Of a stretch of DNA of 64,000 bases, positions 1 through 64,000 are shown one piece after another; within the stretch, counting starts at the first letter, position 1; every line of letters starts with the position of its first letter. A model generated the notes under the pieces. That model ran no database searches. It was not told where the DNA came from and was given only the letters and a program-made list of their open reading frames with translations. The translations under genes were made by a program, and so were the position numbers. Source of the DNA: Agromyces sp. Root81 (GTDB lineage Bacteria > Actinomycetota > Actinomycetes > Actinomycetales > Microbacteriaceae); assembly GCF_001429165.1 (NCBI RefSeq), contig NZ_LMIR01000004.1, positions 442,923-506,922 on the forward strand, read 5' to 3'.

Positions 1-1
1 C

Positions 2-595
2 GCACGGCACATGATCTGCACCGGCGGCATCCAGACCGTCGTCCACGACGACGCGGGCCGCATCCTCAGCCTGGGCTCGCCCGAGCGCTGCTTCACCCCC
101 CACCAACGCCGCGCCATCACCCTCCGCGACGGCGGATGCCTCATCCCCGGCTGCACCGTGCCCGCCGCGTGGTGCGAGATCCACCACGTCACCCCCGACA
201 GCGACGGCGGCCCCACGCACACCGACAACGGCGTGCTGCTCTGCTGGTTCCACCACCGCTCGATCGATACCTCAGGCTGGGCGATCCGCATGCGCCACGG
301 GGTGCCCGAGATCCGGCCACCATCCTGGCTCGACCCCGGCGGCCGATGGCGCACCACCACCACCTCACCCACCCGACTCGCCGACCGACTCGACCGCCGC
401 TACGCGCCCACCATCCTGGCTCGACCCCGGCGGCCGATGGCGCACCACCACCACCTCACCCACCCGACTCGCCGACCGACTCGACCGCCGCTACGCGCCA
501 CCCGAACTCGTATCGGCCTGAGCGCAGGTGCGGGAAACCGACCCGGTGTTGACAGGCGCCAGGGCTGCGTGAAGATGGAGAGCACGTGCCGTTGA
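2..595 (+). CDS. DUF222/HNH endonuclease-like protein, 3' part, frameshifted by a tandem duplication
   Basis: This is the C-terminal part of a gene that begins before the window. The visible protein holds an intact HNH zinc-type fold: a GCLIPGC-like cysteine pair, the CEIHHVTP core and the LLCWFHH motif, as in the DUF222/HNH family that is multicopy in Microbacteriaceae and related actinobacteria. The function is a predicted nuclease, unproven. After the LADRLDRRYAP stretch the frame is broken by a 91-bp tandem duplication (317-407 and 408-498). Without the second copy the protein would end a few residues later at a TGA at 519-521. With it, translation runs on in a wrong frame to 595 and adds a basic tail of low complexity. 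The HNH core is upstream of the lesion, so some activity may remain. Confidence 0.8.
   Translation, partial: ARHMICTGGIQTVVHDDAGRILSLGSPERCFTPHQRRAITLRDGGCLIPGCTVPAAWCEIHHVTPDSDGGPTHTDNGVLLCWFHHRSIDTSGWAIRMRHGVPEIRPPSWLDPGGRWRTTTTSPTRLADRLDRRYAPTILARPRRPMAHHHHLTHPTRRPTRPPLRATRTRIGLSAGAGNRPGVDRRQGCVKMESTCR
317..499. repeat. 91-bp perfect tandem duplication
   Basis: Bases 317-407 are repeated exactly at 408-498, with one extra matching base at the end. The unit length is 91, which is not a multiple of three, so the second copy shifts the reading frame of the HNH gene. Exact identity suggests a recent event, or an assembly error. Confidence 0.93.
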
Positions 596-624
596 CGCTC
601 TGACGCTCTGACGCTCTGACGCTC
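593..624. repeat. Four tandem copies of TGACGCTC
   Basis: The octamer TGACGCTC occurs four times head to tail at 593-600, 601-608, 609-616 and 617-624, directly upstream of the gene starting at 649. It overlaps the out-of-frame end of the HNH ORF. It may be a simple repeat that varies in number. Confidence 0.9.
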
Positions 625-648
625 GGCATCATGGTGAAGGAGAGAGCA

Positions 649-1026
649 ATGGCGGTGCCTGCTGACTGGATCGCGCATCGTCGCCGCGACGGTGAACTGC
701 TCGGGTGGATGCGCCCCGACGGCGACGGCTTCGTCGTCATCGATCTGCTCGGTCGGCCCGTGACCGAGGCCGTCGACTGGCTGAACGCTGAAGAGACGCT
801 CGAGTCGACCGGCATCGGCTACCTCGCCGAGGTGTACGAACTGCGTCTCGACGACGGCACCTGGCTTCGCGTGCGCATCACCGAGGTCTCCTCGACCGCG
901 GTGCGGGTGAAGAAGGACGACTTCGGCGCCATCGACGCGCCCGTGATCGAGCACGAGGTGCCGTTCCCGATCACCGATCGGCTCCGCCCGCTGACCGGCG
1001 AGCGGGCGTACATCCTCGATCTCTGA
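649..1026 (+). CDS. Hypothetical protein, 125 aa
   Basis: A small soluble protein that I do not recognise. It has no signal peptide or membrane segment and is acidic, with mixed alpha/beta character (DGFVVIDLLGRPV, YELRLDDGTWLRVRITEV). The start is set at the ATG at 649, because AAGGAGAG at 638-645 lies at the right distance. The ATG at 631 in the same frame has no Shine-Dalgarno. Codon use is normal for the window. It lies downstream of four 8-bp repeats and converges with the PLP-enzyme operon, whose last gene ends at 1030, only 3 bases away. No function is inferred. Confidence 0.75.
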   Translation: MAVPADWIAHRRRDGELLGWMRPDGDGFVVIDLLGRPVTEAVDWLNAEETLESTGIGYLAEVYELRLDDGTWLRVRITEVSSTAVRVKKDDFGAIDAPVIEHEVPFPITDRLRPLTGERAYILDL

Positions 1027-1029
1027 CGG

Positions 1030-2586
1030 TCACCCGAGTTCGGAAGCCGACGGCGGCTCGACGACGCGAGCGAGCAGTTCGACGAGCAGCCGCTCGGTGA
1101 GCTGCGGCGGCAGCGCGCCCACGAGCGCGAGCACCGGGGCGAGCCGGTCGGGCAGCGCACCGTCGGCACCCGCCGCCGTTGCGCCGGCCGCCGGTGCCCC
1201 GCCGAGCAGCCCGAATGCGCGCAGCAGGCCCGCAGCGCTCTCCGAGTCGAGGTCGACGGATGCCGCGGCGAGCGCGTCTGCGCCACCCGGCAGCGCCTCG
1301 GCGAGCCCCGCCACGAGCGCCTGCCCGTCGACGGCCGGTTCGCCGCGCACGGCGTCCGCCGCGGCGACGAGCGCTTCCGACAACTCACCGACCACATCTT
1401 CGGTCACGGGCGTCACGGTGAGGTGCGTCGTGTGCGGCAATCGGGTGCCGTCGGCCTGGGTGAGACCGGGCTGCAGCTGCAGGTGCCAGCCCGCCGCGCG
1501 GGCGGCATCCGCCCAGTGGTGCGGGTCGACCCGGAGCTCGGCCGGCGCCGACTCGTCGGTGGCGACCGCGAAGAGCGGGCCGGTCGGAGCGCCGACGACC
1601 CGCAGGCCGGCGATGCCCTCGACGACCTCGCGCAGCGCAGCGGTCGCGCGCGCGGCGCGCGCCGTGAGCTCGGTGAACCCGTCTTCGCCGAGGGCCTCGA
1701 CGATCGCCCACGCCGCGGCGAGGGGCCCGGCGGGCTTCGAGCCGGTGAGCGTGGGGTTCACGACCGGGTAACCCGGCCAGGCGGTCGTCGCGAAGTACTG
1801 GAACCGCTGGCGGTCGCGACCGCGCGTGAGCAGCACCGAGACGCCCTTCGGCGCGTAGCCGTACTTGTGCAGGTCAGCCGAGAGGCTCGTGACGCCGGGC
1901 ACCGACAGGTTCCACGCCGGCAGCTCGTCGGGCCAGAAGGCGAGCGCGAAGCCGCCGATGCACGCGTCGACGTGCAGCGCGATGCCGCGCGGCCCGGTGA
2001 TCGCCGCGACATCCGCGACGGGGTCGAGCGCCGCGAACGGATACGACGGCGCACTCACGACGACGAGGGCGACATCGTCGCCGAGCCGCTCCTCGATCGC
2101 GGCGGCCGAGACGACGCCCGTGACCGGGTCGACGGGCACGAGATCGAGCTCGAGCCCGAAGTACTCGGCCGCCTTGTGGAACGCGGCGTGCACGGTGACC
2201 GGGGCGACGATGCGCGGCACGCGCGGGCTGCCCGCGCGTACCGACCGCCACAGGTCGCGGGCCGACTTCACCGCGAGCAGGCAGCTCTCGGTGCCGCCCG
2301 AGGTGACCGAGCCGACGATGTCGTCGTCGCCCGCACCGCCGAGCACGCGACGCGCGAAGCCGACGACGCCGGCCTCCATCGCGGCGACCGAGGTGAAGGT
2401 CGTCGGGTCGAGGCCGTTCACGGGCTGCACGAGGCGGGCGGCGTCGGCGGCGAGCTCGTCGAGCTCGTCGAGTCCCGAGTCGTACACGTACGAGAGGACC
2501 CGGCCGCCGTGCGTGGGGGCGTCGACGGCTCGCATCGCCTCGAGTTCGGCGAGGATCTCGGATGCCTCGCGGCGGAAGTCGGTCAT
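1030..2586 (-). CDS. PLP-dependent decarboxylase/lyase, sphingosine-1-phosphate-lyase-like
   Basis: A 518-aa fold-type I PLP enzyme. The motif SADLHKYGYAPKG, with the Schiff-base lysine, is close to that of sphingosine-1-phosphate lyases. HVDACIGGF supplies the aspartate that binds the pyridine nitrogen, and SVTSGGTES is the phosphate-binding loop region. Substrates of this group are amino compounds cleaved or decarboxylated to an aldehyde or amine; the actual substrate is unknown. After about residue 430 there is an alanine-rich extension of some 85 residues not expected in the family. The start overlaps the stop of the upstream transporter gene by one base (TGATG), so the two are probably translationally coupled. 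Glutamate or tyrosine decarboxylase activity is the main alternative. Confidence 0.82.
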   Translation of the reverse strand: MTDFRREASEILAELEAMRAVDAPTHGGRVLSYVYDSGLDELDELAADAARLVQPVNGLDPTTFTSVAAMEAGVVGFARRVLGGAGDDDIVGSVTSGGTESCLLAVKSARDLWRSVRAGSPRVPRIVAPVTVHAAFHKAAEYFGLELDLVPVDPVTGVVSAAAIEERLGDDVALVVVSAPSYPFAALDPVADVAAITGPRGIALHVDACIGGFALAFWPDELPAWNLSVPGVTSLSADLHKYGYAPKGVSVLLTRGRDRQRFQYFATTAWPGYPVVNPTLTGSKPAGPLAAAWAIVEALGEDGFTELTARAARATAALREVVEGIAGLRVVGAPTGPLFAVATDESAPAELRVDPHHWADAARAAGWHLQLQPGLTQADGTRLPHTTHLTVTPVTEDVVGELSEALVAAADAVRGEPAVDGQALVAGLAEALPGGADALAAASVDLDSESAAGLLRAFGLLGGAPAAGATAAGADGALPDRLAPVLALVGALPPQLTERLLVELLARVVEPPSASELG

Positions 2587-3977
2587 CAGGCCACTGTATC
2601 TGCGGTCGTGGCGGCGGCATCGGCTTCGATGTCGCCGCGGCGGAGGGGGTACTTGCGCAGGGCGACGAGGCTCGCTGCGACGAGCAGTGCCGGGATCGCG
2701 CTGAAGCTGATCGCGATGCCGGCGATCGCGGCCGGCGACTGGGTCACCGTCTGGGAGCCCACCGACTCGACGTAGCCGGTGAGGGCGAGCACGATCGTGA
2801 GCACGGTGGCGCCGAGCGCCATGCCCGCGGTCTCCCCCGCCGTCCAGACGCCGCCGAAGCTGCCGGCGCGGCCGATGCCGTGGGTGCGGGCGTCGTGCGA
2901 GATGACGTCGGGCAGCATCGCCATCGGCAGCGACTGCATGCCCGCGTAGCCGGCGCCCGCGAGCGCGACGGGCACGTAGACCCACGCGCCCGGCGCCCAG
3001 ATCATGCCGACGAGGCTGAGGGCGGCGATGCCGAAGAGGGTGCTCGCGAGCGCGAACCCGCGCTCCTTGCCGACGCGGCGGGCGACCGCCTGCCAGACCG
3101 GCGCGAACAGTACGGCCGGGCCGATGAGGGCGACGAAGAGGTAGGTCACCGCGCGCTCGTCCTGGAGCACCCAGGTGGCGACGAACTGCGCACCGGCGAG
3201 CATGAGGCCGGTCGCGAGGCCTTGCAGCACGAACGCGACGAGCAGCGCGCGGAAGGCCGCGCTGCGCTTCACGGCGGCGAAGCCCTCGGCGTAGCCGGCA
3301 CGGATGTCGCGGCGCGGCGGGGCATCCGTCGAGGCGCTGGGCTTGGACGCACTGCCCTTCGCGGCCGTCGACGTCGCGACGAACATGCCCGCCCCGATCA
3401 CGAGGCCGGCGATGATCGCCATCACGAGGTAGCCCGTGTGCTCGTCCTCGAACGCCGCCCGGATCTCGGGGCCGCCGGCGCCGAAGAGCAGGATCGCGAT
3501 CGTGAGCACGACGACGCGCCAGGTGAGGAGCCGCGTGCGCGCGTCGTAGTCGGCCGTGAGCTCGGCCGGCAGCGCGATGTAGGGCACCTGGAAGAGGCTG
3601 AACGCCGTCGCCGTGGCGAGGAAGGTCAGGAACACCCAGGTGCCGGATGCCCCGGGGTCGAGGCCCGCGGGCACGGCGAAGGTCAGCACGAAGCCGACGG
3701 GCAGCGCGAGCGCGCCGACGACCATCCACGTGCGGCGGGTGCCCGTGCGGGCGAGCGCCCGGTCGCTGCGCTCGCCGATCCACGGGTCGATCACGACGTC
3801 CCAGACCTTCGCCGCCGTGACGACGAGTCCCGCGACGAGGGCGGTCACGCCGAGCGTGTCGGTCAGGTAGTACACGAGCACGAGGCCGGGCAGCGTGGCG
3901 AAGCCGCCCGTGCCGATGGAGCCGATCGCATAGCGGGCTACGACACCGCGGGTCAGGGAACGCTCCGATGCGGTCAT
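2586..3977 (-). CDS. GPH-type (MFS_2) sugar/solute:cation symporter
   Basis: A membrane transporter of about 463 aa with twelve predicted hydrophobic segments, resembling the glycoside-pentoside-hexuronide/cation symporter family (MelB-like). Family-like features are the DVVIDPWIGERSD loop after the second helix and the GSFGGVWTAGETAGMALG stretch in the C-terminal half. The start is set at 3977 (MTASERS) rather than 4028, because the longer version would run through two 20-bp direct repeats that look like an operator. It is the first gene of a two-gene operon with the PLP enzyme and may import that enzyme's substrate. Divergent from the aldehyde dehydrogenase at 4067. The substrate is not readable from sequence. 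Confidence 0.82.
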   Translation of the reverse strand: MTASERSLTRGVVARYAIGSIGTGGFATLPGLVLVYYLTDTLGVTALVAGLVVTAAKVWDVVIDPWIGERSDRALARTGTRRTWMVVGALALPVGFVLTFAVPAGLDPGASGTWVFLTFLATATAFSLFQVPYIALPAELTADYDARTRLLTWRVVVLTIAILLFGAGGPEIRAAFEDEHTGYLVMAIIAGLVIGAGMFVATSTAAKGSASKPSASTDAPPRRDIRAGYAEGFAAVKRSAAFRALLVAFVLQGLATGLMLAGAQFVATWVLQDERAVTYLFVALIGPAVLFAPVWQAVARRVGKERGFALASTLFGIAALSLVGMIWAPGAWVYVPVALAGAGYAGMQSLPMAMLPDVISHDARTHGIGRAGSFGGVWTAGETAGMALGATVLTIVLALTGYVESVGSQTVTQSPAAIAGIAISFSAIPALLVAASLVALRKYPLRRGDIEADAAATTADTVA

Positions 3978-4017
3978 GGAGGCAGTGTACTCACCCGGCA
4001 GGGCCTTCCCGACTGCG

Positions 4018-4057
4018 AACTGGGTCAACTGACCTAGAACTGGGTCGACTGTCCTAG
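4018..4057. promoter_or_regulatory. Two 20-bp direct repeats, probable operator of a divergent promoter
   Basis: AACTGGGTCAACTGACCTAG at 4018-4037 is followed directly by a near copy at 4038-4057 that differs at two bases. The first copy contains GGTCA-AC-TGACC, a dyad of five-base half sites. The pair lies between the divergent transporter/PLP operon and the aldehyde dehydrogenase gene. No regulator gene is adjacent. Confidence 0.6.
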
Positions 4058-4060
4058 ACT
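4055..4060 (+). promoter_or_regulatory. Candidate -10 element of the aldehyde dehydrogenase gene
   Basis: TAGACT lies 6 bases before the ATG at 4067, and no Shine-Dalgarno is present. This suggests a leaderless transcript starting at or near the ATG. A good -35 is not visible. Confidence 0.4.
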
Positions 4061-4066
4061 GTGCGC

Positions 4067-5617
4067 ATGCGCGCCCCCACGGCCTCCCCCGACCTGTACG
4101 CGAGCCTCACCGACGACGTCGTCGCCTCCGGCTCCGAGACCATCGCCGTCCCGACCCCCTCGACGGGCGAGACGCTGCACGAACTGCCGCGCTCGAGCGC
4201 CGACGACGTGCTCGACGCGTTCGCTCGCGCCCGCCTCGCCCAGCTCGCCTGGGCGCGCGCCGGCTTCGCCGAGCGCAAGCGCGTGCTGCTGCGCGCGCAC
4301 GACCTCATCCTCGAGCGACGCGACATGCTGCTCGACCTCATCCAGCTCGAGAGCGGCAAGACGCGCGGCCAGGCCTTCGAGGAGATCTTCGAGGCCATCT
4401 CCGTCACCCGCTACAACGCGCTCTCCGCCCAGCGCGTGCTGCGCGGGCGCCCCGTCCGCTCGGGCCTCCCGATCGTCGCGACGACCCGGGTGCGGTACAG
4501 CCCGAAGGGCGTCGCCGGCGTCATCACGCCGTGGAACTTCGCACTCAGCCTCGCCGCGATGGATGTGGTGCCCGCCCTCGCGGCCGGCTGCGGCGTCGTG
4601 CAGAAGGCCGACGACCAGGGCGCCCTGTCGATCCTCGCCCTGCGCCGCGCCTTCATCGACGCGGGCGTTCCCGCGGCGCTCTGGGCCGTCGTCACCGGTC
4701 CGGCGGCCGAGGTCGGCGAAGCGCTGACGGATGTCGCGGACTACATCTGCTTCACGGGCTCGACCGCGACCGGCCGCAAGATCGGCGAGAAGGCCGGCCG
4801 CCGACTCGTCGGCTCCTCGCTCGAACTCGGCGGCAAGAACGCCCTGCTCGTGCTCGACGACGTCGACCCCGCGACGGCTGCGGCCAATGCCGCACACGCC
4901 GCCTTCTCGGCGATGGGCCAGCTCTGCGTCTCGATCGAGCGCATCTACGTGCACCAGAAGGTGGCCGGACCGTTCCAGCGCGCCCTCGTCGAGCGGCTGC
5001 GGGCCTCCAAGCTCGGCTCCTCACTCGACTTCGGCGCGGACTTCGGCTCGCTCGCGAGCGCCGCGCAGCTCGCTCGCGTCCAGGAGCACCTCGACGACGC
5101 GGTCGCGAAGGGCGCCGTCGTGCTCGTCGGCGGCAAGCACCGCCCCGACATCGGCCCGTGGTTCTTCGAGCCGACCGTCCTCACCGGCGTCACCCCCGAC
5201 ATGCTCGTGTACGCCGAGGAGACCTTCGGCGCGATCGCCTCGCTCTACCTCGTCGGCAGCGACGAGGAGGCCGTGCTCGCCGCAAACGCGAGCGAGTACG
5301 GACTGAACGCCGCCGTCTTCACGGCTTCGGCCGGCCGGGCGCGACGTGTCGCCGACGCCCTCGAAGCGGGCAGCGTCAACATCAACGAGGGCTACCGCGG
5401 CTCGTTCGCGTCGGTGGCCGCGCCGATGGGCGGCGTCAAGCAGTCCGGTCTCGGCCGGCGCAACGGCGAAGCCGGACTCCTGCGCTTCGTCGAGCCCGTC
5501 ACGGTCTCATCGGTGACGGGGCTGCTGCAGCTGCCGCGCACCGCCCGCGAGTACGAGGAGCAGGCGCCGCTCCTCGTGCTGCTCGCGCAGGCGCTGAAGG
5601 CGCTGCGCCTGCGCTGA
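4067..5617 (+). CDS. gabD2: Succinic semialdehyde dehydrogenase (NADP+)-type aldehyde dehydrogenase
   Basis: A 516-aa aldehyde dehydrogenase closely resembling actinobacterial GabD2. It has the catalytic cysteine in GQLCVSIERIYV, the general-base glutamate in LELGGKNALLV, the cofactor-site FTGSTATG and the cofactor-proximal ITPWNFALSL. It oxidises an aldehyde, classically succinate semialdehyde, to the acid with NAD(P)+. The start is the ATG at 4067; an in-frame GTG at 4061 is possible. There is no Shine-Dalgarno, so the message may be leaderless. It is divergent from the transporter/PLP-lyase operon, which would supply an aldehyde, so the three may form one catabolic route. True specificity may differ from succinate semialdehyde. 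Confidence 0.85.
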   Translation: MRAPTASPDLYASLTDDVVASGSETIAVPTPSTGETLHELPRSSADDVLDAFARARLAQLAWARAGFAERKRVLLRAHDLILERRDMLLDLIQLESGKTRGQAFEEIFEAISVTRYNALSAQRVLRGRPVRSGLPIVATTRVRYSPKGVAGVITPWNFALSLAAMDVVPALAAGCGVVQKADDQGALSILALRRAFIDAGVPAALWAVVTGPAAEVGEALTDVADYICFTGSTATGRKIGEKAGRRLVGSSLELGGKNALLVLDDVDPATAAANAAHAAFSAMGQLCVSIERIYVHQKVAGPFQRALVERLRASKLGSSLDFGADFGSLASAAQLARVQEHLDDAVAKGAVVLVGGKHRPDIGPWFFEPTVLTGVTPDMLVYAEETFGAIASLYLVGSDEEAVLAANASEYGLNAAVFTASAGRARRVADALEAGSVNINEGYRGSFASVAAPMGGVKQSGLGRRNGEAGLLRFVEPVTVSSVTGLLQLPRTAREYEEQAPLLVLLAQALKALRLR

Positions 5618-5650
5618 GCCCCGTCGGCACGTGGCATCCGCTCAAGTGCC

Positions 5651-5675
5651 GCTCAGCTCGCTCCGGAGCCTGAGC
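5651..5675. terminator. Weak inverted repeat between convergent genes
   Basis: GCTCAG at 5651-5656 pairs with CTGAGC at 5670-5675, enclosing the palindrome GCTCCGGAGC (5660-5669). It lies between the convergent gabD2 and tatB stops. It has no clear T-run. Confidence 0.35.
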
Positions 5676-5688
5676 CGAAGCGTGCCGT

Positions 5689-6087
5689 TCAGGTCGCTTC
5701 GGAGTCGAACGGCGCGATCTCGTCGGCGCCGAGCGGCTCCCGCTTGCGCTTGCGCTGCAGGTAGGCCGAGTTCTCGTTGACGGAGGCGCGCGCCACCACG
5801 GGCGCGGCGGGAGTCTCCTCGGCGAAGGGGTCGATGTCGGTGAGCGCCTCGCGGATGATGCGTCGCGGGTCGTATTGCCGAGGGTCGAGCTTCTTCCAGT
5901 CGACGTCATCGAAGTCGGGGCCCATCTCGTCGCGCATGCGGTCCTTGGCGCCGTTGGCCATGTCCCGCAGCGATCGCACGAGGCGGCCGAGCTGCGCCGC
6001 GTAGTGCGGCAGTCGCTCCGGCCCGAGCAGGAAGACTGCGATGACACCCACGATGAGGAGCTTGTCGAACGTCAGTCCACCGAACAT
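5689..6087 (-). CDS. tatB: Sec-independent (Tat) translocase subunit TatB
   Basis: A 132-aa TatB-like protein. A single N-terminal helix (FDKLLIVGVIAVFLLGPERL, with the conserved G-P-E/R-L turn) is followed by an amphipathic helix and a long polar tail. It is the membrane receptor part of the twin-arginine translocase; TatA and TatC are not in this window. The start is MFGGLTF at 6087, preceded by AGGG on the coding strand. A longer in-frame version from 6126 adds 13 unlikely residues. Next to it, divergent, is an O-methyltransferase; the same two families are near neighbours around sigE in Mycobacterium (Rv1220c to Rv1224), which supports the assignment. Confidence 0.9.
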   Translation of the reverse strand: MFGGLTFDKLLIVGVIAVFLLGPERLPHYAAQLGRLVRSLRDMANGAKDRMRDEMGPDFDDVDWKKLDPRQYDPRRIIREALTDIDPFAEETPAAPVVARASVNENSAYLQRKRKREPLGADEIAPFDSEAT

Positions 6088-6178
6088 CCCTACAGGATAG
6101 TCGGCGGCGAGGCGTGCGAACGACACGCCGTCCGCGCTCTAGGCTTAGGGGCTGAGAGATGCATCCGGGAGCCGCCAC

Positions 6179-6811
6179 GTGTCCGAACACGACTTGAACT
6201 GGAAGTACGTCGACGACTCGGTCGCCGTGACCGAGTCGATCGCCAAGGCCCGTCAGCAGTCCCTCGAGCTCGGCGTCGAGCCGGTCTCGCCCGCCGTGGG
6301 CGCCCAGCTCGCCGTGATCGCCGCCGCATCGCGCGCCCAGTCGATCATCGAGGTCGGCACGGGAGTCGGCGTCTCCGGCCTCTGGATGCTGCAGGCCGCG
6401 CGCCGCGCCCTGCTCACCTCGATCGACACCGAGACCGAGTACCAGCAGCACGCCCGCCAGCACTTCGCCGACGCCGGCATCGCCGCCGCACGTGTGCGAC
6501 TCATCGCCGGCCGGGCGAGCGAAGTGCTGCCGCGCATGAACGAGAGTTCGTACGACATCGTCTTCATCGACGCCGACGCCCCGTCGGTCATCGAGTACGC
6601 CGAGCACGGCCTGCGCCTGGCCAAGCCCGGCGGCATCGTGCTCGTCGCACGGGCGCTCTGGAAGGGCCGAGTGGCCGATCCGGCGCGACGCGACGAGTCG
6701 GCGAGCGCCTACCGCACCCTCATCTCGGAGCTGTCGACGTCGACGGCGGTGGCGACGGCGATCTCGCCGGCCGGCGACGGTCTGCTGCAGATCGTCAAGC
6801 TCGGCGTCTAG
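6179..6811 (+). CDS. SAM-dependent O-methyltransferase
   Basis: A 210-aa class I methyltransferase of the family-3 O-methyltransferase type (catechol-OMT-like), like mycobacterial Rv1220c. The SAM-binding loop is IIEVGTGVGVSGLWML, the acidic residue at the end of strand 2 is in TSIDTE, and IVFIDADAP is the metal/SAM-proximal motif. The substrate is unknown. It starts at a GTG at 6179 with a weak GGGAG upstream. Divergent from tatB. The downstream neighbour converges, with a strong hairpin in between. Confidence 0.88.
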   Translation: MSEHDLNWKYVDDSVAVTESIAKARQQSLELGVEPVSPAVGAQLAVIAAASRAQSIIEVGTGVGVSGLWMLQAARRALLTSIDTETEYQQHARQHFADAGIAAARVRLIAGRASEVLPRMNESSYDIVFIDADAPSVIEYAEHGLRLAKPGGIVLVARALWKGRVADPARRDESASAYRTLISELSTSTAVATAISPAGDGLLQIVKLGV

Positions 6812-6853
6812 CACCGCGCGACCCGGCATCGAGGTTCGAACCCCGGAAACGAC

Positions 6854-6881
6854 TCGAGCCCCGAGAGATCTCGGGGCTCGA
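6854..6881. terminator. Bidirectional terminator hairpin
   Basis: A 13-bp perfect stem (6854-6866 with 6869-6881) around a GA centre lies between the convergent O-methyltransferase and DUF3117 genes. The arms read TCGAGCCCCGAGA and its complement. Confidence 0.7.
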
Positions 6882-6896
6882 TTCGAGTGATGTGAC

Positions 6897-7070
6897 TCAG
6901 GCGGGATTCACGACGCCGCCGAGGACGTCGTACAGCTCCTTGGCCTCAGCATCGTTCACCGAGACGACGAGGCGACCGCCACCCTCGAGTGGAACTCGAA
7001 CGATGATGAGTCGCCCCTCCTTCACAGCCTCCATTGGCCCGTCTCCGGTGCGTGGCTTCATGGCCGCCAT
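6897..7070 (-). CDS. DUF3117 family small protein
   Basis: A 57-aa protein matching the actinobacterial DUF3117 family, with its highly conserved opening MAAMKPRTGDGP and the VPLEGGGRLVV core. The function is unknown; the family is small, near universal in Actinobacteria and kept in the same core neighbourhood (Rv1211 in Mycobacterium tuberculosis). The start is placed at 7070, since AAGGGGAG lies just upstream on the coding strand. An upstream in-frame ATG at 7100 would add ten residues and bury that ribosome site. Confidence 0.9.
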   Translation of the reverse strand: MAAMKPRTGDGPMEAVKEGRLIIVRVPLEGGGRLVVSVNDAEAKELYDVLGGVVNPA

Positions 7071-7210
7071 TGAGCTCCCCTTTCGTGGCTGAGATTCCAT
7101 TATCTGCTAACACAGGCGGTGCTGGGAAATCGCCGCGAGCCTGTGGACAAGCCGATTGACGACATCCCACAGACGGAGAGCGTCCTCCGTTACCTCGAAT
7201 CCCCCTCCGA

Positions 7211-8443
7211 TCAGGGAGGCGTCCAGTCGCGACCGTCCACGCCCCACGCGATGAGGAGCCATCCGAGCTGCAGCAGGATGGAGAGCGCGACCATCCCCCA
7301 GCGGTACCAGCGCGAGCGGGGCTGCGCGAGCGCACCGACGAGCGGGAACATCGGCGCGAGCAGGCGGAACGTGCTCGACTGCGGAAAGAACACCGCGAGC
7401 AGGTACAGCGCGTAGCTCGCGAGCCAGAGCCGAAGGTCGACGCCGAGTCGGCGCACCGCGGGCAGGAAGAGCGTCACCACGAACCCGGCGATGAGCGCGA
7501 TCACGACGATCGGGCCGAGCGGCTGGCCGATCCACCAGTCGGCCGACTGGAACCACGCCGTGAACGGCACGAGCTCCTGATAGCCGATGTACGCCGAGCG
7601 CCAGGCGAGTTCGGTGGCCGTGTAGCCGTGCAGTTCACCCGTCGCCAACCAGACGACGCCGGGCCATGCGAGTCCCACGAGCCCCGCGAACACGGCGACG
7701 GATGCCGCGACCACCCGCTCTCTCATGGGGAACGGGTCGCTCCGCCGCGAGAACCAGCGCCACACCCAGTGCAGGCCGAGCGTGAGGGCGAAGGCGAGTG
7801 CCCCTGGCCGCGTGAACGCCCACACGGCGAGCACGGGCACGAGCCATCCGTATCGCCGATCGACGAGGAGGAGCAGCGCGAGCGCGAGCCACAGCAGGCC
7901 GAGCGACTCCGCGTAGCCGAACTGCATGATCGGCGAGACCGGCGCGACCGAGAAGAGCACGATGGCGAAGATCGCCCGGTCGGGTTCGAGGAAGCGCGAC
8001 ATCAGCCGGTAGGTGACGAGCGCGGCGCCGAGTCCCGCGGCGAGCGAGACGACGACGGATGCCGCGTTCCACGGCACCCCGAACCAGGTCACGACGCCGA
8101 CGAGCATCGGGTAGACCGGCAGGAACGCCCACGCGTTCTCGGCGACCTGGCCGGTCTCGGTCAGCGGGAGCTCTCGCGGATAGCCGCCCAGCCAGATGAT
8201 CTGGTACCACCTGGCGTCCCAGAGGTTCGCGTACTCGAAGAAGCCGGGTCGGGCTTTCGTCCACGGGTTCGAGCCCTGCACGCTTGCGAGCACGAGCACC
8301 ATGACCGTGGTGATCGCTCGGGCGCCGAGGAAGATCGCGACGACCTTCGCCCACCACGGGGCGAGCCGCCAGCGCACGCGCGGCGACCAGCGCGTCACGC
8401 GGAACGGGTCGGGTTCGCGAAGGGCGGCCGACGGCGTGGTCAC
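7211..8443 (-). CDS. Polytopic membrane mannosyltransferase, PIG-V-like
   Basis: A 410-aa membrane protein with about ten hydrophobic segments. The DARWYQIIW stretch after the first membrane helix, the FLPVYPMLV motif and the QFGYAESLGLLWLA segment resemble the PIG-V/GT-C family of polyprenol-phosphate-mannose-dependent mannosyltransferases found in actinobacteria. The first aspartate of DARWYQ is the expected catalytic/metal residue. It probably adds mannose to a lipoglycan or glycoprotein on the outer face of the membrane. It ends about 110 bases downstream of the DUF3117 start. The acceptor cannot be told from sequence. Confidence 0.75.
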   Translation of the reverse strand: MTTPSAALREPDPFRVTRWSPRVRWRLAPWWAKVVAIFLGARAITTVMVLVLASVQGSNPWTKARPGFFEYANLWDARWYQIIWLGGYPRELPLTETGQVAENAWAFLPVYPMLVGVVTWFGVPWNAASVVVSLAAGLGAALVTYRLMSRFLEPDRAIFAIVLFSVAPVSPIMQFGYAESLGLLWLALALLLLVDRRYGWLVPVLAVWAFTRPGALAFALTLGLHWVWRWFSRRSDPFPMRERVVAASVAVFAGLVGLAWPGVVWLATGELHGYTATELAWRSAYIGYQELVPFTAWFQSADWWIGQPLGPIVVIALIAGFVVTLFLPAVRRLGVDLRLWLASYALYLLAVFFPQSSTFRLLAPMFPLVGALAQPRSRWYRWGMVALSILLQLGWLLIAWGVDGRDWTPP

Positions 8444-8468
8444 GTATGCCTCGTTCCAGCCGGGCCGC

Positions 8469-9566
8469 TCAGGCGGCGGTGCCGGTCAGCCAGGCGCGGA
8501 GCGCGTGCTCGGTGTGCAGGATCTGCGCGACGTCGACCCGTTCGTCATCGGCGTGCGCCTTGAGCGGGTCGCCCGGGCCGAAGTTCACCGCTGGGATGCC
8601 GAGTGCGCTGAAGCGCGCGACATCCGTCCAGCCGTACTTGGGGCGCGCCTCGGCGCCGACGGCGCGCACGAACTGCTGGGCGAGCGGGTCGTCGAGTCCG
8701 GGCCGGGCGCCTTCGGCGCTGTCGACGATCGCCACCTCGTAGCCGTCGAAGAACCCGGTCACGAAAGCGGATGCCTCGGCGACGCTGCGGCTCGGCGCGA
8801 AGCGGTAGTTGACGGTGAGCACCGCCTCGTCGGGGATCACGTTGCCCGCGATGCCGCCCGAGACGAGCACGGCGTTCAGCCCCTCGCGGTAGGCGAGGCC
8901 GTCGACCTCGACGGTCTCGGCCTGGTACTCGGCGAGCTTCGCGAGCGCCGACGCGAGCTTGTGGATCGCGTTCTCGCCGACCCAGCTGCGCGCCGAGTGC
9001 GCCCGCAGGCCGGTGGCCCACACCTCGGCGCGGAGAGTGCCGTTGCAGCCGCCCTCGACCTGCCCGTTCGACGGTTCGCCGAGGATGGCGAAGTCGCCGG
9101 CGAAGAGGTCGGGCCGGTTGCGGGAGAGCCGCCCGAGGCCGTTGAGCGAGGCAGCGACCTCCTCGTTGTCGTACCACATCCAGGTGAGGTCGACGATGGG
9201 GTCGGTGAGCTCGAGCGCGAGCTTCAACTGCACCGCGACGCCGGCCTTCATGTCGACGGTGCCACGCCCCCACAGGTATTCGACGCCGTCCTCGGTCTCG
9301 AAGCGGGTCGGCAGGTTCTCGTTGATCGGCACGGTGTCGAGGTGCCCGGCGATCACGACCCGGCGCTCGCGACCGAGGTTCGTCCGTGCGACGATCGTGT
9401 CGCCGTCGCGGATCACCTCGAGGTGGGATGCCCCGGCGAGCGCCTGCTCGACGAGGTCGGCGAGCGGCGTCTCATCGCCCGACACGCTCGGCACGTCGCA
9501 GATCGCCTGCGTGATGGCGACGGAATCGGCGGTCAGGTCGAGCGTGAGCGGTGATGCGTCGGGCAT
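8469..9566 (-). CDS. dapE: Succinyl-diaminopimelate desuccinylase
   Basis: A 365-aa M20-family metallohydrolase that removes succinate from N-succinyl-LL-2,6-diaminopimelate in lysine and peptidoglycan synthesis. Visible metal and catalytic residues are GHLDTVP (His, Asp), GRGTVDMKAG (bridging Asp), WYDNEEV (catalytic and metal Glu pair), ILGEPS and the last histidine in LKAHADDE. The length fits the actinobacterial type. dapE is normally divergent from and adjacent to dapD (as in Mycobacterium, Rv1202/Rv1201c). Here dapD lies about 7 kb away, beyond a carbohydrate module. The start is the ATG at 9566, with GGGGA upstream. Confidence 0.93.
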   Translation of the reverse strand: MPDASPLTLDLTADSVAITQAICDVPSVSGDETPLADLVEQALAGASHLEVIRDGDTIVARTNLGRERRVVIAGHLDTVPINENLPTRFETEDGVEYLWGRGTVDMKAGVAVQLKLALELTDPIVDLTWMWYDNEEVAASLNGLGRLSRNRPDLFAGDFAILGEPSNGQVEGGCNGTLRAEVWATGLRAHSARSWVGENAIHKLASALAKLAEYQAETVEVDGLAYREGLNAVLVSGGIAGNVIPDEAVLTVNYRFAPSRSVAEASAFVTGFFDGYEVAIVDSAEGARPGLDDPLAQQFVRAVGAEARPKYGWTDVARFSALGIPAVNFGPGDPLKAHADDERVDVAQILHTEHALRAWLTGTAA

Positions 9567-9753
9567 TCCCCGAGTCTATTCGCGCTGGTCGTGCCCGCGC
9601 GGCGGTGCTGCTTCTCTCAGACATGCGGCTGGCAGCGGCCGACAGCGGCGGACTCGGGAGGAGGCACCGAGAACCCGGCGGCCCCGCGGGGCTCAGCCAT
9701 GACGACGGCCCTAGGAGATATTGTCGTTGATCCGACGCACGTCGAGGAGAGGC

Positions 9754-10800
9754 ATGCAGGACGCACAAGAACACGTACGGAGGGTCACACTCGCCCAGGT
9801 CGCCGATCTCGCCGGGGTGAGCCTGAAGACGGCGTCACGGGCGCTCGGCGGAGAACAGTACGTGAGCCAGGAGACCCTCACGAACGTCCTTGCCGCGGCA
9901 ACTTCCCTGGGCTACCGACGCAATGCAGCGGCGAGCATGCTGGCGAGCGGGCACCTCGCCGAGTCGCTCGGGCTCATCGGCGGCGACTTCACCAACCCGT
10001 TCTACTCCGCGCTCGCGCAGAGCTTGGAGAACGATATCCGCCGGCAGGGGATGCTGCTGTCCGTCGCCACGTCAGGAGAGTCCGCCGAGCAGGAGCGGCG
10101 CATCGTCGATGACCTTGCCAACCGCCAGGCCAAAGCGCTCGTCGTGGTCTCGGCCATGTCGGATCATGCCGAGTACGCACATGTGCAGGCGCGCGGCGTT
10201 CCGGTCGTCTTCGTCGATCGTCCCGCAGTCAATCTCGATGCTGATTCCGTCGTGTTCGACAATCGAATGGGCGGTCGCCTCGCCGCTCAGCACCTCCTCG
10301 ACACCGGCCATACCCGAATCGCATTCGTCGGCGACTACGCGTGGCTTCACACCTATCGAGAGCGACTCGAGGGCATGGCCGCAGTCCTCGACGGAGCAGC
10401 GCCCTCGTCATGGCGGGATCTTCTGCGGGATGATGCGCATGACATCGATTCATCCCGCGCACGAACCCGCGAGCTCTTGGCGCTCCCGAAGCCGCCGACG
10501 GCGATCGTCGCGGGCAACAACCGGATCCTCCTCGGGGTCCTCGAGGAACTGTCGGTGACAAGTACGGGCGACGTCCCCGTTGTCATCGGCATCGACGAAC
10601 CCGAATGGGCGCGCGTGATGGGCATTACCACCGTGGCGGGAGACGTTGAAGAAGTCGGGCACCACGCCGCCCGCTTGGCCGTCTCGCGACTCACCGATCG
10701 CACTCGTCCCGTCGAACACGTCGTGCTCCCGATGCATCTCACTCCCCGCCGGTCGACGGCGAGACACGACCCCGATTCAGAGGGCCTGCGCGCCGAGTAG
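9754..10800 (+). CDS. LacI-family transcriptional regulator
   Basis: A 348-aa LacI/GalR repressor-type regulator. The N-terminal helix-turn-helix (VTLAQVADLAGVSLKTASR) carries the usual hinge region after it, and a periplasmic-binding-protein-like effector domain follows (GLIGGDFTNPFYS, VVFVDRP, DNRMGGRLAAQHLL, HTRIAFVG). The ATG at 9754 is preceded by AGGAGAGG. It is convergent with the ROK gene and overlaps it by 24 bases at the 3' ends. It is likely the local regulator of the GH92 mannosidase, whose start region carries a CG-centred palindrome. The effector is unknown; a sugar or sugar phosphate is expected. Confidence 0.88.
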   Translation: MQDAQEHVRRVTLAQVADLAGVSLKTASRALGGEQYVSQETLTNVLAAATSLGYRRNAAASMLASGHLAESLGLIGGDFTNPFYSALAQSLENDIRRQGMLLSVATSGESAEQERRIVDDLANRQAKALVVVSAMSDHAEYAHVQARGVPVVFVDRPAVNLDADSVVFDNRMGGRLAAQHLLDTGHTRIAFVGDYAWLHTYRERLEGMAAVLDGAAPSSWRDLLRDDAHDIDSSRARTRELLALPKPPTAIVAGNNRILLGVLEELSVTSTGDVPVVIGIDEPEWARVMGITTVAGDVEEVGHHAARLAVSRLTDRTRPVEHVVLPMHLTPRRSTARHDPDSEGLRAE

Positions 10801-11676
10801 TGCCGCGTCGGCGGCGTAGGCGGCGCCGATCATCGGTGCTTCGTGGGAGAGTTCTGCCCGGATGACCGGGAGGCCCGGTCGTCCGAGTCCGTCGGAGAGC
10901 TGCGGTTCGAGGAGATCCCATGAGCGGGCGATGGTTCCGCCGATGATGAGCGCCTCTGCCTCGAACCGGGCGAGCGGACCGGCGAGCGCTCGGCCCAGGT
11001 ACGCGAACGCATCCTCGAGTACCTCGCGCGCGATCGGGTCGCCGCTGCGGGCGAGGTCGGCGATCTCCTTGACGTCGGGCACGGCCGCCGTGGGTCGCGT
11101 CCGTCGTGCGAAGGCGGCCCTGATCGCTCGCCGCGACATCCGCGCCTCGATACGTTGCCCTTCGAACTCGAGCAGGTGCAGTTCACCGCCCGGTGCCGCA
11201 CCGTCGGTGCGCTCGCCGGCGACCACCCACCCGGAACCGACGCCGGTGCCGAGTGTGACGCAGCAGAACCTCGACAGGCCGCGTGCTGCGCCTGCGGCGT
11301 ACTCACCGAGGGCGAACGCGTCCGCGTCGTTGACGAACGTGAACGAGATCGCCTCCCCGTCGAGTGCGTCGGTGAGTCGTGCGCGAACATCGACCCCGTA
11401 CAGCGAGTCGAACTTCCCCACATCGGAGTACCGAGCGATGCCCGCAGCGAAGTCGAACGGGCCCGGAACGGCCACCGCCCAGCGCCCAGCATGGTCGGAT
11501 CCGAGTCCGCGAGCCGCAGCAGCGATGTTCTCGAGGATCTCATGGACGTCGCTGCCCGAGTTCAGCGGTCGGCTCCGGTAGGTGCCGTCGATGATCGCGC
11601 GGGCGCTGGTGTCGACGACGGCGACAGCCACGTGGGTCCCCCCGAGTTCGATGGTCGGTACCCGGTTGCGTGTCAC
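10777..11676 (-). CDS. ROK-family sugar kinase-like protein
   Basis: A 299-aa ROK protein with the phosphate-binding start (IELGGTHVAVAVVD), the catalytic-type NDADAFALGEY motif and the adenosine-site CCVTLGTGVGSGWVVAGE. The usual ROK zinc motif (CxCGxxGC) after the GGELHL position is missing; the sequence there is EFEGQRIEARMSRRAI. Zinc binding is therefore unlikely and substrate recognition may differ. It starts at a GTG at 11676 with AAAGGG upstream. It is encoded downstream of the GH92 gene on the same strand and may phosphorylate the released hexose (mannose or glucose). A regulatory role without a DNA-binding domain is unlikely. Confidence 0.82.
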   Translation of the reverse strand: MTRNRVPTIELGGTHVAVAVVDTSARAIIDGTYRSRPLNSGSDVHEILENIAAAARGLGSDHAGRWAVAVPGPFDFAAGIARYSDVGKFDSLYGVDVRARLTDALDGEAISFTFVNDADAFALGEYAAGAARGLSRFCCVTLGTGVGSGWVVAGERTDGAAPGGELHLLEFEGQRIEARMSRRAIRAAFARRTRPTAAVPDVKEIADLARSGDPIAREVLEDAFAYLGRALAGPLARFEAEALIIGGTIARSWDLLEPQLSDGLGRPGLPVIRAELSHEAPMIGAAYAADAALLGAQAL

Positions 11677-11733
11677 GGTGCCCTTTCAATCTGGGTCGCC
11701 GGTGGATCGACGAACTCCGTGGTCTCAGCATGC

Positions 11734-11763
11734 TCGAACCGGTCGACGGTGCGACCGGTTCGA
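11734..11763 (-). terminator. Hairpin after the GH92 gene
   Basis: A perfect 12-bp stem (11734-11745 with 11752-11763) and a 6-base loop lie 71 bases past the GH92 stop and before the ROK start. There is no T-run, so it may end or attenuate transcription, or stabilise the upstream message. Confidence 0.5.
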
Positions 11764-11833
11764 ATCGACGGGTGCTCGACGGGCCGGCGCGAGGCCGACC
11801 CGCCGAACGATCAGTTCGCGTTCATGATCAGCG

Positions 11834-14800
11834 CTATGACTTCGCTTCGACCAGGCGTTCGTATGCCCAGACGAGGCGGGACACCGCTGCCACGTACTCG
11901 TCGTAGGTGCTCGTCGCCGCGTCGAGCGCGGCCGCCGCGGCGATCGCGTTCTGGAGCTTGCGATACGACACCGGCGTGACCTCGTCGGCCTCGACGGCCT
12001 CGGCCTTCGCACGCCAGTCGGCGACCTGCTTGACGACCTTCCACTGCAACTTGCCGGCGGCGACGTTCAGCACGCGCAGCGCATCTGCGACTCCGCCTGA
12101 CGTCGCGGCGGCGTCCGCGTCGACGGCCTTCGCCGCGTCGAGCGCTCGCGTGAACACCGCGAAATCGGTCGCGAGGTACAGGCCCGCGTCTGCGGGAATC
12201 GCCGAGTACTTCGTGATCGCCGCCTGCAACGCCGTCTTGTCGACGGCGTACTCGAGCGAGAACCAGTCGAGGTTGCCGACGTAGGGCTGGGTCGCCGTCG
12301 GCGTGCTCTGGAGCGCGAAGTACAGGGTGTGGTTGCCGGTGATCCCGGACGGAAGCGCGACCTTCGCCGTGCCGTAGGTGCCCCAGCCCGAGCCGGTGGG
12401 CTGGAGCGGGACGGTGACGAACGGGTCGCCGGACATCGCGTCCAGGTAGACGGCGAGTCGGCCATCGACCACCTTGCCCGTCGGCGCGTCGTAACGCACG
12501 CTGAGCGTGGAAGCGCTGCGAGCACCGAGATCGACATCACGGTACCGAATCCACGCGCCGTCCTTCGTGCCCGCGAGCTGACCACCGACCGATCCGGCCT
12601 CGGTCTTGAGGTCGGCACCCGAGAAGTCGGTTCCTTCCACGAGACCCGAGTCGGCGGCGTTCAGCATTCCGTAGCCAGCCCGGATCGATTCGAACTGAAC
12701 CGTCTTCGACGTCTCGGTGGCATCTGCCGCAGCTTGGAACTGGAACCAGTCGACGTTCGCGACCCAGCTCTGGCCCGAAGCGAGGGCGCCCGTGAACACG
12801 AAGTACACGTCGTTGACACCGGCGAGCTTCGCGATTTCGTCCGCCGTGAACGTGTGCGTGAGCGCCTTGTAATTCGCCCAGCCGTTCGTGGTGGGCAGCG
12901 AGACCGTGGTCACCACTGGACCGGTCGCCGAGCCGGTGCGGATCTCGACCGCGGAGCTCGCCGATGCCGAGGCGGGGTTGTGAGCGTAATTGATCACGAC
13001 CGACGCGAGCGGGGACGCGGAGAAGTCGAGCCCGCGGAACGCGAGCCAGGCACCGGGTGAGATTCCGCCCACGGTGGTCCCGCTGCCGCCGCTCTCGGTC
13101 TTGAGTGAACCACCGGACCATTGGTCGTAGCTTTCGGCCTGCAGCACCCGGTAGCTGTCGCCGGCGATCGTGAGGCCATCGGCCGCGACCTGCAGGAGCG
13201 CAAGCGCAGTCGACAGCGTGCGCTCCGACGAGTTCTCGTCGTCCAGCGCCTCCTTCGCCTTCGCAATTGCCGACTCGAGTTTCGCGAACGTCGCCGCGGA
13301 ATAGCCGTCGGCTGTCACGAGGCGCGCATCGTCGTACAGCGCCTGGAGCTCAGCGCGCGTGTCCGAGGACGGCGACACGGTGAATGGGTCGAGCGCCGTC
13401 GTGCCGGCGCCGGTCACCTGGGCCGCCGTAGCGCCCTCGAGTGCGGAGTCGGCGAGCAGCAGCGTGAACTTGGTACTCGTCGGGCTCTCGGGCTTTCCCT
13501 TGAACGTGACCTGGGCGGTGGTGTCGCTCGTCCGCCTGACGGTGGCCGTGATGCCCTGGTCGAGTCCGGGGAACGTGATCTCGCCGTTCGAGAGCGCCGG
13601 CTGGTTCTTGCCGGTGAACGTGGCACCGCCGCTGAGGGTGAGGTCGATCGTGGCCTTCACGGCGCCTTTTGCGTCCGCCGTGAGGGTGGTGGTACTCGGC
13701 GTGAGCTGGTGTCCGGCGTAGCGGACCTTGAGGGCGAGTTCCCGCTCCGCAGCGCTGGGCGCCGTTCCGGAGAAGGCGGCCGGCGCGAAGGTGATCGCGA
13801 GGGCGTCGGTCGAATCATCGACCAGGTGCTGGTCCGCCTTTCCCTGCAGGGTCAGGTCGACCGTGTTCGTCCCCGACTGCGTCGCCACAAGTGTGAGGCC
13901 GGCCGGCACGCCGGTGGCCTCGAGCTGCGAAGTCAGGTCGGATCCGATCTCGCCGGTGAACGTCGCCCCGCTCACCTGCACGGAGATCGCGTCGTCGATG
14001 GATCCGTCGTTCGCGCCGGACTCCTCGAACACCTGCGACGTCGTGGAGACTGAGTCGGCCGGGTGGTACAGGGCGCTGCTGACGTGGTCGTTGAGCGAAT
14101 CCGCGGCGACGCCGTCGGCGCCCCATGACGACGGGCTCGAGCCCATCGTGAAGTGCAGGACGCCTCCCGCGTTCATCTCCGCGGCCGTGAGCCACGTGCG
14201 GTTCAGCGGCTGGCCGTTGAGGGTCGCGCTCTGGATGAAGTGATTCGTCGTGCTGACACCGGGCGCCTCGACGACGAAGTCCTTGCCTCCGGGGTAGTGC
14301 ATCGTCGTGCGGTCGAAGATCGGCGTGGTGATCTGGAACGAGTCGCCTCCCGCCATCACGGGGTACAGCCCGATCGCGCTCGACACGAAGTACCCCGACA
14401 TCGTCCCTGCGTCGTTGTCCATCGTCTGGAGCAGGCCCTTCGGGTCGTTCTGGAACACCATGCGCTTCGACGGCGTCGTGCCGCTGCCGTCGGCGGTGTA
14501 CCGCACACACACAGGCTCGGTGACCGCTCGGTACGTCCAGTCCTGCGTGTTCGCGGGCTGGCCGACGTAGTTGAAGAGGAATGGCGCGTGAACCGAGATC
14601 TCGTTGGCGAACAGGTGGAGGTTGCGCGTGCAGTCATCGGGTGCCTGGTTGCCGAAGAAGTAGTTCACGGCCTTCGCAGCGTCCGCCTTGCCGCCCATGA
14701 GATCGACCATGCCGCCAAGGTCCTGGGCGTCGTACCAGTTGTACTGCCAGAACGTGCCCTGGTAGAGCCCGCTGCTCCAGCTCTCCGGATTCTTCACCGT

Positions 14801-16504
14801 GAAGCTCGCCGAATCGTCGTTGCTCGAGCGCGGCATCATGAGGCCGACTTCGTCGACCCCCGCAGCGACGCCGGTCGCCGCGGTCGCATTGGCATCCTTC
14901 TTGAGGGCATTCGTGTCGAATGCCTTCGCCCAGCGCGCTCCCTCGTTCCGGTAGTGCTCGGCGTCGGCCGTCTCGCCGATCGCGTCGGCGATGACCGAAA
15001 GACCATAGGCGTCGTAGGAGTACCCGAGGAGGCCGCCGCCGACAGAGTTGAGGTTCGTCAGGTTCGCGGACTTCCCGGTCTGTGCCACGAGCGCAGGGTA
15101 CGCATCTTCGAGTCCCTGCAGCGGCACGCCCTTCGAGATCGCATCCGCCACGACGACCGGGGCGCGCTCCCACCGCACCGTCGGCACGGACTGCAGCAGA
15201 CCTCCGACCGAGCTCTTCCCGCTCGTGGCGTAGAGGTCGACGAGCGACTGGACGACGTCGCGATAGACGTCGGGGAAGACGGAGGCCACAGCCGAGTACT
15301 TGTGGAAGTCATCCCACAACGACCATGAATCGTAGTGCGTGTAACCCGTTGCCTCGTAGATGACGCCGTCGGCGCCCCGGTATGTGCCATCCGTCGATGT
15401 CGCGTTCATCGGGGTGTTGGCGAGCCGGTAGAGGTGCGTGTAGAACTGGGTCTTGAGGTCGCCCGTGGGGTCGTTGGTCGCGGTGGCGTCGACGTCGACC
15501 TTTCCGAGGCGATCGTTCCACTCGTTCTTCGTCGCGGCGCGGATCTCGTCGAACGTCTTCCCGCCGACCTCGACGGCCGCGTCGCGTTCCGCCTGCTCTG
15601 CGCTCACTGGGGAGAGCGTGATCCTGAGACCCACGTGCTCGCCCGCAGCCCGGTCGAAGTTGAGAACCGCCCCGATGTCCGTGCCGTCCTGCTTGGTCGC
15701 CGTGGAGCTGAGCCCACCGCTCCCCCACGTCTGGACGGAGGAAGCCGGGACCGTGGTCTCCGCGTAGTAGAACAGCTTGTACGACGAGTTGTAGAAGAAT
15801 CCGGTGAAGGATCCGGAGATCGTCGTGTTGCCGTCCGCGCTCGTCCCGATCTCGAGGTCGGTGGCTTTGCGACCGTTGCCGGTGTGCTTGAGGTCGACCA
15901 CGAGGGCGGCGTGGCCGCCGGCGTCGAAGGCATAGTCGTGAACGCCCGTACGAGTGGCAGCCGTCACCTGGGCGTCGATGTCGTCGCCCGACTCGTCGAG
16001 GCCGACTTGGTAGTAGCCCGCCGTGGCCGACTCGTCCTTGACGCCGTCGCTCGTGCGGATCGTCTTGGCGTAGCTGCCGGTGCCGGGTCGGGACGTATAG
16101 CTCTGGTAGGTGGGTACGACGAGCACGTCGCCCGCTCCACCCCCGCCCCCGACCCCGTCGAGCGCGATGTTCGTGAAGCCTCGGAGCGTGCCCGCCGTGT
16201 ACTCGTAACCGACGTGGTTCCCGGGCGTCGTCGTCGGGGTGACGGTCGCGAGCCCGTACGGCGCGAAGGCCCCCGGGCCGTCCTGACCGTGGTCGCCCTC
16301 GGTGCCGATGAACGGGTTGACGTACTGGGTGTAGTCCGTCGGATCGATCGAGGCATGCGCCGCGTTCGCCGGCCCGGCCAGGGGCAGGATGGCCGACGCC
16401 AGCAGCGCGAGCGCGATGGGCAGGGCGGCCAGTCGTGGACGGGGGGCGCGAATCGAGGGGGCAGTGTTCACCTGGGCCGGATCCGGATAAGACAGCGCTG
16501 TCAT
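11834..16504 (-). CDS. Secreted multidomain GH92 alpha-mannosidase with CBM6-like modules
   Basis: About 1556 aa. A signal peptide ends near residue 50 (PLAGPANAAHA). A GH92 N-terminal beta domain (about 55-340) and catalytic (alpha/alpha)6 domain (about 340-800) follow, with the HYDSWSLWDDF motif, a probable acid at Glu635 (FANEISVHAP) and a probable base at Asp698 (MDNDAGTMSGYF), aligned by eye with Bacteroides GH92. Then come Ig-like repeats (about 840-1040), a FIVAR helix bundle (about 1050-1110), two CBM6-like modules (about 1118-1256 and 1268-1420) and two further FIVAR-like bundles to the end. There is no LPXTG anchor. It likely removes mannose from fungal or glycoprotein mannans. If the GTG at 16471 is the true start, the palindrome at 16491 lies in the leader. 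Confidence 0.85.
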   Translation of the reverse strand: MTALSYPDPAQVNTAPSIRAPRPRLAALPIALALLASAILPLAGPANAAHASIDPTDYTQYVNPFIGTEGDHGQDGPGAFAPYGLATVTPTTTPGNHVGYEYTAGTLRGFTNIALDGVGGGGGAGDVLVVPTYQSYTSRPGTGSYAKTIRTSDGVKDESATAGYYQVGLDESGDDIDAQVTAATRTGVHDYAFDAGGHAALVVDLKHTGNGRKATDLEIGTSADGNTTISGSFTGFFYNSSYKLFYYAETTVPASSVQTWGSGGLSSTATKQDGTDIGAVLNFDRAAGEHVGLRITLSPVSAEQAERDAAVEVGGKTFDEIRAATKNEWNDRLGKVDVDATATNDPTGDLKTQFYTHLYRLANTPMNATSTDGTYRGADGVIYEATGYTHYDSWSLWDDFHKYSAVASVFPDVYRDVVQSLVDLYATSGKSSVGGLLQSVPTVRWERAPVVVADAISKGVPLQGLEDAYPALVAQTGKSANLTNLNSVGGGLLGYSYDAYGLSVIADAIGETADAEHYRNEGARWAKAFDTNALKKDANATAATGVAAGVDEVGLMMPRSSNDDSASFTVKNPESWSSGLYQGTFWQYNWYDAQDLGGMVDLMGGKADAAKAVNYFFGNQAPDDCTRNLHLFANEISVHAPFLFNYVGQPANTQDWTYRAVTEPVCVRYTADGSGTTPSKRMVFQNDPKGLLQTMDNDAGTMSGYFVSSAIGLYPVMAGGDSFQITTPIFDRTTMHYPGGKDFVVEAPGVSTTNHFIQSATLNGQPLNRTWLTAAEMNAGGVLHFTMGSSPSSWGADGVAADSLNDHVSSALYHPADSVSTTSQVFEESGANDGSIDDAISVQVSGATFTGEIGSDLTSQLEATGVPAGLTLVATQSGTNTVDLTLQGKADQHLVDDSTDALAITFAPAAFSGTAPSAAERELALKVRYAGHQLTPSTTTLTADAKGAVKATIDLTLSGGATFTGKNQPALSNGEITFPGLDQGITATVRRTSDTTAQVTFKGKPESPTSTKFTLLLADSALEGATAAQVTGAGTTALDPFTVSPSSDTRAELQALYDDARLVTADGYSAATFAKLESAIAKAKEALDDENSSERTLSTALALLQVAADGLTIAGDSYRVLQAESYDQWSGGSLKTESGGSGTTVGGISPGAWLAFRGLDFSASPLASVVINYAHNPASASASSAVEIRTGSATGPVVTTVSLPTTNGWANYKALTHTFTADEIAKLAGVNDVYFVFTGALASGQSWVANVDWFQFQAAADATETSKTVQFESIRAGYGMLNAADSGLVEGTDFSGADLKTEAGSVGGQLAGTKDGAWIRYRDVDLGARSASTLSVRYDAPTGKVVDGRLAVYLDAMSGDPFVTVPLQPTGSGWGTYGTAKVALPSGITGNHTLYFALQSTPTATQPYVGNLDWFSLEYAVDKTALQAAITKYSAIPADAGLYLATDFAVFTRALDAAKAVDADAAATSGGVADALRVLNVAAGKLQWKVVKQVADWRAKAEAVEADEVTPVSYRKLQNAIAAAAALDAATSTYDEYVAAVSRLVWAYERLVEAKS
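16491..16502. promoter_or_regulatory. Perfect 12-bp palindrome, candidate LacI-type operator
   Basis: GACAGCGCTGTC is a perfect palindrome with a central CG step, as in LacI-family operators. It overlaps the second to fifth codons of GH92 if the ATG at 16504 is used. It lies about 20 bases before an in-frame GTG at 16471 otherwise. It would be bound by the regulator encoded at 9754. Confidence 0.5.
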
Positions 16505-16511
16505 GCGGTGG

Positions 16512-16540
16512 ACAGTAGCACACCTGTCGGGCGTGTCCAA
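16512..16540 (-). promoter_or_regulatory. Candidate promoter of the GH92 gene
   Basis: On the minus strand TTGGAC (16535-16540) and TACTGT (16512-16517) are separated by 17 bases. The predicted start of transcription is near 16505, directly before the palindrome, which is a typical repressor geometry. The match to consensus is only moderate. Confidence 0.4.
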
Positions 16541-16620
16541 GAACTCATCCATCACTCCTCGATCAAGAGCCGCCCGACACCCCATGTCACACTCAAGCCG
16601 CCGCTCGGTACCCTTGAACC

Positions 16621-17574
16621 ATGCCCACGAACGCCGCCGTGCCCAGCTCCGCCCGCCTCGCCTCCGGTTCCGGACTCGCCACCGTCGCCGCCGACGGCAC
16701 GGTGCTCGACACGTGGTTCCCCGCACCGGTGCTCGGCGACACCGCCGAGCCGCTCGCCGCCGAGCACGGCGCCCTCGCCGGCGCCGACGAGCGCCGCGCC
16801 GTCACCGTGAAGGCCGTCGAGCTCACGATCGACCTCGACGCAGCACCGACGGGAACGAGCGACGCATACCTCCGGCTTCACGTGCTCTCCCACCTGCTCG
16901 CGGCGCCGAACACGGTGAACCTCGACGGCATCTTCGCCCACCTGCCCGCCGTGGTCTGGACCAACGCCGGCCCGGTGCATCCGACCGACTTCGATCGGCT
17001 GCGCCCCGCGCTGCAGCGGGCCGGCATCCACGCGGTCGGCGTCGACAAGTTCCCGCGCCTGCTCGACTACGTCACGCCCGACCGGGTGCGCATCGCCGAC
17101 GCCGCCCGGGTGCGCCTCGGCGCCCACCTCGCACCCGGCACGACGGTCATGCACGAGGGCTTCGTGAACTTCAACGCCGGCACGCTCGGCGCCTCGATGG
17201 TCGAGGGTCGCATCTCGCAGGGCGTCGTCGTCGGCGACGGCTCCGACATCGGCGGCGGGGCATCCATCATGGGCACCCTCTCCGGCGGAGGCACGCAGCG
17301 CGTCGTCATCGGCGAACGCGCGCTCCTCGGCGCGAACTCCGGCATCGGCATCTCGATCGGCGACGACAGCGTCGTCGAGGCGGGCCTCTACGTCACCGCT
17401 GGCACCAAGGTCGTGCTGCAGGGCCGACCGGGCGAACGACCGAACACGGTCAAGGCCGTGGTGCTCTCGGGGGTGCCGAACCTGCTCTTCCGTCGCAACT
17501 CGCTGAACGGCCAGGTGGAAGCGCTCTCGCGCTCGGGCGAGGGCGTGCAGCTGAACGCCGCGCTGCACGCGTAG
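16621..17574 (+). CDS. dapD: 2,3,4,5-tetrahydropyridine-2,6-dicarboxylate N-succinyltransferase
   Basis: A 317-aa actinobacterial DapD. It transfers succinate from succinyl-CoA to tetrahydrodipicolinate in the lysine pathway. The N-terminal part is followed by a left-handed beta-helix of hexapeptide turns ([40 protein letters not shown]). The motif [13 protein letters not shown] and [20 protein letters not shown] are strongly conserved in the family. It starts at the ATG at 16621 and is divergent from the GH92 gene; its usual divergent neighbour dapE is at 8469-9566. The tail NAALHA is typical. Confidence 0.95.
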
Positions 17575-17675
17575 CGCCCGGTACGCCGCGGCTCGGGCCC
17601 GGCGGTTCTGCGCACATCACAGCCCTGCAACGACCCTGCCGGAACACGGGTCGTCTCGGCTACAGTTGGTGACCC

Positions 17676-17695
17676 GGGCCGCCGAGTGGCGGCCC
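17676..17695 (+). terminator. GC-rich hairpin between dapD and the acylase gene
   Basis: GGGCCGCC (17676-17683) pairs with GGCGGCCC (17688-17695) around a GAGT tetraloop. It lies about 100 bases after the dapD stop and just before the acylase ribosome site. It could be a terminator or part of the acylase leader. Confidence 0.45.
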
Positions 17696-17723
17696 CTCGT
17701 CTTGCGCATCACGAAGGAGTGGC

Positions 17724-20306
17724 GTGGGTACCGACGCATCGCGAACCAGTCGGCATCGGGCGATGAGGTTCGTCATCGGCCTGCTGATCACCGTGCTCGT
17801 GCTGGCCGTCCTCGCGGCCGGACTCGGCTGGTGGACGGTGCAGCGCTCGTTCCCGACCACGAACGGTGCCGTCGCGGTTCCGGGGCTCGGCGCCGAGGTG
17901 ACCGTGATCCGCGACGATGCCGGCATTCCGCAGCTCTACGCCGAGACCGACCGCGACCTGTTCTTCGCGCAGGGCTACGTGCACGCCCAGGACCGGTTCT
18001 GGGAGATGGACTTCCGCCGCCACGTCACCGCCGGCCGGCTGGCCGAGCTCTTCGGCGAGTCGCAGGTCGGCACCGACGCGTTCATCCGCACGCTCGACTG
18101 GCGGGGCATCGCCGAGCAGGAGTACGAGGCGCTCGATGACACGTCGCAGGCGCACTACGACGACTACGCCGCGGGCGTCAACGCCTACCTCGCCGAGCGC
18201 AGCGGCCCCGACCTCTCGCTCGAGTACGCGGTGCTCGGGCTGCAGAACCCCGGCTACTCCCCCGAGCCGTGGTCGGGCGTCGACTCGATCGCCTGGCTGA
18301 AGGCGATGGCGTGGGACCTGCGCTCGAACCTCGGCGACGAGATCGACCGCGCCATGCTGTCGACCGCGCTGCCGGCCGACGAGGTCGCCCGCCTCCACCC
18401 CGACTTCGCGTGGGGCACCATGCCGACGATCGTCGACGGGCAGCCGGTGGCGGCCCCCGCAGCATTGTCGTCGACCCCGCTCACTGCAGGCGATGACCCC
18501 GACGAGACGGATGCCGCGGCGGCATCCGCTCTCGATCCCGGCGTCGCCGGCGCACTCGCCACGCTGAGCGCGGCGATCGACGGGGTGCCCGAACTCCTCG
18601 GCCCCGAGGGCGGCGACCTCGGCTCGAACTCGTGGGTGGTGTCTGGTGCACTGACCGAGTCGGGTCTGCCGCTGCTCGCCAACGACCCGCACCTCGGCCC
18701 CGCCATGCCGTCGATCTGGACCCAGATGGGCCTGCACTGCGTCGAGATCACCGAGACGTGCGGGTTCGATGTCGCCGGCTACTCGTTCTCGGGCCTGCCC
18801 GGCATCGTCATCGGGCAGAACGCCGACATCGCGTGGGGCTTCACCAATCTCGGACCCGACGTCGCTGATCTCTACCTCGAGCGCGTCACCGGAGACAGCT
18901 ACACCCTCGACGGCGCGCAGGTGCCGCTCACGCTCCGCGAGGAGACGATCGAGGTCGCCGGCGGCGACCCCGTCACGATCACCGTGCGGTCGACCGCGCG
19001 CGGCCCGATCGTGACCGACATCGGCGACGACTTCGGCGCCGTCGCGGCCGAGTATCCCGCAGCCTCGACGCAGCCCGACGGCGACTACGAGGTCTCACTG
19101 CAGTGGACGGCACTCTCACCCGGCACGACCGCCGGCGCGATCTTCGCCCTCGACCGCGCCCACGACTGGAACGGGTTCCGCGCGGCCGCGGCGCTCTTCG
19201 ACGTGCCGGCGCAGAACCTCATCTACGCGGATGCCGCGGGCAACATCGGCTACCAGGCACCGGGCCGCATCCCCGTGCGCAAGTCGGGCGATGGCACGCT
19301 CCCCTTGCCGGGATGGACGAGCGCCAACGGGTGGTCGGGCACGATCCCCTTCGACGATCTGCCGTCGGTGCTGAACCCGCCCGCCGGCTACATCGTCACG
19401 GCCAACAACGCGGCCGCCGGACCCGACGGTCCGATGCTCACTATGGACTGGGACTACGGATACCGCGCCGCGGGCATCGACCGCCTCATCCGCGACCGCA
19501 TCGACGCCGGCGAGGCGTTCACGGTCGACTCGCTCGCCGCGATCCAGCTCGACACCGGCGACGCGAACGCCGACGCCTTCCTGCCGGTGATCGCCGAACT
19601 CGAGCTCAGCGGTGACGCCGCCCGCGGCGCCGAGCTCCTCAGCGACTGGGACGGCAGCGCCGAGGCCGACAGCGCGCAGGCCGCCTACTTCGCCGTCTTC
19701 TGGCGCACCCTGCTCGACGACATGTTCGGCGACCTCCCCGATTCGGCGCAGCCGCAGGGCGGCGACCGATGGTTCAACGTCGTCGGCACCCTGCTCGCCG
19801 AGCCCGACGACTCGTGGTGGACGAACGAGGAACTCGGCGTCACCGGCCGCGACGCGATGATCGCCCACGCCCTCGACTCGGCGTGGAGCGAGAGCGAACA
19901 GCGTCTGGGCTCGAACCCCGACTCGTGGCGTTGGGGGCGGCTGCACACGCTGACCCTCACGAACCAGAGCTTCGGCGAATCGGGCGTCGGCCCGATCGAG
20001 TGGCTCTTCAACCGTGGCCCGTACGAGCTCGGCGGCGGCTCGTCGATCGTCAACGCGATCGGCTGGGACGCGAGCATCGGCTACGGCGTCGACTGGGTGC
20101 CGTCGATGCGCATGGTCGTGGACCTCTCAGACCGCGACGCTTCGCGCTGGATCAACCTCACCGGAGCGTCGGGCCACGCGTTCCACCCGAACTACTCGGA
20201 CCAGGCGCCGCTCTGGCAGCGCGGCGAGCTGCGCGACTGGGCCGTCACGACCGATGCCGTGAAGGCGAACGCCCGCGACATCCTGACGCTGACGCCCGAG
20301 GGCTGA
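17724..20306 (+). CDS. Penicillin acylase family (Ntn-hydrolase) protein
   Basis: An 860-aa precursor of the penicillin G acylase/S45 family. An N-terminal membrane segment (residues 14-36) is followed by the alpha chain, an alanine- and aspartate-rich linker (about 245-285) and the beta chain, whose nucleophile is Ser301 in GDLGSNSW. Autocleavage is expected at Gly300-Ser301. The ANDPHLG motif follows in the beta chain. It hydrolyses amide bonds of acylated amines; in actinobacteria such enzymes often act on acyl-homoserine lactones or aculeacin-type lipopeptides, and the substrate here is open. It starts at a GTG at 17724, four bases after AAGGAG. It is anchored or secreted. Confidence 0.87.
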   Translation: MGTDASRTSRHRAMRFVIGLLITVLVLAVLAAGLGWWTVQRSFPTTNGAVAVPGLGAEVTVIRDDAGIPQLYAETDRDLFFAQGYVHAQDRFWEMDFRRHVTAGRLAELFGESQVGTDAFIRTLDWRGIAEQEYEALDDTSQAHYDDYAAGVNAYLAERSGPDLSLEYAVLGLQNPGYSPEPWSGVDSIAWLKAMAWDLRSNLGDEIDRAMLSTALPADEVARLHPDFAWGTMPTIVDGQPVAAPAALSSTPLTAGDDPDETDAAAASALDPGVAGALATLSAAIDGVPELLGPEGGDLGSNSWVVSGALTESGLPLLANDPHLGPAMPSIWTQMGLHCVEITETCGFDVAGYSFSGLPGIVIGQNADIAWGFTNLGPDVADLYLERVTGDSYTLDGAQVPLTLREETIEVAGGDPVTITVRSTARGPIVTDIGDDFGAVAAEYPAASTQPDGDYEVSLQWTALSPGTTAGAIFALDRAHDWNGFRAAAALFDVPAQNLIYADAAGNIGYQAPGRIPVRKSGDGTLPLPGWTSANGWSGTIPFDDLPSVLNPPAGYIVTANNAAAGPDGPMLTMDWDYGYRAAGIDRLIRDRIDAGEAFTVDSLAAIQLDTGDANADAFLPVIAELELSGDAARGAELLSDWDGSAEADSAQAAYFAVFWRTLLDDMFGDLPDSAQPQGGDRWFNVVGTLLAEPDDSWWTNEELGVTGRDAMIAHALDSAWSESEQRLGSNPDSWRWGRLHTLTLTNQSFGESGVGPIEWLFNRGPYELGGGSSIVNAIGWDASIGYGVDWVPSMRMVVDLSDRDASRWINLTGASGHAFHPNYSDQAPLWQRGELRDWAVTTDAVKANARDILTLTPEG

Positions 20307-20322
20307 GGCCCGGAACGACGAA

Positions 20323-20354
20323 ACGCCGGTCGCACCCGAAGGTGCGACCGGCGT
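20323..20354. terminator. Bidirectional terminator
   Basis: A perfect 14-bp stem (20323-20336 with 20341-20354) with a CGAA loop lies between the convergent acylase and citrate synthase genes. GAAA precedes it on the plus strand. Confidence 0.8.
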
Positions 20355-20367
20355 GGACGTCTGCGAC

Positions 20368-21678
20368 TCAGACCGAGGGGTAGTGCCGCTCGGGCTCGCC
20401 GATGTAGAGCTGCTGCGGGCGCCCGATCTTCGTCTGCGAGTCGACGTTCATCTCACGCCAGTGCGCCATCCAGCCGGGCAGGCGTCCGATCGCGAACAGC
20501 ACGGTGAACATGCGCGTCGGGAAGCCCATCGCCTTGTAGATGACACCCGTGTAGAAGTCGACGTTCGGGTAGAGACGACGCTCCTTGAAGTAGTCGTCCT
20601 GCAGGGCGAACTGCTCGAGCTCCTTGGCGATGTCGAGCAGCGGGTCGGCGACGCCGAGCCCGGCGAGCACCTCATCGGCCGACTGCTTGACGATCGTCGC
20701 GCGCGGGTCGTAGTTCTTGTAGACGCGGTGCCCGAAGCCCATGAGCTTCACGCCGTCTTCCTTGTTCTTCACGCGCTCGACGAACTTCTCGACGCCTTCG
20801 CCGGAGTCGCGGATGCGGGCGAGCATCTGCAGCACTGCTTCGTTGGCGCCGCCGTGGAGCGGGCCGGAGAGCGCCTGGATGCCGGCGGAGATCGAAGCGT
20901 AGAGGTTCGCGCCGGTCGAGCCGACGAGTCGCACGGTCGAGGTCGACGCGTTCTGCTCGTGGTCCTCGTGCAGGATGAGGAGCCGGTCGAGCGCGGTGGA
21001 GAGCACCGGGTCGACCTGGAAGGGCTCTGCCATGTTGCCGAAGTTCAGCTTCAGGAAGTTGTCGACGAACGACAGCGAGTTGTCGGGGTACAGGAACGCC
21101 TGCCCGATCGACTTCTTGTGCGCGTAGGCCGCGATCACCGGCAGCTTCGCGAGCAGGCGCACCATGGTGAGCTCGACCTGCTCGGGGTCGTTCGAGTCCG
21201 TCGAGTCCTCGTAGTACGTCGAGAGCGCCGACACGGCGCTCGAGAGCACCGACATCGGGTGGGCCGTGTGCGGCAGCGACGAGAAGAAGCGCTTGAGGTC
21301 TTCGTGCAGCAGCGTGTGGTGACGGATCTTCTCGTCGAACTCGCCCAGCTGATCGGCCGTCGGCAGCTCGCCGTAGATGAGCAGCCACGCGACCTCGAGG
21401 TACGTGGAGTTCGCCGCGAGCTCTTCGATCGGGTACCCGCGGTACCGCAGGATGCCCTGCTCGCCGTCGATGTAGGTGATCGCCGACCGCGTCGACGCGG
21501 TGTTCACGAACCCGTAGTCGAGCGCGGTGAGCCCGGTCTGCCGGGTCAGCGTCGACACGTCGATGCTCGAGTTGCCCTGCACCGCACGGTGGACGGGCAG
21601 TTCGGCGGTCGTGCTGCCGAAGCTCAGGGTCGCGGTCTGGGGGGTCTCCCCTGCCGCATTGTTCCGGACGTCGCTCAC
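20368..21678 (-). CDS. gltA: Type II citrate synthase
   Basis: A 436-aa hexameric-type citrate synthase that condenses acetyl-CoA and oxaloacetate at the entry of the TCA cycle. Active-site regions visible are PLHGGANEAVLQML (His), MGFGHRVYKNYDPRA (His/Arg) and the C-terminal YPNVDFYTGVIYKAMGFP (Asp). The start is taken as the GTG at 21678, since AGGAGG stands directly upstream; the open frame continues to 21777 but without a ribosome site. Codon use is strongly biased to C/G endings and the gene lacks the CGGATGCC octamer, as expected for a highly expressed gene. Confidence 0.95.
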   Translation of the reverse strand: MSDVRNNAAGETPQTATLSFGSTTAELPVHRAVQGNSSIDVSTLTRQTGLTALDYGFVNTASTRSAITYIDGEQGILRYRGYPIEELAANSTYLEVAWLLIYGELPTADQLGEFDEKIRHHTLLHEDLKRFFSSLPHTAHPMSVLSSAVSALSTYYEDSTDSNDPEQVELTMVRLLAKLPVIAAYAHKKSIGQAFLYPDNSLSFVDNFLKLNFGNMAEPFQVDPVLSTALDRLLILHEDHEQNASTSTVRLVGSTGANLYASISAGIQALSGPLHGGANEAVLQMLARIRDSGEGVEKFVERVKNKEDGVKLMGFGHRVYKNYDPRATIVKQSADEVLAGLGVADPLLDIAKELEQFALQDDYFKERRLYPNVDFYTGVIYKAMGFPTRMFTVLFAIGRLPGWMAHWREMNVDSQTKIGRPQQLYIGEPERHYPSV

Positions 21679-21788
21679 GGCGCCTCCTGTGATCGTCACT
21701 TGCGCGGTCACCTGCTTTCCGGTCTCGGCCGCTCTGACGGCCTCGACCCGACTACAGCCTAGACGGGGTCCGAACACACTGTCGCACC

Positions 21789-21816
21789 CGCCAACAGATC
21801 ATCCTATCCGTTGGCG
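21789..21816. promoter_or_regulatory. Inverted repeat upstream of gltA
   Basis: CGCCAAC (21789-21795) and GTTGGCG (21810-21816) form a 7-bp dyad with a 14-base centre in the 183-base gap between dapC and gltA. It may be an operator for gltA or a weak terminator of dapC. Confidence 0.35.
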
Positions 21817-21861
21817 AGAGTCACAGTCGGCAGGGCGATCCCCCACGCGAACGAGCGGATG

Positions 21862-22977
21862 TCACGCCGCAGCAGCGGCCCGAAGTCGCTCGGCCGCCGC
21901 CGAGATGCGCTCGTCGGTCGCCGTCAGCGACAGACGCACGTGCTCGGGGTGGTGCACGCCGTAGAAGTGGCCGGGGCCGGCGACGATGCCGAGGTCGGCG
22001 AGCCGTCCGATCGAGTCCCAGGCGTCTCGCCCCTCGGTCGCCCAGAGGTAGAGGCCGGCCTCGCTGCGGTCGACTCGGAACCCTGCGGCTTCGAGCGCGG
22101 GCTTGAGCAGCTCGCGACGAGCGCGGTAGCGCTCCTTCTGCTCGGCGACGTGCTCGTCATCGCGCAGCGCCGCGATCATCGCCGCCTGCAGCGGCTGCGG
22201 GAGCATGAGCCCGGCGTGCTTGCGCACGGTCGTGATGCGCCCGATGACGGTGCGGCAGCCGGCGATGAACGCGGTGCGGTAGCCGGCCATGTTCGACTGC
22301 TTCGAGAGCGAGTAGGCGACGATCGTGTTGCGGCGGCTGTCGCCGACGACGCGCGGGTCGAGCAGGCTCGGCACCGGGGCATCCGCCCATTCGCCCTCCC
22401 AGCCGAGCTCGGCGTAGCACTCGTCGCCGACGATGATCGCGTCGAGCTCGAGGGCCCGATCGCGTGCGGCGCGCAGTTCGTCGATCGTGAGCACGCGGCC
22501 GTCGGGGTTGCCTGGGCTGTTCAGCCACACGAGCTTCGTCGCGGCCGGCCACTCGGCCGGGTCGTCGGATGCCATCGCGGTGGCGCCGACGAGCACGGCG
22601 CCCATCTCGTAGCTCGGGTACGCGGCACGGGGATGCACGACCACGTCGCCCTCGCCGAGGCCGAGCAGGAACGGCAGCAGCGCGACGAGTTCCTTGGAGC
22701 CCACCGTCGGCAGCACGTTCGCCGCGGTGAGTCCGGTGACGCCGCGACGACGGGCGAACCAGTCGATGATCGCGCCGCGCAGTTCGTCGGTGCCGGTCGT
22801 CTGGGGATAGGCGTGCGCATCGGTCGCATTCGCGAGCGCTTCGCGGACGAGGGCCGGGGTCGGGTCGACCGGCGAGCCGATCGAGAGGTCGACGACGCCG
22901 TCGGGGTGCACCGCGGCGCGCTCGCGGAAGGGAGCCATCAGGTCCCAGGGGTAGTCGGGCAGTTCGCCGCGGGCCAT
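21862..22977 (-). CDS. dapC: Succinyldiaminopimelate transaminase
   Basis: A 371-aa class I/II aminotransferase of the actinobacterial DapC type. It transaminates N-succinyl-2-amino-6-ketopimelate with glutamate in lysine synthesis. The PLP lysine is in SLSKQSNMAGYR, the cofactor aspartate region is DAIIVGDECYAELGW and the substrate arginine is near HVRLSLT. The start is the ATG at 22977, two bases after the ferredoxin stop, so the genes are co-transcribed. fdxA-dapC pairing is a conserved actinobacterial arrangement (Rv1177/Rv1178). The much longer open frame that runs antisense to fdxA codons upstream is not real. Confidence 0.92.
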   Translation of the reverse strand: MARGELPDYPWDLMAPFRERAAVHPDGVVDLSIGSPVDPTPALVREALANATDAHAYPQTTGTDELRGAIIDWFARRRGVTGLTAANVLPTVGSKELVALLPFLLGLGEGDVVVHPRAAYPSYEMGAVLVGATAMASDDPAEWPAATKLVWLNSPGNPDGRVLTIDELRAARDRALELDAIIVGDECYAELGWEGEWADAPVPSLLDPRVVGDSRRNTIVAYSLSKQSNMAGYRTAFIAGCRTVIGRITTVRKHAGLMLPQPLQAAMIAALRDDEHVAEQKERYRARRELLKPALEAAGFRVDRSEAGLYLWATEGRDAWDSIGRLADLGIVAGPGHFYGVHHPEHVRLSLTATDERISAAAERLRAAAAA

Positions 22978-22979
22978 GC

Positions 22980-23300
22980 TCAGTGCGCCTGCGGAGGGAG
23001 CACCGCGATCACGGGGTGGTCCTTCGGGATGACGCCGATCTTGGCCGCGCCGCCGGGCGAGCCGATGTCGTCGAAGAACTCGACGTTCGCCTTGTAGTAG
23101 TCGGCCCACATCTCGGGCAGGTCGTCTTCGTAGTAGATCGCCTCGACGGGGCAGACCGGCTCGCAGGCACCGCAGTCGACGCATTCGTCGGGGTGGATGT
23201 AGAGCGAGCGCTCACCCTCGTAGATGCAGTCGACGGGGCATTCGTCGATGCAGGCGCGGTCTTTGACGTCGACGCACGGAAGGGCGATGACATAGGTCAC
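22980..23300 (-). CDS. fdxA: 7Fe ferredoxin
   Basis: A 106-aa ferredoxin with one [3Fe-4S] and one [4Fe-4S] site. [20 protein letters not shown] gives the first set with the spaced cysteines of a 3Fe/4Fe centre, and [16 protein letters not shown] the full CxxCxxCxxxCP set. It carries electrons, probably to P450s or other redox enzymes. It starts at a GTG at 23300; the Shine-Dalgarno (AAGGGA) is slightly far. It is directly upstream of dapC. The long acidic tail after the clusters is usual in actinobacterial FdxA. Confidence 0.93.
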
Positions 23301-23337
23301 GGTGTTCGCTGTCCCTTCGGGAGGATGGGACTCCAGT

Positions 23338-23721
23338 CTAGGCGTCGCGCGGGCGCGGCGATGGCAGCTTCGGCCATGCCACCACGAGTACCGCGATGAG
23401 CGCCGGGGCGATCGACCACACCGTGCCGGTGAGATCGCCCACGATGAGCACCGAGCCACCGGGGCCGGGCAGCGTGAGCACGAAGGTCGCGACGACGATG
23501 CCGGCGCCCGCTGCGGCCGCGGCACCCCTGCCGCCCGCGACGAGCCGGATGCCGAGCAGCAGCCCGGCGACGCCGACGAGTGCGGCAACGAGACCCCACG
23601 GGATCGAGACCTCGCCGATCTGCAGCGACGCCCGGTGCCCGACCGTGCCGAGCGCGCCGTAGACGAGTCCGATCACGAACGCGACGACGAACGTGCCGAT
23701 GCGGCTGCCGCGGTCGGTCAT
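23338..23721 (-). CDS. Small four-helix integral membrane protein
   Basis: A 127-aa protein with four hydrophobic segments (about 10-28, 40-60, 65-85 and 92-115) and short polar ends. I do not recognise a characterised family; similar short membrane proteins sit beside fdxA in related actinobacteria. Its start ATG overlaps the stop of the upstream lipoprotein gene by four bases (ATGA), so the two are coupled and may act together at the membrane. It ends about 40 bases before the fdxA start and may belong to the same operon. Confidence 0.78.
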
Positions 23722-24167
23722 TTCGGCTGCTGGGTGACCGTGTACGAGACGGCCTCGCCGTCGCCGGCGAGCAGCACGAGGTATTCGCTGTCGGAGTACA
23801 CGAGGGCACTCGCCGCGTCACCGGACAGCGTGGTGTCCTTCGTGAAGCCGGCAGCCTCGAGCTTCGCGGCCGCGTCGCCCACTGGATCGGCCGCACTCGA
23901 CGAGATCATCACGATCCAGCCCTCGCTGCCGCCCGCGCCGGCTGCGAACGCGATGTCGCCGTCGATGAGCGCGACGGACTCGGGGAAGTCGGCCGGCAGT
24001 TCGCCGCCGAGGCTGACATCGCCGCCCGTGGCATCCTCGATCGCGTCTTCGACCCCCTTGTTGACGAGGTCGCCCGGGTTCGCGAAGCAGCCCGAGAGCA
24101 GGAGCGCGGTCACGGCCGCGATCACCGCGGCGGCGCCCGCGCGACGGTGGATGGTCGAGTGTCGCAT
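23718..24167 (-). CDS. Small lipoprotein of unknown function
   Basis: A 149-aa secreted lipoprotein. A basic start (MRHSTIHRRAG) is followed by a hydrophobic stretch and the lipobox LLLSGC, giving a lipidated cysteine near residue 27. The mature part is acidic and about 120 residues long. No enzyme motif is visible. It starts at the ATG at 24167 with GAGGAG upstream. It is the first gene of a run (lipoprotein, membrane protein, fdxA, dapC) on the minus strand. It is divergent from the enoyl-CoA hydratase gene. Confidence 0.82.
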   Translation of the reverse strand: MRHSTIHRRAGAAAVIAAVTALLLSGCFANPGDLVNKGVEDAIEDATGGDVSLGGELPADFPESVALIDGDIAFAAGAGGSEGWIVMISSSAADPVGDAAAKLEAAGFTKDTTLSGDAASALVYSDSEYLVLLAGDGEAVSYTVTQQPK

Positions 24168-24323
24168 GGCCGGCTCCTCGTGTGCAGCGGTCTGGAGAGG
24201 GGGCAGGCGCGATGCCGTCGCGGCATCCGCCGTCCCCGCTCCGAATTCTATCGCCCGCCCTCGTCGATGCGATGGCGTAGCGTGGAGCGCGACACGGAAC
24301 GGGCCGTGCGGAGAGGATCGACG

Positions 24324-25133
24324 ATGGCCGAGCCCAGCATCCAGGAGAACGGGCCCGACGTGCGCGTCGAGCGCGACGGCGACCTCGCGATCGTGACGAT
24401 CGATCGCCCGAAGGCGTTGAACGCCCTCTCCCCCGACGTGCTGTCCGCCCTGCTCACCGCATTCGAGACGCTCTCCGCAGAGGGCAGCGCTGTGCGTGGC
24501 GTGCTGCTGACCGGCGCCGGCGGCCGGGCTTTCGTGGCGGGCGCCGACATCCGCTCCATGGCGGAGCTCACGCCGGAGCAGGGCGAGGACGCGTCGCGCC
24601 TCGGCCACCGGGTCGCCGCCGCGATCGAGGGCCTTCCGGCTCCGGTCATCGCGTGCGTCGATGGCTTCGCGCTCGGCGGCGGCCTCGAGCTCGCGCTCGC
24701 CTGCGATTTCATCTACGCGACGGATGCCTCGAGCTTCGGCCAGCCCGAGGTGCACCTGGGTCTCATCCCGGGCTTCGGCGGCACCGTGCGGCTGCCCCGG
24801 GCGGTGGGGCTCGCTCGGGCGAAGGAGCTCATCTACACCGGGCGGCGCATCGACGCGGCCGAGGCGATCGAGATCGGACTCGTCTCACGATCGTTCGCCG
24901 ACCGCGACGCGCTCTTCGCTGGCGCGCGGGCGACGCTCGACGAGGTGCGCGCGAACGCGGCACCCGCGGTCGGCCTCGCCAAGCGCGTGCTCGTCGACGC
25001 GGCCGGCCGCCGCACCGAGTCGGCGACCGAGCTCGAGATCGCGGGCTTCGGCGACGCGTTCCGCACGGAGGACATGCACGAGGGCGTCGCGGCCTTCATC
25101 GAGAAGCGCGTGCCGGAGTTCACCGGCGCCTGA
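24324..25133 (+). CDS. Enoyl-CoA hydratase/isomerase family protein
   Basis: A 269-aa crotonase-family enzyme. The oxyanion-hole regions are AFVAGADI and ALGGGLELALACD, and the two catalytic glutamates expected for hydratases are present (GLELALAC and FGQPEVHLGLIPGFGG). It likely hydrates trans-2-enoyl-CoA in fatty acid beta-oxidation; a more specific CoA substrate is possible. The start is the ATG at 24324 with GAGAGG upstream. The open frame extends far upstream without a start signal. It stands alone and converges with the M23 peptidase gene 13 bases after its stop. Confidence 0.88.
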   Translation: MAEPSIQENGPDVRVERDGDLAIVTIDRPKALNALSPDVLSALLTAFETLSAEGSAVRGVLLTGAGGRAFVAGADIRSMAELTPEQGEDASRLGHRVAAAIEGLPAPVIACVDGFALGGGLELALACDFIYATDASSFGQPEVHLGLIPGFGGTVRLPRAVGLARAKELIYTGRRIDAAEAIEIGLVSRSFADRDALFAGARATLDEVRANAAPAVGLAKRVLVDAAGRRTESATELEIAGFGDAFRTEDMHEGVAAFIEKRVPEFTGA

Positions 25134-25146
25134 TCGATCCGGCGCG

Positions 25147-25986
25147 TCAGCCGACGCGCGCCGACAGCCAGGCGAAGCCGTCGAATCGCGCACCGTCGGT
25201 GCCGAACATCTCGAGGTGCAGGTGCGGGCCGGTGGACTGGCCGGTCGTTCCGACGACTCCGAGCTGCTGGCCGGCCGAGACCTGCTGGCCGACGGAGACG
25301 GCGATCGAGCCGAACTGCATGTGCGCGTAGGAGCTCGTGACGAGCTCGCCGCCGACGTTGTGCTGCACCTCGACGTTGACGCCGAGTCCGCCGCCGTTCT
25401 CGGTGGCGAGCACGACCACGCCGTCGGCGATCGACATGACGGGGGTGCCGTTGCCGGGAGTGAAGTCGACGCCGTCGTGGAAGGTCGAGCAGCCCGAGCA
25501 CGGCGCCGAGCGCGGTCCGTAGCCGCCGCTGCGCTTCTCAGGGGTGAGCACCGGCCAGACGACCGCGCCCGTGTCGATGAGCGACACGCTGCCGACGCTC
25601 GCCACCTGCGAGACGATGGGCGGCGGGGCCGCGGCGACGTCGTACTGCTCGGCCGCGAGCGTCGACATGATGCCGTCGCTGCCGACCTCGACGGTCTGCG
25701 GGGCCAGCTCGATCGTGTCTTCGGCGGGCGCGTAGACCGAGGCGCGTGCCACGGTGTCGGTCGCCGTGATCGCCAGCGCGGGAACGCTCGTGGCGACCAT
25801 CATGGCGCCCGCGAACGACATCGCGATGACCGAGAGGACCGGTCGCAGTGAGACCCCGGCAGGACGAGAGCCGCCCGTTCGGGTCAGGCGGCTCATGATG
25901 CCGGCGACGAAGTCGGAGCGGCGAGCGGAGGTCGGGCGGACAGGGCTGGGGGTGGCCGCGCGGCGGCCGTGCTTGGGGGGAGTCAT
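25147..25986 (-). CDS. M23 family peptidoglycan endopeptidase
   Basis: A 279-aa secreted LytM-type metallopeptidase. A basic N-terminus is followed by a hydrophobic signal segment (about residues 48-72, ending VPALA). The catalytic domain carries the zinc ligands in FHDGVDF and HLHLEM and the YAHM motif. It cleaves peptide cross-bridges in cell-wall remodelling or division. The start is the ATG at 25986, which lacks a Shine-Dalgarno and is preceded by a long inverted repeat (25993-26049), suggesting regulation in the leader. A start at 25896 (MSRLTRT) is possible. No neighbouring gene is co-oriented within 200 bases. Confidence 0.87.
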   Translation of the reverse strand: MTPPKHGRRAATPSPVRPTSARRSDFVAGIMSRLTRTGGSRPAGVSLRPVLSVIAMSFAGAMMVATSVPALAITATDTVARASVYAPAEDTIELAPQTVEVGSDGIMSTLAAEQYDVAAAPPPIVSQVASVGSVSLIDTGAVVWPVLTPEKRSGGYGPRSAPCSGCSTFHDGVDFTPGNGTPVMSIADGVVVLATENGGGLGVNVEVQHNVGGELVTSSYAHMQFGSIAVSVGQQVSAGQQLGVVGTTGQSTGPHLHLEMFGTDGARFDGFAWLSARVG

Positions 25987-25992
25987 AGATAG

Positions 25993-26049
25993 GGTGCGTT
26001 ACGTATTTTCTGAGTCAGGTGCGAGACAACCTCAGATACGCTACGCACC
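25993..26049 (-). promoter_or_regulatory. Structured leader or operator upstream of the M23 gene
   Basis: On the message strand GGTGCG, CGTAT and CTGAG pair with CTCAG, ATACG and CGCACC: 16 base pairs with a 3x3 internal loop and a three-base bulge, with a 16-base apical loop. The loop contains a second CGCACC (26018-26023, read on minus) that could pair with the same GGTGCG arm, so two exclusive folds exist. The structure ends 7 bases before the ATG. It could also be a protein-binding dyad. Confidence 0.55.
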
Positions 26050-26126
26050 GACTCTGGGAAGAACCTCCGATACGCATGCATATTCCCCGCGAACGTGAGG
26101 GCGGCCCCTCCCCTGGCGCACGCGAA

Positions 26127-26172
26127 ACGAGCGGATGCCCCGCGGTCGGTCGACCCCGGGGCATCCGCTCGT
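26127..26172 (-). terminator. typA terminator built from an inverted CGGATGCC pair
   Basis: A 15-bp perfect stem (26127-26141 with 26158-26172) lies 15 bases after the typA stop. The arms contain one CGGATGCC (26132-26139) and one GGCATCCG (26160-26167), the octamer that is repeated throughout this window. The loop is 16 bases. Confidence 0.75.
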
Positions 26173-26186
26173 CTGCGGTGGTGCTG

Positions 26187-28091
26187 CTAGTTCTGCTTCT
26201 TCAGGCGCGACGTCGTGCGGGCACGAGCCGTCGCGTCGAGCTCGACCTTGCGGATGCGAACGGCGGTCGGCGTGACCTCGACGCACTCGTCTTCACGGGC
26301 GAACTCCAGGCACTCCTCGAGCGAGAGCTGGCGCGACGGCGTCATCGACTCGAAGTTGTCGGCCGTCGACTGACGCATGTTCGTCAGCTTTTTCTCTTTG
26401 GTGATGTTGACGTCCATGTCGTCGTTGCGCGAGTTCTCGCCGATGACCATGCCCTCGTAGACCTCTTCGGTCGGGTTCACGAAGAACGTCATGCGCTCCT
26501 GCAGGGCGATGATCGCGAAGGGCGTCACGACGCCCGAGCGGTCGGCGACGATCGAGCCGTTGTTGCGGGTGACGATCTGGCCGGCCCACGCGTCGTAGCC
26601 GTGCGAGATCGCGTTCGCGATGCCGGTGCCGCGCGTGGTGGTCATGAACTCGGTGCGGAACCCGATGAGCCCGCGGCTCGGAACGATGAACTCCATGCGG
26701 ACCCAGCCCGTGCCGTGGTTCGACATGTTGTCCATACGGCCCTTGCGGCCGGCGAGCAGCTGCGTGATCGCGCCGAGGTACTCCTCGGGGGCGTCGATCG
26801 TGAGGTGCTCGTAGGGCTCGTGCGTCTTGCCGTCGACCTGCTTCGTGACCACCTGGGGCTTGCCCACGGTGAGTTCGTAGCCCTCGCGGCGCATCTGCTC
26901 GACGAGGATCGCGAGTGCGAGTTCGCCGCGGCCCTGCACCTCCCAGGCGTCGGGGCGGCCGATGTCGACGACCTTCAGCGACACGTTGCCGACGAGTTCG
27001 CGGTCGAGCCGATCCTTCACCATGCGGGCGGTGAGCTTGTGCCCCTTCACCTTGCCGACGAGCGGCGAGGTGTTCGTGCCGATCGTCATCGAGATCGCGG
27101 GCTCGTCGACGGCGATGATCGGCAGCGGGCGCACGTCTTCGGCGTCGGCGAGGGTGTCGCCGATCATGATGTCCTCGAAGCCGGCGACCACGGCGATGTC
27201 GCCGGGGCCGGCGCTCTCGGCCGGGTAGCGGTCGAGCGCCTTCGTGAGGAAGAGCTCGGTCACGCGCACGTTCTGCACGGTGCCGTCGTGCTTGACCCAG
27301 GCGACCGTCTGGCCCTTCTTGATGGTGCCGTGGAAGACGCGGAGCAGCGCGAGGCGGCCGAGGAAGGGCGACGCGTCGAGGTTCGTGACGTGGGCCTGCA
27401 GGGGGTGCTCGTCGTCGTACGTCGGCGCCGGGATGTGCTGCAGGATCGCTTCGAAGAGCGGCTCGAGGTCGTCGTTGTCGGGCAGCTCGCCGTTGCCGGG
27501 CTTGTTGTGGCTCGCGGCGCCGTTGCGGCCCGAGGCGTACACGACGGGCACGTCGAGGATCGCGTCGAGGTCGAGGTCGGGCACGTCGTCGGCGAGATCG
27601 GAGGCGAGGCCGAGCAGGAGGTCCTGGCTCTCGGCGACGACCTCGTCGATGCGCGCGTCGGGTCGGTCCGTCTTGTTGACGAGCAGGATCACCGGCATGC
27701 GGGCCTCGAGCGCCTTGCGGAGCACGAAGCGGGTCTGCGGCAGCGGGCCCTCACTCGAGTCGACGAGGAGGACGACGCCGTCGACCATCGACAGGCCGCG
27801 CTCGACCTCGCCGCCGAAATCGGCGTGGCCCGGGGTGTCGATCACGTTGATCGTGATCGGCGAATCGCCGGCGTGCTTGCCCTTGTACGTGATCGCCGTG
27901 TTCTTGGCGAGGATCGTGATGCCCTTTTCGCGCTCGAGCTCGTTGGAGTCCATGGCGCGCTCTTCGACGTGCGCGTGCGCGTCGAAGGAGTTCGTCTGGT
28001 TGAGCATCGCGTCGACGAGCGTGGTCTTGCCGTGGTCGACGTGTGCGACGATCGCGACGTTGCGCAGATCGTTCCGGGTGGCGTTGGCCAT
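26187..28091 (-). CDS. typA: Ribosome-associated GTPase TypA/BipA
   Basis: A 634-aa translational GTPase of the EF-G-like TypA/BipA family, acting in ribosome assembly and stress or cold adaptation. G1 is AHVDHGKTT, G3 is DTPGHADFGGEVERG and G4 is LLVNKTDRPDAR. The C-terminal domains follow, with the family-specific CTD towards the end (about 490-600). The length is typical. The start is the ATG at 28091 (MANATRNDLRN). It is monocistronic, with a strong hairpin after the stop and a 230-base gap to the opp terminator upstream. It sits in the actinobacterial core neighbourhood near dapC/fdxA. Confidence 0.95.
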   Translation of the reverse strand: MANATRNDLRNVAIVAHVDHGKTTLVDAMLNQTNSFDAHAHVEERAMDSNELEREKGITILAKNTAITYKGKHAGDSPITINVIDTPGHADFGGEVERGLSMVDGVVLLVDSSEGPLPQTRFVLRKALEARMPVILLVNKTDRPDARIDEVVAESQDLLLGLASDLADDVPDLDLDAILDVPVVYASGRNGAASHNKPGNGELPDNDDLEPLFEAILQHIPAPTYDDEHPLQAHVTNLDASPFLGRLALLRVFHGTIKKGQTVAWVKHDGTVQNVRVTELFLTKALDRYPAESAGPGDIAVVAGFEDIMIGDTLADAEDVRPLPIIAVDEPAISMTIGTNTSPLVGKVKGHKLTARMVKDRLDRELVGNVSLKVVDIGRPDAWEVQGRGELALAILVEQMRREGYELTVGKPQVVTKQVDGKTHEPYEHLTIDAPEEYLGAITQLLAGRKGRMDNMSNHGTGWVRMEFIVPSRGLIGFRTEFMTTTRGTGIANAISHGYDAWAGQIVTRNNGSIVADRSGVVTPFAIIALQERMTFFVNPTEEVYEGMVIGENSRNDDMDVNITKEKKLTNMRQSTADNFESMTPSRQLSLEECLEFAREDECVEVTPTAVRIRKVELDATARARTTSRLKKQN

Positions 28092-28259
28092 GTTTGGTCC
28101 TCGAGGGTGCCGGCCCCCCGTCGCCCCCGAGCGTCGAGATCAGCGCACGGAGACAGCGTGGAAGCGCTGAGATGAAGGTCTGTGGGAGCGCAGGATGCCG
28201 CAGTGACGGCGTGCGCCCCTCTAGCGTACCCTGTCGCGCGCCCGTGAAGCTGAGAACGC

Positions 28260-28301
28260 GCGAGCGCCCGGTCTCCGAGAGTTCGGAGACCGGGCGCTCG
28301 C
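28260..28301 (-). terminator. Terminator of the opp operon
   Basis: A 19-bp perfect stem (28260-28278 with 28283-28301) and a GAGT loop lie 22 bases after the oppDF stop, on the minus-strand transcript. A short T-containing stretch follows. Confidence 0.8.
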
Positions 28302-28323
28302 AAGTGCGTGTGCCGGTCGGTGC

Positions 28324-30093
28324 CTAGGCGCCGAGCTCGATGCTGGCACCCGGGATCGCCGCGAGGAGATCCTTCGTGTACTGCTCCTGCGGGTTGTCGA
28401 ACACGTCGTCGGTGGCCGCCGCCTCGACGATGCGGCCCTTCTGCATCACGCAGACGTGGTCGGCGATGACGCGCACGACCGCGAGGTCGTGCGTGATGAA
28501 GAGGTACGTCAGACCGAGCTCGGCCTGCAGGTCCGCGAGCAGGCGCAGGATCTGGGCCTGCACGAGCACGTCGAGGGCCGAGACCGCCTCATCGAGCACC
28601 ACGATCTCGGGCTTCAGCGCGAGCGCACGCGCGATCGCGATGCGCTGACGCTGGCCGCCCGAGAGCTCGTTGGGGTAGCGGCTGATGAGGGTGCGAGGCA
28701 GCGAAACCTGGTCGAGCAGCTCGTTGACCCGCTCGCGACGCGAGGCGCTCGTGCCGACCTTGTGCGTGAACAACGGCTCCGCGATGGTGTTGCCGATGTT
28801 GCGCAGCGGGTTCAGCGAACCGTACGGGTCCTGGAAGACCGGCTGCATGCGGCTGCGGAGGTTGAAGAGCTCCTTGCCGGTCACGCTCGCCAGGTCTTTT
28901 CCGCCGACGACGATCTTGCCGCTCGTGGCGTCTTCCAGCTTCAGGAGCATCTTCGCGACGGTCGACTTGCCCGATCCCGACTCGCCCACGAGCGCCATGG
29001 TGGTGCCCTTGGGGATCTGGAACGAGACCTTGTCGACCGCCGTGAACTCGCCCGAACCACGGATCTTGAAGACCTTGGTGAGGTCTTCCACGATGATCGC
29101 CGGTGCAGCAGCGGGAGCAGCGGCGATCGCTTCGGCGCGTGCCTCGGCGGTGGCGATCAGGTCGATCGTGTCGCCCGCGGCATCCGCTGCGCCCACGGCC
29201 ATCGAGGATTCGGCCGCCGAGATCGAGCCCGTCGCCTGGATGCGGCGCGAGGCGAGGCTCGGGGCCGCGGCGACGAGTCGCTGTGTGTACGGGTGCTGCG
29301 GGTTCTGCAGGATCTCGACCGACGGACCGGACTCGACGACGCGACCCTTGTACATGACCACGAGCTGCTCTGCGCGCTCGGCGGCGAGGCCGAGGTCGTG
29401 CGTGATGAACAGCAGGGTCGTGCCGAGTTCGCGGGTGAGCGACTCGAGGTGATCGAGGATGACCCGCTGCACCGTGACGTCGAGCGCCGAAGTCGGCTCG
29501 TCGGCGATGAGCAGCTGCGGGTTCGCGGCGAGGCCCATGCCGATCAGCACGCGCTGGCGCATGCCGCCCGAGAACTGGTGCGGGAACTGCCGCATGCGAC
29601 GGTCGGCGTCGCCGAGGCCCGCCTGCTTCAGCACCTCGATCGCGCGCTTCTTGACCTCCTGGCGCCCGGTCGCGATGCCGTTGGCCTTGATGGCCTCCTC
29701 GACCTGGAAGCCGATCGACCACACGGGGTTGAGGTTCGACATCGGGTCTTGAGGGACGAAGCCGATCTTGCGGCCGCGGACGGCCTCCATGTCCTTCTTC
29801 GACGCCTTCGTGAGGTCCTGGCCGTCGAGCAGGATCTGACCGCCCGAGACGTGCCCGGTGCCGGGGAGCAGGTTGATGATCGCGTGCGCGGTCGTCGACT
29901 TGCCCGAGCCCGACTCCCCCACGATCGCGAGGCTCTGCCCGCGGTAGAGGGTGATGTTCACGCCGTCGACGGCCTTGACGAGACCGTCCTGGGTGTTGAA
30001 CCCGACCTGGAGATCCTTGATCTCGAGCAGCGGGCGTTCGGCGCCGGCGGCGCGTTCTGATTGCACGTTCGATCCGTTCGAAGTCTCGCTCAT
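28324..30093 (-). CDS. Fused oligopeptide ABC transporter ATPase (OppD-OppF)
   Basis: A 589-aa protein with two complete ABC ATPase halves. First half: Walker A GESGSGKST near residue 56, signature FSGGMRQRVLIGMG, Walker B LLIADEPTSALD. Second half: Walker A GESGSGKST near residue 377, signature LSGGQRQRIAIARAL, Walker B IVVLDEAVSALD. OppD and OppF are usually separate; here they are fused by an alanine-rich linker (about 290-330). It powers peptide import with OppB and OppC. The start overlaps the OppC stop by four bases (ATGA). It is the last gene of the operon, with a strong terminator behind it. Confidence 0.93.
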   Translation of the reverse strand: MSETSNGSNVQSERAAGAERPLLEIKDLQVGFNTQDGLVKAVDGVNITLYRGQSLAIVGESGSGKSTTAHAIINLLPGTGHVSGGQILLDGQDLTKASKKDMEAVRGRKIGFVPQDPMSNLNPVWSIGFQVEEAIKANGIATGRQEVKKRAIEVLKQAGLGDADRRMRQFPHQFSGGMRQRVLIGMGLAANPQLLIADEPTSALDVTVQRVILDHLESLTRELGTTLLFITHDLGLAAERAEQLVVMYKGRVVESGPSVEILQNPQHPYTQRLVAAAPSLASRRIQATGSISAAESSMAVGAADAAGDTIDLIATAEARAEAIAAAPAAAPAIIVEDLTKVFKIRGSGEFTAVDKVSFQIPKGTTMALVGESGSGKSTVAKMLLKLEDATSGKIVVGGKDLASVTGKELFNLRSRMQPVFQDPYGSLNPLRNIGNTIAEPLFTHKVGTSASRRERVNELLDQVSLPRTLISRYPNELSGGQRQRIAIARALALKPEIVVLDEAVSALDVLVQAQILRLLADLQAELGLTYLFITHDLAVVRVIADHVCVMQKGRIVEAAATDDVFDNPQEQYTKDLLAAIPGASIELGA

Positions 30094-31043
30094 CGCTGCG
30101 CCCTCGCCTTCGGGTCGAGTGCGTCGCGCACGACCTCGCCGAGCATGATGAAGCTCAGCACGGTCACCGACAGCGCGATCGAGGGCAGGATCAGCGTCTG
30201 GGGCGCCGTCCGGAGGTCCATCTGCGCCTGGCTGATGTCATTTCCCCACGACATGGTCGTCGAGGGAAGTCCGACACCGAGGAAGGACAGCGTCGCCTCC
30301 GCGACGATCGCCGATGCCAGCGAGATCGTCGTGATGACGATGACGGGCGCGATCGAGTTCGGGAGCACGTGACGGAGCAGGATTCGGAACCTCGAGACGC
30401 CGAGGGCGGTGGCCGCCATCACGAAGTCGGAGTTCTTCACCCTGAGGATCTCGGCTCTCAACACTCTGGCTGTCGCCGGCCACGCGAAGATGCCGATGGC
30501 GAGCGAGATCACCCACACGTTCGCGTACTGCGAGAGCACCGACATGATGACCACGGCCGCGAGGATGTAGGGGATCGAGAAGAAGATGTCGCCGAGGCGC
30601 GAGAGCACCGAGTCGAGCCATCCGCCGTAGAAGCCCGCGAACGCGCCGAAGACGATGCCGAGCACGGCGACCAGCACGGTCACGATGATGCCGACCGAGA
30701 GCGACGTCGAAGTGCCGTGGATGATTCGCGAGTAGATGTCGCAGCCCTGCTTGGTGAAGCCGAGCGGGTGGCCCTCCGTCGGACCGCCGTTGCTGTTCGC
30801 GAGAAGGCAGTCGTTGTTCGGCGGCGTCTGCGTGAACAGGCCGGGGAACAGGGCGACGACCACGACGATGAGGATCAGCACGGAGGAGATCCAGAACATC
30901 GGGCGCTTGCGCACGTCGTTCCAGGCGTCGCGCCACAGGTTCGAGGGCTTGCCCTCGGTCTTCACCTTGTCGATCGCGACGAGCGGAGTTTCTTCGATCG
31001 GAGCGACGAAGTGCCCCTGATCAGGTCTGGTGTTACTTGGCAT
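30090..31043 (-). CDS. oppC: Oligopeptide ABC transporter permease OppC
   Basis: A 317-aa inner-membrane permease with an N-terminal cytoplasmic segment, a first membrane helix (FWISSVLILIVVVVALFPG), an extracellular loop with two cysteines (DCLLANSNGG and KQGCDIYS) and five more helices. The EAA loop for contact with the ATPase is the ALGVSRFRILLRHVLPNSI region. It forms the channel with OppB. Its start overlaps the 3' end of oppB by 11 bases, and its own stop overlaps the start of the fused ATPase gene. Confidence 0.93.
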   Translation of the reverse strand: MPSNTRPDQGHFVAPIEETPLVAIDKVKTEGKPSNLWRDAWNDVRKRPMFWISSVLILIVVVVALFPGLFTQTPPNNDCLLANSNGGPTEGHPLGFTKQGCDIYSRIIHGTSTSLSVGIIVTVLVAVLGIVFGAFAGFYGGWLDSVLSRLGDIFFSIPYILAAVVIMSVLSQYANVWVISLAIGIFAWPATARVLRAEILRVKNSDFVMAATALGVSRFRILLRHVLPNSIAPVIVITTISLASAIVAEATLSFLGVGLPSTTMSWGNDISQAQMDLRTAPQTLILPSIALSVTVLSFIMLGEVVRDALDPKARAQR

Positions 31044-31962
31044 AGCGGATCCTCGGGTCGAGAACGGCGTACAGAAGATCCACCAGCAGGTTCACCACGA
31101 GGTAGATCAGCACCATGACGGTCACGAAGGAGACGACGGTCGGTCCCTCGCCTCGGATGATGGCCTGGTACAGGGTGCGGCCGACGCCGGGCACGTTGAA
31201 GATGCCCTCCGTGACCGTCGCGCCCACCATGAGCACACCGAAATCGACCGCGAGATAGGTGACGACGGGGATCAGCGAGTTGCGCAGGATGTGGACCGGG
31301 ACGATTCGGCTGCGGGAGAGGCCCTTGCTCGCGGCAGTGCGAACGAAGTCCTGCCCACCCGTATCGATGACTGACGCCCTCGTCAGTCGAACGATCTGGG
31401 CGAAGCTGATCGTGGCGAGCACCAGAGCCGGGAGTATCAAGTCCTGGATCGGCGCCCCGGTACTCACCGTGGTGCGGAACCACCCGAGTTGGATGCCGAA
31501 GATGTACTGGGCGACGAAGGCGACGACGAAGACGGGCAGCGAGATCAGGATGAGGCTCACGACGAGTGCGCTCGCGTCGAAGATGCCCCCCTTGCGCAGG
31601 CCCGACACGAGGCCGACCGTGATGCCGGCGACCATCTCGAAGAAGATCGCGAGAGCCGCGAGCCGCAGGGTCACCGGGAACGTCGCCGCGAGGATCTCGG
31701 AGACCGGCTGGCCCGAGAACGAGGTACCGAGGTCACCGCGGAAGATGCCGCCGAGGAAGTAGAGGTACTGGACGATGAACGGCTGGTCCAGGTGGTACCG
31801 CTCGCGCAGCTGTTCGATCACCGCGGGCGGCGGGGTCTTCTCACCGAAGAGCGCGACGATCGGGTCGCCGGGCATGGCGAAGACCATGAAATAGATCAGG
31901 AAGGTGGTGCCGAGGAAGACAGGGATCGCCTGCAGCAGTCGGCGCAGGATGTAGCCGGCCAT
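31033..31962 (-). CDS. oppB: Oligopeptide ABC transporter permease OppB
   Basis: A 309-aa permease with the family opening MAGYILRRLLQAIPVFLGTT, an extracellular LGTSFSGQPVSEIL region and six membrane helices. The EAA-type loop is AASKGLSRSRIVPVHILRNS. It is a partner of OppC for di- or oligopeptide uptake. The start is the ATG at 31962; a short AGGG lies upstream. It follows the binding-protein gene after a 187-base gap that holds a strong hairpin, so its expression is probably lower than that of the binding protein. Confidence 0.93.
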   Translation of the reverse strand: MAGYILRRLLQAIPVFLGTTFLIYFMVFAMPGDPIVALFGEKTPPPAVIEQLRERYHLDQPFIVQYLYFLGGIFRGDLGTSFSGQPVSEILAATFPVTLRLAALAIFFEMVAGITVGLVSGLRKGGIFDASALVVSLILISLPVFVVAFVAQYIFGIQLGWFRTTVSTGAPIQDLILPALVLATISFAQIVRLTRASVIDTGGQDFVRTAASKGLSRSRIVPVHILRNSLIPVVTYLAVDFGVLMVGATVTEGIFNVPGVGRTLYQAIIRGEGPTVVSFVTVMVLIYLVVNLLVDLLYAVLDPRIRYAK

Positions 31963-32074
31963 GGATCAGGCCCTGCGTTCTGCGAATGTGGACATGTTGA
32001 AAAGAAACCTCACCGTTTGCGAGTTCGATTCCACGATGCTACGCCGATCGGGTGAACACCGTGGATACGTGGGA

Positions 32075-32107
32075 GTGGGGCGGCAGCCTGCTCGGCTGCC
32101 GCCCCAC
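32075..32107 (-). terminator. Hairpin between the binding-protein and permease genes
   Basis: A perfect 14-bp stem (32075-32088 with 32094-32107) and a TGCTC loop lie 42 bases after the stop of the binding-protein gene and 113 bases before oppB. It probably acts as a partial terminator or a 3' stabiliser that raises binding-protein levels over permease levels. Confidence 0.7.
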
Positions 32108-32148
32108 GGGCGCCTCAGAGTATAACCCCGAGGAACCTCGAACGAGAA

Positions 32149-33771
32149 TTACTCGCTCTTGGTGATCTGGTAGAGGATCGGCCAGGTGTCCCAACCGAAC
32201 TCGACGTTGTCGACGCTCTCGCCCCAGGCGCCCATACCGTTCGTGTACCACAGCGGGATGGAGGGCAGGTCCTCGAAGAGGATCTCCTGCGCCTGCTGGA
32301 ACTTCTCGATGCCGGCCTCGACCTCAGTCGCGGACGAGCCCTCGTCGAGCAGTGCGTCGAACTCGGGGTTCGAGTAGTCGCCGTCGTTCGAGCCTGCACC
32401 CGTGCCGTAGATCGGGCCCAGGCCGTTGAACATCGACGGGTAGTCGAACTGCCAGCCGTTACGGAAGGCCGTCTGGGTCGTACGGTCGGTGATGAGCGTG
32501 CGGTGCTCGGCGAACGTGGGGATCGGGTTGCCAGCCGCCTCGATGCCGAGGTTGTTCTTCAGCTGGTTCGCGATGGCGTCGACCCAACCCTGGTTGGGGC
32601 CGTCGGCGTTGTACTGGATGCCGAAGGTGCCGCTCCACGGGGAGATGGCGTCGGCCTCAGCCCACAGTTCCTTCGCCAGGTCGGCGTCGAACTCGAGCAC
32701 CTCGGAGCCCGGGATCTCTTCCGAGTATCCGTCGATGACCGGCGAGGTGAAGTCGTGCGCCGGCGTACGCGTGCCGTTGAAGATCACGTCGGTGACCTCT
32801 TCGCGGTTGATCGCGTGCGAGATGGCGGCACGGCGCAGCTTGCCTTCCTCACCACTGAAGTGAGCGAGGCGGTCGGGGATCGTCAGCGTCGCGTTCGCGG
32901 CTGCCGGCTGGTTGACCGTGCGGCCCTCGAACTCGGACTCGAAGGTCTCGAGCGCGCTGTCGGGGATCTCCTGGATGACGTCGAGGTTGCCACCCTGCAG
33001 GTCCGCGTATGCGGCGTCGGTGCTGGCGTAGAGGATCATGTCCAGTCCGCCGTTCTGCGCCGCGCGCGGACCGGTGTAGTCCTCGTTCTTCACGAGGTCG
33101 ATGCGCTCGTTGTGCTGCCAGGCGCCCTCCTCTTCGAACTTGTACGGGCCGTTGCCGATCGGGTTCTCACCGAAGGCCTCGATGTCATCCCATGCCGCGG
33201 CGGGCAGCGGGAAGTACGCCGTGTAGCCGAGGCGGAGCGGGAAGTCGGACTCGGGCTGCTTGAGCTTGACCTCGAACGTGAGGTCGTCGACGACCGTGAG
33301 GCCGGACAGCTCGGGCACGTTCTCCTCGTACGAGAAGCCTTCGATCGACTCGAAGAAGTAGCTCGAGAGCTGTGCGTTCTCGAGGGCTGCGCCGTAGTTC
33401 CACGCGTCGACGAACGCCTGGGCGTCCACCGGGTCGCCGTTGGAGAAGGTCTGGTCGGCCTTGATCTTGATCGTGTAGGTCTGTGCGTCCTCGGTCTCGA
33501 TCGACTCGGCCACATCGTTGTGGACGGCGCCTTCGGCGTCGTAGTAGACGAGGCCCGCGAAGACGTTCTGCACCACGAGACCGCCGCCGACCTCGTTCGT
33601 GTTGGTCGGGATCAGCGGGTTCTGGGGCTCAGTGTTGTTGACGGTGATGACCGCGGTGGCATCGCCTGCGGGTGCCGACGGGTCAGCGCCGCCGCTCGTG
33701 CAGCCCGACAGCGTCAATGCGCCGGCGGCAGCAAGAGCAATGGCTGCAACGCCGATTCTCTTGATCTTCAA
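32149..33771 (-). CDS. oppA: Oligopeptide ABC transporter substrate-binding lipoprotein
   Basis: A 540-aa SBP family 5 protein. A signal with lipobox ALTLSGC near residue 23 gives a lipid-anchored cysteine. The mature protein has the family-like features VGGGLVVQNVFAGLVYYD, FSNGDPVDAQAFVDAW and NPIGNGPYKFEE. It captures peptides for the OppBC/DF importer. The start is read as the TTG at 33771, because AGGAGGA stands six bases before it. The open frame to 33855 lacks a ribosome site. It is the first gene of the operon. Confidence 0.92.
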   Translation of the reverse strand: MKIKRIGVAAIALAAAGALTLSGCTSGGADPSAPAGDATAVITVNNTEPQNPLIPTNTNEVGGGLVVQNVFAGLVYYDAEGAVHNDVAESIETEDAQTYTIKIKADQTFSNGDPVDAQAFVDAWNYGAALENAQLSSYFFESIEGFSYEENVPELSGLTVVDDLTFEVKLKQPESDFPLRLGYTAYFPLPAAAWDDIEAFGENPIGNGPYKFEEEGAWQHNERIDLVKNEDYTGPRAAQNGGLDMILYASTDAAYADLQGGNLDVIQEIPDSALETFESEFEGRTVNQPAAANATLTIPDRLAHFSGEEGKLRRAAISHAINREEVTDVIFNGTRTPAHDFTSPVIDGYSEEIPGSEVLEFDADLAKELWAEADAISPWSGTFGIQYNADGPNQGWVDAIANQLKNNLGIEAAGNPIPTFAEHRTLITDRTTQTAFRNGWQFDYPSMFNGLGPIYGTGAGSNDGDYSNPEFDALLDEGSSATEVEAGIEKFQQAQEILFEDLPSIPLWYTNGMGAWGESVDNVEFGWDTWPILYQITKSE

Positions 33772-33836
33772 TGTTCCTCCTGTGAGATGTGCGACGGCAG
33801 CGCGGCTCGTGGCCGTACTGGAGCGCTGGTAGATCG

Positions 33837-33865
33837 AGACTATGAACCCCGCCACCGGTAAGCAA
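33837..33865 (-). promoter_or_regulatory. Candidate promoter of the opp operon
   Basis: On the minus strand TTGCTT (33860-33865) and TAGTCT (33837-33842) are spaced by 17 bases, ending 65 bases before the TTG start at 33771. This is a sigma-70-like arrangement with a fair match to consensus. Confidence 0.5.
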
Positions 33866-33977
33866 ACCAGAAGGGCAAACCGTTACCGACGCGCAACCTA
33901 GCGACACATGCGCCGCCGTATATCGTCACGAATCCGCACGAATATTGCGTCTGGGCCGCTCATGCGATGATTGCCGC

Positions 33978-34742
33978 ATGTCTTCCGCACGACGACTGCG
34001 ACTCGAGGTCGTCATCGTGCTCGGGCTGTCGCTCGGGGCATCCGCTGTCTATTCGATCGTCTCGATCGTCGCGAAGGTCACCGCCGAGACGCCGCTGGGC
34101 GAGCAATCCGTCGCGCTGAACCCGTCGCGGGCACCCCGCGAATGGCTCGACTTCACGTACCAGTTCCTCGACGTGTTCTTCGGCCTGTTCGCCGTCGCGC
34201 TCGTGCTCTACCTGCTCTGGGCTCCGGGCACGAACCCCTTCCGCCGCATCGGCCTCGACCTGACGAGACCGGGGCGCGACGCGGCATCCGGTGTGCTGCT
34301 GGTCGCCGCGATCGGCGTGCCGGGGCTCGCGCTCTACGCGCTCGGCCGTGCGCTCGGCCTGACGGTCGCGGTCGAGGCGTCACCCGCCGACTGGCTGTGG
34401 TGGACGGTGCCGATCCTCGTGTTCCGGGCCCTCGAAGCGGCGCTCACCGAGGAGGTCATCGTCGTCGGCTACCTCTTCGCGAGGTTCAGGGAGCTCGGAG
34501 TCGGCCCGTGGGCGACGATCCTGTCGAGCGCGGTGCTGCGCGGCAGCTACCACCTCTATCAGGGCTTCGGCCCCTTCTTCGGCAACGTCGCCATGGGTGT
34601 CGTGTTCGGCTGGTGCTACCAGCGCTGGGGCCGCACGATGCCGCTCGTCATCGCGCACTGGATCCTCGATGTCGTGTCGTTCGTCGGCTATCCGCTCGCC
34701 GTGGGCTGGTGGCCGGGGCTGTTCGCCGTCTCGACCGGCTGA
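33978..34742 (+). CDS. CPBP-family intramembrane metalloprotease-like protein
   Basis: A 254-aa membrane protein of the CPBP/Abi group (PF02517), with about seven hydrophobic segments. The two-glutamate motif is TEEVIVVGYLFAR, but the usual arginine of the EExxxR pattern is replaced. The second motif is LRGSYHLYQG and the third is AHWILDVV. The actinobacterial RGSYHL subgroup looks like this. Peptidase activity is plausible but unproven. The start is the ATG at 33978; ribosome binding is weak. It is divergent from the opp operon. The 3' end overlaps an antisense ORF (34688-35140) by 55 bases. Confidence 0.8.
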   Translation: MSSARRLRLEVVIVLGLSLGASAVYSIVSIVAKVTAETPLGEQSVALNPSRAPREWLDFTYQFLDVFFGLFAVALVLYLLWAPGTNPFRRIGLDLTRPGRDAASGVLLVAAIGVPGLALYALGRALGLTVAVEASPADWLWWTVPILVFRALEAALTEEVIVVGYLFARFRELGVGPWATILSSAVLRGSYHLYQGFGPFFGNVAMGVVFGWCYQRWGRTMPLVIAHWILDVVSFVGYPLAVGWWPGLFAVSTG

Positions 34743-35140
34743 GCTGTGCGAACCGGATGCCTCGTGCGGGAAGCGCGCGGCACGTGCTCGCTCCGACCGA
34801 GCGCGACCACGGTCGTCGGCATCGGCGGCAACGACTCCTCGGCGGCTTCGACCCGCAGGTCGGAGTCGATGCCCCGAACCCGGGCCAGGTCGAGCCCGCT
34901 GCGCCTGGACGGCGTGCAGACGGCGGAGTAGAAGCCCTCGTCGCCGAAGACGCTGCCGCTGGAGAAGTCGGTGATCGACTGGGCTCTTCGCAGCGCCTCC
35001 GCCGTTGCCGGATCACGTCGCTCGAGGAGCCCCGCGCGCTGTTCGAGCCCGAGGCCGCGGCCCGCGAGCATCGAGGTGCCGACGAGGAATCCCACGAACC
35101 CGACGGTGGTGAGCACCGCGATGAGATCGACGGACATCAT
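34688..35140 (-). CDS. Hypothetical protein with an N-terminal membrane segment
   Basis: A 150-aa ORF. A hydrophobic N-terminal helix (about residues 5-28) precedes a polar region of some 70 residues (RRAQSITDFSSGSVFGDE, FYSAVCTPSRRSG) and a low-complexity tail. A ribosome site (GAGGGGG) stands upstream of the paired ATGs at 35137/35140. I do not recognise a family. It converges with the CPBP gene and overlaps it by 55 bases at the 3' end, so the last 18 codons are antisense to it. Codon third positions fit the window in the first two thirds of the ORF. It may be real but could be shorter. Confidence 0.55.
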   Translation of the reverse strand: MMSVDLIAVLTTVGFVGFLVGTSMLAGRGLGLEQRAGLLERRDPATAEALRRAQSITDFSSGSVFGDEGFYSAVCTPSRRSGLDLARVRGIDSDLRVEAAEESLPPMPTTVVALGRSEHVPRASRTRHPVRTAQPVETANSPGHQPTASG

Positions 35141-35331
35141 GCCCCCTCTGCTTCGAGAGAACCCGGGCCCTACGACAGAACCCGTGGGGACTTTCGAGAG
35201 AACCTCAGTGTACTCCCGGGGGTGGCTCTCGGGGTCTCCCTGATCCGTCGATCCACGGCATTCGCGAGCATGGGGTCATCCTCGTCACGAGGCCCCGACC
35301 GGCACCGCCGGACACACGATGGAACGGAATC

Positions 35332-35547
35332 ATGACACTCGCCGCAGCCTTCGCCGCAGGTCACCTCGCGGCCCGCACCGCCGACCGCCGCTTCCGCGCG
35401 ACGGAGTCGGAGATCCGCGCGGCGCACGAACGCGTCGCGGCTCGGCGCACCGCCGTCGTCGCCGCTGCCGCGCCGGCGCCCGCTCCTGCCGCCGCACGGC
35501 GCGAGTACACGGAGCGCGGCCGTCACGCGGCACCGCGCCCCGCATAG
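35332..35547 (+). CDS. Small alanine/arginine-rich hypothetical protein, 71 aa
   Basis: A short ORF with a helical, alanine- and arginine-rich sequence (LAAAFAAGHLAARTADRRFR, EIRAAHERVAARR) and a proline/alanine-rich tail. A weak GGA lies upstream of the ATG at 35332. There is no recognisable family. It stands between a hypothetical gene and the lipoprotein gene, converging with the latter 12 bases before its stop. Composition alone cannot separate it from a chance ORF in this high-GC context. Confidence 0.45.
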   Translation: MTLAAAFAAGHLAARTADRRFRATESEIRAAHERVAARRTAVVAAAAPAPAPAAARREYTERGRHAAPRPA

Positions 35548-35558
35548 TCGCTTCGCCG

Positions 35559-36059
35559 TCAGCCGCCGATCTTCTCCCCGGCCGGGCTGAGCACCCACCA
35601 CACGCCGTTCACGCCCTGGCCGTTGGTGTCGCCGGCGGCGCTGTCGCCCGCGAAGTAGTAGAGCGGCCAGCCGTTCAGCGTCACCTGCGTCGAGCCGTCG
35701 ACGCCCGTGATGGTGCCGACCTCTCCCGTGACACCCTCGACCTCGGGGGCATCCGAATCCGTCGTCACGGCGGGCCAGTTGGTGGCGCACTGCCCTTCGC
35801 AGCTGCTCGCCTCCGCACCCTGGGTGTCGTTGTCGAACATGTAGACGACCATGCCCTCGCCGTCGACCACGATCTCGCCGAGCGCCGAGTCCGCGGTCGT
35901 GAGGAGGGCGTCGGACGCCTCAGCACCCATGTCGGGCGCTTCGGTCTCGGTCGAGGTGCCGCCCGTCTCCGCGGGCTCCTCCGCCGCTGGAGCGGAACAC
36001 CCGGCGAGGGCGACGACGAGGCCCATCACGGCCAGTCCTGTTGCGATGCGCAGCTTCAT
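35559..36059 (-). CDS. Lipoprotein with COG4315/Lipoprotein_15 repeats
   Basis: A 166-aa secreted lipoprotein. The lipobox is VALAGC, with the cysteine near residue 21, followed by a Thr/Glu/Ala-rich linker. Two copies of the family repeat follow, each built around a VVYMFDND / PLYYFAGD turn and CxxxCATNWPA-like or NGVWWVLSP ends. The function is unknown; the family is exported and often under ECF sigma or redox control. The start is the ATG at 36059 with AAGGAC upstream. A promoter of the local ECF type lies at 36110-36135. The gene lies downstream of the sigma/anti-sigma operon on the same strand, with its own promoter. Confidence 0.86.
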   Translation of the reverse strand: MKLRIATGLAVMGLVVALAGCSAPAAEEPAETGGTSTETEAPDMGAEASDALLTTADSALGEIVVDGEGMVVYMFDNDTQGAEASSCEGQCATNWPAVTTDSDAPEVEGVTGEVGTITGVDGSTQVTLNGWPLYYFAGDSAAGDTNGQGVNGVWWVLSPAGEKIGG

Positions 36060-36109
36060 GCGAGGTCCTTCTCTCGTACTCACGGCCGCGGTCGCGGCCT
36101 CTCCAGAAG

Positions 36110-36135
36110 CACGAGACGCAGCGCCGGATGGTTCA
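36110..36135 (-). promoter_or_regulatory. ECF-type promoter of the lipoprotein gene
   Basis: On the minus strand TGAACC (36130-36135), 16 bases, then CGTG (36110-36113). The 25 bases from 36135 to 36111 match the equivalent stretch before the sigma gene at 20 positions. The start codon follows about 50 bases downstream. Confidence 0.7.
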
Positions 36136-36182
36136 ACGGAGGGGCGACCCGCACCGACCACCGCGGCCGCGACGGCCGCAGA

Positions 36183-36896
36183 TCAGTCGAACTCGCTCCG
36201 CATGAGCACCTCTCCGCTGCCCATCGCGCGGATCTCGAGCGACGCGATCTCGTCGAGGTCGAGGGCGGCGCCCGCCGACAACCTGGCTGCCGCCCCGGGG
36301 CTCGCCCGCCAGCTCGAGACGTCGGTGCGCGCGCCGTCGCGATCGACGACCACCAGCGCGTACGGCCAGCCGTCGGCCGGGACATCGGATGCCCCGGACT
36401 CGGCGTAGCGGCAGTCGAGCTCGATCTTCGTGCCCCACGCGACCTGCGTGAGCGTCGCCGTCGCGGACAACGGCGCCTCGGCGACGGACTCGAATGCGAT
36501 GGCCTGCGAGACGACCGGCGGCTGGAGTGCGACGAGCGGCACCGCGATCGCGGCGATGACGACCACGGCCGCCGCAGCGGAGGCGATCCACCACGTGCGG
36601 GTCCTGCGGCGCCGACGGCGCCGATCCTCGAGGCGCACCACGTCGAGGAGGTCGTCGCGGGGACCGCGTGCCGGTTCGGCGTCCGCACCGGCGTCGGCTT
36701 CTCCGAGGAGGGCGGTGGCCCGCTCGGGCGAGAGCCGCGCGAGGAGCCCCGGCATCGGAGCGAGTTCGGCGACCGATCGGCGGCACAGCTCGCACGACTC
36801 GAGGTGATGCTCGTACTCGCCGCGTTCGACGGGCGAGAGCGCGCCGAGCACGTAGGCGGAGTCCCAGTCCGCGAAGCGCGCGTGATCCGGGTTCAT
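36183..36896 (-). CDS. Anti-sigma factor with zinc-finger and RskA-like C-terminal domain
   Basis: A 237-aa single-pass anti-sigma factor. The N-terminal cytoplasmic part carries the zinc anti-sigma motif EHHLESCELCRR (H-x3-C-x2-C) near residues 29-39, after the SAYVLGALSPVERGEYE stretch. A membrane helix lies at about 102-125 and the extracytoplasmic domain resembles RskA. It binds and silences the sigma factor encoded directly upstream, until proteolysis or a redox change releases it. The start overlaps the sigma-factor stop by four bases (ATGA), so the two are made together. Its presence suits an envelope-stress circuit. Confidence 0.9.
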   Translation of the reverse strand: MNPDHARFADWDSAYVLGALSPVERGEYEHHLESCELCRRSVAELAPMPGLLARLSPERATALLGEADAGADAEPARGPRDDLLDVVRLEDRRRRRRRTRTWWIASAAAAVVVIAAIAVPLVALQPPVVSQAIAFESVAEAPLSATATLTQVAWGTKIELDCRYAESGASDVPADGWPYALVVVDRDGARTDVSSWRASPGAAARLSAGAALDLDEIASLEIRAMGSGEVLMRSEFD

Positions 36897-37399
36897 CGCG
36901 TCACCCCTTTCTCCTGCAGCGCGAGCCGCAGCGCCCGAAGCCCGTAGTGCAGCCGGGACTTCACCGTACCCTCAGGGATGCCGAGCCGCCGTGCGACCTC
37001 GGCCACGCTGCATCCGCCGTAGTAGGCGTGCACGATCACCGCGCGATGCTCCATGCTCAACGTCACCAGCGCCTCCTCGACCAGCAGGCTCTCGAACAGG
37101 GCGTCGGTCGCGTCGTGGGCCACTCGCTCCGGCGTCTCGGCGACGCCGATCTCGTGGCGTCGCCGTGCACTGCGCGCCTCGTCGATCACGAGGTTGCGGG
37201 CGACCGTGATCATCCACGACCTCGTCGACGCCGGCTCCTGAGCCAGGATGCGGGGGCTCCGCCAGGCCCGGAGCAGGGTCTCCTGCACGATGTCGTCGGC
37301 GCCAGCTGCGTCACCCGTGAGGTGCACCACGTACCTCCACACCGACGGACCGTGCGCATCGTAGAGCGCGACGAGCCGGCTGTCGTCGTCGAGCGGCAT
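36893..37399 (-). CDS. ECF sigma factor
   Basis: A 168-aa extracytoplasmic-function sigma factor. Region 2 (about 10-75) includes the -10 recognition helix near DDIVQETLLRAWR and ARNLVIDEARS. Region 4 (about 110-160) includes VAEVARRLGIPEGTVKSRLH, the -35 helix-turn-helix. The ATG at 37399 sits six bases after AGGAGG. It directs RNA polymerase to the promoter type seen here three times (TGAACC-N16-CGT). Autoregulation is likely, since one copy stands before this gene. It resembles SigK-type pairs with RskA-like anti-sigma factors, but no group assignment is certain. Confidence 0.92.
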   Translation of the reverse strand: MPLDDDSRLVALYDAHGPSVWRYVVHLTGDAAGADDIVQETLLRAWRSPRILAQEPASTRSWMITVARNLVIDEARSARRRHEIGVAETPERVAHDATDALFESLLVEEALVTLSMEHRAVIVHAYYGGCSVAEVARRLGIPEGTVKSRLHYGLRALRLALQEKGVTR

Positions 37400-37426
37400 C
37401 CATCACCTCCTGTTCCCTGCCCGGAG

Positions 37427-37452
37427 AACGAGACGGCGGTCCGAATGGTTCA
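37427..37452 (-). promoter_or_regulatory. ECF-type promoter of the sigma/anti-sigma operon
   Basis: On the minus strand TGAACC (37447-37452), 16 bases, then CGTT (37427-37430), ending 27 bases before the sigma ATG. It is the best-conserved partner of the 36110 promoter and implies that the sigma factor activates its own operon. Confidence 0.7.
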
Positions 37453-37465
37453 TTCGCGGCGACGG

Positions 37466-37491
37466 TGAACCCGAACGGTGCCTGCGACGTG
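37466..37491 (+). promoter_or_regulatory. ECF-type promoter of the DUF2231 gene
   Basis: On the plus strand TGAACC (37466-37471), 16 bases, then CGTG (37488-37491). The ATG at 37500 is 8 bases further, so the predicted transcript is leaderless. The spacing is identical to the two minus-strand copies. Confidence 0.6.
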
Positions 37492-37499
37492 TTCTCGGC

Positions 37500-38015
37500 A
37501 TGGATCCCACGAATCTCGCACCGGTCGCCTCGGAGGACCTCCTCCAGGTCGCGGGCTTGCCACTGCACCCGCTCATCGTGCATGCGGTGGTCGTGCTCAC
37601 ACCGCTCACGGTACTCGCCCTGCTGCTCGGCGCGTTCTGGCCGGCGGCACGCCGGCGCCTCGGCATCGTGACCGCCATCGGAGCGCTCGTCGTACTCGTC
37701 CTCGTGCCGATCACGGTCGTCGCGGGGCGATCCCTCGCGGCCGTCATCGGCCCGGTCCCCGCCGTCGCGCGGCACCAGGGGTTCGGCGAGATGCTGCTGC
37801 CCTGGGCGATCGCGCTCTTCCTCGTCGCGGCGGCCCAGTGGGCGTGGTTCCGCTCCCTCGACGAGCGGATGCGACGCACATCGCCCGGCATCGCCAGAGC
37901 GGTGCGGATCGGCCTCGCCGCGGCATCCGTCGTCGTCGGCGTGGGCACCGCCGTGCTGCTCGTGCTGATCGGAGACTCAGGAGCCCGCGCCGTGTGGGGC
38001 GGGCTCCCGAGCTGA
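37500..38015 (+). CDS. DUF2231 family membrane protein
   Basis: A 171-aa inner-membrane protein. It opens with the family motif GLPLHPLIVHAVVVLTPL and has four hydrophobic segments (about 24-45, 55-78, 98-118 and 142-165). Histidines in the first and third helices (HPLIVH, RHQGFGEM) are typical of DUF2231, whose function is unknown; a heme or redox role has been suggested for related proteins. It is divergent from the ECF sigma operon, with the two promoters back to back, and has no Shine-Dalgarno before the ATG, suiting leaderless expression from the promoter at 37466-37491. The stop lies 16 bases before the gcvP stop (convergent). Confidence 0.83.
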   Translation: MDPTNLAPVASEDLLQVAGLPLHPLIVHAVVVLTPLTVLALLLGAFWPAARRRLGIVTAIGALVVLVLVPITVVAGRSLAAVIGPVPAVARHQGFGEMLLPWAIALFLVAAAQWAWFRSLDERMRRTSPGIARAVRIGLAAASVVVGVGTAVLLVLIGDSGARAVWGGLPS

Positions 38016-38030
38016 CGGTTCCGAAACGGG

Positions 38031-40928
<2,898 letters not shown>

Positions 40929-40936
40929 CGCTGTGT

Positions 40937-41308
40937 TTACTCTCCGACCAGTGCGCGGTACTCGGCGTGCGAGAGGAACTTCGGCAGGCTCGAGGCGTTC
41001 ACCTTGATGAGCCAGCCCTCGCCGAACGGGTCGCTGTTGACCAGCTCGGGCGAGTCGACGACGGCCTGGTTGGCCTCGACGACCTCGCCGCTGACGGGGG
41101 CGAACAGCTCGCCGACCGACTTCGTCGACTCGATCTCGCCGACGACGGTGCCCTCGGTCACGGTCGTGCCCGCTGCGGGCAGCTCGACGAAGACGACGTC
41201 GCCGAGCTTGTCGGCGGCGTAGTCGGTGATGCCGATCGTCGCGATGTCGCCGTCGAGGGCGATCCACTCGTGTTCTTCGGTGTAGTGCAGTGCGGTCGTG
41301 TCGGTCAT
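40937..41308 (-). CDS. gcvH: Glycine cleavage system H-protein
   Basis: A 123-aa lipoyl carrier that shuttles the aminomethyl group between P, T and L proteins. The lipoylated lysine is in [20 protein letters not shown]. The end [16 protein letters not shown] matches the family. It starts at the ATG at 41308 with GAGGAG upstream. It lies between gcvT and gcvP in the same operon, under the tandem glycine riboswitch upstream of gcvT. Confidence 0.96.
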
Positions 41309-41352
41309 GTCGTGCTCCTCGTGAGTCGTGCGGTGGATGCGATCGTGCTGGA

Positions 41353-42522
41353 TCAGGCGTTGCGCTTGTAGAAGGGCAGGGCGACGACGGATGCCGCGAC
41401 GCGCGTGCCCCGGACGTCGACGAAGAGCTCGCGGCCGGGCTCTGCGGCGTCGGGCGCGACGAAGGCCATGGCGATCGGGTGGCCGAGCGTCGGCGAGAGT
41501 GCGCCGCTCGTGACGATGCCGACGCGGGTCGCCTCGGCGTCGTCGCCGTCGTAGATCTCGTAGTCGGCGCGTGCCGCGCGACGACCCTCGGCGGCGAGGC
41601 CGACGAGCACCGGGGCATCCGCTGCGGGGCCCTGCTCGATGGCGGCGCGTCCGACGAAGGCGTCGGGCTTGGCGAGTGCCACGACGCGGCCGAGGCCGGC
41701 CTGCACCGGCAGGATGTCGCGGCTCAGCTCGTGCCCGTAGAGCGGCATGCCCGCCTCGAGGCGGAGCGTGTCGCGGCTCGCGAGGCCGCAGGGCGTCACG
41801 CGCGGGCCGCCGGTCTCGGCGAGCGCCTCCCACAGGCGCGCCGCCCGCTCGGGCGCGAGGTAGAGCTCGAATCCGTCTTCGCCGGTGTACCCGGTGCGCG
41901 CGACGAGCACGGGCTCGCCCTCGAACGTGGCCGGGAACGCGCGGTAGTACTTGAGGGCCTCGAGCTTCGCGTCGAAGTCCTCGCCGTCGTTGCCGGGGCC
42001 CTCGACGCCGAAGCCCGGCGTCTCGAGCAGCACCGCGCGGGCGTCGGGGCCCTGCAGCGCGATGAGGGCGACATCGTCGCTCTCGTCGGAGACGATCGTG
42101 TCGAAGCCGGCCGCGCGCGTACGCAGCTCATCGGCGACGACGGACGCGTTCGACGCGTTCGCGACGACCATGTAGCGGTCGTCTCCCGTGCGGTAGACGA
42201 CGAGGTCGTCGATGATGCCGCCGTCGTCGGCGAGCAGCAGCGAGTACTTGGCCTGGCCGATCTCGATGGCCGAGAGCTTGCCGGCGAGCGCGTGGTCGAG
42301 TGCTGCAGCGGCCTCCGCGCCGATGAGCACGATCTCGCCCATGTGCGAGAGGTCGAAGAGGCCGGCCGAGTTGCGCACGGCGTGGTGCTCGGCGAGGTCG
42401 CTCGAGTAGCGCACCGGCATCTGCCAGCCGGCGAAGTCGGTGAAGCTCGCGCCCGCTGCGCGGTGCACGGCGTCGAGGGGGCTGAGCCGCTCGGGGGTGG
42501 TGGTACCGGGTTCGTTGGTCAC
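41353..42522 (-). CDS. gcvT: Glycine cleavage system aminomethyltransferase, T-protein
   Basis: A 389-aa T-protein that releases ammonia and transfers the methylene group to tetrahydrofolate. It has the N-terminal folate-binding domain with [18 protein letters not shown] and [12 protein letters not shown], and the C-terminal beta-barrel with [20 protein letters not shown]. It starts at a GTG at 42522 with GGAG nearby. It is the first gene of the gcv operon, with a tandem glycine riboswitch (42592-42786) and a small hairpin (42560-42583) in the leader. Confidence 0.95.
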
Positions 42523-42559
42523 GAGAGTTCTCCAGACGTGCCGACGTCGCCGGCGTTGT

Positions 42560-42583
42560 CACGGTCGCGGAAGCGACACCGTG
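42560..42583 (-). promoter_or_regulatory. Candidate expression-platform hairpin of the glycine riboswitch
   Basis: CACGGT pairs with ACCGTG and CGC with GCG, with a two-base bulge and a GGAA loop. It lies between aptamer 2 and the gcvT start and may be the element that the riboswitch opens or closes. Confidence 0.4.
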
Positions 42584-42591
42584 TGGGAACT

Positions 42592-42786
42592 CCCCCTCTG
42601 TCATGAGCCTGAGAGTTTCACGCGGGATCGCGCTTTCACCGTGGGCGGGAGGCCGCGGGCATGCGGAATCCACTTTTCAGAGCGGCCTCGTCATCGCGGT
42701 GTAGTGACCTGAGAGATTGGCGGGGAGGCTTGCTCCTTCGGTGCCGGTCCAGCGCTTTCACTGGTGCTGACCGGCTCTCCCGCGAC
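42592..42786 (-). ncRNA. Tandem glycine riboswitch (gcvT type)
   Basis: On the minus strand, two glycine aptamers follow each other: GGGAGAG near 42783, a conserved GAAGGAGCAA run near 42735, and CAATCTCTCAGG near 42705-42716 close the first. The second spans about 42605-42700 and ends with AAACTCTCAGG before CATGACAGAGGG. This matches the known tandem aptamers that activate gcv operons in glycine excess. It lies directly upstream of gcvT in the same direction. Confidence 0.93.
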
Positions 42787-42891
42787 GCGTCGATGGCCCG
42801 GTATGAGATTGTGCTCCGATCCTAGCAGCGGCGAGCGGGGGCGTCAGCTGGCCGTCGGCCGTGATCGGCGCGGTGCCGGATCGTGTTCAGG

Positions 42892-42942
42892 TCAAAATGA
42901 CTGTAAGCTGTCGTTCGCACGAGTTCGAGTCATTCTGACCAG
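42892..42942 (+). promoter_or_regulatory. Two NrtR-type operator dyads upstream of nrtR
   Basis: GTCA-AAA-TGAC (42893-42903) and GTCA-TTC-TGAC (42931-42941) are each perfect dyads with a 3-base centre. The flanking 13-base arms are near-inverted copies of each other. They lie 17 bases or more before the nrtR ATG. Autorepression of the nad operon is the likely role. Confidence 0.7.
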
Positions 42943-42958
42943 AAGAGCGAGGCATCGG

Positions 42959-43690
42959 ATGCCGCAGCAGACCCAACCCCACGGCGACGCCCCGACCCGC
43001 CTCGCCGTCTCGACCGTGATCTTCGCGCTGCGCCCCGATCACTCGGGCAGACCCGTGCTCTGGACGCCGCTCGTGCGTCGCACCCGTGAACCGCAGCTCG
43101 GCCTGTGGGCCCTGCCCGGCGGCTGGCTGCCCCCGAACGAGGAACTCGAGGCCGCCGCGGCCCGCACCCTGCGACTCACGACGGGCCTCGCCCCCAAGTA
43201 CCTCGAGCAGCTCTACACCTTCGGCGAGGTCGACCGCTCCCCCGGCGTCCGCGTGGTCTCGGTCGTCTACTGGGCGCTCGTGCAGAGCGACGAGGCCGCT
43301 CGCGCGGTCGCAGGGCCGAACGTGCGCTGGGTGCCGGCCGACACGCTGCCCGGGCTCGCGTTCGACCACAACCGCATCGTCGAGTACGCGCTCTGGCGGC
43401 TGCGCACCAAGGTCGAGTACGCCTGGATCGCGCACGCCTTCCTCGGCGACGCGTTCACGCTCGCCGAGCTCCGCGAGGTCGTCGAAGCCGTGCTGCAGCG
43501 CCCGCTCGACCCGGCCAACTTCCGCCGCACCATGCTCGCCTCCGGCCGCCTGCACGAGACCGGCGAGCGCCTCGCCGGCGCACGGCATCGGCCCCCGAAG
43601 CTCTACCGCTACGACTCCTCCGCCCTCGCGGCGGTGGTCCCCGAACCGACTGCGCACACCGAACCCATGAGGGAGCGACCGGCATCATGA
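42959..43690 (+). CDS. nrtR: NrtR-type NUDIX transcriptional regulator of NAD biosynthesis
   Basis: A 243-aa protein with an N-terminal NUDIX domain (about 15-150) and a C-terminal winged-helix part (about 160-225, LAELREVVEAVLQRPLDPAN, then the NFRRTML wing region). The Nudix box is degenerate: GGWLPPNEELEAAAARTLRL lacks the RE..EE glutamates needed for hydrolysis, as expected for NrtR, which senses ADP-ribose-type ligands instead. It starts at the ATG at 42959 and overlaps the nadA start by four bases (ATGA). Two operator-like dyads lie upstream. A catalytic NUDIX enzyme is unlikely. Confidence 0.9.
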   Translation: MPQQTQPHGDAPTRLAVSTVIFALRPDHSGRPVLWTPLVRRTREPQLGLWALPGGWLPPNEELEAAAARTLRLTTGLAPKYLEQLYTFGEVDRSPGVRVVSVVYWALVQSDEAARAVAGPNVRWVPADTLPGLAFDHNRIVEYALWRLRTKVEYAWIAHAFLGDAFTLAELREVVEAVLQRPLDPANFRRTMLASGRLHETGERLAGARHRPPKLYRYDSSALAAVVPEPTAHTEPMRERPAS

Positions 43691-45060
43691 CCATCTCCAT
43701 CGACGACCTGCAGACCGACGACACGCGCGCCGCGGCATCCGTCGACCGCACCATCCGACTGATCACGACGGGCGCCGGCAGCGGCGAGTCGTGCTCGCCC
43801 GAGCTCGCGAAGGGGCCGTGGGAGTTCGACGCCGGGCCGGCCGGGTACGGCCCAGGCTCGTCGATGGGCGACGTGATCCCCACGGGCTCGCCCCGCCAGG
43901 GCGCGCTGCCCGAGTCCTACCGCACCGCCCCAGCCGAGGAACTGCACCGGCGGATCCGCACCGCGAAGGCGACCCTCGGCGACCGCGCCGTCGTGCTCGG
44001 CCACTTCTACCAGCGCGACGAGGTCATCGAGCACGCCGACTTCGTGGGCGACTCGTTCCAGCTCGCGAACGCCGCACTCACCCGGCCCGACGCCGAGGCC
44101 ATCGTCTTCTGCGGCGTGCACTTCATGGCCGAGACCGCCGACCTGCTCTCGACGCCCGAGCAGGCCGTGATCCTGCCGAACCTCGCCGCCGGCTGCTCGA
44201 TGGCCGACATGGCCGACGAGAGCTCGGTCGAGGAGTGCTGGGAACAGCTCGCCGAGGTCTACGGCGACCTGGCGGCGACGGATGCCGAGGGCCGGGTGCC
44301 CGTCATCCCGGTGACCTACATGAACTCGTCGGCCGCGCTCAAGGGCTTCGTCGGTCGGCACGGCGGCATCGTCTGCACCTCGTCGAACGCGAAGACCGTG
44401 CTCGAGTGGGCGTTCGAGCGCGGGCAGCGGGTGCTCTTCTTCCCCGACCAGCACCTCGGCCGCAACACCGCGAAGGCCATGGGCGTTCCGCTCGAGCAGA
44501 TGCCGATGTGGAACCCGCGGAGGCCCCTCGGCGGCAACACCGCGGGCGAGCTGGACGACGCCCGCGTCATTCTCTGGCACGGCTTCTGCTCGGTGCACCG
44601 CCGATTCACCGTCGACCAGATCGCGCAGGCGCGCATCGACCACCCCGGCGTGCAGGTCATCGTGCACCCCGAGTGCCCGATGCCCGTCGTCGACGCAGCG
44701 GATGCCGCGGGCTCGACCGACTTCATCGTGAAGGCGATCCAGGCGGCACCGGCCGGCTCGACCTTCGCGATCGGCACCGAGATCAACCTCGTGCAGCGCC
44801 TCGCGGCCGAGTACCCGCAGCACACGATCTTCTGCCTCGACCCCGTCGTGTGCCCGTGCTCGACGATGTACCGCATCCACCCCGGTTACCTCGCCTGGGT
44901 GCTCGAGGAGCTCGTCGCCGGTCGCGTCGTCAATCGCATCACCGTCGCCGACGAGGTGGCGGAGCCCGCACGAGTCGCGCTCGAGCGGATGCTGGCGGCG
45001 AAGCCGCCGGCGGCGGCGACCCAGCCCTCGGTGCCGCAGCCCTCGAACGCGGGGGCCTGA
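43687..45060 (+). CDS. nadA: Quinolinate synthase A
   Basis: A 457-aa quinolinate synthase with a [4Fe-4S] cluster, converting iminoaspartate and dihydroxyacetone phosphate to quinolinate. It has a ~75-residue N-terminal extension before the core. The core has the LGHFYQRDEVIEHADFVGDS region, VFCGVHFMAETAD (cluster cysteine), VHPECPMPVVDAAD, and VVCPCSTMYRIH. The start is the ATG at 43687, overlapping the nrtR stop. The single base between its stop and the nadB start shows tight coupling. Fe-S assembly is probably helped by NadS, encoded downstream. Confidence 0.95.
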   Translation: MTISIDDLQTDDTRAAASVDRTIRLITTGAGSGESCSPELAKGPWEFDAGPAGYGPGSSMGDVIPTGSPRQGALPESYRTAPAEELHRRIRTAKATLGDRAVVLGHFYQRDEVIEHADFVGDSFQLANAALTRPDAEAIVFCGVHFMAETADLLSTPEQAVILPNLAAGCSMADMADESSVEECWEQLAEVYGDLAATDAEGRVPVIPVTYMNSSAALKGFVGRHGGIVCTSSNAKTVLEWAFERGQRVLFFPDQHLGRNTAKAMGVPLEQMPMWNPRRPLGGNTAGELDDARVILWHGFCSVHRRFTVDQIAQARIDHPGVQVIVHPECPMPVVDAADAAGSTDFIVKAIQAAPAGSTFAIGTEINLVQRLAAEYPQHTIFCLDPVVCPCSTMYRIHPGYLAWVLEELVAGRVVNRITVADEVAEPARVALERMLAAKPPAAATQPSVPQPSNAGA

Positions 45061-45061
45061 C

Positions 45062-46612
45062 ATGGCGCGCGTGCTCGTGATCGGCGGCGGCATCGCCGGG
45101 CTCTGGGCCGCCGTGAAGGCGACGGATGCCGGACACGCCGTCGAGCTCGTCACGAAGACCGAGCTCGCCGAGGGCAACACGCGCTACGCGCAGGGCGGCA
45201 TCGCCGCTGCCCTCTTCCCCGACGACTCGGCCGAGCGCCACTTCGCCGACACGATCGAGGCGGGCGCCGGACTCGCCGATCTGGCCGCTGTGCGAGTGCT
45301 CGTCGACGAGGGCCCCGACCGGGTGCGCGACCTGATCCGCTTCGGGGTCGCGTTCGACCGGGGCGAGTCGGGACTCGAGCGCGGCCTCGAGGCCGCGCAC
45401 TCGCGTGCGCGCATCCTGCACGCCGGCGGCGACGCCACCGGTGCCGCGATCGAGCACGCCCTCGTCGCCACCGTGCGGCGTCGCAAGGTCGAGATCGCCG
45501 AGCAGACGATGCTCGTCGACCTCCTGGTCGAGAGCGGCCGGGTCGTCGGGGCACTGCTGCTCGGGGCATCCGGACGCGTCGTCGAACGCCGCGCCGACGC
45601 GGTCGTGCTCGCGACCGGCGGCAGCGGGTGCCTCTTCCTGCATACGACGAACCCCGCCGTGGCGACGGGCGACGGCGTGGCCGCCGCATGGCGCGCCGGT
45701 GCGCGCGTGGCCGACCTCGAGTTCACCCAGTTCCACCCGACGGCGCTGGCCGCACCGGGCACGCCGCTCATCTCCGAGGCAGTGCGCGGCGAGGGCGCGG
45801 TGCTGCGCGACGCGAGCGGTCGCCGCTTCATGCTCGACGTCGACGGGCGAGGTGAACTCGCCCCGCGCGACGTCGTGGCGCGCGCAGTCTGGCGGCGATC
45901 GCTCGAGCAGGGCGGCTCACCCGTGCTGCTCGACGCAACGGCGATCGGCGGCACGGAGCTCGCCCGCCGCTTCCCGGGGCTCGACGCCGTCGTTCGCGCG
46001 GCCGGCCTCGACTGGGCTCGCGAACCGATTCCGGTGACGCCGGCAGCGCACTACGCCATGGGCGGCGTCGCCACCGACCTCGACGGGCGCACGAGCCTGC
46101 CCGGCCTCTCCGCGGTGGGCGAGGTCGCCCGCACCGGCGTGCACGGGGCGAACCGGTTGGCGTCCAACTCGCTGCTCGAGGCGGCGGTGTTCGCCGAGCG
46201 AGCGGTGCGGGCGATCACCGCTTCGGAACGTTCGGACCGGCACTCCGCGGCCGCCTCCCCCATGGCCGGCATGCCGCGCGGAGGTTCCGAAGCGCAGGGC
46301 ACCACACCCGTCGAGCGCGACGAGCTCCGGGCGCTGATGTGGCGACGTGTCGGCCTCGAACGCGACGGGGCCGGGCTCGCCGAGGCATCCGCTCGGCTCG
46401 AAGCGTGGCACGCGCCCGAACCCGTCGACCGCCGCAGCGCGGAGGACCGCAACCTGCTCGACCTGGCACGGCTCACCGTGGCGGCGGCGCAGGCGCGGCG
46501 TACGAGCTGCGGGGCGCACTTCCGCACCGACGACCACGACGCCGCAACCGCGACCGACGCCACCACCTGGGAACACCCCACCCCGACCCCGCTCGAACGA
46601 GAGGCCGCCTGA
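45062..46612 (+). CDS. nadB: L-aspartate oxidase
   Basis: A 516-aa FAD enzyme that oxidises L-aspartate to iminoaspartate for NadA. The FAD-binding loop is VLVIGGGIAGLWAAVKA. HFADTIEAGAGLAD, FTQFHPTAL and ARTGVHGANRLASNSLLEAA are succinate dehydrogenase/aspartate-oxidase family motifs. It begins one base after nadA and ends by overlapping the nadC start (TGATG). The C-terminal region, LEAWHAPEPVDRRSAEDRN onward, is alanine-rich and divergent, with an added tail of some 30 residues. Confidence 0.93.
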   Translation: MARVLVIGGGIAGLWAAVKATDAGHAVELVTKTELAEGNTRYAQGGIAAALFPDDSAERHFADTIEAGAGLADLAAVRVLVDEGPDRVRDLIRFGVAFDRGESGLERGLEAAHSRARILHAGGDATGAAIEHALVATVRRRKVEIAEQTMLVDLLVESGRVVGALLLGASGRVVERRADAVVLATGGSGCLFLHTTNPAVATGDGVAAAWRAGARVADLEFTQFHPTALAAPGTPLISEAVRGEGAVLRDASGRRFMLDVDGRGELAPRDVVARAVWRRSLEQGGSPVLLDATAIGGTELARRFPGLDAVVRAAGLDWAREPIPVTPAAHYAMGGVATDLDGRTSLPGLSAVGEVARTGVHGANRLASNSLLEAAVFAERAVRAITASERSDRHSAAASPMAGMPRGGSEAQGTTPVERDELRALMWRRVGLERDGAGLAEASARLEAWHAPEPVDRRSAEDRNLLDLARLTVAAAQARRTSCGAHFRTDDHDAATATDATTWEHPTPTPLEREAA

Positions 46613-47466
46613 TGACCGACGCACGAGAGATCGACCGCATCGTCGGCGCCGCGCTCGACGAGGACGCCCCGTGGGGCGACCTGACCTCCGAGGTGCTGAT
46701 CCCCGCCGGGGCGACCGCGACCGCCGTGCTCATGGCCCGCGAGCCGGGCGTGCTCAGCGGCATCGAGGTGTTCGCGGCGGCCTTCCGGCTCGTCGACCCG
46801 GCGATCGTCGTCGAGGCCCGAGCGGCCGACGGAGCGCCGTTCGAGTCCGGTGCGGTGCTCGCCCGGGTCAGCGGACCCGCACGCGGCATCCTGCGCGCCG
46901 AGCGTGTGGGCCTGAACCTCGTGCAGCGCATGTCGGGCATCGCGACGCTCACCTCCCGATTCGTCGCGGAGACGGCGGGCACCCGTGCGCGCATCGTCGA
47001 CACCCGCAAGACCACGCCGGGCCTGCGCAGCCTCGAACGCCAGGCGGTGCGCGACGGCGGCGGGCGCAACCACCGCCGCTCACTCTCCGACGCGGTCATG
47101 GCGAAGGACAATCACCTCGCCGTGCTCACGGCGGGCGGCCACGACCTCGCGACCGCGCTCCGGGCGGCACGCGAGCGGATGCCGCACACGGCGCACCTCG
47201 AAGTCGAGGTCGACCGGCTCGACCAGGTCGAGGCGGTGCTCGCGGGCGGCGCAGACACGGTCATGCTCGACAACTTCACGGCCGACGGGCTCCGAGCGGG
47301 CGTCGAGCTCATCGCGGGGCGGGCGATCGTGGAGGCATCGGGCGGCGTCACGCTCGAGTCGGTGCGAGAGATCGCCGCGACCGGCGTCGACGTGATCTCG
47401 GTCGGCGCGCTCACCCACTCGGTGCGCTCGCTCGACCTCGGCCTCGACGTGGCGGTCGAGACGTGA
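46612..47466 (+). CDS. nadC: Nicotinate-nucleotide pyrophosphorylase (carboxylating)
   Basis: A 284-aa quinolinate phosphoribosyltransferase, joining quinolinate and PRPP to form nicotinate mononucleotide. The motifs LNLVQRMSGIATLT, DTRKTTPGLR, GGGRNHRRSLSDAVMAKDNH, VEVDRLDQVEAVLAGGADTV and LDNF are typical. It starts at 46612 with a TGATG overlap with nadB and ends at 47466 with a GTGA overlap with nadS. It is part of the de novo NAD operon. Confidence 0.96.
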   Translation: MTDAREIDRIVGAALDEDAPWGDLTSEVLIPAGATATAVLMAREPGVLSGIEVFAAAFRLVDPAIVVEARAADGAPFESGAVLARVSGPARGILRAERVGLNLVQRMSGIATLTSRFVAETAGTRARIVDTRKTTPGLRSLERQAVRDGGGRNHRRSLSDAVMAKDNHLAVLTAGGHDLATALRAARERMPHTAHLEVEVDRLDQVEAVLAGGADTVMLDNFTADGLRAGVELIAGRAIVEASGGVTLESVREIAATGVDVISVGALTHSVRSLDLGLDVAVET

Positions 47467-48608
47467 TCTTCCTCGATCACGCGGCCACCACGCCCGTGCG
47501 ACGCGAGGCGCTCGAGGCGATGTGGCCGTACCTCTCGGGCTCCTTCGGCAACCCCTCGAGCCGCCACGCGCTCGGCGACGAGGCCGCCCGCGCACTCGCC
47601 GCCGCCCGCGCGACCGTTGCCGCGGTCATCGGCTGCCGCCCCGGCGACGTCGTCTTCACGAGCGGCGGCACCGAGGCCGACAACCTCGCGGTGAAGGGCC
47701 TCGCCATCGCGCACCCCCGCGGGCGCCATGTCGTCGTCTCGCCGATCGAGCACGAGGCGGTGCTCGAATCCGCGGACCACCTCGCCAGGGTGCACGGCTT
47801 CGAGGTCGGCGAGGTCGCCGTCGACGCGGGCGGCGTGGTCACGCCCGAGGCGCTCGCTCGCGTCATCCGCCCCGACACCGCCCTCGTGTCGGTGCAGCTC
47901 GCGAACAACGAGATCGGCACCGTGCAGCCGATCGCCGAGCTCGCCGCGGTGGCACGCGCTGCCGGAGCGCTCATGCACACCGACGCCGTGCAGGCGGCCG
48001 GCTGGCTGCCGCTCTCGCTCGACGACCTCGGCGTCGACGCCCTCTCGCTCGCCGGCCACAAGGTCGGCGCCCCGAAGGGCACCGGCGCGCTGATCGTACG
48101 AGGCCGGCTCCCCCTCGAACCGGTGCTGCACGGCGGCGGACAGGAGCGCGGACGCAGGTCGGGCACCGAGAACGTCGCGGGCGCGGTCGCGTTCGCCACC
48201 GCCCTGCGACTGGCCGAAGCCGATCGAGCGGATGCCGCGGCGCGCGTCGCGGCGCTGGGCTCCGGGTTCACCGCTGCGGTCGCCGGCACGGTGCCAGGCG
48301 CGCGCCCGACCGGCGACCCCGAGCACCGGCTGCCGGGCACGGTGTCGTTCGTCTTCCCCGGCACGAGCGGCGAGGCGGTGCTGCTCGAGCTCGAGCGCGA
48401 CGGTGTCGTCTGCTCGAGCGGTTCGGCCTGCGCGGCGGGCAGCGACGAACCCTCGCACGTGCTCACTGCGATCGGCCTGCCCGCCGAACTCGCGCAGACC
48501 GCGGTGCGGTTCACGCTCGGCGCGGAGACGACGGCGGAAGAGCTGGCGGATGCCGCGGCATCCGTCGCTCGTGCCGTGTCGGCGGTACGCGGTATCGTGG
48601 CCGCATGA
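47463..48608 (+). CDS. nadS: Cysteine desulfurase, NadS type
   Basis: A 381-aa class V PLP enzyme of the NifS/IscS family. It has the opening FLDHAATTPVRREALEAM, the cofactor lysine in SLAGHKVGAPKGTGALI, GGGQERGRRSGTENV, and the catalytic cysteine in SSGSACAAGSDEPSHVL. Fused to the nadC end by a GTGA overlap, it most likely supplies sulfur for the NadA cluster, as for other nad-operon desulfurases. It starts at a GTG at 47463. The 3' end contains an 18-bp palindrome made of two octamer copies (48547-48564). Confidence 0.92.
   Translation: MIFLDHAATTPVRREALEAMWPYLSGSFGNPSSRHALGDEAARALAAARATVAAVIGCRPGDVVFTSGGTEADNLAVKGLAIAHPRGRHVVVSPIEHEAVLESADHLARVHGFEVGEVAVDAGGVVTPEALARVIRPDTALVSVQLANNEIGTVQPIAELAAVARAAGALMHTDAVQAAGWLPLSLDDLGVDALSLAGHKVGAPKGTGALIVRGRLPLEPVLHGGGQERGRRSGTENVAGAVAFATALRLAEADRADAAARVAALGSGFTAAVAGTVPGARPTGDPEHRLPGTVSFVFPGTSGEAVLLELERDGVVCSSGSACAAGSDEPSHVLTAIGLPAELAQTAVRFTLGAETTAEELADAAASVARAVSAVRGIVAA
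48547..48564. repeat. Perfect 18-bp palindrome of two inverted CGGATGCC octamers
   Basis: CGGATGCC, GC, GGCATCCG form a perfect palindrome inside the nadS coding region, in frame as Ala-Asp-Ala-Ala-Ser. It is one of several inverted octamer pairs in the window (also 18508-18528 and the typA terminator at 26127-26172). Confidence 0.85.
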
Positions 48609-48739
48609 GCGATTCGACATCTGCTGCTGACAAGGCCAACGAGAAGCGCATCGAGAACGAGCTCGCTCCCGAGGAGCTCCTGCTCGAGGGCTGGCTCCCG
48701 CGGCCGACCCCGACCGACGGCCCGGCTCCGGCTCCGTAA
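48605..48739 (+). CDS. Very small protein at the end of the nad operon, 44 aa
   Basis: A 44-codon ORF whose ATG overlaps the nadS stop by four bases (ATGA). It codes for a charged peptide (SAADKANEKRIENELAPEEL) with a proline-rich end. It is too short to classify and resembles no family I know. The overlap and position suggest translation as the last gene of the operon. A hairpin with a short T-run (48770-48795) follows about 30 bases after the stop. Confidence 0.5.
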   Translation: MSDSTSAADKANEKRIENELAPEELLLEGWLPRPTPTDGPAPAP

Positions 48740-48769
48740 ACCGCCCCGCTTGACCGAATTTCCCAACCG

Positions 48770-48795
48770 ACCGAAGCGCCTCCTGTGCGCTCGGT
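48770..48795 (+). terminator. Candidate terminator of the nad operon
   Basis: ACCG/AGCGC pairs with GCGCT/CGGT across a seven-base loop, with one bulged base, followed by TTC. It lies about 30 bases after the 44-codon ORF. Confidence 0.45.
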
Positions 48796-48981
48796 TTCAT
48801 GCGTTCCGATCGATGTCGGAATCGGGGAATAGCGAGTCACCCGACGCGGGTTGACCAACGTATTCGACGCAATTCCCCGGGCGCAGTTCTGCGCTCACAT
48901 CGATTGGACGCATCTTCCTTGACCGAACGCGCCGTTCCCGAACTCCGTGACCCCGTCGTCGCCCCTGCCGGCGACTCCACC

Positions 48982-50439
48982 ATGCACGAGCACTCCGATG
49001 TCGAGGCGCTGCACGGCGCCCGCAACAACCGGGTGATCTGGCTCCTCCTCGCCGCCTCCTTCGTCGTCATCCTCAACGAGACGATCATGGGCGTGGCGAT
49101 CCCGCACCTCGTCGTCGACCTCGACATCTCGATCTCCGCGGCGCAGTGGCTGACCACCGCGTTCATGCTGACGATGGCCGTCGTCATCCCGATCACCGGC
49201 TTCCTGCTGCAGCGCTTCGCCACCCGACCGATCTTCATCGCCGCGATGAGCCTCTTCTCGACGGGCACGCTCATCGCAGCCCTGGCGCCGGGCTTCGAGG
49301 TGCTCCTCGTCGCGCGCGTCGTGCAGGCCAGTGGCACGGCCATCATGATGCCGCTGCTCATGACGACGCTCATGACCCTGGTCGCACCCAGCGACCGCGG
49401 GCGACTCATGGGCCGCGTCGCGATCGTGATGTCGGTGGCCCCCGCGATCGGCCCGACCATCTCGGGCCTGATCCTGAACTCGCTCTCATGGCGGTTCATG
49501 TTCTGGCTCGTGCTGCCGATCGCGCTCGCGATGCTCGTCATCGGCATCCGCCGGGTCGAGAACGTCAGCGAGCCCCGCAAGATCCCCCTCGACGTGTTCT
49601 CGGTCGTACTGTCGGCCTTCGGCTTCGGCGGCCTCGTCTACGGGCTCAGCCTCATCGGGGCCGAGACCGCCGGCAGCAGCCTCGGCGCCGCGCCCATGTG
49701 GGTCGCCTTCGGCGTGGGGGCGATCTCGATCGCCGCGTTCATCTGGCGCCAGCTCATCCTGCAGAAGAAGGACCGTGCGCTGCTCGACCTGCGCACCTTC
49801 CTCTCGCGCAACTTCTCGATCTCGATCGGCCTCATGACGATCATGATGGCGGCCCTCTTCGGCACGATCATCCTGCTGCCGATCTACCTGCAGAACGTGC
49901 TGCACCTCGAACCGATCATGACCGGCCTGCTGCTGCTGCCGGGCGGCCTCACGATGGGCCTGCTCGGACCGACCGTCGGCCGTCTCTTCGACCGGCTCGG
50001 GCCGACCCCGCTCCTCGTACCCGGCGCGTTCGTCGTGAGCGGCGTGCTCTGGTCGCTCACGATGGTGACCGACACGACGTCGCCGTGGCTGCTCCTCGTC
50101 GCCCACATCGTGCTCTCGGCCGGCCTCGCGTTCATGTTCACGCCGCTGTTCACCTCGGCACTGGGCTCCGTCGACCCGAAGTTCTACTCGCACGGTTCGG
50201 CGATCGTCGGCACCGTGCAGCAGGTCGCCGGGGCGGCGGGCACCGCGCTCTTCGTGACGATCATGGCGACGCAGTCGCTGACCGCGACGACGGCAGGTGC
50301 AACGGCCGAGGCGGCGGCGGCATCCGGCATCCGCTCCGCGTTCATGGTCGGGGCGATCCTCTCGCTGTTCGCGATCGTGGGCGCGTTCTTCGTGCGCAAG
50401 CCCGCCGACATGATGGACGGCGCGCCGATGGCGCACTGA
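48982..50439 (+). CDS. DHA2-family drug/metabolite efflux MFS transporter
   Basis: A 485-aa MFS protein of the drug:H+ antiporter-2 (EmrB/QacA) type with fourteen predicted membrane segments. The motif AGFEVLLVARVVQASGTAI-like stretch and the PAIGPTISGLILNSLSWRFM motif C are visible. It exports drugs or metabolites. The start is set at the ATG at 48982; the frame is open to 48799 but no clear ribosome site distinguishes the choices, so an upstream TTG at 48919 is possible. A TTGACC lies at 48851. It converges with the VWA-protein gene. Confidence 0.82.
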   Translation: MHEHSDVEALHGARNNRVIWLLLAASFVVILNETIMGVAIPHLVVDLDISISAAQWLTTAFMLTMAVVIPITGFLLQRFATRPIFIAAMSLFSTGTLIAALAPGFEVLLVARVVQASGTAIMMPLLMTTLMTLVAPSDRGRLMGRVAIVMSVAPAIGPTISGLILNSLSWRFMFWLVLPIALAMLVIGIRRVENVSEPRKIPLDVFSVVLSAFGFGGLVYGLSLIGAETAGSSLGAAPMWVAFGVGAISIAAFIWRQLILQKKDRALLDLRTFLSRNFSISIGLMTIMMAALFGTIILLPIYLQNVLHLEPIMTGLLLLPGGLTMGLLGPTVGRLFDRLGPTPLLVPGAFVVSGVLWSLTMVTDTTSPWLLLVAHIVLSAGLAFMFTPLFTSALGSVDPKFYSHGSAIVGTVQQVAGAAGTALFVTIMATQSLTATTAGATAEAAAASGIRSAFMVGAILSLFAIVGAFFVRKPADMMDGAPMAH

Positions 50440-50471
50440 CGCGGACGCACCGACCGGTGCATCGCGGTCGA

Positions 50472-50505
50472 ACGAAGGGGCCCGGCATTCGCCGGGCCCC
50501 TTCGT
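50472..50505. terminator. Bidirectional terminator
   Basis: A perfect 15-bp stem (50472-50486 with 50491-50505) with an ATTC loop lies between the convergent MFS gene and the VWA-protein gene. GAAGGGGCCC dominates the arms. Confidence 0.8.
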
Positions 50506-50537
50506 CGTACCTCCGTCGTCGCCGCGGCGTACCGACG

Positions 50538-52247
50538 TCAGCCGCAGTTCGGGCGGCAGCTGCGCTGCGAGAGCGCGTCGACGAGCACCGTCCCGAGATC
50601 CTCGGGCTTCGAGGCCGAGTACGCGGCACCCTTGGTCGCCTGGGCGATGCGCTGCATCGCGGCGAGGTCGGTGTCGGGACCGAAGCCGATCATGATGACG
50701 GGCACGGGCTTCGAGGGGTCGTCGATCTTCGCGAGCTCGGCGAGCAGGGTATCCAGGTCGATGCCGTTCTCGTCCTCGTTCTTGCCGTCGGTGAACAGCA
50801 GCACCGAGTTGACCTTCTCGGGGTCGTACGTCTCCCGCACGCGCTGCACGGCCGCGAGCGTGGTGTCGTAGAGGCCGGTCGCCCCGCCGAGACGGGCAGG
50901 CAGCGACTGGATGATGCCGGCGATCTCCTGCGTGTGTGCGGCGTCGGCGAGCGGCGCGATCGGCGACAGGTCCTCGTAGTCGAGTTCGCCGTTGCGGGCG
51001 GTCGAGAAGACCCACACGCCGAGTTCGACCTCGCCCGAGAACTTCTGCATCGCGCCGACCGCGGCCTGCTGGAAGATGTCGATGCGGCGCAGCCCGTTCT
51101 CGGCCGGCTCCTCCATCGAGCCCGACACGTCGATCACGGCGAGCATGCGCGAGCGCAGCGTCAGCACGGACCAGGCACGCAGGATCTCGAGCTGCGCGGC
51201 CCCGTCGAGCGCCGCCGTCGCCGACGGCGCTTCCGTGCCGAGGCCCGGGATGTCGAGCTCGCCCGTGCCGTCTGGGGCACGGAATCCCGCGGCGGCCAGT
51301 TTCTTCGTGCTCTTCCGAACCGCGGTCTCGAATGCGTCGAGCAACTCCGCACGCGTCGCAGCACCCGCGTCGGCGGTGTCGGCCGAGCCGGTACCGGCCG
51401 CGGCATCCGACGCCGTCATGCGGACGAACGGGTAGTCGAGCGAGACCGTGCCGTCGACGGGATACGCGGCGACGAGGGTCTCTGCGGGCCCGTCGGAGTT
51501 GTACGCGGCGACCTGCGCCTCGCTCGTGACGACGACGGCGGGCTGGTCGGCGGCACTGACGGCGCCGAACGCGGCGCTCGTCGAGGCGGGGATGGACTTG
51601 CCGAGCTCGATCATGGCGCCCGCGAACTGGCGCGGGTCGTCGGGCGACGAGTGCCCGCGCAGGGCGAGCAGACCGGCGAGGCTCGCAGCGGATGCCTCGG
51701 GGTCGGGCAGGATCGTCGGCAGCGTGCCGCCGAGCACACGTGCCCAGCTCACGGGTTCGGTCGCGAGCTCGGTGGCCTTCGTCGCGGCACCGGCGAACAC
51801 GACCGGCGATGACGCGATCGACTCGCGCACCTCGACCTCGGGCGCCGATTGGCCGAGCGAGGCGGCGGTCGCGTTCATGCGGTCGAGCCAGACGCTCGAT
51901 TCGGGCACCCAGGCGTCAGCCTCCGCCCCGCCCGAGGCGACGACCGCTGCGGTGTCGGCCGAGTCCTGGGCCGTGATCTCGGTCGAGACGCACAGCTCGG
52001 AGTTCTCGTCGAACTTCTCGGCGATCTTCGTGAGCGCGGGCGCGATCGACGTGTCGGCGACGATGGCGAGCTCTTCGGTCTGCGCGCAGCCCGAGTCGGC
52101 TGACGCGAAGATGGGGTTCAGGTAGCCGCCGACCCAAAGGAAGACGCCGGAGGAAACGACTCCGACGACGACGACTGCACCGATGATGGACAGGATGAGT
52201 TTGCGGCCCGGCTTCTTCGCCGATGCCGCGACACTGTGACGTCCCAC
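50538..52247 (-). CDS. Secreted binding-protein/VWA domain fusion
   Basis: A 569-aa protein. A short cytoplasmic basic stretch, then a membrane anchor (about 17-40) and an extracytoplasmic part. Residues about 55-300 resemble a molybdate/phosphate-type solute-binding fold (LAIVADTSIAPALTKIAEKF, ASSPVVFAGAATKATEL). A von Willebrand factor A domain follows (about 360-560), with an intact MIDAS loop DVSGSM and a DGKNEDENGIDLD stretch. The C-terminus has two cysteines (RSCRPNCG). Adhesion, or a sensing role on the cell surface, is plausible. The fusion is unusual but not unique in actinobacteria. It starts at the ATG at 52247. Confidence 0.85.
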   Translation of the reverse strand: MGRHSVAASAKKPGRKLILSIIGAVVVVGVVSSGVFLWVGGYLNPIFASADSGCAQTEELAIVADTSIAPALTKIAEKFDENSELCVSTEITAQDSADTAAVVASGGAEADAWVPESSVWLDRMNATAASLGQSAPEVEVRESIASSPVVFAGAATKATELATEPVSWARVLGGTLPTILPDPEASAASLAGLLALRGHSSPDDPRQFAGAMIELGKSIPASTSAAFGAVSAADQPAVVVTSEAQVAAYNSDGPAETLVAAYPVDGTVSLDYPFVRMTASDAAAGTGSADTADAGAATRAELLDAFETAVRKSTKKLAAAGFRAPDGTGELDIPGLGTEAPSATAALDGAAQLEILRAWSVLTLRSRMLAVIDVSGSMEEPAENGLRRIDIFQQAAVGAMQKFSGEVELGVWVFSTARNGELDYEDLSPIAPLADAAHTQEIAGIIQSLPARLGGATGLYDTTLAAVQRVRETYDPEKVNSVLLFTDGKNEDENGIDLDTLLAELAKIDDPSKPVPVIMIGFGPDTDLAAMQRIAQATKGAAYSASKPEDLGTVLVDALSQRSCRPNCG

Positions 52248-52410
52248 GGAAACTCCAAGCCGACGGGAGTGGGCCCCGTCGAATCCTCAGTTCGGGTTCC
52301 CCCAGATGGGGAAGGATTTGGTTCAGTGTAAGCGACGACTCCCGAGACGCGAACTTCACTCGAATTCGACGAGGGGTCGGCCCGGTCTCCGCCGGGCTAT
52401 GGTCGGAGGC

Positions 52411-53535
52411 ATGGATGCCGCATCGCCGCAGCTGATCCCCGCCGGAACCGTCTTCACGCCGCAGGAGATCACCCACTACGCAGGCAAGAGCGAACTGAGC
52501 CTCGACGAGGCGATCGCCCGGGCCGACGTCCTCGTCACCGCACCGCACGCGGGTGCCGCGATCCCCGAGGAACTCGCATCGTTCCTCGCGCCCGAGTTCA
52601 CCCGGCGCCTGCAGTTCGACTACACCGATTGCTCGACGAGCCCGGTCGTGCGGCGCTGGGCGGAGATCGACCCGCGCATCGTCGTCGTCGAGAACCCGCA
52701 TCCGCGCATGGTGCGCGACCCCAACCGCGAGAAGCCCGCCGATCTCGCGGCGACGCTCGCCGAGGCGTTCGATCGCGTGCGCGCCGCCGGGGCGTGGAAC
52801 CGGGTCGACCTCACCGGCGTCGACGCGATCCGCCCGGTCACCTTCTCGTTCTTCCCGTTGCTGCGCGTGCCGCAGTCCGCCGCCGAGCTGCACGAGCTCG
52901 TCGAGCGGTTCTCGGCCGTCGCCGAGCAGGGTCTCGGCGTCTACGAGCGCACGAGGGACGCGCTCCTCGAGCGCTTCCAGCAGCAGGCGTTCGCTCTCGC
53001 CGCACCCGGGTCGCCGACGGCCTTCACGATGCTCGCATTCCACGACACGATGAACCGCACCACCACGCGCGACGGGGCGATCGCGGTCGAGCGCGCTCTC
53101 GAGGACCGACTGCCCGACGTCGTCGCCCTCTCGAATCGCGGCGACCACCGCGGCGACCCGATCGGCGACTCCCCCGTCACGATGGAGCCTCGGCTGTTGC
53201 GCCGACTCGCCGACTCGGCACGCCGCGCCTTCGAGGTGGATTCGCCCGACGCGGTCGCCCCCAACCGGCCCTACCTCGGCAGCTACGAGATCATCGCCGC
53301 CGGGCGGCGCTTCCGCGAGCTCGGCGGGCGAGCGGATGCCGCGGGCGTCGTGCTCTCGGCCGTGCAGGCGGAGTTCCGGCGCGAGTTCCTGCTCGGCGAG
53401 GCGAACACACGCGTGCTCAGTCGGCCCGGCACCGGCTGGATCGAGCCCGACGCCGATCGTGTCGACGCCCTGGCCCACGCGTGCAAGGCGATGTTCGACG
53501 GCGTGCGCACGCGCCTCGTTGCGCCGGAAGCCTGA
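52411..53535 (+). CDS. N-formylglutamate amidohydrolase-like protein
   Basis: A 374-aa protein that resembles the N-formylglutamate amidohydrolase family in its opening (VLVTAPHAGAAIPEEL) and in an ENPHPRMVRDPNRE-like region. The family's usual DCHSM-type motif is weak; the equivalent is AFHDTMNR. Family-level function is deformylation or deacylation of N-acyl amino acids. The start is taken as the ATG at 52411, but a slightly longer frame from 52399 is possible, as GGAGG at 52405-52409 lies too close to 52411. It is divergent from the VWA-protein gene. The substrate is open. Confidence 0.6.
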   Translation: MDAASPQLIPAGTVFTPQEITHYAGKSELSLDEAIARADVLVTAPHAGAAIPEELASFLAPEFTRRLQFDYTDCSTSPVVRRWAEIDPRIVVVENPHPRMVRDPNREKPADLAATLAEAFDRVRAAGAWNRVDLTGVDAIRPVTFSFFPLLRVPQSAAELHELVERFSAVAEQGLGVYERTRDALLERFQQQAFALAAPGSPTAFTMLAFHDTMNRTTTRDGAIAVERALEDRLPDVVALSNRGDHRGDPIGDSPVTMEPRLLRRLADSARRAFEVDSPDAVAPNRPYLGSYEIIAAGRRFRELGGRADAAGVVLSAVQAEFRREFLLGEANTRVLSRPGTGWIEPDADRVDALAHACKAMFDGVRTRLVAPEA

Positions 53536-53664
53536 CGCGGGGACGCGGCATCCGTCGCCAAGCGACCTCGATTCCTTGGCACCCGGGCGCGGGTGGTGCG
53601 AGCATGGATCCGAACCGTTCGGGTCGCGATCCGCGGGCCGGCGGCGGTTCGATGGGCGCACGAC

Positions 53665-54315
53665 ATGGAGCACTTCACCAATCGGGCGGACGCCGGTCGT
53701 CGGCTCGCCGCGGCACTCGAGAGCGTCGACCTCGAGCGACCGGTGGTGCTCGGCCTGCCGCGCGGCGGCGTCCCCGTCGCCGCCCCGGTTGCGAGGGCGC
53801 TCGGGGCACCACTCGATGTGCTCGTGGTGCGCAAGCTCGGGGTGCCAGGTCAGCCCGAGGTGGCGATGGGCGCCATCGGCGAGCAGGGCGCGCGCGTGCT
53901 GAACGACGACATCGTCGATGCCGCCTACGTCTCCCCGGGCGAGCTGCGCGAGATCGAGCGAATCGAGCGCGCAGAACTCGAAGCGAGGGTCGCCCGCTTC
54001 CGCGGCGGTGCACCGCCGGTGCCGCTCGAGGGACGCACAGCGCTCATCGTCGACGATGGGGTCGCGACCGGCGCGACAGCGCGCGTGGCCGCGCACGTCG
54101 CGAAGGCGCGCGGGGCCGACCGGGTCGTGCTCGCGATGCCCGTCGGCGCCCCCGATGCCCTCGGCTCGCTCGCGGCCGACCCCGCGATCGACGAGATCGT
54201 CTGCCTGTCCGCGCCGCGCGGCTTCATGGCGGTCGGCATGCACTACCTCGATTTCGCGCAGACCACCGACCTGCAGGTCGCCGAACTGCTCGCGGCTGCG
54301 CGAGCCGGCGGCTGA
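53665..54315 (+). CDS. Phosphoribosyltransferase-domain protein
   Basis: A 216-aa protein of the type I phosphoribosyltransferase fold. The PRPP-binding motif is TALIVDDGVATGATARVAA, with the hood region around LGLPRGGVPVAAPVARAL and DVLVVRKLGVPGQPEVAMG. It resembles the COG1926-type proteins, often linked to dienelactone-hydrolase-type domains, but here it stands alone. It may act in nucleotide salvage or as a regulator. The start is the ATG at 53665. The frame reaches back to 53593 without a ribosome site. Confidence 0.8.
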   Translation: MEHFTNRADAGRRLAAALESVDLERPVVLGLPRGGVPVAAPVARALGAPLDVLVVRKLGVPGQPEVAMGAIGEQGARVLNDDIVDAAYVSPGELREIERIERAELEARVARFRGGAPPVPLEGRTALIVDDGVATGATARVAAHVAKARGADRVVLAMPVGAPDALGSLAADPAIDEIVCLSAPRGFMAVGMHYLDFAQTTDLQVAELLAAARAGG

Positions 54316-54327
54316 CCGAGCCCCACT

Positions 54328-55143
54328 TCAGCTCGCAGTGCCGCGCACGCCGACGACGATCGTGGCGTCGGCCTCGTCGTCGTGCACGATGCGCGCGTCG
54401 AGCCCGCCCGCCTCGAAGAACGCCACGGCGACGGGCGCTTGACGCTCGCTCGTCTCGATCAGCAGCGCACCGCCGGGGGCGAGCCACGAGCGAGCGGATG
54501 CCGCGACCCGCCGGTGCACGTCGAGCCCGTCTCCCCCGCCGTCGAGCGCCATGCGCGCCTCGTGGTCGCGCGCCTCGGGCGGCATCATGGCGATCGCGTC
54601 GCTCGGCACGTATGGCGCGTTCACGGCGAGCACGTCGATGCGCCCGCGGAGCTCTGCGGGCAGCGCGTCGTAGAGGTCGCCCTCGTAGACGAGGCCGCCG
54701 AGCGGTTCGAGGTTCAGGCGCGCCGCCTGCACGGCGACGGGGTCGAGGTCGGCCGCGACGAGGCGCAGCGGCCCGGCGGCATCCGCGATCGCCGCGCCGA
54801 TGGCGCCGGCGCCGCAGCAGAGGTCGACGACGACCGGAGTGCGCAGGGCATCACCCGGTGCGGTGTCGGCGGCACGCGCGGCGAGGCGCGCCGCCTCGGC
54901 CGCGAGGAACTCGGTGCGGCGGCGCGGCACGAAGACGCCCGGCAGCACCCGGATGCGGCGGCCCGCGAACTCGGCCCAGCCGAGCACCTGCTCGAGCGGC
55001 TCGCCTTCGATCCGGCGCTCGATGAGTGCCTCGAGTTCGCCCGCTTCCGCCCCCGTCTCGAGCAGCAGCGCCGCCTCGTCTTCGGCGAACACGCACCCGG
55101 CCGCCCGGAGGCGAGTCACGATCTCTGTCTCAATCAGCATCAT
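54328..55143 (-). CDS. PrmC-related protein methyltransferase
   Basis: A 271-aa SAM-dependent methyltransferase related to the release-factor N5-glutamine methyltransferase PrmC/HemK. The SAM loop is VVDLCCGAGAIGAAIA. The catalytic motif, NPPY in true PrmC, is NAPYVP here. The N-terminal helical domain has LEALIERRIEGEPLEQVLGW. It matches the TIGR03704-type putative protein methyltransferases of actinobacteria; the target is not proven. Paired ATGs at 55140 and 55143 can start it. It is divergent from the Trp leader. Confidence 0.8.
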   Translation of the reverse strand: MMLIETEIVTRLRAAGCVFAEDEAALLLETGAEAGELEALIERRIEGEPLEQVLGWAEFAGRRIRVLPGVFVPRRRTEFLAAEAARLAARAADTAPGDALRTPVVVDLCCGAGAIGAAIADAAGPLRLVAADLDPVAVQAARLNLEPLGGLVYEGDLYDALPAELRGRIDVLAVNAPYVPSDAIAMMPPEARDHEARMALDGGGDGLDVHRRVAASARSWLAPGGALLIETSERQAPVAVAFFEAGGLDARIVHDDEADATIVVGVRGTAS

Positions 55144-55166
55144 TCGAAGCGTAGCGGCGGTGATGC

Positions 55167-55172
55167 TAGAGT
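55167..55172 (+). promoter_or_regulatory. Candidate -10 element of the Trp operon leader
   Basis: TAGAGT lies 7 bases before the leader-peptide ATG at 55180, and TTCGAA (55143-55148) could be a weak -35 at an 18-base spacing. The predicted transcript starts at or near the leader ATG. Confidence 0.45.
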
Positions 55173-55179
55173 CCTCGAC

Positions 55180-55218
55180 ATGACTTCGTCGATCCAGAAC
55201 TGGTGGCCCGCCTCTTAG
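55180..55218 (+). CDS. trpL: Trp leader peptide, 12 aa
   Basis: MTSSIQNWWPAS, 12 residues and a stop, with two adjacent tryptophan codons at 55201-55206. The SIQNWW core is like the Streptomyces TrpE leader. There is no Shine-Dalgarno, and the ATG follows the -10 by 7 bases, so it is likely a leaderless message. It lies before an attenuator (55202-55264) and the trpEG gene. Confidence 0.9.
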   Translation: MTSSIQNWWPAS

Positions 55219-55264
55219 GCGGCCACGCGTTTCGACGTACTGACGACCGCCCGAGGGCGGTCGT
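55202..55264 (+). promoter_or_regulatory. Transcription attenuator of the trpEG gene
   Basis: A 1:2 hairpin (55203-55226) spans the Trp codons: GTGG with CCAC and CCGCC with GGCGG. A terminator 3:4 (55243-55251 with 55256-55264, CGAG loop) is followed by TTCGCGTTT. Region 2 GGCGG (55218-55222) can alternatively pair with CCGCC (55247-55251), which excludes the terminator. Stalling at Trp codons would favour this antiterminator. Confidence 0.85.
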
Positions 55265-55310
55265 TTCGCGTTTGCGGAGGGCCCGACCGAGGGCCCGACC
55301 GGAGAACCCC

Positions 55311-57218
55311 ATGACGCGACTGCTCGCCGCACTGCTCGACACCGCCGATCCCGCGCCCTTCGCCGTCGTGCGCCGGGAGCACGAGCCGACGCTCGACGTG
55401 CTCGTCGGCGACGTCGTCGACGTCGACCGCCTCGCCGACATCCCGCTCGACGGGGCCGAGGTGCTCGCCCTCGTGCCGTTCCGGCAGGTGCGCGAGCGCG
55501 GCTTCGTCGCCCACGACGACGGGGCGCCGCTGCGCTGCCTCGTCGTGCGCGAGCGGGAGACGATCGGACTCGACGAGGCGATCGGCCTCCTGCCGGAGCA
55601 TCCGCTCGCCGTCGACGACCTCGACGTCGACGTCAGCGACGCCGACTACGCCGCTCGCGTGCGCCGGGTGATCGAGGAGGAGATCGGGCGCGGCGAGGGG
55701 GCGAACTTCGTGATCCGCCGGGAGTTCACGGGGCGCATCGAGGCATCCGCTGCGCACGCCGTGCTCGGCTGGCTGCGCGCGCTGCTCGAGCACGAGGCCG
55801 GCGCCTACTGGACGTTCGCGGTGCACACGCCCGGCCTCTCCGCGGTCGGTGCCACGCCCGAGCGGCACGTCTCGTCGATCGGCGGGGTCGTGTCGATGAA
55901 TCCGATCAGCGGGACGTTCCGGCACCTCGCGGGACCGCCCGCCGACGACGAGCTGATCGCCTTCCTCGGCGACGTCAAGGAACGCGAGGAGCTCGTGATG
56001 GTCGTCGACGAGGAGCTCAAGATGATGAGCGCGGTCTGCCCCGACGGCGGACGCATCCGCGGGCCGTTCCTGAAGCGGATGTCGCGGCTCACGCACACCG
56101 AGTACCTCCTCGAGGGGCGCAGCGACCTCGACCCCCGCGAGGTGCTGCGGCGCACCATGTTCGCACCGACCGTGACGGGCTCGCCGATGGGCAACGCCTG
56201 CACGGTGATCGCGCGCCACGAGTCGACGGCTCGCGGCTACTACGCGGGCGTGCTCGCGCGGTTCACGCCCACCGCAGGCGGCTACGACCTCGATGCGCCG
56301 ATCCTCATCCGCACGGCCTACGTCGACGGCGACGGCCGGGTGCGAGTGCCGGTGGGGGCGACGCTCGTGCGGCACTCCGACCCGCTCGGCGAGGTCGCGG
56401 AGACGCACGCGAAGGCCGCAGGGGTGCTCACCGCGCTCGGGGCGATCCCCCGCGCGAGCGTGACCGGGGCACGGGGCACGAATCCCCCGCCTGTCGCCGG
56501 CGGTGACGCACGCGGGGCCGACCGCATCGCCACGCTCCTCGACTCGCGCAACGACCACCTCGCGAGCTTCTGGAGCACCCCGCAGGCCGCACACCCCTCG
56601 CGCGGCGCGACCGCGCTCGTCATCGACGCGGGCGACGACTTCACCACGATGCTCGCCCACCAGCTGCGGCACCTCGGCGTCGCCGCGCGGGTCGTGCCGT
56701 GGAACGAGGCGGTGCCCGAGGCATCCGACGACCTCGTGGTCTTCGGCCCCGGGCCGGGCGACCCGCGGAATGAGACCGACCCTCGCATCGCCCGGCTGCG
56801 CGAGCTGATGGTCGAGCGGCTCCAGAGCGGTGCGCCGCTGCTCGCCGTGTGCCTCAGCCACCAGGTGCTCGCGACGGTCGCCGGGCTGCCGATCACGCCG
56901 CTGCCTACGCCGCGGCAGGGCGTGCAGCTCGACGTCGACCTCTTCGGGGAGCCGGCGTCGATCGGCTTCTACAACACCTTCAGCGCGACGGCCGCCGATC
57001 GCTCGATCACGCCGCGACTCGGCCTCGAGGTGGCGTCGGATGCCGCGACGGGCGTGGTGCACGCGCTCCGCGGGCCGTGTGTGGCGTCGGTGCAGGGGCA
57101 CCTCGAGTCGGTGCTCTCACCCGACGGGCTCACGACGCTGTCGCGGCTGCTCGACGGGCTGCTCGTTCCCGAGGAGGACCTCACAACGTACGGAGTGCGT
57201 TCGCGGACACCACGGTGA
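55311..57218 (+). CDS. Fused anthranilate synthase (TrpE-TrpG/PhzE-like)
   Basis: A 635-aa fusion of a chorismate-binding (TrpE/PabB) part and a class I glutamine amidotransferase part. The chorismate half has the NPISGTFRHLAG and LMMSAVCPDGGRIRG-like motifs, the TVTGSPMGNACTVI region and GYYAGVLARF. The amidotransferase half (from about 455) has VVFGPGPGDPRN, the cysteine in AVCLSHQVLATVAG and the His/Glu pair in GHLESVLSPDG. It makes anthranilate; the fused form resembles PhzE. The Trp leader argues for tryptophan synthesis. The start is the ATG at 55311 with GGAG upstream. The 3' end overlaps the next gene by 38 bases. Confidence 0.9.
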   Translation: MTRLLAALLDTADPAPFAVVRREHEPTLDVLVGDVVDVDRLADIPLDGAEVLALVPFRQVRERGFVAHDDGAPLRCLVVRERETIGLDEAIGLLPEHPLAVDDLDVDVSDADYAARVRRVIEEEIGRGEGANFVIRREFTGRIEASAAHAVLGWLRALLEHEAGAYWTFAVHTPGLSAVGATPERHVSSIGGVVSMNPISGTFRHLAGPPADDELIAFLGDVKEREELVMVVDEELKMMSAVCPDGGRIRGPFLKRMSRLTHTEYLLEGRSDLDPREVLRRTMFAPTVTGSPMGNACTVIARHESTARGYYAGVLARFTPTAGGYDLDAPILIRTAYVDGDGRVRVPVGATLVRHSDPLGEVAETHAKAAGVLTALGAIPRASVTGARGTNPPPVAGGDARGADRIATLLDSRNDHLASFWSTPQAAHPSRGATALVIDAGDDFTTMLAHQLRHLGVAARVVPWNEAVPEASDDLVVFGPGPGDPRNETDPRIARLRELMVERLQSGAPLLAVCLSHQVLATVAGLPITPLPTPRQGVQLDVDLFGEPASIGFYNTFSATAADRSITPRLGLEVASDAATGVVHALRGPCVASVQGHLESVLSPDGLTTLSRLLDGLLVPEEDLTTYGVRSRTPR

Positions 57219-57720
57219 CGATGACGAGCATGCTGAGCACGGGCGGCCCGACGAGCACGCAGATGCCGCCGACCAGTCCGGTGAGTGCTGGACGCCGACC
57301 ACCGAGTACTCGGGCCCGGCTCAGCCCGATGCCCCCGAACACGATCGCGAGGATCGACAGCACGAGCGCCGGCACCATGCCGATCCACACCATCAGGATG
57401 CCGATCGACTGGAGTTGCGGATTCGGCATGGCGGTCAGGGCGACCGGTGCGACCCAGAAGACGATGCCGACGCCGAGCGCCCAGAAGAAAGCCCTCCGGG
57501 CCCGGTCCGCGAACGCATTGCCGCTTCCCTTCCCGGCCGGCGCTGAGAACGTGGCGGCCTGTACCCGATCGGCGACGAACCGCTCGCCCCATCGCTCGAC
57601 CGGCTTCGGCCGGAACTCCGTGTCGGACCAGCTCGCGCCGTCCCACCAGCGGAGGAGGTCGGCGGCCTCCGGGTCCTCGTACCACCCCGGCACCGCAGAT
57701 GCCTGAACTTCGCCGGTCAT
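57181..57720 (-). CDS. DUF2510 membrane protein
   Basis: A 179-aa protein with an N-terminal DUF2510 domain (PGWYEDPEAADLLRWWDGAS) and, in the C-terminal half, three or four membrane segments (FWALGVGIVFWVAPVALT, ILMVWIGMVPALVLSILAIV, LTGLVGGICVLVGPPVLSM). The function is unknown. It starts at the ATG at 57720 with GAGGGG upstream. It converges with the trpEG gene and overlaps its last 38 bases, so transcripts may be antisense to each other there. Confidence 0.82.
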   Translation of the reverse strand: MTGEVQASAVPGWYEDPEAADLLRWWDGASWSDTEFRPKPVERWGERFVADRVQAATFSAPAGKGSGNAFADRARRAFFWALGVGIVFWVAPVALTAMPNPQLQSIGILMVWIGMVPALVLSILAIVFGGIGLSRARVLGGRRPALTGLVGGICVLVGPPVLSMLVIVTVVSANALRTL

Positions 57721-57853
57721 GCGTCCCCTCTCGTGAGCTGACGCGAGCCTATCGGGCCGGATGATCCCGCACTGCGGCGAGTTCCGCAAGGCATTGCCAA
57801 GTATGATCTCGGCGCGATGTGCTGGCATGACCGACCTGAGGAGGCGGATCACC

Positions 57854-58282
57854 GTGGAAACCAGCACCATTGTCTGGATCATCATCGGCATCATCGTGGT
57901 CGTCGCGATCATCGTCGCCATCGTCATGGCGACGGACAAGCGGCGCCGCATCGCCCGTGTCGAGGCCGACCGGCGGAGGGCCGCCGACCTTCGGCAGAGC
58001 GCGGCGGAGACGGAAGCCGCGGCACGCCAGCGCGAAGCGGATGCCGCCCGAGCAACGGCCGATGCGAAGCAGGCCGAAGCAGCGGCCGCACAGGCCCGGC
58101 TCGATTCCGACCGCCTCATCCGCGAGAGCACCGACCACCGCTCCGATGCGGCCGGCCTGCACTCCGAGGCCGACGATCGACTGAGGAAGGCCGACACGCT
58201 CGATCCCGATGTCGACACCGCGCCCGAGACCGAGGTCGAGACCGGCGGCACGGGCCGGCACGGGGCGACGCCCTCGACCTGA
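57854..58282 (+). CDS. Single-pass membrane protein with a long helical, alanine-rich domain
   Basis: A 142-aa protein. A membrane anchor (STIVWIIIGIIVVVAIIVAIVM split at about residues 4-25) is followed by a long helix rich in Ala, Arg, Glu and Asp (RRAADLRQSAAETEAAARQR, ADAKQAEAAAAQARLDS), probably a coiled coil. No known family. The start is read as the GTG at 57854, with GAGGAGG upstream at about the right distance; an ATG at 57827 is possible. It is divergent from the DUF2510 gene. Confidence 0.7.
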   Translation: METSTIVWIIIGIIVVVAIIVAIVMATDKRRRIARVEADRRRAADLRQSAAETEAAARQREADAARATADAKQAEAAAAQARLDSDRLIRESTDHRSDAAGLHSEADDRLRKADTLDPDVDTAPETEVETGGTGRHGATPST

Positions 58283-58436
58283 CACGGACTCGAATCCAGG
58301 AGTACGAGCCGAGCGCGATGACCGCGTCGAGGGTCTCGTCGTCGAGACGGCGGTCGGCGTAGATCACGCGCTGGAGATGCGTCGTGCCGCCGGGCGTCGA
58401 CGGGGTGAGGCCCGGGTCTCGTCGATCATCGCCCCC

Positions 58437-58462
58437 GAGTGTCGCATCGGCGGCCGACACTC
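58437..58462 (-). terminator. Hairpin at the end of the ABC-F gene
   Basis: GAGTGTCG (58437-58444) and CGACACTC (58455-58462) form an 8-bp stem with a 10-base loop, overlapping the ABC-F stop codon. It is a weak terminator candidate. The rest of the 178-base gap from 58283 to 58460 holds nothing else that I can support. Confidence 0.4.
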
Positions 58463-60137
58463 AGTCGTCGGTGACGTGACCGGCCTCCACGTTCCAGCGG
58501 CGGTCGAGACGCACATGCTCGAGCATGCGGCGGTCGTGCGTGACCAGCAGCAGGGTGCCGTCGTACGAGTCGAGCGCCTCTTCGAGCTGCTCGATCGCGG
58601 CGAGGTCGAGGTGGTTCGTCGGCTCGTCGAGCACGAGCACGTTGACACCGCGCGCCTGCAGCAGCGCGAGGCCGGCGCGGGTGCGTTCGCCCGGCGAGAG
58701 CGCGTCGACCGGGCGCAGCACGTGATCGGCCTTCAGCCCGAACTTCGCGAGCAGGGTGCGCACCTCGCCCGCCGAGTACTCGGGCACGAGGGCTTCGAAC
58801 GCGTCGGCGAGCGGCGCTTCGCCCGTGAGCTGGGTGCGGGCCTGGTCGATCTCCCCGATGGCGACGGATGCCCCGAGGCTCGCCGTGCCCGCATCGGCAG
58901 CACGCCGGCCGAGCAGGAGGGCGAGCAGCGTCGACTTGCCGGCGCCGTTCGGGCCGGTGATGCCGATGCGCTCCCCCGCGTCGACCTGCAGCGAGACCGG
59001 GCCGAGCGTGAAGTCGCCCTGCCGCACCACTGCTTCGTTGAGCGTCGAGACGACCGAGCTCGAGCGGGGCGCCTGTCCGATCGTGAACTCGAGCTGCCAT
59101 TCCTTGCGCGGCTCCTCGACCTCGTCGAGACGCGCGATGCGGCTCTCCATCTGCCGCACCTTCTGCGCCTGCTTCTCGCTCGACTCGGTCGCGGCCTTGC
59201 GCCGGATCTTGTCATTGTCGGGCGACTTCTTCATCGCGTTGCGCACGCCCTGGCTCGACCACTCGCGCTGCGTGCGCGCCCGGGAGACGAGGTCGGCCTT
59301 CTTCGCCGCGAACTCCTCGTAGTCGTCGCGCTGCTGGCGTCGGGCGGTCGCGCGCTCCTCGAGGTAGGCGTCGTAGCCGCCGCCGTAGATGCGGTTCGAG
59401 TGCTGGGCCAGGTCGAGCTCGAGCACACGGGTGACGGAGCGGGCGAGGAACTCGCGATCGTGGCTGACGAGCACGACACCGCCGCGGATGCCGCGGACGA
59501 ACGCCTCGAGCCGCTCGAGCCCGTCGAGGTCGAGGTCGTTCGTGGGCTCGTCGAGCAGCACGATGTCGAAGCGGGAGCAGAGCAGGGCCGCGAGGCCGAC
59601 CCGGGCGGCCTGACCGCCCGAGAGCGAGGTCATCAACGAATCGGCCGAGAGGTGGGCGTCGCCGCCGCCGAGGCTGAGCCCGAGGTCGGCGAGCACGGCG
59701 GGCAGCCGCTCGTCGAGGTCGGCGGCGCCCGAGGCGAGCCACCGCTCGAGGGCCACCGAGTACTCGTCGGCTGGGTCGGGGGCGCCGGGCGCCGGAGCAT
59801 CCGTCGACCCGAGCGCAAGCGCTGCCGCATCGAGACGAGCGGATGCCTCGGCTGCGCCGGTGCGCCGCGCGACGTAGGCGGCGATGGTCTCGCCCGCGAC
59901 CCGCTCGTGCTCCTGCGGCAGCCAGCCGACGAAGGCGTCGGCCGGCGAGAGGTGCACGGAGCCGGCCTGCGGTTCGAGTTCTCCTGCGAGGATGCGGAGC
60001 AGCGTCGACTTGCCGGCGCCGTTGACGCCGACGATGCCGACGACATCGCCCGGGGCGACCGTGAGGTCGAGGCCGTCGAAGAGTGTGCGGTGGGCGTAGC
60101 CACCGGCGAGGCCTTGGGCCACGAGTGTTGCAGTCAC
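58461..60137 (-). CDS. ABC-F family ribosome-associated ATPase
   Basis: A 558-aa soluble ABC-F protein with two ATPase domains and no membrane segments. Walker [10 protein letters not shown] (N-half) and GPNGAGKST (C-half). Signatures: [15 protein letters not shown] and [14 protein letters not shown]. Walker [13 protein letters not shown] and [12 protein letters not shown]. The linker between (about 265-340) is charged and helical ([18 protein letters not shown]), as in the P-site tRNA-interaction motif. It likely acts on the ribosome, in antibiotic resistance or translation rescue. It starts at a GTG at 60137. Confidence 0.93.
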
Positions 60138-60169
60138 CGGTCAACCCTAGTCAGGGGCTGCTGTGGGTT

Positions 60170-60958
60170 TCATCGTCGCCAGCGGTACGGCGTCGTCGTC
60201 GAGACCCTGATGAGTCCGGACCGTTCGAGGATCGGCCGCGAGAACTCCGTGGAGTCGGAGTTGATGAGCCGCTTGCCCATGGCGATCGCCGACTTCGCGC
60301 GTGCCGCGGTCAGCGCCCGATAGATGCCGCGGCCGCGCCATTCCTCCCGGGTCGCACCGCCCCAGATGCCCGCGAACTCGGTGTCGGGCACGGGTTCGAG
60401 CCGGCCTGCACTGACGATGTCGCCGTCGGCCTCGGCGACCCAGAGCTCCATGCCGTCACCGCGCGCGAGGCGGGCGAGCACCGCATCGGACGTCGCATCG
60501 GAGAACTCATCTCCGAACACCTCGCCCTGCATGCGGCACATGGCGCGGACATCGGGTTCCTCGGTCACTCGTCGCACCGAGACGCCCGCGGGCAGTTGCA
60601 CGTCCGCGAGGAGTGCACTCGCCTCGCCGATCATGATCGACTCGACGTCGTCGGCCTCGAAGCCATTGGCCAAGAGTGTGCCGTGAAGGCCGGGCGCGGC
60701 ATCGTGACCGCGGCTCTTCCACTCCACTCGCGTGATCTCGGGATCGGCGAGGAAGTGGGCGAGCGCACCGACGACGAGGCCCGCGATCTCGGTCGCGGTC
60801 GCGCCGTCGAGGTCGCGGTAGGTCACGAATCCGCGGCCTCCCGCGAACGTGACCAGGCGCAGCGGGCCGAGCCGCTCGACGCCGATCGCACTCGGCGTCT
60901 CGGCGTCGGTGCGGAGTTGGTCGTCGTAGGCGCGCAGCAGCTCGTCGGCGAGGGTCAT
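60170..60958 (-). CDS. GNAT-family N-acetyltransferase
   Basis: A 262-aa protein. The C-terminal acetyltransferase fold (from about residue 125) has the acetyl-CoA motif GGATREEWRGRGIYRALTAA, with WVAEADGDIVSAG upstream, and a less conserved N-terminal half. The substrate is unknown. The start is set at the ATG at 60958 (MTLADELL) with GGGGG upstream; a second ATG at 60967 is possible. It lies 32 bases downstream of... the ABC-F start region on the same strand, so the GNAT is upstream of ABC-F in the transcript and may share it. Confidence 0.75.
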   Translation of the reverse strand: MTLADELLRAYDDQLRTDAETPSAIGVERLGPLRLVTFAGGRGFVTYRDLDGATATEIAGLVVGALAHFLADPEITRVEWKSRGHDAAPGLHGTLLANGFEADDVESIMIGEASALLADVQLPAGVSVRRVTEEPDVRAMCRMQGEVFGDEFSDATSDAVLARLARGDGMELWVAEADGDIVSAGRLEPVPDTEFAGIWGGATREEWRGRGIYRALTAARAKSAIAMGKRLINSDSTEFSRPILERSGLIRVSTTTPYRWRR

Positions 60959-61055
60959 GGCCCCCATACTGGGGGTACAGGGCGGCAGGCTGCAACGTCG
61001 CGAGGATTGCTCGCGCAACTCCGCGCTGCGCAGCGGACCCGAGAGGCCACTGCGC

Positions 61056-61631
61056 TCAGCGTGCCGCCTGCCACTCCTCGGCGAGCATCGCGTAGGTGAA
61101 GCCGTCGACCCATCCGAGCTCGGCATGCCAGGCGTCGCGCACGCCGTGCCCTTCGCGCCGCATGCCGAGCTTCTCCATCACACGCCACGAGGCGATGTTG
61201 TCGGCGAAGCAGCCGGCTGTGACCCGGTGCACGCCGAGTTCGCCGAAGGCGAGGTCGAGCAACGCGCGCGCGATCTCGGTTGCATAACCGTTTCCCGCGT
61301 GGGCCGGATCGAGCACATACCCGAGGCCCGCCTCGGATCGGCGCCATGGGCCGTCGTCGACGTGCGACTGCCCCATGGCGTCGGTGATCCAGAGCGCGCC
61401 GGTGCCGATCACCTCGTCGCCGAGGACGGCGACGACGGAATGATCGTACGGGTCGTCGTCGTCGAGCCAGACCTTGCGGAACGCCTCGGGCTCGACCTCG
61501 GTACGCAGCAGCCATCGTGTGACGTCGGGGCTGTTGCGCCACTCGAGGACCTGGTCGAGATCGGTGTTCGAGGGCTCGCGGAGGACCAACGGCCCGGCTG
61601 AGCGCGGCCACTGCACGTCTGGCGTCGTCAT
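61056..61631 (-). CDS. GNAT acetyltransferase, RimJ/RimL-like
   Basis: A 191-aa acetyltransferase of the RimJ/RimL type (N-acetylation of protein N-termini or small molecules). Opening LVLREPSNTDLDQVLEWRN, core SEAGLGYVLDPAHAGNGYAT and CFADNIASWRVMEKLGMRRE, with the typical VMEKLGM region. It starts at the ATG at 61631, after AGGAGGGT. It lies 26 bases downstream of the Fpg/Nei stop on the same strand. Confidence 0.87.
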   Translation of the reverse strand: MTTPDVQWPRSAGPLVLREPSNTDLDQVLEWRNSPDVTRWLLRTEVEPEAFRKVWLDDDDPYDHSVVAVLGDEVIGTGALWITDAMGQSHVDDGPWRRSEAGLGYVLDPAHAGNGYATEIARALLDLAFGELGVHRVTAGCFADNIASWRVMEKLGMRREGHGVRDAWHAELGWVDGFTYAMLAEEWQAAR

Positions 61632-61657
61632 ACCCTCCTGCTTAGCAGGAGAGACCA

Positions 61658-62518
61658 CTACTTCACGAGTCGGGAGAGCACGCGATCCGCGAGCGGCTTG
61701 CCCCCGGTCTGACAGCCCGGGCAGTACTGGAAGGTCGATTCGGCGAAGATGACCTGCCGGATCGTGTCGCCGCACACCTCGCAGGTCTCGCCCGTGCGCC
61801 CGTGCACCTTCAGTGTGCGGCGCTTCGCGTCTTTGAGCTCGGCGGGCGGGCGACCGGATGCCGCGGCCGACGCCTCGGCGAGGGTGTCGCGCATCGCGCG
61901 GTACAGCGTGTCGACCTGTTCGGGCGTGAGCTTCGCGGCGAGCGCGTACGGCGACATCTTCGCGGCGTGCAGGATCTCGTCGGAGTAGGCGTTGCCGATG
62001 CCGGCGAACACCGATTGGTCGCGCAGCACCCCCTTGATCTGCGTGCGGCGCCCGTCGAGCACCGCGGCGAAGTCCGCGAGGGCGAAGTCGGGTGCCGTCG
62101 GGTCGGGACCGAGCCGCGCGATGCCCGGCACCTCGGCCGGGTTTCGCACGACGTACACGGCGAGCGACTTCTTCGTGCCGGCCTCGGTGAGGTCGAAGCC
62201 AGATCTGTCGTCGAGCCGCACACGCAGGGCGAGCGGCGACCGACCGGGCTTGACGGGGGTCGACGGCAGCTCGTCGTACCACCGCAGCCAGCCGGCGCGC
62301 GCGAGATGGAAGACGAGATGCAGGCCGCCCGCGTCGAGGTCGAGGAACTTGCCGTGTCGGTACACCCGCTCGATGCGCTCACCCTCGAGCGCCGACAACG
62401 GCGGATCGAAGGTCTTGAGCGCCGAGATCGCCGCGACCCGCAGGGAGACGAAGGCGTGCCCCACCGCCCGCTCGCCGAGGAACGCGGCGAGCGCCTGCAC
62501 TTCGGGAAGCTCCGGCAC
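61658..62518 (-). CDS. Formamidopyrimidine/endonuclease VIII-type DNA glycosylase
   Basis: A 286-aa Fpg/Nei-family DNA glycosylase. Translation gives the N-terminal PELPEVQ, with the catalytic proline (after the start residue) and glutamate. The helix-two-turn-helix region is SVFAGIGNAYSDEIL, and a zinc finger CEVCGDTIRQVI...FQYCPGCQ lies at the end. It excises oxidised bases. It starts at a GTG at 62518 with a weak AGGATGG upstream. The frame is open further but reads antisense to other sequence. It is divergent from the lipoprotein gene at 62652. Confidence 0.9.
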   Translation of the reverse strand: MPELPEVQALAAFLGERAVGHAFVSLRVAAISALKTFDPPLSALEGERIERVYRHGKFLDLDAGGLHLVFHLARAGWLRWYDELPSTPVKPGRSPLALRVRLDDRSGFDLTEAGTKKSLAVYVVRNPAEVPGIARLGPDPTAPDFALADFAAVLDGRRTQIKGVLRDQSVFAGIGNAYSDEILHAAKMSPYALAAKLTPEQVDTLYRAMRDTLAEASAAASGRPPAELKDAKRRTLKVHGRTGETCEVCGDTIRQVIFAESTFQYCPGCQTGGKPLADRVLSRLVK

Positions 62519-62651
62519 ACGGCCATCCTGCACCCGACGGCCGACAACGCCACCTGAATCGTCGGGAATCGGGTGATGCGGCGGGGCTCCCGCGGGTGCA
62601 TCGTGGAGTGGTGAACGGCATCGCGACCGTTCGTTCGAATCGAGGCGCGTC

Positions 62652-63449
62652 ATGTCGGGCATCCGTGGCAGCAGGCCGTCCATCGCCGTCATCATCGCGG
62701 CCACTGCGCTCATCCTGGCCTCGTGCGTTGCCGGGGCGCCGCCGACTGCCACGAGTGCCGACCTTCCGCAGGGCGACGACCCCGTCTCACTCGACCCCGC
62801 CGACTTCACGACCGAGATCGACCATCCGTACTGGCCGATGGAGCCGGGCACGCGGTGGACCTACGTCGAACTCGACTCAGCGGGCGGCGAGCTCACCGTC
62901 GAGGTCACCGTGACGAGCGAGACGAAGCTCATCGCGAACGGGATCGAGGCACGGGTCGTCCGCGACACCGTCTCCCGCGGCGGCGAGATCGTCGAGGACA
63001 CCTTCGACTGGTACGCGCAGGATGCAGCGGGCGCGCTCTGGTACCTCGGCGAGGACACCGCGGAGTTCGAGCACGGAGAGATCGTCTCGCGCGAGGGATC
63101 GTTCGAAGCCGGTGTCGACGGTGCGCTTCCGGGCATCGCGCTGCCGGCCCATCCGGTGCCCGGCATGGAGTACCGGCAGGAGTACTCCGCCGGCATCGCC
63201 GAAGACACCGGCGCGGTGCTGAGCGTCGAGGAACTCGTCGAAGTGCCCTACGGCAGGTTCGACGGCGCCCTGCTCACCCGCGACACGAATCCGCTCGAAC
63301 CGGATGTCGCGGAGTTGAAGCTCTACGCTCCGGGCATCGGCCCCGTGCTGACCCTCGACATCTCTGGCGGAAGCGGGCGCGAGGAGCTCATCGACATCAC
63401 GACCGTGCCCGATGGCACGAGCACGGGCCCACTCGGTTCACCCGACTGA
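62652..63449 (+). CDS. Lipoprotein of unknown function
   Basis: A 265-aa secreted lipoprotein. Signal segment (SIAVIIAATALIL), then lipobox ILASC near residue 25. The mature part has a beta-rich core (WPMEPGTRWTYVELDSAG, LTVEVTVTSETKLIANGIEA, GMEYRQEYSAG) that resembles some DUF-type surface proteins, but no family that I can name with certainty. It starts at the ATG at 62652. It is followed directly by the C-terminal end of a convergent gene. Confidence 0.78.
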   Translation: MSGIRGSRPSIAVIIAATALILASCVAGAPPTATSADLPQGDDPVSLDPADFTTEIDHPYWPMEPGTRWTYVELDSAGGELTVEVTVTSETKLIANGIEARVVRDTVSRGGEIVEDTFDWYAQDAAGALWYLGEDTAEFEHGEIVSREGSFEAGVDGALPGIALPAHPVPGMEYRQEYSAGIAEDTGAVLSVEELVEVPYGRFDGALLTRDTNPLEPDVAELKLYAPGIGPVLTLDISGGSGREELIDITTVPDGTSTGPLGSPD

Positions 63450-63458
63450 TGGTCGGAG

Positions 63459-64000
63459 TCAGTCGGTCGCGAAGTCGAGCTTCGAATCGGTGACCGCGAT
63501 GACCGACCAGGTGCCGCCCTCGGCATCGGTGAACTCGTACGCCGGAACGACCACCACGCTGCCGTCGGGCTGCCACTGGCTCGTGAGGCCGAGACGTGCA
63601 CTGACGATCTGCACGTCGTCGACGGGCCAGGCGATGGCGGCGCCCTTCGCCGGGGTGGCCGGCGGCTCGGTCGGAGGCACCCACTCCTCGGTGGTCGTCA
63701 TGACCCGCTGGTCGGCGGCTGCGAACGGCATGGCGGTCATCTGGGCGCCGAACCGCAGGTCGGAGAGCCGTTCGAAGCCCTCCTGTTCGCTGACGATGTC
63801 GTAGTCGCCGATGGGGACGAGGTCGGCGAGTGCGCCGTAGGCGCTGACGATGCCGGCCTGCGTGAGTTCGAGCGACCAGGCCTGGTCGATCCGCTGCCCG
63901 TCGACGACGGGCCAGGCCTGCGCCATCCGCGTCACCGCGCCCTCCCAGGTCTCCGAGCTGTATTCGAAGGCCTCGGGATCGTGCCCGGCCGCCGCGACGA
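63459..64000 (-). CDS. Hypothetical protein, 5' end beyond the window
   Basis: The reading frame continues in codons to the window end (64000), so the gene starts outside the window. The visible 180 codons include two similar tandem-like strands (DLVPIGDYDIVSEQEGFERL and QWQPDGSVVVVPAYEFTDAE) in a beta-rich, probably extracytoplasmic domain; no family recognised. It ends at a TGA at 63459. It converges with the lipoprotein gene (stop at 63449) in an 9-base gap. Confidence 0.7.
   Translation of the reverse strand, partial: VAAAGHDPEAFEYSSETWEGAVTRMAQAWPVVDGQRIDQAWSLELTQAGIVSAYGALADLVPIGDYDIVSEQEGFERLSDLRFGAQMTAMPFAAADQRVMTTTEEWVPPTEPPATPAKGAAIAWPVDDVQIVSARLGLTSQWQPDGSVVVVPAYEFTDAEGGTWSVIAVTDSKLDFATD

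Follow-up and report, generated by a model that had tools for sequence, protein, structure and literature searches.

A predicted SigL-type regulon with TGAACC-N16-CGT(G/T) promoters in Agromyces sp. Root81

Introduction

Which genes are controlled by the sigma/anti-sigma pair encoded at this locus of Agromyces sp. Root81, and through which promoters? The window, by which we mean the whole 64-kb stretch of DNA that was analysed, had been given a sequence-only reading in which TGAACC, exactly 16 bases and CGT(T/G) recur before the operon of an ECF sigma factor and before the genes of two envelope proteins, called LP15 and DUF2231 here. These sites were proposed to be the promoters of a small regulon. 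The features concerned are listed below.

35559-36059, minus strand: LP15 (Lipoprotein_15 type), a secreted, lipoprotein-like product containing PF03640 repeats (Pfam; NCBIfam)
36110-36135, minus strand: predicted promoter of LP15; -35 TGAACC 36130-36135, -10 CGTG 36110-36113, inferred +1 near 36101
36183-36896, minus strand: anti-sigma factor of RslA type, 237 aa (zf-HC2; PDB 3hug_B; HxxxCxxC; hydropathy)
36893-37399, minus strand: ECF sigma factor of SigL type, 168 aa (Pfam Sigma70_r2/r4; NCBIfam PRK09645; PDB Mycobacterium tuberculosis SigL 6dv9)
37427-37452, minus strand: predicted promoter of the sigma/anti-sigma operon; -35 TGAACC 37447-37452, -10 CGTT 37427-37430, inferred +1 near 37418
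37453-37465, no strand: gap between the two divergent -35 elements, 13 bp (13-14 bp in six congener loci)
37466-37491, plus strand: predicted promoter of DUF2231; -35 TGAACC 37466-37471, -10 CGTG 37488-37491, inferred +1 on the A of the start codon, 37500 (leaderless)
37500-38015, plus strand: DUF2231 membrane protein (PF09990; predicted four-helix bundle)

Results and Discussion

The sigma and anti-sigma factors

The sigma protein, an ECF factor of two domains, is matched by PRK09645, which we take to be the SigL model, at 221.8 bits, above the cut-off of 202. Its best match in the PDB is M. tuberculosis SigL (6dv9, E 5.7e-52), with which it aligns over residues 9–168; the best match to a protein other than SigL has an E-value of 7.2e-15. 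Among named genomes its best matches are found in Microbacterium. The anti-sigma gene overlaps the sigma gene at 36893–36896. Its product matches 3hug_B (E 2.9e-12), the RslA chain (PMC2877774). The protein carries an HxxxCxxC motif at residue 31 and a single strongly hydrophobic stretch at residues 104–122.

A wider set of 101 SigL-related loci was assembled, comprising the window and L079–L178 (80 from named genomes, of 449 confirmed relatives). In this set HxxxCxxC is present within the first 90 residues of 82 of the 93 anti-sigma calls; 11 calls are without it, and the eight of these that were printed resemble truncated gene calls. Residues H54 and D60 of M. tuberculosis SigL, on which specificity at -12/-11 depends, correspond to S48 and Q54 in the sigma protein here. 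This is not taken as a departure from the SigL family, because across the 101 loci aspartate is one of several residues found at that position. The base that follows CGT differs with the residue at the D60 position: aspartate occurs with G in 26 cases, A in eight and neither T nor C, glutamine with G in 27, T in 13 and A in three (p 3e-4 for T), a pairing that stays a hint because kinship is uncorrected and the alignment is gapped there. Judged by these sequence matches, the pair is of the SigL/RslA type and not an unplaced ECF factor.

Three sites in the window and their place in the genome

TGAACC-N16-CGT(G/T) has exactly three matches in the window, at the three places claimed for it, and 100 dinucleotide shuffles of the window gave a mean of 0.16 matches and a maximum of one. 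Two sites face one way and the third is divergent (minus, minus, plus), as the sequence-only reading described, and its figure of 20 out of 25 bases shared by the sigma-operon and LP15 sites is exact when the first 25 bases are compared. The DUF2231 site has 12 of 26 bases in common with each of the other two. The distance from CGT to the start codon is 51 nt for LP15, 28 nt for the sigma gene and 9 nt for DUF2231.

The genome was scanned for the same motif, with genes at the scanned sites called by a purpose-made codon-usage gene caller. The exact word TGAACC-N16-CGTK occurs 24 times in the 4.16-Mb genome and nearly all copies overlap predicted genes, which lends some colour to the idea that the three sites arose by chance in a GC-rich sequence. 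The word alone is not rare, so the signal lies in its position and conservation. Position, spacing and conservation are far above the controls; shuffling and the altered spacers described below led us to reject the chance reading, which we consider extremely improbable.

The shorter form TGAAC-N17-CGT occurs 246 times in the genome. The set inspected consists of 62 TGAACC-N16-CGTN and 38 TGAACT-N16-CGT sites, 100 in all; the other 146 have A or G as the sixth base, and G is found there in some promoters of relatives. Among the 100, only the three window sites lie outside predicted genes with a start within 250 nt. The genome search near starts that the sequence-only reading had proposed thus leads back to the same three places among the variants inspected, and no larger genome-wide regulon was found among the 62 and 38 sites. 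The sites L006, L226 and L242 are clear of predicted genes and have no predicted start within 250 nt. L001 was rejected as an intergenic site since it overlaps the end of a gene, and L005 since its spacing is N17. Eight sites within genes, one of them a TGAACG site, have the next predicted start no more than 120 nt downstream and may be operon-internal promoters. Another of the eight, a TGAACT site at L258, lies 72 nt before a gene whose product resembles MsrA by eye.

Recurrence of the motif in SigL-related loci

The 101 loci are not independent because several are close relatives. In 84 of them TGAAC-N17-CGT is found in the 250 nt ahead of a predicted gene, with 143 such sites in total. Spacers of N15, N16, N18 and N19 gave 2, 0, 4 and 2 upstream sites, and five reversed or permuted motifs gave 0–1 each. 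The genes behind the 143 sites encode the sigma factor (70), LP15 (25), DUF2231 (13), a thiamine-pyrophosphate (TPP) enzyme (11), a Rieske lipoprotein (5), YceI (3), a small membrane protein (3) and other proteins (13). The sigma gene itself has the motif ahead of it in 69 of the 101 loci. Relatives differ in the sixth base of the -35 element and in the base that follows CGT.

The three-promoter layout recurs in Streptomyces avicenniae (L106) and in a Microbacteriaceae bin (L107). Judged by predicted genes, 17 of the 101 loci are without an upstream site; nine of these contain no TGAAC-N17-CGT at all, including three of the four Nocardia loci. No site is present near the predicted start of 15 of 39 LP15 and three of 16 DUF2231 homologues, some of which are errors of start prediction. 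Back-to-back -35 elements within 80 bp of each other are found in 31 loci, in 22 of them at 14 bp or less. The gap ranges from 2 to 66, and a fixed gap was rejected as a general rule.

The TPP-enzyme loci with the motif are ten from Mycobacteriaceae and one from Nocardia (L118). In the Mycobacteriaceae the enzyme gene is near sigL (L114, L117, L120, L123, L125, L128, L129, L130, L138 and L154).

Conservation in congeners and association with the sigma factor

Sixty relatives were searched, 36 of them congeners, and a SigL orthologue (E < 1e-90) is present in 12 congeners. The earlier reading had staked its proposal on the motif being present in relatives' copies of these genes, and in the SigL-containing congeners TGAAC-N17-CGT is kept ahead of the sigma gene in 12 of 12, of intact LP15 genes in 8 of 8 (one site falls within an over-extended gene call) and of close DUF2231 orthologues in 7 of 7. 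LP15, searched at E 1e-15, occurs in 8 of 12 congeners with SigL and in none of 24 without (p 1.6e-5, Fisher test, which ignores kinship). For the close DUF2231 orthologue the figures are 7 of 12 and 0 of 24 (p 9.5e-5, same test, likewise ignoring kinship). When the gap between the sigma and DUF2231 genes is aligned in seven genomes, the -35 and -10 elements are kept and the spacers vary; the single -35 base that varies gives TGAACG for TGAACC in two genomes.

Two further ORFs of the window have counterparts, as judged by eye, in the congeners. A short ORF of about 70 aa beside LP15 (35332-35547, plus strand) has a similar ORF in 11 of 12 congener loci. Between the gene of an Rce1-like protease and the regulon there is a 150-aa ORF with no Pfam match (34688-35140, minus strand), and one like it is present in all 12 congener loci. 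At L195 (G012) a broken LP15 remnant follows the sigma/anti-sigma operon, with the promoter motif still there.

The motif could follow either the sigma factor or the gene family. Among the matches for which a locus was given, DUF2231 homologues away from the SigL locus are found at 21 loci (L205–L225) and are 40–49% identical. Fifteen of them come from genomes with no SigL match at E 1e-30, and in none of these 15 does an intergenic site occur in the 250 nt ahead of DUF2231. In genomes with SigL one of six has a site directly upstream, at 100 nt (L205, G041), and five have none there; at L215 (G029) DUF2231 follows a Rieske gene, and a site lies 136 nt before the latter. In G053 the LP15 gene is about 136 kb from its sigma gene and has a site 38 nt upstream. 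An LP15 homologue of G048, a genome with no SigL match at E 1e-20, is without the motif and adjoins a different ECF sigma gene, 34% identical. On this sequence comparison, it is the sigma factor that the motif accompanies.

Promoters can be shared between ECF factors, and the sigma search gave 48 candidate stretches in this genome, one reaching E 1e-20. A different ECF sigma factor of the genome, rather than the adjacent SigL type, might accordingly read the three promoters, but a motif that stands ahead of the sigma gene in those 69 loci and goes with the presence of SigL makes this a distinctly unlikely arrangement. The adjacent SigL-type factor is the reading followed below.

A leaderless start for DUF2231

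Sixteen DUF2231 homologues occur at SigL loci; they are not independent because eight are those of the window and its congeners, and the others include Streptomyces (L106) and Knoellia (L131). The spacing from CGT to ATG is 9 nt in 14 of them (12 from gene calls, and L084 and L097 as read in the sequence, where the gene calls are over-long) and 10 nt in one (L116). The sixteenth, at L108, has no site of its own; the site there stands before a Rieske gene, which DUF2231 follows. Over all 143 sites the distance to the predicted start has one peak at 9 nt (25 sites), takes no value from 11 to 14 nt and has a second peak at 21–22 nt (21 sites).

The +1 position at the DUF2231 promoter was placed by a spacing rule inferred from the M. 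tuberculosis SigL complex. According to the available part of PMC6372665, this complex performs best when 6 nt separate the -10 element from double-stranded DNA, and it starts 2 nt upstream of that DNA; the same text calls the M. tuberculosis sigL start provisional. Counted out on this spacing, +1 would therefore fall ten bases after the T of CGT, on the A of the DUF2231 ATG. The leaderless message predicted by the sequence-only reading would fit the conserved spacing, which speaks in its favour. It is not universal, because the homologue in G041 has a leader of about 100 nt. The fixed 9-nt spacing makes leaderless initiation by an ECF polymerase cleanly testable on natural promoters.

Possible functions of the regulon members

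LP15 scores 126.6 bits against the NCBIfam SCO0930 lipoprotein model, below the cut-off of 275. Two of its cysteines, C87 and C91, are four residues apart and invariant in 12 sequences. In DUF2231 three histidines (H23, H28 and H92) are invariant in 15 sequences. The structure model of DUF2231 is four-helix (pLDDT 84.1), and fold comparison is uninformative because the top matches are designed bundles, vinculin-like domains and receptor bundles.

At 18 of the 20 loci L206–L225, which are apart from the SigL locus, the gene directly ahead of DUF2231 encodes a Rieske-type lipoprotein, usually with a twin-arginine-like start; the Rieske calls rest on Pfam for three and on a CTHQxC...CPCH pattern in the printed proteins for the rest. 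The second DUF2231 gene of the Agromyces sp. Root81 genome is also behind a Rieske-type gene (L299:2500-3009 and 3012-3548, G000 C1). The cluster motif of the L299 protein is CTHQQC rather than CTHxGC, as it is in 15 of 18 copies from congeners or relatives. In five SigL loci a Rieske lipoprotein gene is behind the motif (Pfam was run on three), and at L108 Rieske and DUF2231 genes follow it in series.

The sequence-only reading called the two outputs envelope proteins of unknown function. With low confidence, this may be narrowed to a set for electron transfer or redox protection: the five relatives with a Rieske gene under the motif and the position of DUF2231 behind Rieske genes in 18 of 20 loci suggest an envelope electron-transfer regulon. 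An extension of the regulon proposal, which adds to it rather than opposing it, is that the outputs form a redox-responsive electron-transfer module, with DUF2231 as a membrane electron carrier and a Rieske or LP15 lipoprotein as its partner on the outer face of the membrane. The invariant histidines, the gene order in this genome and its relatives, the consecutive genes at L108 and an anti-sigma motif of the redox-sensitive RslA kind would all suit such a module. Against it, no haem site was seen in DUF2231, whose four-helix model matches common bundles only, no cofactor was found for LP15 in the searches made, and the SigL-linked DUF2231 of the window has no Rieske neighbour. We regard the module as possible, though less likely than not.

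A broader and more speculative idea, which we hold to be rather unlikely as a whole, is that SigL/RslA originally served actinobacteria as a redox switch governing an outer-face module of this kind (Rieske or LP15 lipoprotein with four-helix DUF2231, and YceI in some), arranged as a bidirectional unit that is driven by feedback and yields DUF2231 from a leaderless message, and that the mycobacterial polyketide/lipid regulon is a later re-use.

Proposed circuit

Motif, conservation, link to the sigma gene, protein families and spacing are all seen in the sequences compared here. We infer promoter activity, start sites, the signal and the nature of the outputs as envelope redox proteins. It is very probable that the SigL/RslA-type pair drives a small, mostly local regulon through predicted TGAACC-N16-CGT(G/T) promoters. 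At rest, the membrane anti-sigma factor would use its zinc-binding HxxxCxxC domain to retain the sigma factor. By analogy with M. tuberculosis RslA, an oxidative or envelope signal would free the sigma factor, which would bring RNA polymerase to the TGAACC-N16-CGT(G/T) promoters. Acting ahead of its own operon, the sigma factor would provide positive feedback, with simultaneous output of LP15 and of the divergent DUF2231, whose message would begin at its own ATG. The regulon first proposed, the sigma factor's own operon and two envelope genes, is in this form supported by motif position, conservation and linkage to the sigma factor.

In M. tuberculosis RslA, oxidation leads to zinc release and disulfide formation, and loss of zinc weakens the hold on SigL (PMC2877774, available part). 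The anti-sigma factor here has the motif of RslA, and homology alone therefore suggests that the trigger may be the same.

Two gene families of no known function become members of a defined, testable regulon, and SigL, which has been studied chiefly in mycobacteria, acquires candidates for its ancestral targets along with a conserved promoter. Distant actinobacteria have the arrangement as well, and there it may govern a set of electron-handling surface proteins.

Comparison with known systems

The regulon members, the Rieske link and the fixed leaderless spacing appear to be new, with no earlier mention among the literature matches listed. In these matches no title links LP15 or DUF2231 to SigL, and no paper was found that pairs DUF2231 with an ECF sigma factor. 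The kind of system and the general promoter type are already known. The -35 consensus published for M. tuberculosis SigL agrees with a TGAACC-type promoter, and the mycobacterial loci in our set have TGAAC-N17-CGT ahead of sigL. The -10 part is described in PMC6372665, whose available text describes the sigL promoter as dependent on SigL and as having CG ahead of a TG-type -10 element.

M. tuberculosis SigL/RslA is the closest of the known systems, being alike in the sigma factor (the alignment to 6dv9 given above) and in an anti-sigma factor with an HxxxCxxC zinc motif and a membrane stretch. It differs in the residues H54 and D60, replaced as described, and CGTT is used here as well as CGTG. 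The M. tuberculosis SigL promoters named in the available part of PMC6372665 are those of sigL, pks10 and Rv1139c, and include neither LP15 nor DUF2231.

Two further systems show likeness. The ECF19 anti-sigma group AS19-1 has the motifs HTLAGAYALDAL and LDDERAAFERHL (PMC7406223, available part), which by eye resemble DWDSAYVLGAL and LSPVERGEYEHHL here. The SigU/RsuA regulon of Streptomyces coelicolor is said to include SCO0930 (PMC6295645, available part), the namesake of the lipoprotein model matched by LP15, and ECF control of an LP15-family protein therefore has a precedent.
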